In this document: in pieces, positions 1-64,000 of the stretch
Layout: the number at the start of each line of letters is the position of its first letter
How positions within the stretch are numbered: the first letter of the stretch is position 1
Assembly: GCF_026151205.1 (NCBI RefSeq)
Contig: NC_087074.1
Location: 21,185,765-21,249,764 of the forward strand
Direction of reading: 5' to 3'
Length of the DNA stretch: 64,000 bases
Origin: Bolinopsis microptera
Taxonomy: Eukaryota; Ctenophora; Tentaculata; Lobata; Bolinopsidae
Translations under genes and position numbers: made by a program
Notes under the pieces: model-generated
Seen by the model: only the letters and a program-made list of their open reading frames with translations
What the model was told of the DNA's origin: nothing
Databases searched by the model: none

Positions 1-3000
1 AAATCCTTGTGAACATTTCGAATCCAACGGAATGCCCACTTTTCCCCGTACTATTCATCTAATAATGCCATATATATGCATTATGTTCATGACAGTGAAG
101 ATTTCTTAGTCCAGTCATTTATGGACATGAGCCTGCAAATTTCAGATACCCACGAAACTTTGCACAGAACTCCCAAAGGTATGAATAAAAACGATTTTTC
201 GGGTTGGAGACATTTTTTTACCTTGGGCAAAACCCAGAGGGCCACGCCGAAAAAACACATATTGACCCAATAACGTAACTGAACACCTTGCTTCTGAAGG
301 TCGTAGAGACATCAAAATAGGCTTAAACGAAGCCGCCATATGCATGCGAGTTATAACATAGAAAGGAGCAAAAATGGCTGATATAACCAAATTTTTGCTC
401 TATTTTGTGCACATTTCCCCTTCCTCCAAATAACTCGAAAAGTAAGCTTTTTAGGTGCATGTTGCTTCATAAGTTGTAAATAAACATGCCATTCGCACCA
501 ATTTGCACTCATTACAAAATCGCTAAGGCCTTCATAGCTCAATGTACCTACATACCCGCCACATACTATTTTGCATGATTTCTGGAACCGAAAATCAGTT
601 TTCGCCAATAACTGTAAAAGTAAGCACATTAAGGCATAATGTTTCCTTTCGTAGTCATATATAAAATGCCAATTGCGGTTTTTCTTTTGCACTCTATCCA
701 AAGACTCTATCACAATCCTATCAAAAGTAGTAAAATCGGCTCCGCGCCACGCCCCAAAATGGTTTTTTGGCGAATTCTCGAAAGTAAGGATTTTAGGAGG
801 CAATGTGTTGATCAATAACTCTATATAAACATGCATTATGCGGCTTACGTTTTAAAGCCTATTTTGAATCTCTACGACGCTTCAAAGCAAGGTAATATTT
901 AACACTCGCTCCTCTCCCCCCCCCCCCCCCCCCCCCTATAAAACCAGGCCTCTTGCGAGTTGGCGAGAGTGACAAAAATGCACAGTTTAACAGAAACCCC
1001 TGTGAGAAATCATCGCATTTCAAGCACAATCTGGGTCCTAATTATATAGGTAAAATAAGAGGTCCGGTACATTCAGATACCCGGTAAGATTTGGCAAGAT
1101 TGACAGAGGTTTTGATCATTGAAATCAATAAAATGATAGTACAGCAGTAAAATCGGTTCGATCTTAAATGGTGCCCCTTTGTGCTGTTCTTTATGTGGAA
1201 TTTGATAAAGCTGTATTGTAATTAGTTTACGAAACTACTATATTGTGTGGTTAACCTTTTCATTTCAGGTCCAGCCCTTTCCGCTAGCCTACTAATTACT
1301 AAAATATGTCGAGATTTACTGAACTCCAACTTCAAATATTGATGAATTTAGTATCCTCAATCTAAAAATCTTCGAATTTTTTCTGCAAGGCATTTTTAAT
1401 CCACGTTCATGGCAATCGATTTCACTTTTGGCGGAAAAAAATATTTTCAAATTTTCAAACTTTTTTTTCAAGTCCTCGAAAAAAAATTTTAAGTGAAAAA
1501 AATTTGAAGTTATTTCAAAAACTACATTTCTCCGTGTTTCAAACGATATAAATCCATTTTTAAGCCAATAAAAAATTTCACTTTTTTTTGGTGATTAACA
1601 AAATTGGTAATTATCCAATTAGCTGATTTGTCCGATGTAAAAACTTTTTAAACAAAAGTTTACTTCCTTGAAAGATAAAATTCTAGTTAATTTGCAGCCT
1701 TCTATGATGTTCACACAAAAGATTATTTGGAAACCAAAAGGTGGTACAAAGGTGGTAAAAGTGGTAAAAGTTGTGTTTCCGTGAGATACCAAAATTGGCA
1801 AACCAAGTCTACTTATGTTCGTAGGGTCCTAACTACCATATCCGTGAGAAATCCGTGGTGAACATTCGAAATCCTTCGGAATGGGCCACTTTCCCCTCAC
1901 TATTCATGCTATAATGCATACATTATGTCATGACTGTGAAAGATTCTTAGTCCAGACATTATGGACATGTGCCTGCAAATTATTCAGTATACCCACGAAA
2001 CTTTGCTGCACAGAACTTCCCAAAGGTATAATAAACGATTTCGGTTGAGACATTTTTTTACCTTGGGCAAAACCCAGAGGGCCACGCCCATATTGACCCA
2101 ATAACGTAACTGACCCCTTATCCCTTGCTTCTGAAGGTCTTAGAGACATCAAAATAGCTAAACGAAGCCGCATATGCATGCGCGTTATCTAACATAGACG
2201 GGAGGCAAAAATGGCTGATAAAACCAATTTTGCTCTATTTGTGCACATTTCTCCAAATAACTCGAAAAGTAAGCAATTTAGGGTTCTGTAGCTTCCATAA
2301 GTTTATAATAAACCTGGCCAGTTCTGCACAATTAGCATCATTCAAAAAACTCTAAGGCCTTCATAGCTCAATGTACCCACATACCCATCATTTTGTTTTT
2401 GCATGATTTTCAGGAAACCGAAAATCATTTTTCGCCAATAACTGTAAAGTAACACTTTAAGGCAAATGTTTTCTTCGTAAGTCATAATATAAATATGCCA
2501 ATTGCGGTTCTTTTGCACTCTATCCAAAGACTCTAATCACAATCCATCAAAGTTAGTAACAATCGGCCTCAGCGGCGCCACGTCCCATAAATGGTTTTTT
2601 TGGCGAATTACTCGAAAAGTAAGGATTTTAGGCAATGTGGTAGATCAATAACTCCTTTATATAAACATGCTTATGCGGCTTCGTTTTAAGCTATTTGAGT
2701 CTCTACGACCCATCCAGAAGCAAGTAAATGTTACACTCGCTCTATACCCCCCCCCCCCCCCCCCTCCCTATAATACCAGGCCTCTTTGCGAGTTGTGGAC
2801 AGAGTGACAAGAAAGTGCACAGTTAAAAGAACCCTGTGAGAAATCGCATTCTTGCATCGACTGGGTCAAATTATAGAGGTAAAAGAATAGGGTCCGGTAC
2901 ATTCAGAATACCCGGTATAGATTGGCAAGATGAACGAGAGGTTTTAGATCATTGAAATCAATAAAATATAGTACAGCAGGTAAATCGGTTCGATCTTAAA

Positions 3001-6000
3001 TGGTCCTTTTGTGCAGTTTCTTTATGTGGAATTTGATAAAGCTGTATTGTAATTTAGTTACGAAACTCTAATATTGGTGTGGTTAACCTTTTCAGGTCCA
3101 GCCCTTTCCGCTAAGCTATTCCTAATAACTAAAATATGTCGAGATTACGAACTCCAACTTCAAATATTGATGATTTTAGTATTCCTCAATCTAAAAATCT
3201 TCGACATTTTTCTGCAAGGCATTTATCCACGTTTCATGCAATTCAACACTTTTGGCGAAAAAAATATTTTTCAAATTTTCAAAACTTTTTTTCAAGTCTC
3301 GAAAAAAAATTTTAGTGAAAATTTTTATGAAGTTTTTCTAAAAACTACATTTCTCCGTGTTTCAAACGATTTAAATCATTTAAAGCCAATAAAACATGTT
3401 CACATATTTTTGGTGATTAACTAATTTGGTAATTATCCAATTAGCTGATGTCCGATGTAAAAACTTTGATACAAAAGTTTTACTCTTGATAAGATAAACA
3501 ATCTAGGTAATTTGCAGCCTTCTATGATGTTCACAACTAAAGATATTTGGCAAACCAGAAAGGTGTACAAAGGTGGTAAAAAAAAGTGGTAAAATTGGTG
3601 TTTCCGTTGAGATACAAAATTGGCAACAAGTCTAATTATGTTTCGGAGGGGTCCCCTAACAACCATATTCCGTTGAGAAATCCTTGTGAACATTCGAATC
3701 CCACGGAATGCACTTTTCCCCTTACTATTCCTGCTAATAAATGCATACATTATGTCATGACTGTGAAGATTCTTAGTCCAGTCATTTAAGGACATGTGCC
3801 TGGCAAATTTTCAGGATACCCACGAAACTTTGGCACAGTAACTTCCCAAAGGTATGAATAAACGATTTTCGGTTGGAGAACATTTTTTTACCTTGGGCAA
3901 AACCCAGGAGGGCCACGCCCAATGTGAACCCAATAACGTAACTGACCCCTTTCATTCTGAAGGGGCGTAGAGACTTCAAAATAGCTTAAACGAGCCGCAT
4001 ATGCATGCGAGGTATTAACATAGAACGGGAGGCAGAAAATGGCTGATATAACCATTTTGCTCTAGTTTTGCAACAATTCCTCAAATAACTTCGAAAAAGT
4101 AAGCATTTTTAGGGTGCATGTGTGCTTCATAAGTTGTAATATAAACATGGCCAGGTCTGCACAATTTTGCACTCATTCAAAAATCTCTAAAAAGGCCTTC
4201 TAGCTCAATGTACCACATACCCATATTTTTTGCATGATTCTGGAACCGAAAATCAGTTTTTCGCTCAATAACTGTAAAAGTAAGCACTTTAAGGCATATG
4301 TTTCATCTCGTAAGTCATATATGAAATATGCCAATTGCGTTCTTTCACTCGTATCCAAAGACTCTATCACTATCCTATCAAAAGTTAGTAAAATCGCTCA
4401 GCGGCCACGCCCCAAAATGGTTTGGCGAAATTTCTCGAAAAGTAAGGATTTTTAGGCAATGTGTTGACAATAACGTCTAATATAATACATGCAATGCGGC
4501 TTCGTTTAAGCCAATTTTGGAATGTTCTCTACGACCTCAGAAGCAAGGTATATTACAACTCGCTTTCCTATAACCCCCCCCCCCCCCCCCCCCCCCCTAT
4601 AATACCAGGCCCCTTGCGAGTTGCGAGAGTGACAAAAAGTGCACAAGTTTAAAGAACCCCTGTGAGAAATCGCATTTCTTGCACAACTGGGTCTAATTAT
4701 AGAAGGAAAATAAGAGGTCCGGTACATTCAGATACCCGGTAAAAGATTGGCAAGATTGACAGAGGATTTGATCATTGAAATCAATAAAAATGAAGTACAG
4801 CAGGTAAAAATCGTTCGATCTAAATGTCCTTTTGTGCAGTTTTCTTTATGTGGAATTTGATAAAGCTTGTATTTAATTAGTTACGAAACTCTAATATTTG
4901 TGTTAACCTTTTCCAGGTCCACCCTTCCGCTAAGACTATTCCTAATTACTAAAATATGTCGAGATTTACTGAACTTCCAACTTCCCATATTGGATGATTT
5001 TTAGTATTCCTCAATCTAAAAATCTTCGAAATATTTCTGCAGAGTCTTTTTTTATCCACGTTTCAAAGCAATTCGAATCCCTTTTGGCGGAAAAAATATT
5101 TTTCAAATTTTCAAAAACTTTTTTTTCAATCCCCGAAAAAAAATTTAAGTGAAAATTTTCGAGTTTTTTCTAAAAACTACATTTCTCCGTGTCTCAAACG
5201 ATTTAAATCATTTAAAGCCAATACAAAATTTTCACGTTTTTTTTGGTGATTAAACTAATTGGTAATTATCCATTTAGCTGATTGTCGATGTAAAAACTTT
5301 AGATACAAAATTTTACCTCCTTGATCAGTAAAACATTCTAGGTAATTTTGCAGCCTTTCTATGAAGTTCACAACTAAAGATATTTGGCAAACAGAAAGGT
5401 GGTACAAAGGTGGTAAAAAGTGGAAAAGTGTGTTTTCCGTGAGAGATACCAAATTGGCAACCAAGTCTAATTATTTCGTAGTGTCCTAACTACCAAATTC
5501 CGTTGAGAATCCTTGTGAACATTCGAATCCAACGAGATCCATTTCCCCTTACTATTCATGCTAATTAATGCAACATTATGGTCAATGACTGTGTAAGATT
5601 CTTAGTCCAGTCATTTATGGACATGTGCCTGCAAATTTTCAATACCCACGAAACTTTCACATAACTTCCCAAAGTAATGAATAAACGATTTCGGTTGGAG
5701 ACATTTTTTTTACCTTGGGCGCAAAACCCAGGAGGGCCACGCCCAAATGACCCAATTAACGTAACTGAACACGTTTGCTTCTGAAGGTCGTTAGAGACTT
5801 CAAAATAGGCTTAAACGAAGCCGCATATGCATGGCAGTTTTATTAACATATAACGGGAGGCAAAAATGGCTGATTAAACCAATTTGGCTCTATTTTGTGC
5901 ACATTTCCTCCAAATAACCCTTCCCCGAAAAGTAAGCATTTTAGGGTGCATGTTAGCTTCATAAGTTGTATATAAACATGGCGCATTCTGCACAAAATGC

Positions 6001-7633
6001 CACTCATACAAAATCTCTAAGGCCTTCCATAACTCAATGTACACTATCCCATATTTTTGCATGATTTTCTGGAACCGAAAAATCAGTTTTTCGCCAAAAA
6101 CTGTAAAATAAGCACTTTAAAGGCAATGTTTCTTCGTAAGTCATATATAAATATCCAATTGCGGTCTTTTGCACTCTATCCCAAGCCTCTAATCACAATC
6201 CCTATCAAAAGTTAGTAAAACGGCTCAAGCGCCACGCCCAAAATGGTTTTTGCCGATTTCTCGAAAAGTAAGGATTTTAGGCAATGTGTTGATCCAATAA
6301 CTCTTATATAAACAATGCAAATGCGCTATCTTTAAGCCTATTTTGAGTCACTACGACACTTCAGAAGCAAGGTATATTACACTCGCTTCCTATACCCCCC
6401 CCCCCCCCACCCTATATACCCGCCTCTTGCGAGTTCGAGAGTGACAAAAAGTGCCCAGTTTAAAAAACCCCTGTGAGAAATCGCATTTCTTGCACAGAAC
6501 TGGTCTAATTATAACGAGGGTAAATCAGGGTCCGTACATTCAGATTACCCGGTAAAGATTGGCAAGATTGACGAGAGGTTTTGATCATTGAAATCAATAA
6601 ATGATAGTACAGAGGTAAAAGACGTTCGATCTTAAATGGTCCTTTTGTGCTGTTTCTTCTTAGTGGAATTGTGATAAAGCCTGTATTTTAATTAGTTACG
6701 AAACTCTAATATTGTGTGGTTAACCTTTTTCAGGTCAGCCCCTTTCCGCTAAGCTATTCCCTAATTACTAAAATAGTCGAGATTACTGAACCCAACTTCA
6801 ATATTGAGATTTTAGTATTCCTCAATCTAAAAATCTTCTGAATTTTTTCGCAAGGCATTTATAACCACGTTTCATGCAATTCGATCACTTTTGGCGGAAA
6901 AAAATATTTTCAAATTCAACTTTTTTTTCAATTCTCGAAAAAAAAATTTAAATGAAAAATTTTTGAAGTTTTTTCTAAAAACTACATTTCTCTGTTTTCA
7001 AACGATTTAAATCATTTAAAGCCAATAAAAAATTTTTTCACTTTTTTTTGGGTGATTAACTAATTGGTAATTATCCATTTAGCTGATTGTCCGATGTAAA
7101 AACATTTTGAAACAAAAGATTTACTCCTTGATAAGATAAACATTCAGGTTAATTTGCAGCCTTCTATGATGTTCACAAACAAAAGATATTTGGCAAACCA
7201 AAAGGTGGTACAAAGGTGGTAAAAAGTGGTAAAAAGTGTGTTTCCGTTGAGATACAAAATTGGCAAACAATCTAATTTATGTCGTAGGGTCCTAACAACC
7301 ATATGCCGTTGAGAAATCCTAGTGTGACATTCGAATCCAACGGAATGCCACTTTCCCCTTACTATTCATGCTAATAATGCTTACATTATGTCCTGACTGT
7401 GAAGAGTTCTAGTCCAGTCATTTATGGACATGTGCCTGCAAATTTCAGATACCCACGAAACTTTGCACAGAACTTCCCAAAGGTATGAATACAACGATTT
7501 TCGGTTGTAGACATGTTTTTTACCTTGCAAAAACCCAGGAGGGCCACGCCCATATTGACCCAATAACGTAACGACTCCCTTGCTTTCTAAAGGTCGTAGA
7601 GACTTCAAAATAGCTTAAACGAAAGCCGCATAT

Positions 7634-7646
7634 GGGGGGGGGGGGG
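7634..7646 (+). repeat. Isolated G13 insertion in one satellite copy
   Basis: A run of 13 G interrupts the CATATGCATG core of the left inverted-repeat arm in this unit only; the other units read straight through. It is either a copy-specific insertion or an assembly error. Confidence 0.7.
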
Positions 7647-10600
7647 CATGCGAGTAATTAACATAAGAAACGGGAGGCAAAAAAGGCTGATATAACCAAT
7701 TTTGCTCTATTTTGTGCACAATTTCCTTCCTCCAATAACTCAAAAGTAAGCATTTTTAGGTGCATGTGCTTCATAAGTGTATATAAACATGGCCATTCTG
7801 CACAATTTGCACTCAATCAAAAATCTCTAATCCCTTCATAGCTCAATGTTACCACATACCCATATTTTGCAATGATTTCAGGAACCGAAAATCATTTTTC
7901 GCCTGAATAACTGTAAAAGAAGCACTTTAAGGGCATATGTTTTCATCGTAAGTCTTATATTACATATGCCATTGCGGTTCTTTTGCACTCTATCTCCAAA
8001 GACCTATCACAATCCTATCAAAATTAGTAAAATATTCGCTCATCGCCACGCCCAAAATGGGTTTTGGCGAATTTTCTTTCTCGAAAAGTAAGGATTTTAG
8101 GCAATGTGTATTGATCAATAGACTCTTATATAAACACATATGCGGCTTTCGTTTAAGCCTATTTTGAAGTCTTCCTACGACCTTCAGAAAGCAAGGTTAA
8201 TTACACTCGCTCCTCATACCCCGCCCCCCCCCCCCACCTATAATACCGGCCTCTTGCGAGTTGCGAGAGTGGACAAAAAGTGCACGTTTAATAGAACCAC
8301 CCCTGTGAGAAATCGCATTCTTGCACAACAGGTCTAATTATAGAGGTAAATAAGAGTTCCGGTACATTCAGATACCCGTATAGATTTTGGCAAGATTGAC
8401 AGAGGTATTTGATCATTTGAAATCAATAAAAATGGAAATAAAAAGTTTTTTACAGCCAGTAAAATCGGTTGTCGATCTAAATGGGTCCTTTTTGTGCTTC
8501 TTATGTGGATTTTGATAAAGCTGTAATGTAATTTAGTTACGAAACTCTAATATTGTGTGGTTAACCTTTTTTTCAGTCCAGCCTTTTCCGGCTAAGCTAT
8601 TCCTAATTACTAAATATGCGAGATTTACTGAACTCCAACTTCAAAAATTTATGATTTTTAGAATCCTCAATCTAAAAATCTTCGAAATTTTTCTTGCAAG
8701 GCATTTTTATCGCACGTTTCATGCAATTCGATCACTTATGGATGGCGAAAAAAATATTTTCAAATTTTCATACTTTTTTTTTTCAAGTCTCGAAAGAAAA
8801 TTTTAAGTGAAAAATTTTTGAAAGTTTTCTAAAAACTACTACTTTCTCCGTGTTTCAAACGATTTAAATCATTTTAAGCCAATTAAAAAATTTTCACTTA
8901 TTTTTGGTGCTTAACTTAATTGGTAATTATCCATTAGCTGATTGTCCGAGAAAAACTTTTGATAGAACAAAAGTTTTACTCCCTTGATAAGATAAACATT
9001 CTAGGTGAATTTAATTTGCAGCCTTCTATGATGTTCACAACTAAAGATATTTGGCAAAAACCAGAAAAGGTGGTACAAAGGTGGTAAAAAGTGTAAAGTG
9101 GTGTTTCCGTTAGATAACAAAATTTGCAACAAGTCAATTTGTACGTAGGGGTCCAAACTACCATATCCCGTTGAGAAATCCTTGTGAACATCGAATCCAA
9201 CGGAAAAATGCCACTTTTTTTCCCCTTACTAGTCATGCTAATAATGCAACAATTATGTCATGACTGTGAAGATTCTTAGTCCAGTCATCTGTATGGACAT
9301 GTGCCTGCAAAATTTTCAGATACCCAACGAAACTTTGCACAGAAATTCCCAAAGGTATGAATAAACGATTTTCGGTTGGAGACATTTTTTTACATTGGGC
9401 AAAACCCAGGAGGGCCACGCCCATATTGACCCATAACGTAACAGACCCCTTGCTTCTGAAGGTCGTAGAGACTTCAAAATAGGCTTAAACGAAGCCGCAT
9501 ATGCAAGCGAGTTATTAACAACATAGAACGGGGAGGCAAAAATGGCTGATCATAACCAATTTTTGCTCTATTTGTTCACATTCCCTCCAAATAACTCGAA
9601 AAGTAAGCAATTTAGGGTGCATGTTGCTTCATATAAGTTGTATAATAAACATGGCCCAAATCTGCACAATTTTCACTCATCAAAAATCTCTAAGGCCTTC
9701 ATAGCTCAATGTACACATACCCATATTTTGCATGATTTCTGGAACCGAAAATCGAGTTTTTTTCCGTACGCCAATAACTGTAAAAAGAAGTCACTTTAAG
9801 GCATAATGTTCTCTTCGTAAGTCAGGTAAATAAATATGCCAAATTGCGGTTCTTTTGCACTCTATCCAAAGACGCCTATCACAATCCTATCAAGAAAGTT
9901 AGTAAAATCGCTCAGTCGCCACGCCCAAAATGTTTTTGGCGAAGTTCTCGAAAAGAAAGGAGTTTGGCAATGTGTTGATCAATAGCTCTTATATAAACAT
10001 GCATAATGTCGGCTTCGTTAAGCCTAATTTTGAAGTTCTCTACGACCTTCATAAGCAAGGTATATTTACACTCGCTTCGTATACCCCCCCCCCCCCCCCC
10101 CTTAATAATACCAGGCCTCTTGCGAGTTGCGAGAGTGACAAAAAGTGCACAGTTTAAAGAAACCCTTGAGAAAACGCGTATTTATCGCAATTTCATGCAC
10201 AACTGGGTCTAATTAATAGAGTAAATAATGAGGTCCGGTACATTCAGAACCGCGTATAATTGGCAAGATTGACAGAGGTTTTGTATCATTGAAAACAATA
10301 AATGATAGTACAGCAGGTAAAACCGGTTCGATCTTAAATGGTCCTTTTGTGCTGTATCTATTATGTGGAATCTGATAAAGCATGTTATTTTAATTAGTTA
10401 CGAACTCTAATATTGTGTGGTTAACCTTTTCAGGGTCCAGCCCTTTCCGCAAAGCTATTCCAAATTACTAAAAATTTCGAGATTTACTGAACTCCAACTT
10501 CAAAATTGATGATTTTAGTATTCCTCAATCTAAAAATCTTCGAATTTTTCTGCAAGCATTTTTATCCACGTTTCATGCAATTCGCTCACTTTTGGCGGAA

Positions 10601-13600
10601 AACAATATTTTCAAATTTTCAAACTTTTTTTTCAAGTCACGAAAAAAAATTTTTAAGTTAAAAATTTTTGAAGTTTTTCTAAAAACTACATACTCTACAT
10701 TCCTCCGTGTTTCAAAAAACGATTTTAAAAAAAATTAAATCATTTAAACCAATAAAAAATTTTCACATTTTTTGTGATTACCTAATTGTAATTATACCAA
10801 TAGCAGATTGTCCGATGTAAAACTTTTGATACAAAAGTTTTTTTACTCCTTGATAAGATAAACATTCAGGTTAATTTGGCAGCCTTCTATGATGTTCACA
10901 ACTAAAGATATTTGGCAAACCAGAAAGGTGGTAACAATGGAAAAAAATGGTAAAAGGGTGTTTCCTTGAGATAAACAAAATTGGCAACCAGTCTAATTAT
11001 GTATTCGTAGGGGTCCTAACTAACTACCATATTCCGTTGAGAAATCCTTGTGAACATTCCGAAACCAACGGAATGCCACTTTCCCCTACTATTCATCTAA
11101 TATGCATACATTATCATGACAGGAAGATTCCTTAAGATCCAGTCCATTTATGGACATGTGGCCTGCAAAATTTCAGATACCCACGAAACTTTGCACAGAA
11201 CTTCCTCAAAGGTATGAAATAACGATTTTCGGTTGGAGGACATTTTTTTTACCCTGGGTGGGCAAAACCCAGGAGGGCCACGCCCATATTACCCAATAAC
11301 GTAACTGACCCCCGTGCTTCTAGAAGGTCGTAGAGACTTCAAATATTGCTTAAAACGAATCCGCATATGCATGCGAGTTATTAACAATAGAACGGGAGGC
11401 AAAAATGGCTGATATAACCAATTAGCCTCTATTTGTGCACATTACCTTCAAATAACTCGAAAAGTAAGCATTTAGGGTGCATGTTGCTTCATAAGTGTAT
11501 AAAAACATGGCCATGTCTGCACAATTTGCACTCATTCAAAAATCACTAAGGCCTTCATAGCTCATGTACCACATACCCATATTTTTGCATGATTTACTGA
11601 ACCGAAAATCAGTTTTATTCTTCGCTATAACTGTAAAAGTAAGCACTTTTAAGGCATTTGTTTCTTCTTCGTAAGTCATATATAAATATGCCAATTCTGC
11701 TGTTCTTTTGCACTCTATCCAAAACTCTATCACAATCCTATCAAAAGTTAGTAAAATCGGGCTCAGCGCCACGCCAAAATGGTTTTTGGCGAGTTCTCGA
11801 AAAGAAGATTTTTAGGCATGTTTTGATCAATAAACTCTAATATAAACTTGGCATATGCGCTTCGTTTAAGCCTATTTGAAGTCTCTACGACCTCAGAGCA
11901 AGGTATATTTACACTCGCTTCCTATACCCCCCCCCCGCCCCCCCCCTATAATACCAGGCCTCTTGCGAGTTGCGAGAGTGACAAAAAAGTGCACAGTTTA
12001 AAGAAACCCCTGTGAGAAATCGCATTTCTTGCACACTGGGTCTAATATAGAGGTAAAAGATGAGTCCGGTATCATTCAGATACCCGGTATAGATTGGCAG
12101 AGATTGACAGGAGGTTTGAACATTGAAAACAATAAAAAGATATACAGCAGGTAAAATCGTTCGATCTTAAATGGTCCTTTTGTGCTGTTTCTTTTGTGGA
12201 ATTTGATAAAGCTGATTGTAATTAATTACGAAACTCTAATATTGTGTGTTAACCCTATTTCAGTCCCAGCCCTTCCGCTAAGCTATTCTAATTAACTAAA
12301 ATATGGTCGAGTATTTACTGAAACCACCAACTTCAAATATTGATGATTTTAGGTATTCCTCAATCTTAAAAAACTTCGAAATTTTTCTGCAATGCCATTT
12401 TTATCCACGTTTCATGCAATTCGATCACTTTTGGCGAAAAAAATATTTTCAAAATTGTTCAAACTTTTTTTTTTCAAGTCTCGAAAAAAGAAATTTTAAA
12501 GTGAAAAATATTTGAAGTATTTTTCTAAAAAACCCACTACATTTCTCCGTGTTTTCAAAACGATTAAATCATTTTAAGCCAATAAAAAATTTTCACTTTT
12601 TATGGTGATTAACTATTTGGTAATTATCCAATTAGCTGATTGTCCTGATGTAAAAAACTTTGATACAAAAGTTTTACTCCTTGATAGATAAACATTCCTA
12701 GGTAATTTTGCAGCTTCTAATGATGTCACAACAAAGATATTTGGCAAACCAGAAAGAGTTGTACAAAGGTGGTAAAAAGTGGTAAAAGCGTGTGTTTTCC
12801 GTTGAGATACAAAATTGGCAACAAGTCTAATTTGTCGTAGGGGTCCTAACTACCATATTCCGTTGAGAAATCCGTGTGAACATTCGAATCCAATCGGAGA
12901 TGCCACTTTTCCCCTTACTATTCAACTAATAATGCATACATTATGTCATGACTGTGAAGATTCTTAGTCCCAGTCATTTATGGACATGTGCCTTGCAAAT
13001 TTCAGATACCCACGAAACTTTGCACAGAACTTCCCAAGGTATGAATAAAGCGATTTTCGGTTGGAGACATTTTTGTTACCTTGGGCAAAACCCAGAGGGC
13101 CACGCCCATATTGGACCATAATAAACGTAACTGACCCCTGCTTCTGAGGTCGTAGAGACTTCAAAATAGGCTTAACCGAAGCCGCATATGCATTGCGAGT
13201 TATTAACATAGAACGGAGGCCAAAAATGGCTGATATCACCAAATTAGCTCTATTTTGTGCACATTTCCTCACAATAACTCGAAAGTAAGCATTTTATGGT
13301 GCATGTTGCTTCATAAGATGTATATAAACATGGCCATTGTCTGCACAATTGCACTCATCAAAAATCCTAAGGCCTTCATAAGCTCAATGTACCACATACC
13401 CATATTTTGCATGATTTTCATGAACCGAAAATCAGTTTATTTCGCCAATACTGTAAAAGTAAGCACTTTAATGCATATGTTTCTTTCTAAGTCATATAAA
13501 AATAATCCAATGCGGTTCTTTGCACTCTAATCAAATACTCTAATCACAATCTATCAAAAGTTAGTAAAATTCGCTCAGCGCCACGCCCGAAAATGGTTTT

Positions 13601-16600
13601 TGGCGATTTCTCGAAAGTAAAGGATTTAGGCAATGTGTTGATCAATAACTCTTAAATAAACATGCATATGCGGCTCGGTAAGCCTATTTTAGAAGTCTCT
13701 ACGACCCTTCAAAAGCAAGGTATATTTACACGCCACTCAACTCGCTTCCTATACCCCCCCCCCCCTCCCCCCTATATACCAGGCCCTCTTGCGAGTTGCG
13801 AGAGTGACAAAAAGTTGCACAGTTTATTACAAGAAACCCCTGTGAGAAAATCGCATTCTTGCACAAACTGGGTCTAATATAGAGTAAATAAGAGGTCCGG
13901 TACATTCGATACCCGGTATAGATTGTAAGATTGACAGAGGTTAGATCATTGAAATCCAATAAAATGTAGTAACAGGCAGTAAAATCGGTTCGATCTTAAT
14001 GGTCCTTTTGTGCTGAGTTTCTTTTAGTGGAATTTGATAAAGCGATTGTAATTAGTTACGAACTCTAATATTGTGTGTTTAACCTTTTCAGGGTCCACCC
14101 TTTCCGCTAGCTATTCCTAATTACTAAAATAATGTCAGATTTACTGAACTCCAACTTCAAATATTGATGATTTTAGTATTCCTTCAATCTAAAAATCTAC
14201 GAAAATTTTTCTGCAAGCATTTTTACCACGTTTCATGCAATTACGATCACTTTTGCGGAAAAAAATATTTTTCAATTTTCAAACTTTTTTTTCAAGTCTC
14301 GAAAAAAAAATTTTTCAGTGAAAAATTTTTGAAGTTTTTTCTACAAGACAACATTTTCTCCGTGTTTCAATCCAAACGATTTAAAAAATCATTTTAAGCC
14401 AAAAAAAAATTTTCACTTTTTTTGGTTGATTAACTATTGGTAATTATCCAATTAGCTGATTGTCCGTGTAAAAACTTTTTGATATACAAAGTTTACTCCT
14501 TGATAAGAAAAACTTTCTAGGTTAATTTGCAGCCTTTCTATGATGTCACACTAAGATAGTTGGCAAACCAGAAAGGTGGTACAAAGTGTTAAAAAGTGGT
14601 TAAAGTGTGTTTCCCGTTGAGATACAAAATTGACAACAAGCCTAACTATGTTCGTAGGGGTCCTAACGTACCATATTCCGTTGAGAATCCTTGTGAACAT
14701 TCGAATCCAACGGAATCCACTTTTCCCCTTACTATCATGCTAAAAATGCATACATTATGTTCATGACTGTGAAGATTCTAGTCCAGTCATTTATGGACGA
14801 ATTGTCCTGGCAAATTTTCAGATACCCACGAAACTTTGCACAGAACTTCCCAAAGGTAATGAAAAAACGATATCGGTTGGAGACATTTTTTTACCTTGGC
14901 AAAAACCAGGAGGGGGGTCCACACGCCCATATTGACCCAATAACGTAACTGAGACCCCTTGCTTCTGAAGGTCGTAAGAGACTTCAAAATAGGCTTAACG
15001 AAGCCGCATATGCATGCGAGTTATTAACAGAGAACGGGAGGCAAAAAATGGCTGATATAACCAATTTTGCTCTATATTTGTGCACAATTCCTCCAAATCA
15101 CTCGAAAAGGTAAGCATTTTAGGGTGCAATGTTGATTCATACGAAGTTTGTATAAATCACATGGCCATTCTGCACCATTAGCGACTCATTCAAACTCTCT
15201 AAGCTTCATTGCTCAGATGTACCACATACCCATATTTTTTGCATGATTTACTGGAACCGAAATCAGTTTTTCGCCAATAACTGTAAAAGTTAAGCACTTT
15301 AAAGGCATATGTTTCTCGTAAGTCAATATAATATGCCAATTCGGTTCTTTTGCACTCTATCCAAAGACTCTATCACAATCCTATCAAAAGTTAGTAACAT
15401 CGGCTCAGCGCCACGCCCAAAATGGTTTTTTGGCGATTTCCTCGAAAAGTAAGGATTTTAGGCAATGTGTTATATCATAACACTTATATAACAGCATATG
15501 CGGCTTCGTTTAAGCCTACTTTGATCTCTACTCTACGACCTTCAGAAGCCAAGTATATTACACACTGGCGCATCCTATACCCCCCCCCCCCCCCCCCCCT
15601 ATAATACCAGGCCTCTTGCGAGTTTTCGAGAGTGACAAAAAGTGCACAGTTTAAAGAAACCCTGTGAGAAATCGCATTTCTTGCACAACTTGGTCTAATT
15701 ATAGAGGTAAATAAGAGGTCGGTACATTCATGATACCCGGTATAGATTGGCAAGATGACAGAGGTTGTGATCATTGAAATCAATAAAATGATTATACGCA
15801 GGTAAAAATCGGTTCGATCTTAAATGGTCCTTTTGTGCTGTTTTCTCTTTATGGGAATTTGATAAAGCTGTATGTAATTAGTTACAACTCTAATATTGTG
15901 GTGGTAACTTTTTCCAGGTCCCAGCCCTTTCCGCTAAGCTATTCTAATTACTAAAATAATGTCGAGATTACTGAACTCCAACTTCAAATATTGATGATTT
16001 TATATTCCAATTCTAAAAATCTTCGAATTTTTCTGCAAGGCATTTTTATCCACGTTTCAATGCAATTCGATCACTTTTGCGGAAAAAAATAGTTCAATTT
16101 TTCAAACTTTTTTTTTCAAGTCTCGAAAAAAAATTTTAAGTGAAAAAATTTTTGAAGTTTTCTAAAAACTACATTTCTCCGTGATTCAAACGATTTAAAT
16201 CATTTAAGCATAAAAAATTTCACTTTTTTTGGTGATTAACTAATTGGGTAATTATCCAATTAGCTGATTGTCCCCGATGTAACAAATTTTGATACAAAAG
16301 TTTTACTCCTTGATAAGATAAACATCTAGGTTAATTTGCAGCCTTCAAGATGTTCACAACTAAAGATATTGGCAAACCAAAAAGGGGTACAAAGGTGGTA
16401 AAAAGTGGTAAAAGTGGTGTTTCCGTGAGATACAAAATTGGCACACGTCTAATTATGTTCGTTAGGGTGTCCTAACACCATATTCCGTTGAGAAATCGCT
16501 TGTGAACATTCGAATCCAACGGAATGCCACTTTTCCCCTTACTTATTCAATGCTAATAATGCATACATATGTCAGACTGTGAAGATTCTAGTCCATCATT

Positions 16601-19600
16601 TATGGACATTGTGCCTGCAAATTTTCAGATACCGCACGAAACTTTGCACAGAACTTCCCAAAGGAATGATAAACGATTTTCGGTGGAGACATTTTTTTTA
16701 ACCTTGGGCAAAACCCAGGAGGGCCACGCCCATATAGACCCCAAATAACGTAACTGACCACCTTGCTCCTGAAGGTCCGTAGAGACTTCTATACTTAAAC
16801 GAAGCCGCATATGCATGCGAGTTATTAACATAGAACGGAGCAAAAAAGCTGATATAACCAAATTGCTCTATTTTGTGCACAGTTCCTCCAAGATATCTCG
16901 AACAGTAAGCATTTTAAGGTGCATGTTGCTTCATAAGTTTATATAAACATGGCCTTCTGTCACAATTTGCACTCCATTCAAAAATCTCTAAGGGCCTTCA
17001 TAGCTCAATGTACCACAAACCCATATTTTTGCATAGATTTTCATAACCGAAAATCAGTTTTTTCCGCCAATAACTGTAAAAGTAAAGCACTTTAAGGCAT
17101 ATGTTTCTTCGTAATCATATATAAAATATGCCAATTGCGGTTCTTTTTGCACTCTAATCCAAAGACTCTATCACAATCCTATCAAAATTAGTAAAATCGG
17201 CTCCAGCGCCACGCCCAAAATGGTTTTTGGCGAATATCTCGAAAAGTGAAAGTGATTTTAGGCAATGTGTTGATCAATAACTCTTATATAAACATGCAGA
17301 TGCGGTTTTTTTTTTCCTTCGTTAACCTATTTGAAGTCTGCTACGACCCTTCAGAATGGCAAAGTTATATTACACTCGCTTCCCTATCCCCCCCCCCCCA
17401 CCCCCCCCTATAATACCAGGCCTCTGCGAGTTTGCGAGAGTGACAAAAGTGCTACGAGTTAAAGAACCCCTGGTGAGAAAATCGCATTTCTTGCACAACT
17501 GGGTCTAATTATAAGGTAAATAAGATGGTCCGGTACATTCAGATACCCGGTATAGATTGCAAGATTGACAGAGGTTTTGATCCATAGAAATCAATAAAAT
17601 GAAAGTAACAGCAGGTAAAATCGGTTCGATCTAAATGGTCCCTTTTGTTGCTGTTTCTTTATGTGGAATTTGAATAAAGCTGTATTGTAATTAAGTTACG
17701 AAACTCTAATATGGAGGTGGTTAACCTTTTCAGGTCCAGCCCTTTCCGGCTAACTATTCCTAATACAAAAATATGTCGAGATTTACTGAACTCCAACTTC
17801 AAAATATTGATGAGTTTTACTATTCTCAATCTAAAAAATCTTCGAAATTTTGGCTGCAAGGCATTTTTATCCACGTTATCATGCAATTCGATCCACTTTT
17901 GGCGGAAAAAAAATATTTTCAAATTTTCAAAAACTATTTTCAAGTCTCGAAAAAAAATTTTAAGTGAAAATTTTTGAAGTTTTTCTAAAAAACTAACATT
18001 TCACTGCTCCGGTGTTTCAAACGATTTAAATCATTTTAAGCCAATAAAAAATTATTCACTTTTTTGTGATTAACTAAAATGGTAATTATCCATTAGCATG
18101 ATTGTCCGATGTAAAAACTTTTGATACAAAAGTTTACTCCTTGATAAGATAAACATTCTAGGTTAATTGCAGCCGTTCTATGATGTTTCATAAATTCACA
18201 ACAAAGATATTTGGCAAACCAGAAAGGTGTACAAAGGTGGTAAAAAGTGGTAAAGTGTGTTTCCGTTGAGATACAAAATTGGCAACAAGTCTAATTATGT
18301 TCGTAGGGGTCCTAACTCCAATATTCCCGTTGAGAAAATCCTTGTGAACATTCGAATCCAACGGAATGCCACTTTTTCCCCTTACTAGTCATGCTAATAA
18401 TGCATACAGTATTCATGACTGTGAAGATTCTTATTCCAGTCATTATGGACATGTGCCTGCAAAATTTTCAGATACACAGAACTTTGCACAGAACTTCCAA
18501 AGGATGAATAAACGATTTTCGGTTGGAGACTTTTTTTTATACCTGGGCAAACCCAGAGGGCCACGCCCATATTGACCAAAATATCGTAACTGACCCCTGT
18601 TCTGAAGGTCGTAGAGACTGTCAAAATAGGCTTAAACGAAGCCGCTATGCAAGCGAGTTATTAACATAGAACTGGGGGCAAAAATGGCTGATATAACCAA
18701 TTTTGCTCTATTTTGTGCACCATTTCCCCAAAAACTCGAAAAGTAAGCATGTATAGGGTGCATGTTGCTTCATAAGTTGTATATAAACATGCCATTCTGC
18801 ACTAATTTGCACTCATTCAAAAATCTCTTAAAGGCCTACATAGCTTCAATGTACCACATATACCCATATTTTTGCATGATTTCTGGAACCGAAAAATCAT
18901 TTTTTCGCCAATAACTGTAAAAGTAAGCACTTTAAAGGCATATGTTTCCTTCGTAAGTCATATATAAATACGCCAATTGCGGTTCTTTTGCACTCCTATC
19001 CAAAGACTCTATCACAATCCTAATCAAAGTTAGTAAAAAACGGCTCAGCGCCCGCCCAAAATGGTTTTGGCGATTTCTCGAAAAGTAAGGATTTTAAGGC
19101 AATGTGTGATCAATACCCTCTTATATAACATGCTATGCGGCTTCGATTAAGCCTATTTTGAAGTCCTCTACGAACCTTAAGAAGCAAGGTATATTTACCT
19201 CGCTTCCGTAACCCCCCCCCCCCCCCCCCCATAATACCAGGTTCCGACTATGCGAGTTGCCGAGAGTGACAAAAGTGCCAGTTTAAAGAAACCCCTGTGA
19301 GAAATCGGCATTTCTTGCACAATGGGTCTAATAATAGAGGTAAAAAGAGGTCCGCGGTACATTCAGATACCCGGTATAAGATTGGCAAGATTGACAGAGG
19401 TTTGATCATTGAAATCAATAAAATGAGAGTACAGCAGGTAAAATCGGTTTCGATCTTAGAATGGTCCCTATTTGTGCTGTTTCTTTATGTGGAATTGATA
19501 AAGAGCTTATTTAATTAGTTACGAACTCTAATATTGTGTGGTTAAACCTTTTTCACAGGTCAGCCCTTTCAGCTAAGCTATTCTAATTTACTAAATATGT

Positions 19601-22600
19601 CGAGATTTACTGAACTCCAACTTCAATATTGATGATTTAGTATCCTCAATCTAAAAATCTTCGAAATTTTTTCTGCAAGCAGTTTTATCCACGTTCATGC
19701 AATTCCCGATCACTTTTGGGGCGAAAAAAATATTTTCAAATTTGCAAACGTTTATTTTCAAGTCTCGAAAAAAAATGTAAAGTGAAAAATTTTTGAAGTT
19801 TTTCTAAAAACTACATTTCTCCGTGTTCAACGATTTAAATCTTTAAGCCCAATAAAAAATTTTCACTTTTTTTGGTGATTAACTAATTGGAATATCCCAA
19901 TAGCTGATTGTCCGGATGTAAAAAACTTTTGATACAAAAGTTTTACTGACTCCTTGATAAGATAAAACATTCTAGGTTAAATTGCAGCCTTCTATGATTG
20001 TTACAACTAAAGATATTTGGCAAACCAGATAAAGGTGGTACAAAGGTGGTAAAAAGTGGTAAACAGTGGAGTTTTCCGTGAGATACAAAATGGCAACAAG
20101 TCTAAGTTATGTTCGTAAGGGTCCTAACTACCTATATTCCGTTGAAGAATCCTTGTGAACATTCGCATCCAAACGGAATTGCCCTTTTCCCCTTACTATT
20201 CCTGCTACTAATGCATACAATATGTCATGACTGTGAAGGATATCTTGAGTCCAGTCATTTATGTACATGTGCCTGCAATTTTCAGATACCACGAAAACTT
20301 TGCACAGAACTTCCCAAAGGTCTGAATTAAACGATTTTCGGTGGAGACATTTTTTTACTTGGGCAAAACCCAGGAGGGCCACGCCCAGTATTGACGCCAA
20401 AACGTAACTGACCCTTGCTTCTGAAGGTCTGTAGAGACTTCAAATAATAGGCTTAAACGAAGCCCATATGCAATGCGAGTTTATTAACATAGAACGGGAT
20501 GGCAAAAATGGCTGATATAAACCAATTTTGCTCTATTTTTGTGCTCATTTCCTCAAATAAATAACTCGAAAAGTAAGCATTTAAAGGGGGTGCATGATGC
20601 TTCATAACGTTTGAAATAAAACATGGCCATTCTGCACAATTTGCACTCATTTCAAAAATCCTAAGGCCTTCATAAGCTCAATGTACACATACCCATGATT
20701 TTGCATTGATTTCTGGAACCGAAAATCCGTTTTTTTCGCCAATAACTGTAAAATAAGCACTTTAAGCATATGTTTCCTTCGTAAGTCATATATAAATATG
20801 CCAATTGCGGTTCTTTTGCACTCTATCCAAAGACTCTATCACAATCCTATCAAAAGTTAGTAAAACTCGGCTCAGCGCCACGCCCAAAATGGTTTTTGGC
20901 GAATTTCTCGAAAAGTAAGGATATTATGCCATGTGTTGATCATAACTCTTAATATAACATGCATTGGGCGGCTTCGTTTAAGCCTATTTTGAAGTCTCTA
21001 CGACCTCAGAAGCAAGGAATAAGTTTAACTCGCTTCCTATAACCCACCCCCCCCCCCCCCCCTCCCTATAATACCAGCCTCTTGCGATTGCGAGAGTGAC
21101 AAAAAGTGCACAGTTTAAAGAAACCCCTGTGAGAAATCGCATTTCTTGCACAACTGGGTCTAATTATAGAGGTAAATAAAGGTCCGGGTACATCAAGATA
21201 CCGGTATAGATGGCAAGATTGACAGAGGTATTGATCATGATATCAATAAAATGATAGTACAGCAGAAAATCGTTCGTTCTTAAATGGTCCTTTTTTGTGC
21301 TGTTTCTTTATGTGGAATTTGAATTAAAGCTGTATTGTAATTTAGTTACGAAACTCTAATATTGTGTGGTTAACCTTTTTCAGGTCCAGCCCTTTCCGCT
21401 AAGCTATTCCTAATTACTAAATATGTCGAGATTTACTGAACTCCTCTTCAAATATTGATGATTTTAAGTATTCCCAATCTAAAAAATCTTCGAAATTTTT
21501 CTGCAAGGCAATTTTTTATCCACGTGTTCATGCAATTCGATCACTTTTGGCGGAAAAAAATATTTTCATCAAATTTTTCAAACTTTTTTTTTCATTCTCG
21601 AAAACAAATTTTAAGTTGAAATTTTTGAAGTTTTTCTAAAAACTACATTTCTCCGTGTTTCAGTCAAACGATTTTAAATCATTTTTAAAAGCCAGTATAA
21701 AAAAAATTTTTTTTCACTTTTTTGTGGATTAACTAATTGGTATTATCCAATTAGCTGATTGTCCGATGTAAAAACATTTTGATACAAAGTTTTACTTCTC
21801 CTTGATAAATAAACATACTAGGTTAATTTGCAGCCTCTATGATGTTCACAACTAAAGATATTTGAGCAAACCAGAAGGTGTACAAAAGTGGTAAAAGTGG
21901 TAAAAGTGGTGTTTCCGTTGAGGATAACAAAATTGGCAACAAGGTCTAATTAGTTCGTAGGGGTCCTAACTACCATATTCCGTGAGATCCTTGTGAACAT
22001 TCGAATCCAACGGCATGCACTTTTCCTCCCCTTACTATCATGCTAATAATGCATACATTAGTCATGACAGTGAAATTCATAGTCCAGTCATTTATGTACA
22101 TGTGCTGCAAGATTTTCAGATACCCGAAACTTTGCACAAACTTCCCAAAGGTATGAATAAACGATTTTCGTTGGAGACATTTTTTTACCTTGGGCAAAAC
22201 CCCAGAGGGCCACGGCCCATATTACCCATAACGTAACTGACCCCTTGCTTCTGAAGGTCGTAGAGACTATCAAAATAAGGCTTCAACGAAGCCGCATATG
22301 CCATGCGATTATTAACAAGACGGAGGCAAAAATGGGCTGATATAACCAATTTTCTCTATTTTGTGCACGATTTCCTCCAAAGAACTCGAAAAGTAAGCAT
22401 TTTAAGGGTGCATGTTGCTTCATAAGTTAGTATATACACATGCCCATTCTGCACAATTTGCACTCATAACAAAAATCTCTAAGGCCTTCATAGCTCAATG
22501 TACCACATACCCATATTTTTGCATGATTTCCTGGAACGAAAATCAGTTTTTTCCGCCATAACTGTAAAAGTAAGAGCACTTAAGGCATATGTTCTTCGTA

Positions 22601-24055
22601 AGTCATATATTAAATATGCCAATTGCGTTCTTTTTGCACTCTATCCAAAGACTCTATCACAATCCGACAAAAGTTAGTAAAATCGGCCTCAGCGCACGCC
22701 CAAAATGGTTTTTTGGCGATTTCTCGAAAAGTAAGGATTTTTGGCAATGTGTTGATCAATAACTCCTTATATAAACAATGCAATATGCGGCCTTCGTTTA
22801 AAGCCTATTTTGAAGTCTCTACGACCACATAACAAGGTATATTTTACAACACTCGCTTCCTCATAACCCCCCCCCCCCCCCCCCCCCCCTATAATACCAG
22901 GCCTCTTGCGAGTTGCGAGAGTGACAAAAAGTGCACAGTTTAAAAGAAACCCCTGTGAGCAATCGCATTTCGCCACAACTGGGTCAAAATAATAGAGGTA
23001 AATAAGAGTCCGGTACATTTCAGAACCGGTATAAGATTGGCAAGATGCAGAGGTTTTTGATCATTGAAATCAATACAATGAAAGTACACAGCATGCAAAA
23101 TCGGTTCGATCATAAATGGTCCTTTTGTGCTGGTTCTTTAGATGTGGGAATTTGATAAAGCTGAATGTAATTAGTTACGAAACTCTAATATTTGTGGTAA
23201 CCTTTTTCAGGTCCAGCCCTTTCCGCTAACTATCCTAATTACTAAAATATGTCCGAGATTTTACTGAACTCCAACTTCAAATATTGATGATTTTAAGTAT
23301 TCCTCAATCTAAAAATCTTCGAAATTTTCTGCAAAGGCATTTTACCACGTTTCATGCAATCGATCACTTATGCGGAAAAAAAATATTTTCAAATTTTCAA
23401 ACTTTTTTTTCAATCTCGAAAAAAAAATTTTAATGAAAATTTTTGAAGTTTTTCTAAAAAACTACATTTCTCTCCGTGTTTTCAACGATTAATTCCATTT
23501 TATGCCAAAAAAAAAATTTTCACTTTTTTTTGGTGATTAACTAATTGGTAAATATCCAATAACATATTGTCCGATGTAAAAACTTTTGATGACACAAAGT
23601 TTACTCCTAGATAAGATAAACATTCTAGGTTTAATTTGCAGCCTTCTATGATGTTCACAACTAAAGAGTATTAGGCAAACCAAAAGGTGGTAACAAAGGT
23701 GGTAAAAAGGTAAAGTGGTGTTCCGTTAATACAAATTGGCACAAGTCCTATTTATGTTCGTAGGGTCCTAACTACCATATCCGTTGGAATTCCTGTGAAC
23801 ATTCGAATCCAACGGAATCCACTTTTCCCGCTTACTATTCATTTCTAATAATGCTAACTTTATGTCATGACTGTGAAGAATCTTAGTTCCCAGTCATTTA
23901 GTGGACATGTGCCTGCAAATTTCAGATACCCACTAAACTTTGCACAGAACTTCCCAAGGGGGGAAGGTAGAATAAACGATTTTCGGTTGGAGACATTTTT
24001 TACCTTGGCAAAACCCAGAGGGCCACGCATATTGACCTCTCAATAACGTAACTGA

Positions 24056-24648
24056 CCCCTTCTTCTGAAGGTCGTAGAGACTGTCAAAATAGGCTTAAAC
24101 GAAGCCGCATATGCATGCGAGTTAATAACAAAGAACGGGAGGCAAAATGGCTTGATATAACCAATTTGCCTCTATTTGTGCACATTTCCTCTATCCTCCA
24201 AATAACTCGAAAAGTAAGCATTTTAGGTGCATGTTGCTTCATAAGTTGTAATAAAAAATGGCCATTCTGCACAATTTGCACTCATATCAAAAATCCTCTA
24301 AGGCCTTCATAGCTCAAAGACCACATACCCATATTTTGCATGAATTTCTGGAACCGAAAATCAGTTTTCCGCATAAATTGTAAAAGTAAGCACTTTAAGC
24401 ATATGTTCTTCGTAGTCATATATAAATATGCCAATTGCGGTTCTTTGCACTCTATCCAAAGACTCTATCACAATCCTATCAGAAAGTTAGTAAAATCAGC
24501 TCAGCGCCACGCCCAAAATGGTTTTTGGCGAATTTCTCGAAAAGTTAAGGATTTTAGGCAATTGTTGATCAATTACTCTTATATAAACATGCATATGGCG
24601 GCTTCGTTTAAGCCTATTTTGAATTCTCTACGACCTCAGAAGCAAAGG
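24056..24648. repeat. Inverted-repeat-bounded block of about 600 bp inside each satellite unit (reference copy)
   Basis: In the unit shown, the arm at 24,056-24,117 is the reverse complement of 24,588-24,648, about 60 bp each, with only small differences. The outer ends read CTTCTGAAGGTCGTAGAG and its complement; the inner ends are CATATGCATG. The same pair occurs in the other units, for example about 285-346 with about 832-893, and 14,958-15,019 with about 15,492-15,555. The layout resembles a MITE (a short non-autonomous DNA transposon), but no target duplication can be read because every copy is embedded in the same array. Confidence 0.85.
24195..24600 (+). repeat. Three degenerate direct subrepeats within the 600-bp block
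   Basis: Three segments near 24,203, 24,366 and 24,528 share the layout 'AACTCGAAAAGTAAGCATTT' or a close variant, then an AGG-rich stretch, then TATATAAACATG or TATATAAATATG, at spacings of about 160-180 bp. The first two also share a following TTTTGCACTC-like motif. The block therefore seems to have grown from an older repeat of about 170 bp. The same three segments are seen in the other satellite units. Confidence 0.6.
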
Positions 24649-24672
24649 TATATTTAACACTCGCTTCCTATA

Positions 24673-24691
24673 CCCCCCCCCCCCCCCCCCC
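24673..24691 (+). repeat. Poly-C tract of the satellite unit (reference copy)
   Basis: An uninterrupted run of C directly after CTTCCTATA and before TATAATACCAGG. Eighteen such tracts occur, one per unit, about 14-24 nt long, some broken by single A, G or T (for example 6,409, 8,223, 11,937 and 21,047). The homologous place in the foldback element at 46,631 has only six C, so the run was probably expanded in the satellite lineage. Exact lengths should not be trusted. Confidence 0.9.
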
Positions 24692-27600
24692 TATAATACC
24701 AGCCTCTTGCGAGTTGCGAGAGTGACAAAAAAGTGCACAGTTTAAAGAAACCCCTGTGAAAATCGCGCATTTCTTGCACAACTGGGTCTAATTAAAGAGT
24801 AAATAAGAGGTCCGGTACATTCAGATACCCGAATAGTTGGCAAGATATGACAGAGGTTTGATCATTGAAAATCAATAAAATGATAGTACAGCAGGTAAAA
24901 TTCGTTCGATCTAAATGGTCCTTTTGTGCTGTTTTTCTCTTTATGTGGAATTTGATAAGCGTATTGTAATTAGTTACAAACTCTAATATGGTGTGGGTTG
25001 AACCTTTTCAGTTCCAGCCCTTTCCGCTAAGCTATTCTAATACAAAAATAAGTTCGAGATTTACTGAACTACTCCAACTTCAAATATTGATGATTTTAGT
25101 ATTCCTCAATCTAAAAATCTCGAATTTTTCTGCAAGGCATTTAATATCCACGTTTTCATGCATTCGATTCACTTTTGGCGGAAAAAAATATTTTCAAATT
25201 TCAAAACTTTTTTTCAGGCAGTCTCGAAAAAAAATTTTAAGTGAAAAATTTTGAAGTTTTTCTAAAAACTACATTGCTCCGTGTTTCAAACGATTTAAAT
25301 CATTTTAAGCCAATAAAAAAATTTTCACTTTTTTGGTGATTAACAATTGGAAATTATCCTAATTAGTCTGATTGGTCCGATGTAAAAACTTTGATACAAA
25401 AGTTTTACTCCTGATAAGATAAACCATTCTAGTTAATTAGCAGCCTTCATGATGTTTCACAACTAAAGATATTTGGCAAATAAACTCAAAAGGTGGGTAC
25501 AAAGGTGTAAAAAGTGAGTAAAAGTGTGTGTCCGTTGAGATACAAATGTGGTCAACAAGTCTAATTATGTTCGTAGGGGGCCTAACTACCATAATTCCGT
25601 TGAGAAATCCTTGTGAACATTCGAATCCAACGGAATGCCACTTTTCCCCTTACTATTCATGCTAATAATGCATACATTATGTCATACTGTGAAGATATCT
25701 TATCCAGTCATTTATGGACAAGGTGCCTGCAAATTTTCAGATACCCCCGAAACTTTGCATCAGAACTCCCAAAGTATGAATAAACGATTTTTCGGTTGGA
25801 GACATTTTTTTTACTTGGGCAAAACCCAGGAGGGCCACGCCCATATTGACCCAAAACGTAACTGACCCCTTGCTTCTGAGCGTAGAGCCTTCAAAATAGG
25901 CTTAAACGAAGCCGCATATGCAGTGCAGTTATTACCATAGAACGGGAGCAAAAAATGCTGATAAAAACCAATTTTGCTCTATTTGTGCACATATTTCCTC
26001 CAAATAACTCGAAAGTAGCATTTATAGGGTGCATGTTGCTTCATACGTTGTATATAAACGTGACATGGCCATATCAGCACAATTTGCACTCATTCAAAAA
26101 TCTCTAAGGCCTTCATGCTCAATGTACCACATACCCATATATTTTGCATGATTTCAGAACCGAAAAATCTAGTTTTTTCGCCAATAACTGTAAAAGAAGC
26201 ACATTGAAGGCATATGTTTCCTCGTAATCATATAAAATATGCCATTGCGGTTCTGTTGCACTCTAATCCAATAGACTCTATCACATACCACAATCCCTAA
26301 TCACAAGTAAGTAAAATCGGCTCAACCGCCACGCCCCAAAATGGTTTTTGGCGGAATTTCTCGAAATGTAAGGAGTTTAGGCAATGATTGGGGTTGATCA
26401 ATAACTCTTATATAAACATTGCATATGCGGCTTCGTTTAATCCTATTTTTGAAGTCTCTACGACCTTCAGAGCAATATATTTACACTCGCTTCCTATAAC
26501 CCCCCCCCCCCCCCCCCTATAATACGCAGGCCGTCATGCGAGTATGCGAGCGTGACAAAAAGTGCACAGTTTAAAGAAACCCCTGTGAGAAATCGCATTT
26601 CTTGCACAACTGGGTCTAATTATAGAGGTAAATAAGAGGTCCGGGACATTCAGATACCCGTAAGATTGCAAGATTGACAGAGTTTTGATCATTGAAATCA
26701 ATAAAATGATAGTAACGCAGGTAAAATCGGATTCGATCTTAAATGTCCTTATTGTGCTTGTTTCTTTATGTGGAATTTGATAAAGCTGTATAGTAGATTA
26801 GTTACGAAACTCTAATATTGTGTGGTGAACCTTTTATCAGGTCCAGCCCTTTCCGCTAAAGCTATTCCTAAATACTAAAATATGTCGAGATTTACTGGAC
26901 TCCCAACTTCAAAAAATTGATAGATTTTAGTATTCCTCATCTAAAAGATCTTCCGAAATTTTTCTGCCAGGCATTTTTAACCACGTTTCAGGCAATTCAT
27001 CACTTTTTGGCGGAAAAAAATATTTCAAATTTTCAAACTTTTTTTCAAGTCTCGGAAAAAAAATTTTAAAAAGTGAAAAGATTTGAAGTTTATCATAATA
27101 AAAACTACATTCTCCGTGTTTTCAACGATTTAAAATCAATTTAGGCCAATAAAAAATTTCACTTTTTTGGTGATTAACTAAATGGTAATTATCCAATTAA
27201 GCTGATTGTCCGATGTAAAAACTTTTGATACTAAAGTTTTATACTCCTGATAAGATAACATTCTAGGTTAATTTGCAGCCTTCTATGAATGTTTCACAAC
27301 TAGAGATATTTGGCTAAACCAGAAAGGTGGTACAAAAGTGTAAAAGTGGTAAAAGTGTGTTTCCGTTGAGATACAAATTGGCAACAAGGTCTAAGTTATG
27401 TTCGTAGGGGTCCCAACTACCATATTCCTTTGAGAAATCCTGTGTGAACATTCGAATCCAAAACGGAATCCACTTTTTCCCTTACTATTCAAGCTAAAAA
27501 TGCATACATTATGTCATGACTGTGAAGATTCATAGTCCAGTAATTAAATGGACATGTGCCTCAAATTTTTCAGATACCCCGAAACTTTGCACAAAACTTC

Positions 27601-30600
27601 CCAAAGGTATTAATAAACAGATTCGTTGAGCATTTTTTTTTACTTGGGCAAAACCCAGAGGGCGCACGCCATATGACCGCAATAAGCGTAACTGACCCCT
27701 TGCTTCTGAAGGTCGTAGAACTTCAAAATAGGCTTAAACGAAGCCGCATTATGCATGCAGTTATTAACAAAGAACGGGAGGCAAAAATGCTGATATAACC
27801 AATTTTGCTCTATTTTTTGTGCACATTTCCCTCCAAATAACGCGAAAAGTAAGCATTTTAGGGGAGCATGGTGCTTTCATAAGTTTGTATATTAGAACAT
27901 GGCCATTCAGCACAAGTTGCACTCATTCAAAAATCTCCTAAGCATCAAGCTCAATGTACCACATCCCCATAGTTTTTTGCCATGATTTCCTGGAACCGAA
28001 AATCAGTTTTTCTGCCATATAACTGTAAAAAGTAAGCACTTTTAAGGCATATGTTTTCTTCTAAGTCATATATAAATATGCCAATTGCGGTTAATTTGCA
28101 CTCTATCCAAAGACCTATCACAATCCAATCAAAAGTTAGTAAAATCGAGCTCACGCCACGCCCAAAATGTTTTTGGCGAATTGTCTTCTTCTCGAAAAGT
28201 AAGGATTTTAGGCAATGTGTTGGATCATAACTCTTATATTAACATGCATATGCGCTTCGTTTAAGCCTATTTTTGAAGGTCTCAACGACCTTCAGAAGCA
28301 AGGTATATTTAACACTCGCTTCCTATACCCCCCCCCCCCCCCCCCCTATAATACCAGGCCTCGTTGCGAGTTGCGAGAGTGACAAAAAGTGCACAGTTTA
28401 AAGAAACCCTGTGAGAAATTCGCATTTCTTGCACAACTGGGTCTAATAATAGAGGTAAATAAAGGTCCGGTACATTCAGATACCCGTATAGATTGGCACG
28501 ATTGACAAGTTTTGATCATTGAAATCAATAAAATGAATAGTGCAGCAGGTAAAATCGATTCGATCTTAAATGACCTTTTGTAGCTGTTTCTTTATAGTGG
28601 AACTTGAAAAAGCCTGTATGTATTAGTTACGTAAACTCTAATATTGTGTGGTTAACCTTTTCAGGTCCAGCCCGTTCTCCTAAGCATTCCTAAATTAACA
28701 AAAATAATGTCGAATTTACTGACTACACCAACTTCAAATATTGATGATTTAGTATTCCACAATCTAAAAATCATACGAAAATTTTTCGCAAAGGCATTTT
28801 TATCCACGTTTCAATGCAATTCGATCACTTTCTGCGGAAAAAAATATTTTCAAATTTGTCAAAACTTTTTTTTTCAAGTCTCGAAAAAAAATTAAGTGAA
28901 AATTTTTGAAGTTTTTCTAAAACTACATTTCTTCTCCGTGTTTCAAACGATTTAAAAATCATTTTAAGCCCATAAAAAAATTTCACTTTTTTTGGTAGAT
29001 AACTAATGGGTAATTATCCAATTAGCTGATTGCCGATGTAAAAAAACTTTTGATACAAAATTTTACCTCCTTGTAAGGATAAAATTCTAGTTAAATTTGC
29101 AGCCTCTATGATTTCACAACTAAAGATATTTGGCAAACCAGAAAGGTGGTAACAAAGGTGTAAAAAAGTGGAAAAAGTGGTGGTTTCCGTTGAGATAACA
29201 AAATTGGCATACAATCTAATAAGTTCTAGGGGTCCAACCTCCATATTCCGTTTGAGAAATCCTTGTTGAACATTCGAATCCAACGGAATGCACTTTTCCC
29301 TTATTCCCCTTACTATTCAAGCTAAACAGATACAATATGTCATGACTGAGTGAAGATTCTTATCCAGTCATTTATGGACATGTGCCCTGCAAATTTTCAG
29401 ATACCCACGAAACTTTGCACAGAACTTCCCAAAGGAAAGAAATAAACGATTTTCGGTTGGGAGACATTTTTTTACCTGGGCAAAACCCAGGAGGGCAAAC
29501 GCCATATTGAACCATAACGTAACTGACCCCTTGCATCTGAAGGTCGTAGATACTGCAAAATAGGCTTAAACGAAGCCGCATATGCATGCAGTTATTAACA
29601 ATAAGAACGGGAGGCAAATATGGCTGAAATAACCAATTTTGCTCTATTTTGTGCACATTCCTCCGAAATAACTCGAAAAGTAAGCATTTTAGGGTGCATG
29701 TGCTTCATAAGTGTAATATAAACAGCCATTCAGCACAATTTGCACGCATTCAAAAAATCTCAAGGCCTTCATACTCAATGTACCACATACCCATATCTTT
29801 GCATGATTTCCGGAACCGAAATCAGTTTCCGCCAATAACTGTAAAAGTAGCACTTTAAAAAGGCATATGTTCTTCGTAAAGACCATATATAATATGCCAA
29901 TTGCGTTCTTTGCACTCTATCCAAAGACTCTATCACAATCCTATCGTCAAAAGTTAGTAAAAACGGCGTCAGCGCCAACGCCCAAATGGTTTTTGGGAAA
30001 TTCTTCGAAAAGTAAGGATTTTAGGCAATGTGGTAGAATCAAATAACTCTTATATAACATGCATCATGCGCTTTATCGATTAAGCCTATTTTTGAAGTCT
30101 CTAAGACCTTCAGAAGACAAGGTATTATATTACACTCGCTTCCTATACCCCCCCCCCCCCCCCCCCCCCCCCCTATATACGAGGCCTCATGCGAGTTGCG
30201 ATAGTGACAAAAAGTGCCGCGTTTAAAGAAACCCCTGTGAGAAATCGCATTCTTGCACAACTGGTTCTAAATATAGAGGTAAATATTAAGAGTCCGGTAC
30301 ATTCAGATACCCGGTAAAGAATGGCAAGATTGACAGAGGTTTTGATCATTGAAAAACAAGAAAATGATAGTACAAGCAGGTAAAATCGTTCGAGCTTAAA
30401 TGGTTCCCTTTGTGCTGTTTTTCTTAATGTGAATTTGATAAAGCTGTATTGTAATTAGTTAACGAAACTCTAATATGTGTGGTTAACCTTTCAGGTCCAG
30501 CCCTTTCCGGCTAATCTATTCCTAATTACTAAATATGTCGAGATTTACTGAACTCCAACTTCAAATATTGATGATTTTAGTATTCCACAATCTAAAAAAT

Positions 30601-33600
30601 CCTTCGAAATTTTTCTGCAAGTCATTTTTATCCACGTTCATGCAATTCGATCACATTTTGGCGGAAAAAAATATTTTCAAATTTTCAAACTTTTTTTCAA
30701 TTCTCGGAAAAAAAATTTAAGTGAAAAATTTTTTGAAGTTTATTCTAAAAACTACATTACTCCGTGTTTCAAACGAATTAAATCATTAAGCAATAAAAAA
30801 TTTTCACTTTTTTTGTGATTAACAAATTGGAATTATCCAATTAGCTATTGTCCGATGTAAAAACTTTTGATACAAAAGTTTTACTCCTTGATAATAAACA
30901 TTCCAGGTTTAAATTGCAGCCTCTATAGTTCACAACTAAGAAATTGGGCAAACCAGAAAGAGGTACAAAGGTGTAAAAAGTGGTAAAAGTGTGTTTCGTG
31001 AGATACAAAATTGGCAACAGTCGTAATTATGTTCGTATGGGTCCTAACTACGCATATTCCCTTTGAAAAATCCTTGAGAACAATCTAATCCAACGGAATG
31101 CCACTTTTCCCTTACTATCGATGCTAATAATGCATACATTTATGTCATGACTGTGAATTCTTAGTCCAGTCATTATGGGACATGTGCCTGCAAATTTTCA
31201 GATACCCCGAAACTTTGCACAGACTTCCCAAAGGTATGAATAAACGATTTACGGTTGGAGACATTTTTTTTTACCTTGGGCAAACCCAGGAGGGCCACGC
31301 CCATATTGACCCAATTAACGACCTGACCCCTTGCTTCTGAAAGGTCGTAATGACTTCAAAATAGCATAAACGAACCGCATTATGCATGCGAGTTATTAAC
31401 AGAGAACGGGAGCAAAAATGGCTGATATAACCAATATTGCCTCTATTTTGTGGCCATTTCCTTTCCTCCAAATAACTCGAAAAGTAAAGCATTTTAGGGT
31501 GCATGTTGCTTCATAAGTTGTATAGAAAAACAGGCCATCTCCTGCACAAATTTGCACACATTCCAAAAATCTCTAAGGCCTTCCTAGCTCAATGTACCAC
31601 ATACCCCTATTTTTGCATGATTTCTGTGAACCGAAAATCAGTTTTTCGCCATAACTGTAAAAGTAAGCACTTTAATACATAGTTTTTCGGAAGTATAATA
31701 TAAATTGCCAATTGCGGTTCTTTTGCTCTCTATCCAAAGACCCACTATCGACATCCTATCAGAAATTAGTAAAATCGGCTACAGCGCCACCCCAAAATAG
31801 GTTTTTTTGGCGATTTCTCGAACAGTAATGATTTTGGCAAGTTTGATCAAGTAACCTCGGATATAAACATGCATATCGGCTTCGTTTAAGCTATTTTTGA
31901 AGTCTCTACGACCTTCAGAAGCAAGGTATATTTACACTCTCTTCCTATACCCCCCGCCCCCCCCCCCTATAATACCGATGCCTCTTGCGAGATGCGAGAG
32001 TGACAAAAAGTCACATTTAAAGAAACCCCTGTGAGAAATCCATTTCTGCACAACTGGGTCTAATTATAGAGGGTAAATAAGAGGTCCGGTACATTCAGAT
32101 ACCCGGTATAGATGCAATTGACAGAGGTTTTGATCATTGAAATCAATAAAAAGATAGTACAGCATGTAAATTCGGTTCGATCTAGTGGTCCTTTTTGCTG
32201 TTTTCTTTATGTGGAATTTGATAAAGCTGTATGAATTAGTTTAGCGAAACCTAATATTGTGTGGTAACCTTTTTCAGGTCCAGCGCCCTTTCCGCTAAGC
32301 TATTCCTAATTACTAAAATAATGTCGAGATTTCAACGAACTCCAACTCAAATATTGATGATTTTAGTATTCTCAATCTAAAAAATCTTCGAAATATTTCT
32401 GCAAGGCATTTTTAATCCACGTTTCATGCAATTCGATCACAATTGGCGGAAAAAAATATTTTCAAATTTCAAACGTTTTTTCAAGTCTCGAAAAAAATTT
32501 TAAGTGAAAAAATTTTTGAAGTTTTTTCTAAAAACACATTCTCACGTGTTTCAAACGATTTAAAAATCATTTTAAGCCAATAAAAAATTTTCACTGTTTT
32601 TTGTGATTAACTAATTGGTAATATCCATTCGCTGATTGTCCGATGTAAAAACTTTGATACCAAAAGTTCTTACTCCTTGATAAGATAAACATTCCTAGGT
32701 TAATTTCAGCCTTCTATGATGTTCACACTAAAGATATTTGCAAACAGAAAGTGGTACAAAGGTGGTAAAAAGTGGTAAAAGTGGTGTTTCCGTTTGAGAT
32801 ACAAAAATTGGCAACAAGTCTAATTATGTTTGCGTAGGGTCCTAACACCATATCCGTTGAGTAAATCCCTTGTGAACCTTCGAATCCAACGAATGCCCAC
32901 TTTTCCCCTTACTATTCATGCTAATAAGGCATACATTATGTCCATGACTGTGAAGATTCTAAGTCCAGTCCATTAAGGACAATGTCCTTTGCCTGCAATT
33001 TTCAGATACCCGACGAACTTTGCACAGAACTACCCAAGGAATGAATAAACGATTTTCGGTTGGAGACATTTTTTTTTACTTGGCAAAACCCCGGAGGCAC
33101 GCCCATATGACCCGAAAAACGTAAACTGAACCCATGCTTCTGAAGGTCGTAGAGACTCAAAATAGGCTTAAAACGAAGCGCAATAAGCATCGAGTTATTA
33201 ACATAGAACGGGGAGGCAAAAATAAAATGGCTGATATAGACCAATTTGCTCTATTTGGTGCACAATCCTCCTCCAAATAACTCGAACAAGTAAGCTTTAG
33301 GTGCATGTTTGCTTCATAAGTTGTATATAAACGATGGCCAATCTGCAGATACACTTTGCACTCATTCACAAAATCTCTAAGGCCTTCATAGCTCCATGTA
33401 CCACATACCCATATTTTTTGCATGATTTCTGGAACCGAAAATCAGTTTTTACTCGCCAATAACTGTAAAAGTAAGCACTTTAATGCATATGTTTTCTTCG
33501 TAAGTCATATATAAATAACCCAATTGCGTTCTTTGCACTCTATCCAAAGACTCTATCACAATCCTATCAAAAGTTGAGTAAAATCGCTTCAGCGCCACGC

Positions 33601-33684
33601 CCAAATGGTTTTTGGCGAATTTTCTCAAAAGTCAGTAGGATTTTAGGCAATGTGATTGATCCACATAACTCTTATATAAACATA

Positions 33685-35074
33685 ACATTAGCAAAACATA
33701 TTCAGGATCAACGAATCTGACCCTGGCTAAGTTAAAGGTTTTCTGAGCAACAATCCTGTCCAGAAATATCGGAGAGTTCGTATATCACGTGAACACATCA
33801 CGGATACAGGAAACGTACACAAGTACAAATTGCTATCTTATACCACTATTTAATAAATATTGCTATCTTATACCAACTATTTAAAGGATCTCTTATTTGT
33901 TACAATTAAAATAGAATCCATTCATACATTTTTTTCCCGGTTAATAAGTAACCACTTTTCAACCCCACAACTTAATCTCACTATCTCCAGATTGGATCTG
34001 ACGGAACAAGATGTTGGTTAGATGGAGACATGCTATTAAATTAGACAATGTTAGTATTGAGCTGCATCACAGAAGACCGATCACTCACTTGCCAAGTAAG
34101 ATTTATCGTAGATACCTTAAATTAGGAATAATCAGGGATTGTCTTTATCAAGCAATTAACAAATTGCCCCCTGATTTGTTATTGAACCACATTTGGATAT
34201 ATTTCCCCTATTTATTCTATTTTAAAATTTTTAATTTGTAAAAGCAACAGCAAACAACATGAAGAACTCAGAAAAACCCTGCTAATAACCCCAGGTTCGG
34301 ACCTGACAACCCTCAGTGCGCATTCCAGACTTAATTCCACAAGCACAGTGTAGTGAAGCTACCCTCCAGACTTTAACTGTACAAGAACACACGAACCGCT
34401 AGTGGCAACTCTTTTTCCTCTTGTGTTACTCACCGGGACAGCTTTCAACCAGAGTCTCTTCAAGTAGAGGTAACCATGACTCTACCATGGTAACCATGGT
34501 AACCTGGTAACCATGGTTACCATGACCGGCTCTTAACAGGCTTTTTGTCTACTCTTACCTGCCTTACTAACTGGTTTACTAACCATTTATTGCCGAGTTT
34601 AAACCAGTATATACCAGTATTAATTACCAGAATTAATACCTGTACACCTTTGCTGCCCCCAAATTATTATTGTACACCTTCCCATTACAGGTAAACATGC
34701 GGAACACCCCAGAGAAGAAACACTGGAGTTTTCGTTTGAACAAGGGTAATAGTACACGGAGTAATGGACTTCCTGACACCTAGTCAAGGTGTTCAATACG
34801 AGCGCTGTTATTCTCCCGAGAGGCTCTCCTTAAAGGAGCACATATCATTGGCTCCCCCCTGTGGCTCCGCTCCTGTCAAAGGAGGTGGATAAGAGAGACT
34901 TTGATAATCAACGAGTCTGTTTTCAGCACCGAGCTAGGTTGGTTTATGTAAATTATAATAATTCTCACGGTATCACGTCTGAAACATTTTGATCGTGCTA
35001 AAGCTTGTTCTTTATTATCCTGACACCGTTCTCACGTGACCAACTGCCGATCTTGACCCCTGTTGTTTTCCCAG
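33685..35074. other. Unique DNA between the satellite and the first VPS13-like exon
   Basis: No convincing gene is seen. The segment starts where the satellite ends. It has a two-copy repeat containing TTGCTATCTTATACC at 33,829-33,882, and a cluster of GGTAACC palindromes at 34,469-34,525. A 76-codon open frame at 34,011-34,241 has no recognisable domain. It may be intron or intergenic DNA. Confidence 0.5.
34469..34525. repeat. Cluster of GGTAACC / CCATGG palindromes
   Basis: GGTAACC, or its near-palindromic extension with CCATGG, recurs about five times within 57 bp, so the strand can fold on itself in several registers. The flanks look like ordinary unique sequence. Function unknown. Confidence 0.7.
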
Positions 35075-35183
35075 TTCTCCCGGAATCGTGCTCCCGAACC
35101 GACAGTCCAGGCTGTGGGACCTGCAGCTGACAACCGTCATCGTCCTGGCCGACAACAGTTTCTATACCCCACCAAAACTTATC
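35075..35183 (+). CDS. Candidate exon of a VPS13-like gene
   Basis: A good acceptor (TGTTGTTTTCCCAG) precedes an open stretch with phase 2 entry that reads SPGIVLPNRQSRLWDLQLTT, then VIVLADNSFYTPP. The pattern 'I-V-L-P-N ... adL ... N-sFy' resembles a part of VPS13 bridge-like lipid-transfer proteins upstream of their later domains. VPS13 proteins carry lipids between organelle membranes along a hydrophobic groove. The end is uncertain: a weak GT at 35,184 is taken, and the frame stops at 35,193. Assignment rests mainly on its position ahead of stronger VPS13-like exons. Confidence 0.35.
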
Positions 35184-35321
35184 GTCACTTTCTGAGGATG
35201 TTCAGGTGTTTTAACTTGCGTCTTTTCAGGGGCTCAATCCACCTTCGTTTAAACTCTATTACATTTTTATTTCTCCTACCCTTATTCCTACCGTACCCCT
35301 CAAATCCACCTCCACATTCAG

Positions 35322-35417
35322 ATGTTCCCTGCACCTGCGGAAGTCCTGACACAGCCCCTGTCAAGAGTAGATGTGGGGCCTGGTCCTGTGGAGCTGAGAC
35401 ACGATCTGGCAGCAGCA
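35322..35417 (+). CDS. Candidate small exon, same plus-strand gene
   Basis: A pyrimidine-containing acceptor (CCTCCACATTCAG) and a consensus donor (GCAGCA/GTGAGT) frame exactly 32 codons, phase 0-0. The residues include FPAPAEVLTQPLSRVDVGPG and VELRHDLAAA. No domain is recognised. It lies between two VPS13-like exons on the same strand, so it is listed as part of that gene; the phase relation to the previous exon depends on a weak donor. Confidence 0.35.
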
Positions 35418-35663
35418 GTGAGTCTGAGGATGGGGCCCTGCAGGAGTCTACGACATTAAAAGAGAGGAGCCCTGGCAATATGAGAAATTCACTGTGACCA
35501 ATTCTCATAGGGCTTAACATTTGCCCTTTTGAAATCTACAATTTTTAGATTATGTCTTGCTTTAGAAATTCAGTTAACAGATACCGTAACCGACAAAAAA
35601 TGCATTTATTAATGAACAAAAATTCCCAAATTGTTCTCACTCACCGTCCCTCACTACCCTCAG

Positions 35664-35842
35664 CCTCCCTGACCCTCCTCATCTACCCCTCCTCAGTCGT
35701 CACGCTGAGCTTCAGTTTAGAGGATTCTGAACACAAACTAAGTTACCAGGACGCTCTGCTCTTCTACAACATTGTGGATCTGTTAAGAGACTACTACACA
35801 CTGCTGTGGTTATTGGCCACTGATCTGGATACCCCGCTCACC
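35664..35842 (+). CDS. Exon of a VPS13-like gene (LSYQD region)
   Basis: Acceptor CACTACCCTCAG and donor ACC/GTAACG bound 59 codons plus two bases, entry phase 1, exit phase 0. The peptide contains TLLIYPSSVVTLSFSLED followed by KLSYQDALLFYNIVDLL. The 'P-s-x-v-x-L-s-f-s ... LSYQDxxLl' arrangement is typical of the repeated beta segments of VPS13 proteins. The rest (RDYYTLLWLLATDLD) may be exon extension or noise. Family placement is inference; a profile search would decide it. Confidence 0.45.
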
Positions 35843-37678
35843 GTAACGAGTTGTTATTTGTAATTAAGATGATAACAGAATACTTACATAATAATTAATT
35901 TATAAATAATCTCAGTGCTTTCCTGGATCGGTGTCTGGCAGTTTTATTAATATAGGTTAGAAATTGTTATATTACTTCTACACGCAAGATTTGATTATTC
36001 TCGTTATCTGTATTGATCTTGTAAGTAGACAATTAGTATAAATATCTCCGGGGGAATTCGACGCGGGATCAATTATCACTCAGCCCGCCCAGCTGTAGAT
36101 AAAACATCTGAAGTGATTCATCCCGCCCCAAATTTGTATAAACACGCCCCTTTTTTTAGCGTAACTGATGTTTATCCTTCAATTCTCCGACTTACAATAA
36201 TCAATGATACTGCTGATTAGAACTCGATTAATAGTAGAACAGTTAGACGCGCGATCACGTGGGCGCGTCAAGTGCGTAACCACTGCCACCAATAGCATAC
36301 GCCGAGTCTAATTACCAAGTGGAACACGAAAGCGCACCACGTGATATAAACCTCGTAACCCGGCCACTTCTTTTACACGCAAATCCTGGAACGGTGCCAA
36401 AGCGCTAATTCTTGGAATTTCTCCAACGGCGTGGCTGAGAAGTTGGCCACATAGCCAGCACCCTTGTCCGTGCCCTAAAATAGTATGGTTTTTGCTTGCG
36501 TCTCCTTCCAGCTCTGTTCCTGCTAACGTCAAGCTATTGCACTCCACTATATCGGTTTGACATTCAGATTGATGAACTGCTTTCCCAATCGTGTTCCGGA
36601 CAGTACGAGTTTAGAGTCAACACCTGGCTCTAAACAAATTTAATTCTTGGCTTCAGTCATCCAGATTGGCCTCTGACTTCAATGACTTTGACCAAATTCC
36701 TGTTCAATCAACTCTCTTCTAAAGTATAAATCCATTGTCGAAATCGCCGGTGATAATTATAAATCCATAAACACTTCACGCTCAGGGCTAAATAAATGTA
36801 ACCCTCAGCGGCGCTTCGGGATTACTTATTAACACAAATACTCGTGCGCTGGCGCGCACTCGTATGTGTTTATCAGATCAATCCCCTAGCGCGGGATGAT
36901 CTGTTATTTAAACCCTTTGCGTGGCGGGTTTATGTTATTGTACTACGTGTCATTCCTTCCCAATTTCCATCAGACCATATGGTTACGATTGATGAGGTTT
37001 TGCCATAGGAACAAGTGAAGAGTCATCAGATACCCCCGACTACAAGGTTAACCTTGTAGGAGTTGAATGTGAGTATTCTACATTACAGCCCTCTAGGTCG
37101 CGGATAGAATATTGGCATTGTCGTATCTGAATCGCCAACTAGCTGCTAAGTGCTTCTCAACTGTCAGTTTAGATTTGCTAAACTCGTGAATAATAGTCAA
37201 GGTGACCTGGAGGTGGCATCTTTGCACGGTAGTCCTAATACACTAAATTACTATGCGCGAAACGGCTTACCAACCAACACAAATGTTAAACTAATTCTTC
37301 GAAAAGTTCTAAACAGTAACCAATAACCACAGTAACCACAGTAACCCAACCCCGCCCCCAGGGAAGTGTAACCATGTCGTCTGTGTGTGATAGACTACAA
37401 CGGGACAAGACATCCCTCTCCTCCAGAGTACTGCTACAGGACGTACATATGGGTACGATTATGAATGCCTCTCCTCTCTCTCCAATACGCTTGGTGTCGA
37501 CTACTACAACTCGTAAGATTCTTCCATTCACTAGGAGATCTAGGCAGGGGTTTATGTTCTTAATTTTAAGTAGCACCATTTATCTTGCTTGTTTGCAACA
37601 TAATAGAAAGTGAGGAGCATTATAAATTTCAATTATCAAGCTCCACATAATGGAATAACTATAATGTATTAATTTCAG
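35843..37678. other. Intron-like DNA with a hairpin cluster
   Basis: No secure exon is seen. Three inverted repeats lie in a row at 36,831-36,931. A 79-codon minus-strand frame at 36,308-36,547 has no recognised domain. A plus-strand frame around 37,351-37,460 follows an acceptor-like CCCCGCCCCCAG and could be a further VPS13 exon, but nothing in it is diagnostic. Confidence 0.45.
36831..36931. repeat. Three consecutive imperfect hairpins
   Basis: Arms pair at 36,831-36,849 with 36,854-36,870 (19 and 17 nt, imperfect), at 36,874-36,885 with 36,893-36,903, and at 36,910-36,915 with 36,926-36,931. Gaps between the hairpins are only a few bases. The cluster is GC-richer than its surroundings. 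No known element is recognised. Confidence 0.65.
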
Positions 37679-37756
37679 GTACGTTTCCGGGTGGGAGCCG
37701 CTAGTTGAACCTGGAAAGTGGACTTACATTACGTCTCCACTCCTCATACTCAACTA
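37679..37756 (+). CDS. Exon of a VPS13-like gene (WEPLVEP motif)
   Basis: An acceptor ending TTAATTTCAG is followed by one base and the frame YVSGWEPLVEPGKWTYIT. The 'N/Y ... WEPLxEP ... W' signature is a hallmark of the middle part of VPS13 proteins, where it recurs near 'vaaWEPLIEPw'. The frame reaches a stop at 37,755, so the real donor is probably the GT at 37,703 or another site near 37,733; the listed end is the last base before open reading is lost. Downstream sequence is degraded (see 37,757 onward). Confidence 0.5.
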
Positions 37757-40700
37757 TTAAAGTACGTTAACTTGAAATTTGTTATAAAAGAAATATTGAA
37801 CATCAATCAAACTTCCTTAATGGTTTTTTTTAAAAATTTTAAAGTTAAGGGGGAAATATATTTACTTAAAAGTGTTTTTAAAACCCTAACCCACCCCCGG
37901 AAACGGGGAGGGGACCCGCGTCTGCCCTAAAACCAAAACCTAACACCTCTTTCCAACAAGCTAGTTTAACCAAGGGGAGAGACTGAAACCTTGCTGACCC
38001 GAAAAAGTCAGTTTTGGAAAACCGAAAAAGGGGCCCCGAAAACCTTTCATCCCCTTCCTAAACCCAAAAACCCAACTGGGCACTTAGGGTTAGTTTTTTT
38101 TTGGGAAACACACAGAACCAAAAAAAAATTGTGATTTTTATGACCTTTTTTACGAGGGGACCTAAGTTTCACGTATTGGGACAATGGAACAATAATCCGC
38201 CTAAGTCAAGAAAGCACTTTTTAAATTTTTTCTGCAAAAAATTGTTCACCCCAAGATAACCCAAAACCCCTTTTTTTTTTCGGGTTTTCCCACGAGAGAC
38301 GGAACACATCCACTGAACCCCCCCAACCCCCCTTTCTCCTCTGTTCGCCCCCCGATGTGGGGTTGTCAAAATGGGTGTCTGGGGCACGGAAACGAGGCCA
38401 TTTTTCTTTTTCCCAGGAGGGTGGCAAAAGGTTACAGCAAACACAAGGTCTCTAAACCTCTCCAGAGCCGGGAGTGGAAACCCAGGATTATAGACTGTTT
38501 TTTACCCTTTTATCATGACTTTTCATTTTTCAATTTTTTCCCAAATTGGGGTATTTTTTTTTCCCGGGACTTATTAAAAATTTTGTCCTTCTAATTTAAA
38601 TAAAATTTTAAATATCAATAAAGGCAATTCTTGTTCAGATCGCTGAGGGTTTCTGTGGGGAACGGGGAGGAGAGGACCAACTTTTCATAGACAAAGTTGG
38701 TCGTTTTCTTAAGCCCCCCGGTTTTTACAGGCGCCGGGTACGGGGGGGGGACCAATCAACTCTATCGGGAAATTGTTTTAACGATCTCATCCAAAGGGGA
38801 GGGTGCTAGGAAGTGTACAGGGTTTTCACTCGGGACTCCCCCACTGAAAAAACGGGACAGATTTTCCCCTGTGGGGGTGTTGTTAGAAAACCCCCCAACC
38901 TCTCTTCCACTCCCTCTCAGCTCCTCCCTTTCTCTCTGCGGGGGAAAAGGGGCTTATTCCTGTTGAAAAGGGTTTCGATGGTATCAGGTGAAATCATCGG
39001 GGAAATGTAAAGTTACGGTTTTAAAAAAATTTGTTTCCCTGTAAACTTTTAAAAATAAACTATAACTTTAATTATCTTTTTTTACTGTTTTTTTAGGATT
39101 GTCCCCAGCTAGGGGGGACATGTCTCGAAATTTTTGAAATGGAAAACCTCCCTTAAAATTGAACGACCTTTACGAGTTTTTCTTTTTGCCACATATCAGT
39201 GAGTAACACAGGGAGCAGTGCCCTCACCCTTATTCAGTCATTACATCCCAATTTAACCGTTTTTAAAACTTTATCCGCGTAGAAAGGTCTAGTTTACAGC
39301 CACCCCTAGGGGTTTTTTAAACCCCCACCTAAATTTCCAGGGTGATAAGTTTGTAAAATAGTAGCAGGAAGAGCGGGGCCCAATTTTCCCAAAGGGGGGA
39401 AACTCCCTTTCCAGACATGTGATCCCTTAAAACCCCGGTCCGGTTTCTGTAACGGGCCCTCCCGTCACCCTCATTTAAACAAGCTACCGTGGAGACACTG
39501 AAAAACGGGGGAAATTTCTTATTTTTGGGAAAATATTTCTTTTTTAAAAATTGATGAACGCCCAAAAAAGCAAAAAATCTACGAATTAAATCAAAATAGA
39601 CCCACACTAAAAAACAAGATGTGACTTTCCCGGGGCGAACTTTTAAAAAACACCCTTTTTTCGGTATCACCCCTTTAAATGTTTTTAAACGGGGGGATCT
39701 TATTTTATAAACTTTCGTGTGTTTAGGCAAGTTCAAATTAGCTGCGCCTTACCATGTTTTTTTTTTAAAATTTTAGTGAAACTTTTTAATGAAAGTCGGT
39801 GGTTTATGCTTATACCCTAAATAAACAACCCGTCTTCAACTTTTTAAAAGTCTCTGTGCGCTTTTTTTTTTTATTAATCTGAGAAAGAACTACCTTAAAA
39901 ATTTATTTCATTCTCGGTTGAAATGAGACCAATTCAGTTCTCATAAAATATGGGAAAAAATCGAATAATTTAAATATCAAATACAATACAAATTTTTTTT
40001 AAAAAAAAAACTCAGGGACGTAATAAAAACAAATTAAGCCCTAAAACTTTCAACCCCACTTGGACGGGCTTTTTTGCAAGTAGGAACAGTTAAGCACGAC
40101 TCTATTTGTCAGTACTCTAATAATGCCGTCGACCCTCCCTGAAGAACCCCCAAGGGTACCCCTATTTTATGACAAAAAAAAAATTTAAAATCATCAATTT
40201 TTTTTAAAATCATTTGCAAAAAAAATTCGTGAAATCGAAATCAAAAACCAGCAATTTAGAACACTTTTTTAAATCTTAAGACGTACTGTCCCCAATCTTT
40301 TCTTTATCCAGGATATACAAATTTAAAAGCTGTGCTCAGGAAATCAGGGGGCCCTACTTTTAAGTTTTTAAAATTCTTTTCTTAGGTCTATCTTTGTAGC
40401 TGTGACTGAGTAAGTAACAGGTTTTTGGGCCATTTGGGGCTCTTGGGGGGGGGGGGGGGGGGGGGGGGGGTTTTGGGGGGGGGGGGGGGGCTCTGTTTGG
40501 GGGGGGGGGGGGGGGCTCTGTGGGGGGGGGGGAGCTTTTGTGGGGGGGGGGCTTGGGGGGGGGGGGGGGCTCTTGGGGGGGGAGGGGGCCTTTTGGGGGG
40601 GGGGGTCTGTGGGTACTTTTTGCGATGTTAGGTGGAATATGAAGACCGTTTCCCCTGATGAAAAACACTACAGCGGCTATCTCCCCCCACCAGGGTCTTT

Positions 40701-41164
40701 TGCAAGGGCCCTTTAAATTTAAACCCTTCTTTGATCTTCTAAAAAAGTATTTCCCGGGAAAAAATGGGATTGGTCAGACAATTTTAACATTTTTTATTAT
40801 AGGCCCAAAGTGATAACTGTAATAGCAAAGTGTAAATTAAAACAACTTTGTATTTTTTTCTGTTGGTTATGCCTTAACCCCGGGGAACTCACGGATATTA
40901 TTATTCCTTGCGGGCCTTTTCGGGGGCTTCTAAAAAACTAGTGGTTCTTTACGGACCAGCTTCCCGTTGGGATCACACCTGAAAACCCGATTTGATTAAA
41001 AATTGGGCACGTGTTAAATTTTAACCCCCCGTCATTTTCAAATTCAAATTTTTTGACATTAAAATTATATCTACGTTTTTAAAATTTTTTTAAAATAAAC
41101 TTACCCAGTAAACTAAAAAAAAATTTAATTTTCAGATTATTAATTTTTTTGTAATATAAAGACA
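37757..41164. other. Low-quality or degraded stretch without a supportable gene
   Basis: The sequence is dominated by runs of A, T, C and G and by heteropolymer loss. Where it meets a duplicated segment (41,165-41,560 against about 43,005-43,420), the same DNA reads clean in the other copy, so this noise is at least partly technical. Scattered splice-like words exist, but no exon can be defended. Exons of the VPS13-like gene may be hidden here. Confidence 0.7.
40444..40612 (+). repeat. G-run block of about 170 bp
   Basis: Runs of 8 to about 30 G are separated by TTTT, CTCTGT, CTTTTGT or CTCTTG. If real it is a dense G-quadruplex-forming region; the surrounding homopolymer noise makes an artefact likely. 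The 68-102-codon Gly- or Pro-rich frames over it are low-complexity and not genes. Confidence 0.6.
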
Positions 41165-41344
41165 TCATAAAAAAAGGGAAACGGAATATATTTTTTGCTA
41201 TTACTTCTGTAAAAATTTGTACTGTGGAAAAAAAGAAAATTTCTTTATATCGTGCACGTTCGCTGTATTTTACACCTTTTTCAAGTTCCCTACAGGGAAA
41301 AAATTTTAATATCTTTGGTAAGGGAGTTTAAACAGTAAAAGATT

Positions 41345-41480
41345 TTTCCGTCCCCCAATTTTTTCCGTACCCAATTTACCGAAAATTTCCCAAATTTTCC
41401 CTTCCCCAATTTACCATTCCCCCAAAATTTTCCATACTCCAATTTACCGTACCCCAATTTTACCGTACTGCATTTTAGTC
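41345..41480. repeat. Short minisatellite, about 15-bp unit (copy A)
   Basis: Degenerate repeats of TTTACCGTACTCCAA-type units lie in the intron beyond the sushi exon. The clean counterpart is at 43,141-43,262. Many units here are distorted into homopolymers. Confidence 0.7.
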
Positions 41481-41619
41481 ACCCGCATTTATTAACTGTG
41501 TCTCACCCGACAGTTTTCAGTTTTTTTGTATTGAATAGATTTATGATTAAATTGTTTTGATTGGAGACTTCCCCAGAATTAAACTCGGCACCAAATTTTT
41601 GTAAAGTTGTGTAACTTAC

Positions 41620-41801
41620 CTATTGAAGACACTGAGGTGGAGGTCCGTTAGTCGGGACTACAACAAACTCTGACAGATTCCCTCGTGGCACCCTTGTGGA
41701 TATGGTCTGATAGACAAGTGATCTTTATCTCTATATCGAGGTCAACTGCAGTACTGGCTCAGTCTGAACGTTTCCCCATGTTGAGTCGAGAGTGGTGCAT
41801 T
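41620..41801 (-). pseudogene. Sushi exon, copy A, frameshifted
   Basis: Same splice borders as the copy B sushi exon (acceptor TCTCAG upstream, donor G/GTAAGT), but 182 nt instead of 186, so the phase 1-1 frame is lost. The changes include missing bases near 41,645-41,680. It is either a decaying duplicate or a victim of sequencing error next to the noisy region. The sushi (CCP) fold is an extracellular adhesion or recognition module with four cysteines. Confidence 0.6.
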
Positions 41802-42034
41802 CTGAGATTATGATACATAAATTATCTACATTATAGTTTATACGCTAGTTTATGTCAATATAATTCTGTACTAGACTGAAGTTTTTCATGAATTTTGCCA
41901 ATAAATAAATTACATTTAAACAATATTTCCCACCGCACCGTTGTCAATGTGTACAACTTGATACATTTCACTACAGTCAACAGAACAAAAGTCAACAGAA
42001 CGATCCCAGCTCCCACTAAAATGTATTTTTCGAC

Positions 42035-42477
42035 CTGGTCTTACTACTCCGCGACAGTAAACTGTGGAACCTGCTGTACCTCCGACTGCCAGATCCAGTC
42101 TGCATCACTTGATATTGCAGCTATTTGACCAAAGCGATTGGCACCGTGGTCAGCCTATCTTAAAAGCAATCTGCCAGTTATCTGAACTATCTTGAATCCT
42201 GGCAGCTCCCATCCTTCTTCCTCCACCGATGAGCATTTCCAGTTAGTGTCTGTCACGAAGATTGTCTCTCCTTCCTCGTTCTGTAGTGATGCTAATATAC
42301 CATAATTATTAAGACCTGGGTCACTGCCTTTCAATGCTATCACCCTCAATGCTTCTGATGTCTGGAACGCTGTCGATCGATTCCAAATTCTAAGGGTACC
42401 GTCTTGTTGTTCATGTTGAACTCCATCAAGATACACCTTCAGGACATCGTCACAAGTAGCTATCAGGGTCACTTTCC
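42035..42477 (-). pseudogene. Galactose-binding-like exon, copy A, frameshifted
   Basis: Starts with the same TLIATCD and YLDGVQHEQQDGTL segments as copy B and continues through NEEGETIFVTDTNWKCSS. A base lost near 42,193 relative to B (TTGAATCC against TTGAAATCC) ends the frame at 42,155. A 9-bp deletion follows near 42,165, and the WIW...YCR end can be read only in another frame. The donor is changed from GTAATT to GTCGAA. It looks like a degenerate or poorly called duplicate. Confidence 0.6.
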
Positions 42478-42649
42478 CTATTAAGTGTTATGATAATTAA
42501 TAACTAATAATATTAGTTGTAATCAAGTAACTAATCTAAACGTGCAGCTAATTTGTGAGTAAATGTTTTTGTTGTGACACCTCCTTGTATTGGATATCAC
42601 TGTTGTAAAGTAAGAACTGTTAACAACTATAATAATAATGGGTACTAAC

Positions 42650-42710
42650 CTTTATTGGCATTGGTAGTCAGTAAGCAGAGAGTCAGTACCAGTAGAAGTA
42701 TAGATAACAT
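42650..42710 (-). CDS. Signal-peptide exon, copy A
   Basis: The ATG at 42,710 opens 20 codons plus one base: M-L-S-I, a hydrophobic core LLLVLTLCLLTT, then NANK, followed by donor G/GTTAGT. It is identical in layout to the copy B exon. A cleavable secretion signal is the clear reading. The exon exits in phase 1, matching the next exon, but the rest of copy A is frameshifted. Confidence 0.7.
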
Positions 42711-42765
42711 CACATAGTCGAACTTGTTTACATCGCTTATCTACAGCAGATAAGAATTAAATCAA

Positions 42766-43442
42766 AAGTCAATCAATGTTTGATGTATTATTTGCAACAA
42801 ATACTGTGAAATAGAAGCCAATAAAATCGAAGCCAATGTATAGTTAAAAACAAATCGGGTATTCAAGCAAACGTCTAAATGGTACTGTGGCTCTTGAGTT
42901 AAAACTTTCGAAGAGTAATTAATTTAATTTGAATCAATACAAACAATAAAGTTTTTGTAAAGTTGTAAAGCATTCAGTATACTCTGGGCGGAATGTATTA
43001 CAGTTATTTACTTCTGTATTATAGTACTGTGAGAAAGAAGAGATTTCTTTATATCGTGCACAGTTCGCTGTATTTTACACCTTTTTCAAGTTCATACAGG
43101 GGAAATATATAATATCTAGGTAAGGTAGTAAAACAGTAAAAGATTTACCGTACCCCGATTTACCGTACCCTGAGTTACCGTACTCCAATTTACCGTACTC
43201 CAATTTACCGTACCCCTATGTACCTTACCCGATTTACCGTACTCCAATTTACCGTACCTCTTCCCCCAGAATTGTTTTAATTTGTTCAAACGTTTAGTTT
43301 ACCGCTTATAAACTAGAATTTCTAGCCGTTTACTTGGACAGTTTTCAGTTTGTTGTATTGAATAGATTTATGATTGAATTGATTGATTGGGGAGTTCCCC
43401 AATATTAAACTCAGCACTAACGCCATAAGTTGTGTTACTTAC
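42766..43442. other. Spacer and intron between the duplicated copies
   Basis: No gene is seen from 42,766 to about 43,005. From there the sequence is the intron that follows the copy B sushi exon, including the minisatellite at 43,141-43,262. Confidence 0.6.
43141..43262. repeat. Minisatellite, about 15-bp unit TTTACCGTACTCCAA (copy B)
   Basis: About eight tandem units with small changes (ACCCCGA, ACTCCAA and ACCCTGA variants). It is located in the intron downstream of the minus-strand sushi exon and conserved in copy A. Confidence 0.85.
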
Positions 43443-43628
43443 CTATTGAAGAGCACTGGGGAGGAGGTCCGTTAGTCGGGACTACAGCACCGCTCTGACA
43501 AGTTCCCTTGCTGGCACCCTTGTGGATATGGTCTGCTAGACAAGTGAACTTTATCTCTATATCGAGGTCAACTGGCAGTACTGGCTCAGTCTGAACGTTT
43601 CCCCATGTTGAGTCGAGAGTGGTGCATT
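43443..43628 (-). CDS. Sushi (CCP) domain exon, copy B
   Basis: Acceptor ATAATTTCAG and donor ATAG/GTAAGT bound 186 nt, phase 1-1, 62 residues. The four cysteines lie in CTTLDSTWG, IKFTC, SKGTC and PPQC, with Trp after the first cysteine and the typical 'kGtC ... P.C' ending, so this is one complete sushi module. Sushi modules mediate extracellular protein binding in complement-like and receptor proteins. It joins in frame to the galactose-binding-like exon at 47,672-48,112 across an intron that holds a foldback element. The gene presumably continues to lower coordinates, but no further exon is recognised. Confidence 0.8.
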
Positions 43629-43636
43629 CTGAAATT

Positions 43637-43700
43637 ATGATACATAAATTATGTATCATAGCATTAATAGTGTTAGCTACAGCTAACACTATTAATGCTA
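43637..43700. repeat. Two back-to-back perfect hairpins near a splice acceptor
   Basis: 43,637-43,659 is ATGATACATAA, one base, and its exact complement. 43,659-43,678 is a 20-nt arm matched perfectly by 43,681-43,700 with a 2-nt loop (AGCTACAGCT at the centre). They lie 8 bp beyond the sushi exon's acceptor on the minus strand. Copy A keeps the left arm of the first hairpin but lacks the rest, so the structure came with an insertion of about 295 bp. Confidence 0.9.
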
Positions 43701-43948
43701 AGTACCAAACAAGAAGTGGGAGGTGGATCGTTGGTATACCGTTAAATCGATTTAACACCGCAATTCCAGTCGCAAGCCTGGGACCACTACTAGCATTGTC
43801 ACAACATCTACAAAGCTGCCATATAGCCTGACTGACAATTTTCTCGACTGACTGACAATGTTTCTTCTTTTCCCCATTTAGAATACAGAGATTAGTACAT
43901 TTTAGCTTATGAATAATATTATATTTTTACCTATAGTTTACCTAGATT
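43654..43948. other. Insertion of about 295 bp relative to copy A
   Basis: Copy A runs directly from ATACATAAATTAT into TACATTATA-type sequence, while copy B has about 295 extra bases here, starting with the second half of one hairpin and a complete second hairpin. No terminal repeats, coding potential or poly-A are clear. Exact ends are uncertain by several bases. Confidence 0.6.
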
Positions 43949-44091
43949 ACATTATACGCTAGTTTATGTCAATATAATTATGTACTAGACTGAAGTTTTT
44001 CATGAATTTTGCCAATAAATAAAGTACATTTAAACAATATTTCCCACCGCACCGCTTGTCAATGTGTACAATTTGATACATTTCAGTACAG

Positions 44092-44094
44092 TCA
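44092..44094 (+). other. Left target-site duplication TCA
   Basis: TCA directly precedes the foldback element; the same TCA follows it at 47,598-47,600. The paralogous uninterrupted site at 41,977-41,979 has a single TCA in the same context (TACAGTCAACA). Confidence 0.75.
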
Positions 44095-47000
44095 TAGTAA
44101 GGGGAAAAGTGGTCGATTTAAGGGTTCCGTTGGATTTGAATGTTCACAAGGATTTCTCAACGGAATATAGTAGTTAAGACCCCTACGAACATAATTAGAC
44201 TTGTTGCCAATTTTGTATCTCAACAGAAACACCACTTTTACCACTTTTTACCACCTTTGTACCACCTGTCTGGTTTGCCAAATATCTTTAGTTGTGAACG
44301 TCGTAAAAGGCTTGCAAATTAACCTAGAATGTTTATCTTATCAAGGAGTAAAACTTTTGTGTGAAAAAATTTTACATTGGACAATCAGCTAATTGTATAA
44401 TTACCAATTAGTTAATCACCAAAAAATTTTGAAAATTTTTTAATGGCTCAAAATGATTGAAATCGTTTGAAACACGGAGAAATGTAGTTTTTAGAAAAAC
44501 TTCAAAAAATTTTCACTTAAAAATTTTTTTTCGAGACTTAGAAAAAAGGTTTGAAAATTTAAAAATATTTTTATTCCGCCAAAGTGATCGAATTGCATGA
44601 AACGTGGATAAAAATGCTTTGCAAAAAAACTTCGAAGTTTTTTGAGTTTGGGGAATACTAAAATCATCAAATATTTGAAGTTGGGTCATAAATCTCGACA
44701 TTTTTATAATTGGGAATGTTACGGAAAGGGCCGAACCTAAAAAAGGTTTAACCCACAAATTAGAGTTTCTAACAAATTACAATACAGTTTATAAAAATTC
44801 CACAAAAGAAACAGACAAAAGGCCATTTAAGATCGAACCTTTTTTTACCTCGTACTACTTTTTTTATTGATTTCAATGATCAATAACCCTGTACCGTCAA
44901 TTTTGCCAATCAACCGGGTATCGAAGTACCGGACCTTATTTTCCCTAAATTAACCCCGTTTTTGCAAAAAAATGCGATTTTCCAGGGGGATCTTTTAACT
45001 GTGCCTTTTTGTCATCTCGCAACTCGCAAGAGCCCGGGATTATAGGGGGGGAAAAAGGGAAGCAGTGTAAATTTCCTTTATCACCACTTGGCTTTTTTTA
45101 TTTTGAATGCGCATGCCGCTTCGTTTGCTATGCCAGATACCTCGAATAACCCCCATATTTCATTGCCAGGGTCGGGATAGAGCTGGAGATTCATTGAAAA
45201 GTTGCTAGAAATAGCTAGATTTAGAGTAAAACTGGTGGTAGCTGGGTGGTGCTAGCATGGATGTAGCAGAGACGTAGCTACACGGGGTTTCATTGGAGTT
45301 GGTTATTTTAATGGCCAAAGAGTGCCGGAACTAAAGTTACTTAAGATTGCAGTTGAGGGGCAGTTGTAAACCACGGTGTAGTCAGGGACACAGAGCTACA
45401 GTGCAGGAGTAGCTGCAAGTGCAACAAGAACATTGCAAGTGATACAGTATGCAACAGTAAAACGCCGAAGAAGGAGATAAGATTGTGGCTGCAGAGGAGG
45501 AGAGGAGCTGGAACCTGATTTTGTTTGGGTTGAAAGAAGAGTAGGAAGAAGAGTTTCCGCTCTGGTCACTGCATTTTTGGAAGAGGTGGGGTGAGAACTT
45601 ATTTTCAAGCGACAAGGGTGGGCCTGGAAGCAACCAGGACACTATCCGACCCATTAAAAACACCTCCCGGCTTAACAGCCTTTCATCAGAATCGTGAAAA
45701 CAGAGAGACGACCCCCCCCTTTTTTGATTGTTTATCAAAGTGGTCTCTTTAGCCCCCTCTTCTTTAGGCTTAGGGTTTGTGATCAAACTCTTCGCCTCGC
45801 TTTTTTCCCAACGGATTTTTTCCAGGGACAGATTAACTTTTTTTGGTCTCAACCAGCCTTAGTTTTTTGTTTTTTTTAGTAGTACGTTTTGCTACCCCCA
45901 TTTTAGCACCACCCACTTCCATCAGTTCACCTAAAATCTACTTCGCGGCGTTTTACGTTTAGACGTATCACTTGCAGTTCTATTGCCTTGCAGTACTCCC
46001 GCCCGTAGTCTGTGTCCCTGACACCCGGGTTTCCTGCCCCTCAACGCAACTTAAGTAACTTTAGTTCCGGCACTCTTTTGGGCCCTAAAATAACCAACTC
46101 CAAGAAACCCCGTGTAGCTAGTTTTTGCTACATCCATCTAGGCACCACCCAGCTACCACCAGTTTACTCTAAATCTAGCTATTTCTAGCAACTTTTCAAT
46201 GCTATCTCCAGCTCATATCCCGACCCTGGCAATGACATATGGGGGTTATTCGAGGTATCTGGCATAGCAAACGAAGCGGCATGCGCATTCACAATACAAA
46301 AAAGCCACAGTGGGGGCACAGTGGATGATGGAAGGTATATTTAGCACTCGCTTCCTATACCCCCCTATTATATCCGGGCCTCTTGCGAGTTGCGAGAGTG
46401 ACAAAAAGTGCTACATCCATGCTAGCACCACCCAGCTACCACCAGTTTACTCTAAATCTAGCTATTTCTAGCAACTTTTCAAAGCTATTCTCCAGCTCTA
46501 TCCGACCCTGGCAATGACATATGGGGGTTATTCGAGTATCTGGCATAGCAAAACGAAGCGGCATGCGCATTCCACAATACAAAAAAAGCCACAGTGGATG
46601 ATGGAAGGTATATTTACACTCGCTTCCTATACCCCCCTATAATACCGGGCCTCTTGCGAGTTGCGAGAGTGACAAAAAGTGCACAGTTAAAAGAAACCCC
46701 TGTGAGAAATCGCATTTCTTGCACAACTGGGTCTAATTATAGAGGTAAATAAGAGGTCCGGTACATTCAGATACCCGGTATAGATTGGCAAGATTGACGG
46801 TACAGAGGTTTTGATCATTGAAATCAATAAAATGATAGTACAGCAGGTAAAATCGGTTCGATCTTAAATGGTCCTTTTGTGCTTTTCTTTATGTGGAATT
46901 TGATAAAGCTGTATTGTAATTAGTTATGAAACTCTAATATTGTGTGGTTAACCTTTTTCAGGTTCAGCCCTTTCCGCTAAGCTATTCCTAATTACTAAAA

Positions 47001-47597
47001 TATGTCGAGATTTACTGAACTCCAACTTCAAATATTGATGATTTTAGTATTCCCCTATCTCAAAATCTTCGAAGTTTTTCTGCAAAGCATTTATATCCAC
47101 GTTTCATGCAATTCGATCACTTTTGGCGGAAAAAAATAATTTTTAAATTTTCAAGACCTTTTTCTAAGTCTCGAAAAAAATTTTTAAGTGAAAATTTTTT
47201 GAAGTTTTTCTAAAAACTACATTCTCCGTGTTTCAAACGATTTCAATCATTTTGAGCCAATAAAAAATTTTTCACTTTTTTTGGTGATTAACTAATTGGG
47301 TAATTATCCAATTAGCTGATTTGTCCAATGTAAAAATTTTCACACAAAAGTTTTACTCCTTGATAAGATAAACATTCTAGGTTAATTTGCAGCCTTTTAC
47401 GACGTTCACAACTAAAGATATTTGGCAAACCAGACAGGTGTACAAAGGTGGTAAAAAGTGGTAAAAGTGGTGTTTCTGTTGAGATACAAAATTGGCAACA
47501 AGTCTAATTATGTTCGTAGGGGTCTTAACTACCATATTCCGTTGAGAAATCCTTGTGAACATTCAAATCCAACGGAATGCCACTTTTCCCCTTACTA
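44095..47597. mobile_element. Foldback transposable element, 3.5 kb, long terminal inverted repeats
   Basis: The left arm (44,095 to about 45,480) is the reverse complement of the right arm (about 45,930-47,597). Both outer ends read TAGTAAGGGGAAAAGTGG inward. About 990 bp of each outer arm is homologous to the block after the C tract in the satellite units, ending at the same CCCCTTACTA. The centre (about 45,480-45,930) is not repeated and has no recognisable transposase, so the element looks non-autonomous. The right arm has an extra tandem copy of about 283 bp. Copy A of the host duplication gives the empty site and indicates a 3-bp TCA duplication. The left arm shows homopolymer-type miscalls against the right arm. 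Confidence 0.88.
46128..46681 (+). repeat. Tandem duplication, about 283-bp unit, inside the right arm
   Basis: 46,128-46,410 and 46,411-46,681 are near copies, both beginning CTACATCCAT and ending GTGACAAAAAGTG. The left arm has this sequence once, so the duplication arose after the inverted repeat formed. The unit includes GCATAGCAAACGAAGCGGCA, which resembles the inner end of the satellite inverted repeat. Confidence 0.85.
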
Positions 47598-47600
47598 TCA
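47598..47600 (+). other. Right target-site duplication TCA
   Basis: TCA directly follows the element end CTTACTA and continues into ACAAAACAAAAGTCAACAG, which matches the copy A empty-site flank. Confidence 0.75.
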
Positions 47601-47671
47601 ACAAAACAAAAGTCAACAGAACGATGCCAACTCTCACTAAAATATATTTTCTGTTAAAATATTAAAATTAC

Positions 47672-48112
47672 CTGGTCTTACTACTCCGCGACAGTAAGCT
47701 GTGGAACCTGCTGTACCTCCGACTGCCCAGATCCAGTCTGCATCACGTGATATTGAAGCTATTCGACCCCAGGGACCACCTGACTTATAAGCAATATAAG
47801 CACTCTGCCAGTTATTTGAACTATCTTGAAATCCTGGCAGCTCCCATCCTTCTTCCTCGACCGATGAGCATTTCCAGTTAGTATCTGTCACGAATATTGT
47901 CTCTCCTTCCTCGTTCTGTAGTGATGCTAATATTCCACGATTACCACCACCTGGGTCACTGCCTTTCAATGCTATCACCCTCAATGCTTCTGATGTCTGG
48001 AACGCTGTCGGTTGATCCCAGTTTTCAAGGGTACCGTCTTGTTGTTCATGTTGAACTCCATCAAGATACACTTCCAAGACATTGTCACAAGTAGCTATCA
48101 GAGTCACTTTCC
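47672..48112 (-). CDS. Galactose-binding-like extracellular domain exon, copy B
   Basis: Acceptor TTAATAG and donor CCAG/GTAATT bound 441 nt, phase 1-1, 147 residues. The domain has TLIATCDNVLEVYLDGVQ, then ALRVIALKGSDPGG, GILASL, a NWKCSS segment, EEGWELPGF, W-Q-S-A-Y, GPWG and a WIWAVGG ... AYCRGVV ending. This order (cold-binding beta strands, W-K-C, G-W..F, W..A, W-I-W, Y-C-R) is that of a jelly-roll domain often found in invertebrate surface and secreted proteins; ligand binding is not proven. It joins the signal-peptide exon in frame upstream and, across the foldback element, the sushi exon downstream. Confidence 0.75.
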
Positions 48113-48291
48113 CTATTAAGTGTTATGACTTATGATAATTAATAACTAATAATATTAGTTGTAATCAAGTAACTAATCTAAACGTGCAGCTAATTTGAGA
48201 GTAAATGTTTTTGTTGTGACACCTCCTTGTATTGGATATCACTGTTGTAAAGTAAGAACTGTTAACAACTATAATAATAATGGGTACTAAC

Positions 48292-48352
48292 CTTTATTGG
48301 CATTGGTAGTCAGTAAGCAGAGAGTCAGTACCAGTAGAAGTATAGATAACAT
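48292..48352 (-). CDS. Signal-peptide exon, copy B (start codon)
   Basis: The ATG at 48,352 begins MLSILLLVLTLCLLTTNANK plus one base, then donor G/GTTAGT. A short N-region, a hydrophobic core of about 12 residues and a polar end make a standard secretion signal. Exit phase 1 fits the galactose-binding-like exon at 48,112. Codons upstream (NKFDYV) are open but without a better start. Copy A has the same exon, so the start is conserved in the duplication. Confidence 0.8.
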
Positions 48353-48576
48353 CACATAGTCGAACTTGTTTACATCGCTTATCTACAGCAGATAAGAATT
48401 AAAATTCAAACAACTGATTGGATCAAAGCACAAAAACTTCTTCCAAACTCGATATATTGGGCCATTTTACTTCCCAGCCGATTATCTAGACCGTTAGATA
48501 TCTCCAACGAAAGATTAAAACTGAAATTCATTGCACCCCCTCAAAAACCAAAAAAAATTAACACACTGCCTTGCAG

Positions 48577-48871
48577 GTGGTGTGATCCAGCACTCCAAAT
48601 CCCTCTCATTCTACGACATAAACCCCTCTACAGACATCTTCTGCGCATTCCAACTAGACGGTTTTCCCCCCAGTTCTACAAGCTCCAGTTCCCTTATCTC
48701 GGCACTTCAACTTCCCGTAAAACCTTCATGACAAGCGATGAGAAGGATCGGAAGTTGCCCATACACGTGAGATGTGAGATAGTCAGCAAGTTCTGCTGGA
48801 AGATTGTGCTGTATGTGAAGTTTGTGGTGGTTAACCTTACTGTCTTACCCTCTCGTATTCTCTCAACAGAA
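48577..48871 (+). CDS. VPS13-like exon, SHR-BD region, one frameshift
   Basis: Acceptor CTGCCTTGCAG and a strong donor GAA/GTAAGC bound the exon. The first part reads GVIQHSKSLSFYDINPSTDI and FCAFQLDG; after a one-base shift near the T4C6 run at 48,662-48,671 it continues KLPIHVRCEIVSK, CWKIVLYVKFVVVNLTVLP. The last segment fits the VPS13 SHR-BD pattern 'kivlYspywivNkTgLpl'. VPS13 proteins bridge membranes and move lipids in bulk; SHR-BD lies near the C-terminal adaptor-binding part. The shift falls in a homopolymer, so a sequencing error is more likely than a dead gene. Confidence 0.6.
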
Positions 48872-48985
48872 GTAAGCCATTCATGTTTTACCATGCCTTT
48901 TGGTTATTCGGTTTATATCATTTAAAGGATGATAAAAGATGCTCTTTTACCATAATATTGGGTACCATAACCCAATCTCCCTCAG

Positions 48986-49121
48986 CTCAGGAGAGGTTGC
49001 AGCATGTCAGTATGAAGCTCACGAGGCTGCGAGAAGTCTTCCATCCCCTTATGTTTGATTACAGCAATGAGGACACAGCCTCAACGCTTGAGCATTACGC
49101 ATTGGCAAGCAGTATCGCAAG
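48986..49121 (+). CDS. VPS13-like exon (EAHEAARS region), two frameshifts
   Basis: The frame SGEVAACQYEAHEAARSLPS matches the well-kept VPS13 segment 'aaGQfEEHE.ARs.sPLLFsf' that follows the SHR-BD start. After one shift it continues as PLMFDYSNEDTAS, and after another as LRIGKQYRK, equal to the expected 'LFsfadkd ... c.lRiG'. The donor AAG/GTATCA ends it. An alternative acceptor is at 48,990. Two indels in 136 bases suggest poor consensus quality or a pseudogene; the motif order strongly supports VPS13 ancestry. Confidence 0.62.
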
Positions 49122-49853
49122 GTATCACGACCCTGTTTTTCAGTCTATATCTCATTTGATCACTATATCTTTTATTTATTCGCCTTGGCCTTGTATTACA
49201 ACTAATTAGAAGACTAGGATTTAACGACTTAATTGCCGAATTTGTATACCAATCTGTATGTGATAACTATTAATTTTAGTTTTTTTAGTTTAGTTTTTTA
49301 ACTATTAATTTGTTTTTTTCATTCAAAAACCCCACTTATCCAGGAAACCTCACGGGTGCTGGTATCGACCTTGCTAAGCCTCGGGGTGGCCTCTCAAGTG
49401 TGCCCAGGGGAAGGGGGCCTACAAAGTAAGCACTACTAATTCTGTCTTTTTGGGTTTGAAGATTTCGCACCTTTAATTTGGGGCCTTCGATTTGCTAGCC
49501 CTTAAAATTTAATCTAATGAACAATCTGTTTTTCCCGATAATATCAATTTTGCAAATAATCCCTTTACTTCGTTGGCACACCTAAGGCCTCCCAACATTT
49601 CTGAGTAAATACTTATTTCCAAAACACGAAGTGATAAAACCATGATGCGGGTGTACCCTAATTACAGGTTCAGGGGGAGCGGGTTTTTCCCCTCTAACAC
49701 CCAACAGGGGAGGATAGTACAATACCACAGAGAACCACTCTTCACAAGGGCCCCCTTTTAACCCCTCAGTGGTACCAAGTAAACAACCAACCTCATGTGA
49801 GTCTGATTTTTTGGGGGGTTTATTTTTCCGTTTTTGCCCCCTCCTCCCTCGGC

Positions 49854-49924
49854 CCCCCCCCCCCCCCCCCCTCCCCCCCCCCCCCCCCCCCCTCCCCCCC
49901 CTCCCCATTGGTCACCCGGGGCCC

Positions 49925-49977
<53 letters not shown>
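49854..49977 (+). repeat. Poly-C block of about 125 bp
   Basis: Long C runs broken only by T, CC-A-TTGG and GGGGCCCT. Overlapping Pro-rich frames of 60-108 codons on either strand are low-complexity products. The region is within low-quality sequence. Confidence 0.7.
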
Positions 49978-52396
49978 TTTCAAATATCATTAGGGGAGTT
50001 TGGTTTTAAGGGGTAGGAAGTTAAAAAGAATGGCCATAAGGGTAAATTAAACAATTTTGAAACTTTTTTTTTTTTTAATGATAACAATTTTTCTTGATTG
50101 AAACGTAGGGGGGAGAATTTATCTTCATTGGTTAAGTTAAAGATGCACGAATCCCAAAAAATTACTGACGAAAAATATGAATAAAAGATCGCAAGAGGTC
50201 TTCTCCCTTTAAAGGGTGAACTATGTAGACGCTCCTTCTGGAATCAAGGATAAAAAAGTCCCGGCGCGGTATGGATACTGCAGAAATTTAGAGCACTGAT
50301 ACTCACCATTTGCTTCGCGTTTTGTCAAGTCTTTTCGTTAAAGAGTTATTTGGCCAGTGCCATGACAAGGCCATGACTTTGCCTTTCCCAATGACCATTG
50401 TCTTTTCGACAAAAACAATGATGGGTTTAAAAAACGGGGTCTAGGATGGGGGAGAAGTCTATGAAAAAGGTCATAAGAGCGCAACGTAGCTTTCCCCGTT
50501 TCTTTCTTAAAGATCCTGGTCGGCTCTCAGATCTGAGCTATGGCCCCAAAATGATGACTAGGATATGAGTTCATGTGTTGCGCGAAAGCTGCGCTGAATT
50601 GGCCTTTAACACCACCCCTACTGTCGTTACCCATCCTATGACTTTAGGGCGGACCTTTCCCCAAAGAATGGATCTGGCAAGTCGAAAAACAAGTACCGCA
50701 TGTAACATAAAGCCTTTTTCGTGCTTACACTGAACAAAATTTGTTACAGCCCCCCTCTGGCATAAGACGGGGGCTAAATCACAAAAATTAACAGGGATCG
50801 GATTGAACGGGAAAAAAAACATAAATTTGCAGAGATCGTTGGCTAAGATTATATTTCGTAAAAGAAAGGAAAAAGGTTTGGGTAAGACGGAAGTTCAACA
50901 AGCCTAAACTTCGACTATGTCGAATAGAGTACGGTCCGGCTTTAGTTCGACACGTCAGAAGTTCGTGTCGAGAGTACTGTCGAACTTAGTAGTGAATCAT
51001 TTGCCCAGGACCACTGACCATACAAATGCAATTCATAGCCATGACCCGTTATCTCTCAACAACAATGAATTTTTAAAATATTTGGGAAGCCCGGGGCCAT
51101 AGGATTGCAACAGGATCTCCAAGTTTATAATATAATGGCCACACTTTGGCACACCATTGTTTAGAGTGCCGCCAACGGAACTTTCCCAATCGTTACCCGA
51201 GTTACTTTATCTGAGAGCCAACCAGAATCCTCATATTAGGAAAACCTACCTCATAACGAGGATCGGTTGGCTCTCAAAAATCGCGGCAAAAGCTGTGAGC
51301 TATTGCTCCGGAAAAAAAAAAAAAACCACCACCCCCTGGGGGGCCCTCTGTGAGTACCGTTACGTGTGTCAGGCCTATATACTCACACAAGTTCTAAACA
51401 TGAGTATGGACCAGAGGGTGTAAAGATAGTGAGCCACAGGAAACACACCTCTACTATTAACTTAAACTTAACGTACAAAATAATGGTGGGACCCCCTTTT
51501 TTTTTTGCCCTGCATAAAAAAATTTCCCTCTTAAAACCCCAAAGAAAAAAAAAAAATCCCCCATTCCCCCTTTTTTTAATGTTCAGGTCTCACTTCTTTA
51601 TGAATAATTTTTACTTAGTTGAAATTATTTTTGATTTTCCTATAAGTAAATAAAACAAAATTTGGGGCCGGGGGGGGGGGTTAAACTTTTTAATATATTC
51701 CCATTTTTCCACGAACAAACCCCCTCGAAATAGTAAAAAGTCACCAAGCCTTTAAGCCAGGGACAAAAACTTTTTTTCTTGTGCGAGTAACCCCTTATAT
51801 CCCCAAGAATATCCTGTTTAAAATTAAACATTTGACTCTTTACAATTGGTCCCTAAATTTTATACTTTTGTCCCCCCCCAATTTCTAGCCCACAATCCAC
51901 CAGGGCTGGGAATCCTCAACGGGACCCCAGACAAAGACCGGGTCACTGAGGCTGCTCCAAACTCTATCACCCCTTTCTCCTGCCTGTAACGATTAGATCG
52001 GTCGGTCATTTTTTAAGATTTTTGCTTAAATTTTTAAAAAAAATTAACTATTCCTGTTTTGTGGTATAATCTTAGTTACCACAGTTACCACGTTACCACT
52101 AGTTAACTTTTTTCCCAAATAGTTACCACTTTTTACCACTCACCCCCCTCGCTACTATCAATATTTTCCTGAGTGGAAATGTGAGGGGGGGTGGTTTCTT
52201 TATAAAAAACCCACAAAGCAGTGTTGTATCTATGAGGGGGCCCGGAGGGGGGAAGATATTCCTCCAGTGCCTGGGTGTTCCGCGGAGCTCTTATCAGGTC
52301 GTTTTTCTCCGACTTCAATGATCTCCCTACCCCTTACCGGTAAGGGAAAATTTTTTAAAAAATTTTTTAAAAGGAAATTGGTTTAAAAAAGTTTTG

Positions 52397-52399
<3 letters not shown>

Positions 52400-52448
<49 letters not shown>
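52400..52448 (+). repeat. Poly-A run of about 49 nt
   Basis: An uninterrupted A run within low-quality DNA, followed by G/A-rich text and a C20 run at 52,551-52,571. It could mark a retro-insertion, but no element body is readable on either side. Confidence 0.6.
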
Positions 52449-52451
<3 letters not shown>

Positions 52452-55400
52452 GGGGAAATGGGAAAAGAAAAAGGGGGTGAATTTTCCCCTTTAAAACCGG
52501 TATTTTTTTTTAAAAAATTTAAATGACGGGGGAGCCAAAGGGGGGTAAAACCCCCCCCCCCCCCCCCCCCCAAAAAAATTTCAAAATTTACCGATTTTCC
52601 CCCAAAAGGGGGGCCCCGTAGGGGGGAACCCCCCCCCCCCCGGGGAAAAAGAGAAAAAAAAGCCAAAAACCCCCACAACCCACGCCAAGGGGGCATGCTT
52701 TTAACATCAACCCGACTCCCTTAACTTTTGGGGAAGGCGGGCCCAAACCAGACCAATTAGGAAAAGGGAGCTTAATGGATGATGTGGGGGCCCCCGAGGA
52801 AAGGGGGCCAAAAAGGGGTTGGGGTTTGGGGGGGAAAAGGACAACCGAAGCGCCCCATGAAAAAACCCCAACCAAAAGAAATCTTACTAACCCCCGCAAA
52901 ACCCCCTCCTTATTCCCAACGCCCACCGGGGGGGACCTCTATGACCCCCTTTAGGGGGCCCACAGGGACAAATTACCCAGGGGGCAAAAACAAGGAACCC
53001 TTAAAAGGGGGAGACCAAACCCTTTTCCAAAACCCCCCCAAAATTAGGGGGTTAGGCTTTTAATCAACCCCCTCCGGGAAATTTTTTTTTGGGGGGGGGC
53101 GTCTTTTTACCAGCCGGGGGGCGGGCTACGGGTTTTACTCTGGAATCCAGTTAAAAGGAGGGGGGACGGTTTTTTCACCCGGTAAGAGGGTGGAAACCAA
53201 AATTTAGGTGCAGGGAGTTAACTGGGGGTTATGGGCCCGAGGTCCAGGCCTTTTTCCCCAAAACCCTCCCCCCACATCTTTCTTCAAAAAAACCAAAATT
53301 TTTTTAAAGGCTGGGGGAAAAAAAAAAACGCCCAAAAGTTGGGTCCCGAAGCGGAGAAATGGGACGAAATTTGGGGGGTACAACCCCAGTTTAAGTAAGT
53401 TATTAGAAAGGTTAATTCACACTCTAGTTTTGAGGCCCTAAGGCTCCCAAAAAGGTGGTTTTTCAACTCTGGTTTTTTTAACTCAAGTCCAACCATAAAA
53501 TTTAAGAGACTGTCTTGGGAAACCCCTAGGGGAAATACAGGGGGGGGCCCCTTGGGCAAAAAAATAGGCTTACCGAAATCAGGTTTGAACTTTACCCCAC
53601 GATTTTTACTTTTCCCAAATTTTTTTGTTTTTTAAATTCCCAAAATAATAAAAAAAAACTTTTTCCCCCCCAGGTATGGGAGGGGTTTTTAAAATCCGTG
53701 GTTAGTGGGGGATTAGGCAGGAAAGGTTCCCCCCAAAGTCGGTCCCCGTTTAAAAATTTTTAACTCCCCCATTTTTTAAGTGAGGGAAAGATGTTTAGAG
53801 CCGACAAGGGAAACTTAGACCCAGGAGGGGGACTTTTTCTTTTTTTTTTTTGGGCCTTTTTCCCTTTTCTTCCTTTTTTTTTAAACCTTTTTTCCTTTTT
53901 TTTTTTTTTTTTTAAAATTTTTTTTAAAAACATTTTAAAAGAAACCAAAATTTTTTTTTTTAAAATTCAAATGAATCGGGGGTGGAGGGGTTAAAAATGG
54001 GTAGGGGGTTCCAGCATTCCCCTTTGGGAAAACAAGCGGGGGGGGGTACCATAAAAGGTCCTTAAAAGTTCAAACAGGGGTTTTTGTTTTTCCCAGGGAC
54101 TTTCTTTTCCGGCCTCTTTTTTCCGTTTTATTTTTTTTACCCCAAATTTTTCCCCCCTTTTTTTTTTCAATTTTTTTTAAAAAACAATAAAAGGAAGAAA
54201 CAAAATTTTTTCTTCCTAAGAGTTAAAAAAAGGGCCCGATGGCAGGGGAAAATTTGGAATTTCCCAAAAACCCGCAAACCCTCTATTGTGGAAATAACCG
54301 CAAAATACGGGGAACGGCATTTGGTTTGGGGGAAAAGCCCCAAAACCGGGGGGCCGTCCGACTTTCAAAAGGAACTTTAAAAGGGTTTTTAAGGAATTTG
54401 TTAGATTTAGGGGAATCTTAACCCCAAAAAAATTTTGGGAAAAAAAGGTTACAATTTTATACCGACCCGGGGTTTTTTTTTTAAAAGGTTGACCGTCCCC
54501 TCAATGAAATCCGGAAAATCCCCGATGCAGGACAAGATTTCTTTATCTGGAAACTGCCCTTTTTTGGGGAAACTTTCTTTTGGGGAAAGGGGCCAAAAAC
54601 CGTTTGGGCGTTTTTTTTTAAAAAAAGGAAATTTAGGGTTTTAAATTTGTTTGTTAAGCATTTAAAAATGTTTCGAATAAAGGTTTCCACGAACAACCGG
54701 TTTTAATTTTTTTCAAAAAACTTTTAAACCATTTCTATTTAAAATTTTTAAAAAACTCCTGGTTTCTTCAGAATTAAATTATTTTGGGGCATCCCGTTAA
54801 AAAAATTAAGAATCTTTAAATTGCTGGCAAACCGATTTTTTAAAAAATTTTAAATTTTTTCTTAAATTGAATTTTTAAATTTAAAAAATTTTGGGTAAAT
54901 TTTTTTTTGAAAAACAACCCCCCCGTTTTTTTTGTTTGACCAAACGGAGCTTATTTAAAAGACCTTTTATCATTGGGACAAAAAGTTTAATTAAATTTTT
55001 TAAATAAATTTTGGTTTTTTTTGAATTTTTTAAATTGAAAAATTTTTTAAATTTGAGGGGGGACTATAATTTAAAAACCACCCCTTTAATTAAATTCAAT
55101 AAATTAATAATTTTTATTTTTTAATTTTTGGTAGGTTGATTTTTTAAAAACCTTTTTTCCCCTTGTTTTTGACTGAATTTTTATTTTATACCCAAAATTT
55201 TTTTATAGCTAAATTTTTAATTGTAAAAATCAAATTTTTTAAAAACCAAATTTAAATAAAATTTTAAAAAATAAATTTGAGCTTTACTTATTTAAAAATT
55301 TTTTGGTTTTTATTGTAAAGGGTTTTTATGTTTTTCTAAAAAATAAAATATTTTTTTATTTTTATTTTAGGGTGTAATAAAAAATTTTTGAAAATTAAAA

Positions 55401-56194
55401 ACGAATTATTTTCTTTTTCTTAATATAATAATTTCCAAATTTTGTCCATTTTAAAAAAAACTAAGCTTTTATCTTAAATTTTTTAAATTTTTCAATTTAT
55501 AAAAAAAATTAAATTTTTTATCATACAATGGAAATTTAAAATACGATTAAAGGCCCTTTATTAAATTTCTACAAAGTTGGGGGGTTTTTGTAAAAAAAAT
55601 ATTTTTTAAAAAAGGGGGGAAACCTTTTTAAAATTAAAGAACAGGAAAAAACCTGTTCTTCAAAACAAACCTACCTTTTTTTATCAAAAAAAAATTTTTT
55701 TCCCGGGTTTTTTTTTTGGTTTTAAAAGTTTAAGGGGAAAATTGGGCTGTTTACAGGATAAAGGGGGGCCAAGAAACGCAAAAAAAACGGTCCATTTTTC
55801 GTTTTCAGTCATAACTTCTTTTTTCCCTAACGAACCGTTTGGTTTTAAAATTTTTTACCTAAAAAGGGGAAAAGGGTTTAAGAAAAGGTCAAGGGGATTC
55901 TTTTTTTTTGGGCCTTTATCAAATTTTTAACTTTGGAAACTTAAGGGGGGGCCTGTAAAAATCAACAAGTTTTGCCCAATTTCCCGGAAAAATGGTCCTT
56001 TTTAAAGAACTTTTAGTTTTCAAGGTACTTTGCCTCTCCAACACAAAAAAGTTTCATTTCATTTAAAAACGTTTTTAAAAATTTTTTAAAAACAATTTAA
56101 TTTTTTTTTTTTGGGGGTGCTTTTCAAATTTAAAAAATTTTTCAAAAGGGGGGTTTATCGTTGTGAAAAATGTTACTTACCTTAGTAATGTCAG

Positions 56195-56425
56195 GTTGCT
56201 GGCATAATAACACCGGTAACATAGGAGACTTTAACAGAATTGGACAGAAAAACCTGATCAACAAAGACGATTGTATAAGTTGGTGTAATGAAGAGGAACT
56301 TTGTCTAGCAGTACTTATAAGCCCAGCTCATTGGACCAGGAGGCAGTGTTATAGATTAAAGTACACGGACATTGGTTCCCGGTCGGGCTGGTTTACAGCT
56401 TATAAGTCATGTTTTGGGACCAAAG
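56195..56425 (+). CDS. PAN/apple-like domain exon of a surface-protein gene
   Basis: Acceptor TAATGTCAG and donor CAAAG/GTAAGA bound 231 nt, phase 1-1, 77 residues. Key features are an initial C-W, GDFNRIGQKNL, CISWCNEEELC, RRQCYRLKYTD and a closing YKSC: six cysteines spaced like a PAN/apple or related disulfide-rich adhesion module. It is the first clean exon after the noisy stretch. Exon phase and strand match the exons from 59,855 on, so it may belong to the same gene, with a LINE sitting in the intron between. Upstream exons are not readable. Confidence 0.65.
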
Positions 56426-56638
56426 GTAAGATTCCCAAATTGATCTGTTATTGAGTTGGTACGTGCTTGGGTTAAATTTGATATAAAACGATATCTGATT
56501 GAGATTGTTTGAATTAAGCTATAACACTCCACCAGAATGCACTAGACTGAACCCGAGCTGGTGAAAGTAACAACCAGTTATTAGCATCTTTATATTACGA
56601 ATCTTAAGTCTGAAGCTGATTAATCTGTTTGTATGCTT
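56426..56638 (+). other. Intron sequence before the LINE
   Basis: Begins with donor GTAAGA and shows no exon. It runs into the poly-T (poly-A of the minus-strand LINE) at 56,638-56,645. Confidence 0.6.
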
Positions 56639-59380
56639 TTTTTTGTTGGGGACCGGCCCGAAGTACCAGCCAATGTTTACTCAAAAAATAATATATATAA
56701 TAAGTGTTATCAATTCAAACTCAAAACTCATACAAGATTAGATCTCATTAAAACGATTAAAATGTATATAATAGAGCTTGTCGAAACAAAACATAGCTGA
56801 GCACATATAAAGTTGCCTTTAGCTGAAATTATCATATTAATATGCTTTTAGAGTTGTTAGAGTGGAAACAGGCGCATAGCTACTGCTAGCTAGCAATTCC
56901 AAAATTTTTAAAATTTAACGACTGTTATCAGTCGCATAGCGTCATGCCGTTTTTGCTGGCGAATTGATGGCAGTGTAACTGAGATGGTATGCAGTGAAAT
57001 TGATTCTGTGATGGCGTGCTTATGGGACAGAGTTATTATTAGCATTACGGTTGATGTTGCGCTCTGATTTCCTTAGTCCCGTTATATTGTATAACATAAA
57101 GTTAGGCCATTCGTCTGCAATGCCCTCGTTTTGTTGATCAATGAGCATGTTTTTTATGCACCTTTTGTAGATGTTAAGGTTGAATAGACTTGGCAAGGAA
57201 GTTGCTGCGACACTATATCTGTTTATTGCTAATAGTGGACCTTTGTAGAATACTGAATTATTGTAAGGGTGTTTACCGTATTCATCTGACCATAAAGTTG
57301 TAAGACTCGAATCCGGATCGGCGACGTTAAATATTGGTGCACTGTTAGGTATTGTTTTCTTTATAGAGGGAGGCACTAGACTTGGGAAGTTTTTTAGCTT
57401 ATGTATAAAAACTAATGCGTTCTTCACGATGATACTTTGAACTGTCAATATTTTGTGTACATAGAAACCAGACTTGGTACTTGCTGGTGGTGTACCATCT
57501 TTGTACCAGTAATTAACAAAACCTGGTAGTATTGCTCTAAGACCCATTTTCTGTTTAACAAATAGTGTTTCTATATGGGATTTGGCAGCAAAACCCCAGA
57601 CGAGGGAGCAGTAATTAAGGTGAGACTGCACAAAGCTGTGATATATTTGTAAACGTGCTTCCAGAGGCAAATATTTTTTAAGTTTGTACATGACTCCAAT
57701 GTATCTGGCCATTTTCATTTTCATGGCAGAAATATGTTGCGACCAGTTCAGTTTGTTATCTATTATAACACCTAAGAAACGGGCTTCTGTTTTTCTTTCG
57801 ATTGTGACACCAGAAATTACTACATCGCGATAAATGAGGTTTCTTTGTCGAGAAAAGATCATATAATTCGTTTTTTAAAGATTTAGAGCTAATCCGTTGT
57901 TATCTACCCATTTAACTAAGACATCGCTAAGAATTTTGAGCTTATCATAAACCTCGTTTATATTTTCTCCTGTTAGGAAAATGTTTGCATCATCTGCGTA
58001 CATGATGAAATTAGCTATTTCTGATATTTGAGGAAGATCGTTTATGTAGATTATAAAAAGGAGAGGTCCCAAAATTGAACCTTGGGGTACACCGTAAATA
58101 ATTGGATTGGCTGAGGATTCAGAGGATCCAATTGATACAAACTGGTTTCTGTTCATAAGATATGATTTAAACCAGTTTAAAGCTAGACCTCTTATGCCAT
58201 AGTGCTCGAGCTTATTCAGGAGTATGGAGTGATCCACAAGGTCAAAGGCTTTGCTAAAGTCAATCAAGAGGAGCAAAGTAACTTGCTTTTTAGACATTGA
58301 ATTGAGGATTCTGTCTTTAGCATTAAGAAGTGCATGTTCACAAGACCTACCTGGGCGGAAGCCGTATTGATTTTCACAAAGTATATTGTAGGTATCCAAG
58401 AAATTTATGACTCGATTGTGCATAAGCTTTTCGTAGACTTTTGAGAAAGTGGCAAGTAGAGATATCGGTCTGTAATTTTTGATGTCAGTTTTAGATCCAC
58501 CTTTATGTACAGGAACTACTTTTGCCGTTTTCAAGGCTTGGGGAAAGACCCCTTGTTCGAACGAGCTGTTAACAACGTGGGCCAATACAGTGGTAAAATT
58601 ATGACAGCTGTTGGCAATTTTGAGTGGTTGGATTTTGGTGTCAAGAGTAGCTTTATTCTTAAATAGGTTAATAACGTCTTGAACTTCGGTAGTTGTGACT
58701 GGTTTTATGTAGATACTATTTGGAGAAGGGTTACGTAGTGTCCCCTGGGCCCCACCAGGATCGAAAGTGGTCCTACTACTAATTTCAGATTTAATTTTTG
58801 GAGCGATGTTTGAGAAGTGATCATTAAATTTTTCTGCTACTGCTGCCGGAGTGCTGACTTGTCCGTTTTCGTCCGACAGTTTTATCGATGTAGGTTTGGC
58901 TGGTTTCCTATTCAGAAGTCCGTTAATCATCTGCCACTGCTTCTTAGAATTATCTTTGTGTTGTTCAAAGAATTTTTTGTAGTGTATGTTTTTGGCTTTG
59001 TCAACGTGTTTGGTGCAAAACTTTTTCAAACGGTCATATTTTAGCTGGTTCCTATCAACTGGTTCCTTAACAAAATCATGATATGCCTGATTTTTACGTT
59101 CTATAGCTTCTTCAAGCCAGGGCAGTATCCATGGTTTGGGATTAACACGTTCATTTTGTCTGCGCTCGGACTGTCTTTTTTTCGGGTAGGCAGCGTTATA
59201 AATCCTGTTGTAAGCCGAATTTAAACAATCAAACTGCTGGTTAGCATCAGGGGTATTTGTTAGTATTACAGACCAATTTTCTTCCATTATTAAATCTCTA
59301 AATTTATGGTTGTTGGCCTCATTAAAACTACGTACGTTGGTTTGTGTTGGATTTTGATTATAAGATGCGGAAGAGAAGAT
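56638..59380 (-). mobile_element. 5'-truncated non-LTR retrotransposon (LINE), CR1/Jockey-like
   Basis: On the minus strand the body runs from a linker and reverse transcriptase through a 3' region ending GGGCCGGTCCCCAAC plus A8 at 56,638-56,645. No endonuclease domain is present, so it is truncated at the 5' end, as LINE copies commonly are. The 5' border is placed at a hairpin at 59,381-59,416. I found no clear target-site duplication. It lies antisense in an intron of the plus-strand surface-protein gene. Confidence 0.8.
57020..59287 (-). pseudogene. LINE reverse-transcriptase ORF with a single in-frame stop
   Basis: The enzyme copies element RNA into DNA at the insertion site. Residues about 256-278 give KVVPVHKGG and NYRPISLL; 312-320 RPGRSCEHA; 343-353 DFSKAFDLVDH (palm motif A); 399-411 GVPQGSILGPLLF; 430-433 YADD (catalytic). 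After residue 470 a TAA at 57,875-57,877 interrupts. The same frame resumes as KTNYMIFSRQR and the thumb region FLGVIIDNKLNW and LNYCSLVWG, ending at 57,020, about 755 codons in all. The N-terminal 200 residues are the usual linker between endonuclease and RT. The listed first ATG is internal; the frame is open upstream to about 59,390. The family call (CR1/Jockey group) is by motif style only. Confidence 0.88.
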
Positions 59381-59416
59381 GCTGTTAGACTCAGTTTATA
59401 AACTGACTCTAACAGC
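59381..59416. repeat. 36-bp hairpin at the LINE 5' border
   Basis: GCTGTTAGACTCAGTTTA is followed directly by its reverse complement with one mismatch (18-bp arms, no loop). It lies where the LINE open frame ends. Confidence 0.85.
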
Positions 59417-59592
59417 ACAAATTGATTGTATAAATATAATGGGCATAATTGAATTCTTGTCAAGGGAGTCTTCAGCTTCACTGTCGTGTTTTTATACCGT
59501 AAATCAAAATATAGGACCACCTTGTATTACATTGATTGACGGAGGAGTGCTATCACAAAATTCACACTGAAGAGATACATTTCTCTCAGTTC

Positions 59593-59794
59593 ACGTGACG
59601 TCACTTAATACCAGACGTGACGTCACTTAATACCAGACGTGACGTCACTTAATACCAGACGTGACGTCACTTAATACCAGACGTGACGTCACTTAATACC
59701 AGACGTGACGTCACTTAATACCAGACGTGACGTCACTTAATACCAGACGTGACGTCACTTAATACCAGACGTGACGTCACTTATTAATACCACA
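59593..59794 (+). repeat. 22-bp minisatellite carrying nine CRE palindromes
   Basis: Nine tandem units of ACGTGACGTCACTTAATACC plus AG start every 22 bp from 59,593. Each holds the full cAMP-response element TGACGTCA (first at 59,596, last at 59,772). The last unit is altered at its end. CREB/ATF-type bZIP factors bind this palindrome in animals. It sits 60 bp before a probable exon, in the intron after the LINE. Regulatory use is inference. Confidence 0.95.
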
Positions 59795-59854
59795 CAGGTT
59801 GGTTACCAGTGCAACCTGATGACGATGCGTACATAGAATAGGACCTGGCTTCAG

Positions 59855-60232
59855 TACCTTTACAAGTTAAAACCAACAGCGAGTTGCAGAGTCTAGATAA
59901 CCTGACAGTGTCCTTCTACTCTGCTTGGAAGTACAATGCAGGAAAAGTATGGATCAACTTCGGCGAAACTCTAAAATACAAACTCGACTGGTGCAAGCCT
60001 TCCTGGTCTAACTTCTCCATAACACCTCCCAGTGATGCAGACAAGATATGGCGTATCACCCTCACCAAAAGTGCAGATATCAGGCTTGTGATACACTGTA
60101 ACGAGGTGGAGGTGCTCAACACTCTGCTCTCAGACACAACGTGTGATTGGCGTAGATGGAGAAACATCTGGGGTAAAAATGTGACAAAAATAAGCTTCTC
60201 CTCCGACACTGCGTCAGATTACTATGGACCAA
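59855..60232 (+). CDS. Exon with an unrecognised beta-rich extracellular domain
   Basis: Acceptor CTGGCTTCAG and donor CCAA/GTAAAT bound 378 nt, phase 1-1, 126 residues. Features: LTVSFYSAWKYNAGKVWINF, a CKPSW segment, IWRITLTKSADIRLVIHCN, TTCDWRRW, VTKISFSSDTASDYYGP. Three cysteines and alternating hydrophobic strands suggest a beta-sandwich. The 'IhCN.vevl ... C...w ... DtASDyY' pattern seems to recur in invertebrate surface proteins, but I cannot name the family. It splices in frame to the sushi exon at 60,644. The start could also be a later AG at 59,865. Confidence 0.6.
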
Positions 60233-60643
60233 GTAAATTAAAAGCTTGTATTTTTAACCAGGCCAATATCAGTATATATATATATATTTTCAATATTGCT
60301 AGCATACTGAACACTGATAATGGGATTTCGAGAGTTTCAAGTATTAGATGTCATATTTAATCAGAACCAAAGTATGTTCCCCTCTGAGTTCTGACACTGT
60401 GTCTAAATAACTACTTTTGATAATTTCAATCGTGCTGCAAAATAATGTCGCTCACAATTGGTTTTAAGTATCGTTACTAATCAATTAAAAGTGCTTATTG
60501 ATCACAATTAAAAGTGCTTATTGATCACAATCCATTAATAATTGCAGTTACCTTGTTATCTTCTAATTTTAGGTGGACGGTAAATCCATAATTTTCATCA
60601 ATAATGCGAATAAAAAATCATTTGACATTACATCACTATGTAG
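60233..60643 (+). other. Intron with a 23-bp duplication
   Basis: Contains two exact tandem copies of CAATTAAAAGTGCTTATTGA plus TCA at 60,482-60,527. An alternative open stretch after TTCTAATTTTAG at 60,573 (VDGKSIIFINNANKKSFDIT) reaches a stop at 60,645 and does not keep phase with the neighbours, so it is not used in the gene model. Confidence 0.6.
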
Positions 60644-61960
60644 ATAGTTGCAGTGGACTAAAGGCTGAGTGGACGAGGACGATCGAAACGACAAGACAGT
60701 TCCCAATACTGTCAGGAACCGTGGTGGAAGTGACATGCTCGTACTCTGGAGCTCTCAACAAAGGGAGCAGTGAAGTTACATGCTCGTACTCTGGAGCTCT
60801 CAACAAAGGGAGCAGTGAAGTTACATGCTCGTACTCTGGAGCTCTCAACAAAGGGAGCAGTGAAGTGACATGCTCGTACTCTGGAGCTCTCAACAAAGGG
60901 AGCAGTGAAGTTACATGCTCGTACTCTGGAGCTCTCAACAAAGGGAGCAGTGAAGTTACATGCTCGTACTCTGGAGCTCTCAACAAAGGGAGCAGTGAAG
61001 TGACATGCTCGTACTCTGGAGCTCTCAACAAAGGGAGCAGTGAAGTGACATGCTCATACTCTGGAGCTCTCAACAAAGGGAGCAGTGAAGTTACATGCTC
61101 GTACTCTGGAGCTCTCAACAAAGGGAGCAGTGAAGTTACATGCTCGTACTCTGGAACTCTCAACAAAGGGAGCAGTGAAGTTACATGCTCGTACTCTGGA
61201 ACTCTCAACAAAGGGAGCAGTGAAGTTACATGCTCGTACTCTGGAGCTCTCAACAAAGGGAGCAGTGAAGTGACATGCTCGTACTCTGGAACTCTCAACA
61301 AAGGGAGCAGTGAAGTTACATGCTCGTACTCTGGAGCTTTCAACAAAGGGAGCAGTGAAGTGACATGCTCGTACTCTGGAGCTCTCAACAAAGGGAGCAG
61401 TGAAGTGACATGCTCGTACTCTGGAGCTCTCAACAAAGGGAGCAGTGAAGTGACATGCTCGTACTCTGAAGCTCTCAACAAAGGGAGCAGTGAAGTGACA
61501 TGCTCGTACTCTGGAGCTCTCAACAAAGGGAGCAGTGAAGTGACATGCTCGTACTCTGGAGCTCTCAACAAAGGGAGCAGTGAAGTTACATGCTCGTACT
61601 CTGGAGCTCTCAACAAAGGGAGCAGTGAAGTTACATGCTCGTACTCTGGAGCTCTCAACAAAGGGAGCAGTGAAGTTACATGCTCGTACTCTGGAGCTCT
61701 CAACAAAGGGAGCAGTGAAGTTACATGCTCGTACTCTGGAGCTCTCAACAAAGGGAGCAGTGAAGTTACATGCTCGTACTCTGGAGCTCTCAACAAAGGG
61801 AGCAGTGAAGTTACATGCTCGTACTCTGGAGCTCTCAACAAAGGGAGCAGTGAAGTGACATGCTCGTACTCTGGAGCTCTCAACAAAGGGAGCAGTGAAG
61901 TGACATGCACGTCTGGAGACGCTTTTACTCATCTAGCGGAGCCTAGTTGTCCAAAACCAG
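60644..61960 (+). CDS. Sushi exon expanded by a 26-copy in-frame minisatellite
   Basis: Acceptor CATCACTATGTAG and donor CCAG/GTTAGT bound 1,317 nt, phase 1-1, 439 residues. Outside the repeat the exon is an ordinary sushi module: first cysteine in SCSGLKAEWTRT, second in VVEVTC, third in SEVTC, fourth in AEPSC. Between cysteines 2 and 3 the 15-residue segment VTCSYSGALNKGSSE is repeated 26 times, where a normal module would have it once. Each copy adds one cysteine and several Ser/Thr sites. The start was chosen because it keeps the first cysteine and joins the previous exon in phase. The protein is presumably extracellular; the long repeat may form a stalk or an aberrant fold. Confidence 0.75.
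60730..61904 (+). repeat. 45-bp coding minisatellite, 26 full copies
   Basis: The period is exactly 45 bp from 60,730 (first GTG) to the partial copy starting at 61,900. Copies are nearly identical; the few variants are GTT/GTG for Val, GCT/ACT (Ala/Thr), one TTT (Phe), one GAA (Glu) and one CAT for CGT-type change at 61,051. Near identity points to very recent expansion or homogenisation. Long spurious frames on the minus strand come from the repeat. Confidence 0.97.
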
Positions 61961-62019
61961 GTTAGTTGTCCAAAACCAGGTTAGTTGTCCAAAACCAAGT
62001 TAGTTGTCCAAAACCAGGT
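61944..62019 (+). repeat. Splice-donor region repeated four times, 19-bp unit
   Basis: TAGTTGTCCAAAACCAGGT occurs at 61,944, 61,963, 61,982 (one change, AAGT) and 62,001. The first copy spans the end of the sushi exon and its donor (CCAG/GTTAGT). Copies 2 and 4 keep the same CAG/GTTA context in the intron. Using any downstream donor would include an in-frame TAG at 61,963. Confidence 0.9.
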
Positions 62020-62242
62020 TACAAGTTTTAGTATGATACCTATGCTTGAGGTTAATACGATGCAACAACTTAAACTCGTATATTGAATTTTTGAAGCAAA
62101 CCCAAAATTGGGTAGATTCAAGAGTGGACCCGGGACCGTCGCAGATGTCCCCTTTTTTTACTCATTTCTACTTTTAGAGTGCAAATATGAAATTTTAAAA
62201 AGGAGCCAAATATTTTTAGCATTCTGATTATCTAATTTTCAG

Positions 62243-62475
62243 GTGGTCTGGGACAAGGCTGTGCTTCTGAAACCTATCGAACGCAGTACGGAACATTCAG
62301 CCACGGCTGGCTGGGGCTCGGTAAAAGCTCACAGTACAAGAAATGTCAGTTTGATGACTTCACGGCGGTTTTCACTTGCAAGATGAAAAGGAACAAGGAG
62401 TTATATGTGGAGAGGACTTACTATTGCAAGAACACTAAAAATACGATAGGAATAGAACAACTAGCCAACGATAAG
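62243..62475 (+). CDS. Cys-rich exon, HRM-like stalk segment
   Basis: Acceptor CTAATTTTCAG and donor AAG/GTTATT bound 233 nt, entry phase 1, exit phase 0, 78 residues. It contains GCASETYRTQYGTFSHGWLG, YKKCQFDD, FTCKMKRN and YYCKN. The 'C ... yG.f.W ... C ... C ... C' layout resembles the hormone-receptor-like segment that links N-terminal modules to the GAIN domain in adhesion GPCRs. The end IGIEQLANDK fits the start of a helical GAIN subdomain. The resemblance is moderate and is my inference. Confidence 0.6.
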
Positions 62476-62616
62476 GTTATTTCAGTATTAGTATTTTAGT
62501 ATGACCCATATCAGTTAAAAAAGTTACACATGGTATCTTATACAACTAGCTTAAACCATAGTTAATTTTCCAATTGTTTATGTTGATGGCCGGTCACATA
62601 ACTACATTCTCCTCAG

Positions 62617-62855
62617 ACTGCCTCGAATGAAGATAAGACGGCACAGATGGAGAAGATGACAAATAATGAGGGTATGAACGGTATCGGTGACGTAGAGGCG
62701 GTGTCTAATGTTCTAAAATCCATCGTCAAAAGCGGGGAAATCTCCGAGGCAGTGGCCCAGAGCGTCCTAAACACCGTGTCTAAACTTGTGAAGTCCGACT
62801 TTAAAACAGCTGATAACGACACTGAAACCCAGTTCGCCAGCAAGATCTGTGACGG
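62617..62855 (+). CDS. GAIN-like helical exon
   Basis: Acceptor CATTCTCCTCAG and donor GACGG/GTACAT, 239 nt, phase 0 to 2. Residues such as DVEAVSNVLKSIVKSGEISE, AVAQSVLNTVSKLVKSDF and DTETQFASKICDG form amphipathic helices like subdomain A of the GAIN fold, the autoproteolysis domain of adhesion GPCRs and polycystins. No cleavage motif is expected this early. It is preceded and followed by exons in matching phase. Confidence 0.6.
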
Positions 62856-63013
62856 GTACATTGTTTTGATTTGTTTTTGTGAGAATTGTACCATACTTCA
62901 AAATTTGTCGACATTCATACATTACTGAATCATTTCTGGAATTTATTTCATCATTTGTACATTAAAAGACACAAGCCACAAATCATAACCTATAAATAGA
63001 TCTAACCGATCAG

Positions 63014-63248
63014 TTTGGTGACTCAGACTGTTAACGTTGTTAAGCAAACTGTTGTCAAGAACAAGATTATCAAGTCTCCTCGCATAGCTGTGATCGATGT
63101 TAAGAAAGATGCAGATGCTGGTGAACCCAGCAGTAATGGAGTTGTCGCCCTCACCCTTTCTAAGGCAAGTCGAGGTGGCAAGGACCTTCAAGGTTGCGAA
63201 GTAGACTCTGGATCCGGCGATGACGAAGAGGAAAACACGATTCTATTG
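63014..63248 (+). CDS. GAIN-like exon 2
   Basis: Acceptor TCTAACCGATCAG and donor TTG/GTCAGA, 235 nt, phase 2 to 0. It reads LVTQTVNVVKQTVVKNKIIK, SPRIAVIDVKKDADAG, GVVALTLSK, then an acidic loop GSGDDEEEN. The choice of 63,014 over the AG at 63,025 rests on phase continuity with the donor at 62,856. The order helix, strand and acidic loop fits the transition between GAIN subdomains. Confidence 0.58.
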
Positions 63249-63381
63249 GTCAGAATTTATTTATTAGTACTCGCTTAACAGTACCTATAGAATTCATACA
63301 GTAGTTATTAGTATTGCAATGCGTAAATATTATGAATTTAACATCGTATCATTAAAATATGTTACTATGAAATTTATTCAG

Positions 63382-63684
63382 ATCGAGACAAAGTCGGGAG
63401 AAAAGAACGTAGATGTGGACATGGCCGTGGTCCTCATCACAGACTCGACACTTATGCCCGACAGGACGACTTCAATCTTGACAAAAGAGGAAGACGAAGA
63501 CGACAAGGAAGCCGTCACTAAAATCATGGATGACCTGAAGAATGATTTGGAGGACGCAACCAAGAAAGATGGCGAGGACACCAAAAAGAGCTTTGTTAAC
63601 TCATTCATCACTGAGGTCAAAGTTCAAAACGCAGTACCTGATGACTTCAAGCTAAATGTCTTCATGAAGCCCACCATTAATATA
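63382..63684 (+). CDS. GAIN-like exon 3, acidic
   Basis: Acceptor GAAATTTATTCAG and donor ATA/GTGAGT, 303 nt, phase 0-0, 101 residues. It begins IETKSGEKNVDVDMAVVLIT, has an acidic helix (KEEDEDDKEAVTKIMDDLKN), then SFVNSFITEVKV and FKLNVFMKPTIN. No GPS cleavage motif or transmembrane segment is reached before the window ends, so receptor identity remains open. Confidence 0.62.
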
Positions 63685-64000
63685 GTGAGTTATTTAAATA
63701 CGATCATTATACTTAAATTTTAATTTTACACTGTGGCAAATAAGATTCTGGACGATATCAGACAATTTTCGTCGGAAAGCAAAAAGTAATCGAAATCATG
63801 AATGAGACAATTTCTTACGTTTCGCACGTGCAAACTTTATGCGGATGTTGCGTGCGCATCTAGTACCACAGTGCTGGCAAGCATAACAGAGATATTTACA
63901 GTTTCCACCTCTTTACCCAAAAAATATAAGTATACATCCTATCAGCATTAACGTAAATAATTCCTTTTTACTTATATTTTCTAATCCTCTACAACCTTCA
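63685..64000 (+). other. Intron at the window end
   Basis: Starts with the consensus donor GTGAGT. No secure acceptor or exon is seen before the edge. Confidence 0.5.

Follow-up and report, generated by a model that had tools for sequence, protein, structure and literature searches.

An exon of an adhesion GPCR gene in the ctenophore Bolinopsis microptera holds what appears to be a young coding minisatellite, and unexpanded copies of the same exon persist in the same genome. The exon lies in the window, by which is meant the whole 64,000-nt stretch analysed here (G000:C3:21185765-21249764; contig NC_087074.1 of assembly GCF_026151205.1), and the window's copy of the gene is designated A. The account preferred here, to which a probability of about 0.75 is given, is that the array arose by slippage or unequal crossover from a near-repeat encoding the motif EVTC, and that, in its effect on the receptor, it is likely to be neutral or to reduce function in part.

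The array occupies positions 60727 to 61896 (+ strand) and consists of 26 units of 45 bp (EVTCSYSGALNKGSS), as judged by a tandem-repeat call, by reading the units and by a genome-wide search for their junction. TRF reports a period of 45, 26.4 copies, 98% matches and 0% indels at 60727-61912, and an unbroken reading frame (60592-61965) runs through the whole; the 26 full units are followed by a 12-bp edge, GAAGTGACATGC (61897-61908, +), which encodes EVTC including Cys3 and is, as the downstream copy of a 12-bp repeat, the proposed seed of the array, and then by unique sequence. Minisatellites, or VNTRs, are tandem units of roughly 10-100 bp, and an array of 45 bp x 26.4 is one by that definition. 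The sushi exon that holds it is 1317 nt long (60644-61960, +), in phase 1 at both ends, with an acceptor (GTAG) and a donor (GTTAGT); the array is placed between Cys2 and Cys3, and both ends of the domain are present. A sequence-only reading of this stretch had described an in-frame, 26-copy coding minisatellite of nearly identical copies between cysteines 2 and 3, with both domain ends kept, and the repeat call, the open frame and its conceptual translation bear it out. Its estimate of "about 26" added cysteines holds in that many were added, and needs correcting in number: the exon of A encodes 29, an odd total, against 4 in the one-unit exon (192 nt) of copy D, that is, 25 more cysteines and 375 more residues. 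(In the second expanded copy, C, the total is 38, an even number: 34 more cysteines and 510 more residues than in D.) Pfam matches of the whole array ORF (M60-like_N, BTB_KLHL33, IBR_1, RnaseA, DUF1079) were set aside as driven by the repeat: no stretch passes alone.

What kind of gene carries this exon? As read from its sequence, it is an adhesion GPCR gene. Thirteen exons, with splice sites read by eye, extend from 56195 to 66048 (window numbering continued past the window's end); AG precedes every exon, GT follows every exon but the last, and the joined exons form a single open frame of 1420 codons that ends in a stop. Their order is PAN-like, an exon matching nothing in Pfam, sushi, cysteine-containing, three presumed GAIN exons, GPS, 7TM and tail. 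The PAN-like exon (56195-56425, +) matches PF08277 at E 0.016 and 15.5 bits, below the cut-off of 21.1. The extracellular exon at 59855-60232 (+) is about 99% identical in copies B, C and D and finds no counterpart in Pfam at a limit of E 1; the idea that it is a farnesoic-acid-methyltransferase-like (FA) domain was dropped on that account. The sushi exon is followed by the cysteine-containing exon (62243-62475, +) and by the presumed GAIN region (62617-63684, +; exons 62617-62855, 63014-63248 and 63382-63684), which is identified by its position before the GPS and by one weak Pfam match, to GPR128 GAIN subdomain A (E 0.25, below the cut-off), with which the position fits. The Pfam score of the GPS, 20.5 bits, is slightly under the cut-off of 22.5; read directly, the site is HNT followed by SFAVLM, which is the canonical H-X-S/T motif as defined in an excerpt of PMC13062082. 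The transmembrane domain is a strong match: 7tm_2 is matched at 2.9e-37 (128.7 bits against a cut-off of 20.6), as a secretin-family 7TM should be, and the best PDB matches are ADGRG6 (7.9e-31), ADGRG2, ADGRG4 and ADGRD1. With the HNT of the GPS, this supports the "surface receptor" of the sequence-only reading and makes it an adhesion GPCR. With its named relatives the receptor shares the H-X-T of the GPS, the TSFAVLM stretch and the secretin-family 7TM; it differs from known adhesion GPCRs in an ectodomain composed of PAN-like, Pfam-unmatched and sushi exons, with a minisatellite in the last. At least 48 matches to 7tm_2 were found in the genome, those of A, B, C, D and E among them. Among the papers from a literature search on adhesion GPCRs in ctenophores, with subscription journals mostly outside its scope, PMC12716839 had nothing on point.

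The name "sushi" is owed to a wider set of relatives and not to the window sequence itself. Collapsed to one unit, the window's own domain is without a Pfam match within a limit of E 1; of its 23 close relatives two match PF00084 (Sushi), the better at E 0.027 (limit E 1), and a profile of the 23 has no significant match (alpha-bungarotoxin 0.22, factor H 0.82, factor XIII B 2.8). With a set of 27 from the same genome, made up of 12 of the close relatives and 15 more distant ones, PF00084 is matched by 13, the best at 9.7e-08 (limit E 1), and the profile matches solved CCP modules (the whole multi-module chains of factor H at 2.4e-20 and of CR2 at 2.7e-17, a two- to three-module factor H chain at 1.3e-06), and some antibody chains likewise (best 0.0021). 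The sushi call of the sequence-only reading follows from the wider family and not from the window's sequence taken alone. The one-unit forms have four cysteines at conserved positions, with a fifth in some; in Sushi/CCP/SCR domains the disulfides join C1 to C3 and C2 to C4. AlphaFold2 gives a poor model of the one-unit domain (mean pLDDT only 49.6).

The copies of the gene within this one genome serve as controls. Those compared are A, C (on contig C11), B, D and E, together with the more diverged F and G. C has 35 units and A 26, while B, D, E and G have one each, as does F when it is read directly (the automatic count of 0 for F is due to its many small indels). In the assembly searched (264,652,675 bases in 232 contigs), the junction of two units, allowing up to 3 mismatches, occurs at A (25 times) and at C (34 times) and at no third locus, while the reversed control pattern has 0 matches, which puts the repeat well outside what chance would give; the pattern was taken from the arrays of A and C and would miss one in a relative that has diverged greatly. 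A search with the sushi exon itself yielded at least 156 matches from 478 candidates, 150 of them scored, and the family is therefore larger than listed. The best 94 of these matches (E up to 3.3e-13) represent 92 loci. Eighty-eight are full-length, spanning the query with 174-189 nt and hence one unit each; the remaining six are A twice, C twice, E (one unit, its exon start deleted) and a partial match on C12. Among these 92 loci, then, 2 are expanded, 89 have one unit and 1 is partial. The 88 one-unit matches are dispersed over 13 contigs, 12 of them large and the other small; inspection by eye places a listed 7tm_2 match within about 10 kb for only some of the listed sushi-exon matches. From 35, 26 or 1 units in close copies, it appears very likely that the length of the repeat is labile.

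In the roughly 3.4 kb downstream, the divergence of C is 0.27% from B and D (0.24-0.27% among B, C and D) and 2.2% from A; over 1.9 kb, E is 0.74-0.79% from B, C and D (0.79% from C) and 2.5% from A. Outside the sushi exon, dN/dS for A against B, C, D and E is 0.39, 0.28, 0.37 and 0.55, values that probably reflect, for the most part, time before the arrays existed; A against F gives 1.18 over 393 codons of an error-rich copy. The tested exons of A, C and D appear intact. Some copies look broken: in B an insertion displaces one 7TM acceptor, with stops in that exon and in the tail as aligned, and E, again as aligned, has stops where a deletion fuses two exons. In E and F a deletion has removed the start of the sushi exon and some of the exon before it. 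Paralogues at C3:18.907 Mb and C3:14.578 Mb have a common deletion that fuses the preceding exon to a single repeat unit. That the gene unit is a transposon was considered and set aside: the segments common to B, C and D are spread across more than 20 kb, and the left boundary of A adjoins a poor-looking stretch. Segmental duplication is preferred as the putative origin of the copies.

How would such an array start? In the one-unit state a 12-bp near-direct repeat (GAAGTnACATGC, which codes for EVTC) stands on either side of the interval. Throughout the sushi-exon family Cys2 and Cys3 are each preceded by EVT or a close variant, and the distance between the two cysteines is exactly 45 nt in all 23 of the one-unit relatives that were compared (B, D, G and 20 others). 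In the one-unit exon the stretch of 12 bases coding for EVTC at Cys2 recurs, nearly identically, 45 bases further on, at Cys3. Slippage or unequal crossover between these near-repeats is the inferred mechanism of growth; with a unit of 45 bp, each added copy would leave the frame preserved. The 12-mers ending at Cys2 and Cys3 match at 7-11 of 12 positions in the 23 one-unit relatives, and at 11/12 in D, the unexpanded near-twin of C; three others of the 23 also match at 11/12, and all are unexpanded, so the near-repeat is insufficient by itself for expansion. The proposal resembles the Haber and Louis model, as cited in an excerpt of PMC6947457, in which minisatellites are born from flanking repeats of 5-10 bp: in both, a short repeat flanks the motif that is amplified. 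It differs in that the flanking repeat here belongs to a coding motif and that unexpanded copies, still present in this one genome, serve for comparison.

Did this happen once or twice? Silent variation at the Val codon of the unit provides the evidence. GTA is found in 9 of the 35 units of C and in none of the 26 of A, and the downstream edge of the array has GTA in C and GTG in A, so that the distribution of GTA matches each array's own edge. The upstream edge of A has GTG, against GTT in B-F. The privacy of GTA to C, together with the place of C among the one-unit copies B and D, with A 2.2% away, suggests two separate expansions as the simpler history. GTG is nevertheless present in both arrays (11/26 units of A, 5/35 of C), as is GTT, and shared array ancestry or interlocus conversion is a possible alternative. 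A separate rival is one older array that has collapsed to a single unit in B, D, E and F, a history that the common GTT and GTG would accommodate; it is rather unlikely, since it requires several complete collapses, leaves GTA private to C, and meets a family in which 88 of the 94 best matches, mostly more distant relatives, have one unit. The growth was probably recent, since C is only 0.27% from the one-unit B and D over 3.4 kb.

A skeptic may ask whether the arrays exist at all. The published B. microptera assembly was made with wtdbg and TGS-Gapcloser and polished with Illumina reads by Pilon, according to an excerpt of PMC10232365. Short-read polishing may have homogenised the units of the array, and the copy number may be off. 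The stronger claim, that long-read assembly and short-read polishing of this kind produced both the copy number and the uniformity, could also point to poor-looking sequence elsewhere in the window (about 1-33.5 kb and 52-56 kb). It is nonetheless very improbable: A and C differ in copy number and in private variants, and there are zero indels across 1186 bp. Assemblers, moreover, usually collapse tandem arrays and do not invent them. The same differences between A and C make it unlikely that assembly has inflated a true array of one or two units; the array itself is probably real.

(A technical point about the surroundings: positions 1-33500 of the window are a tandem satellite of about 1.82 kb, with about 9% mismatch and 5.6% indel against the consensus in the 13 copies measured; more of it recurs near 46.6-47.5 kb and, in inverted pieces, near 44.1-44.7 kb, and it may in part be unpolished long-read sequence. 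Positions 52000-56000, directly left of the start of homology with the paralogues, are ridden with homopolymers, 28.0 runs of 6 or more per kb as against 1.0-8.8 in the other fifteen 4-kb bins. Stop-interrupted, LINE-like reverse-transcriptase ORFs, identified by inspection in an intron (57020-59395, - strand), are absent from the aligned copies B-F. A tRNA scan of the 64-kb window found none.)

The coding array has neighbors of its own kind. An intronic minisatellite of 22 bp (59593-59783, +) comprises 8.7 copies, 100% identical, each unit with a perfect TGACGTCA, a CRE-like sequence; counted with up to 3 mismatches, there are 8 copies in A, 6 in B, 6 in C, 4 in D, 5 in E and 2 in F. Another, of 19 bp and 4.1 copies (61944-62021, +), repeats the 3' end of the sushi exon with its splice donor, and numbers 4, 4, 5, 3, 4 and 1 copies in A to F by the same count; an in-frame TAG follows the first donor, so that use of any later one would include it. 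Since the intronic and the donor-spanning arrays also vary among copies, the common factor looks like local tandem-repeat mutability rather than coding function.

The protein of the units is almost invariant, identical in all 35 units of C and in 21 of the 26 of A; leaving the Val codon aside, C has zero variant positions and A has one synonymous and three nonsynonymous ones, which gives no sign of selection on the array. The sequence-only reading had offered a generator of diversity for self/non-self recognition. With almost invariant units, neighboring minisatellites that vary too, an exon that might be skipped in frame, and only 2 of the 92 loci of the best matches expanded, that idea is not supported; its "disulfide-rich stalk" remains speculation. 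Literature searches on ctenophore allorecognition and fusion, subscription journals mostly excepted, listed a few papers at most. A more general version credits the long, variable arrays of A and C to selection for reach, avidity, force coupling or diversity of recognition. It can call upon a frame intact through 61 units at two loci, the constraint (dN/dS) on the rest of the gene, the two suggested expansions, and the altered signalling that accompanies a change of ectodomain length in the Drosophila adhesion GPCR dCIRL (PMC5548486, in excerpt). Yet a 45-bp unit keeps the frame automatically on expansion, the unit protein hardly varies (35/35, 21/26), 89 of the 92 close loci among the best matches have one unit and 1 is partial, the neighboring minisatellites vary as well, and the cysteine total of A, 29, is odd; we consider such selection distinctly unlikely.

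If not selected, how is so large an insertion borne? On the preferred reading the array would be translated and the receptor would tolerate the insert, and two routes to tolerance might be imagined. Extending the N-terminal fragment by 375-510 residues might do no more than loosen the coupling of the adhesion domains to the tethered agonist. Elongation of the dCIRL ectodomain weakens the mechanosensory response (PMC5548486, as excerpted), and by that analogy loosened coupling would be the most likely mechanism, provided that the array is translated. Alternatively, the sushi exon might be skipped in frame. Taken to its conclusion, skipping would make the array an untranslated passenger of mature A and C transcripts, an explanation that is compatible with the proposed DNA origin and that we hold to be possible but less likely than not. 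Skipping would keep the frame, since both ends of the exon are in phase 1 in A and its length is a multiple of 3 in each of A (1317), C (1722) and D (192); E and F, moreover, exist with the beginning of this exon deleted along with some of the one before. On the other hand, acceptor and donor are both present in A, and E, with stops in its fused exon as aligned, may be a broken copy and no model of tolerance. By either route, the insert would probably be neutral or cost the receptor some of its function, rather than form a selected diversity system. One may also think, as a long shot, of a length switch: the EVTC motif, which the sushi consensus has at Cys2 and repeats 45 bases downstream, at Cys3, would seed the array, and some members of the family would repeatedly gain and shed loop units and so alter ectodomain reach or mechanical tension between individuals.

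Neither coding minisatellites nor their origin in short flanking repeats is new to science. The closest parallel is the 48-bp VNTR in exon 3 of human DRD4, a coding minisatellite of 2-11 repeats in a GPCR (PMC3877354, in part). The units are of nearly the same size, 48 and 45 bp, and in each receptor copy number alters the length of the protein. The DRD4 repeat is in a disordered third cytoplasmic loop and has documented alleles (same excerpt); here, instead, the repeat is in an extracellular domain of the disulfide type, reaches 26 and 35 units, adds one cysteine with each, and is seen as paralogues in one assembly. Literature searches, in which subscription journals were mostly out of scope, gave no match for a coding minisatellite grown in frame by slippage, and, for a minisatellite together with a sushi domain, one paper, listed as dealing with Eimeria drug resistance.

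What the B. microptera genome offers is the state before and the state after, in copies that are 0.27% apart over 3.4 kb, and with the two side by side the birth of a coding minisatellite can be studied with unusual ease. Within this adhesion GPCR, a classic disulfide domain has its number of cysteines thrown off by the insert, and A, C and the one-unit D are a natural contrast for how far the ectodomain of such a receptor stretches. If individuals differ in the length of the array, they would provide a natural series for force-coupling experiments.
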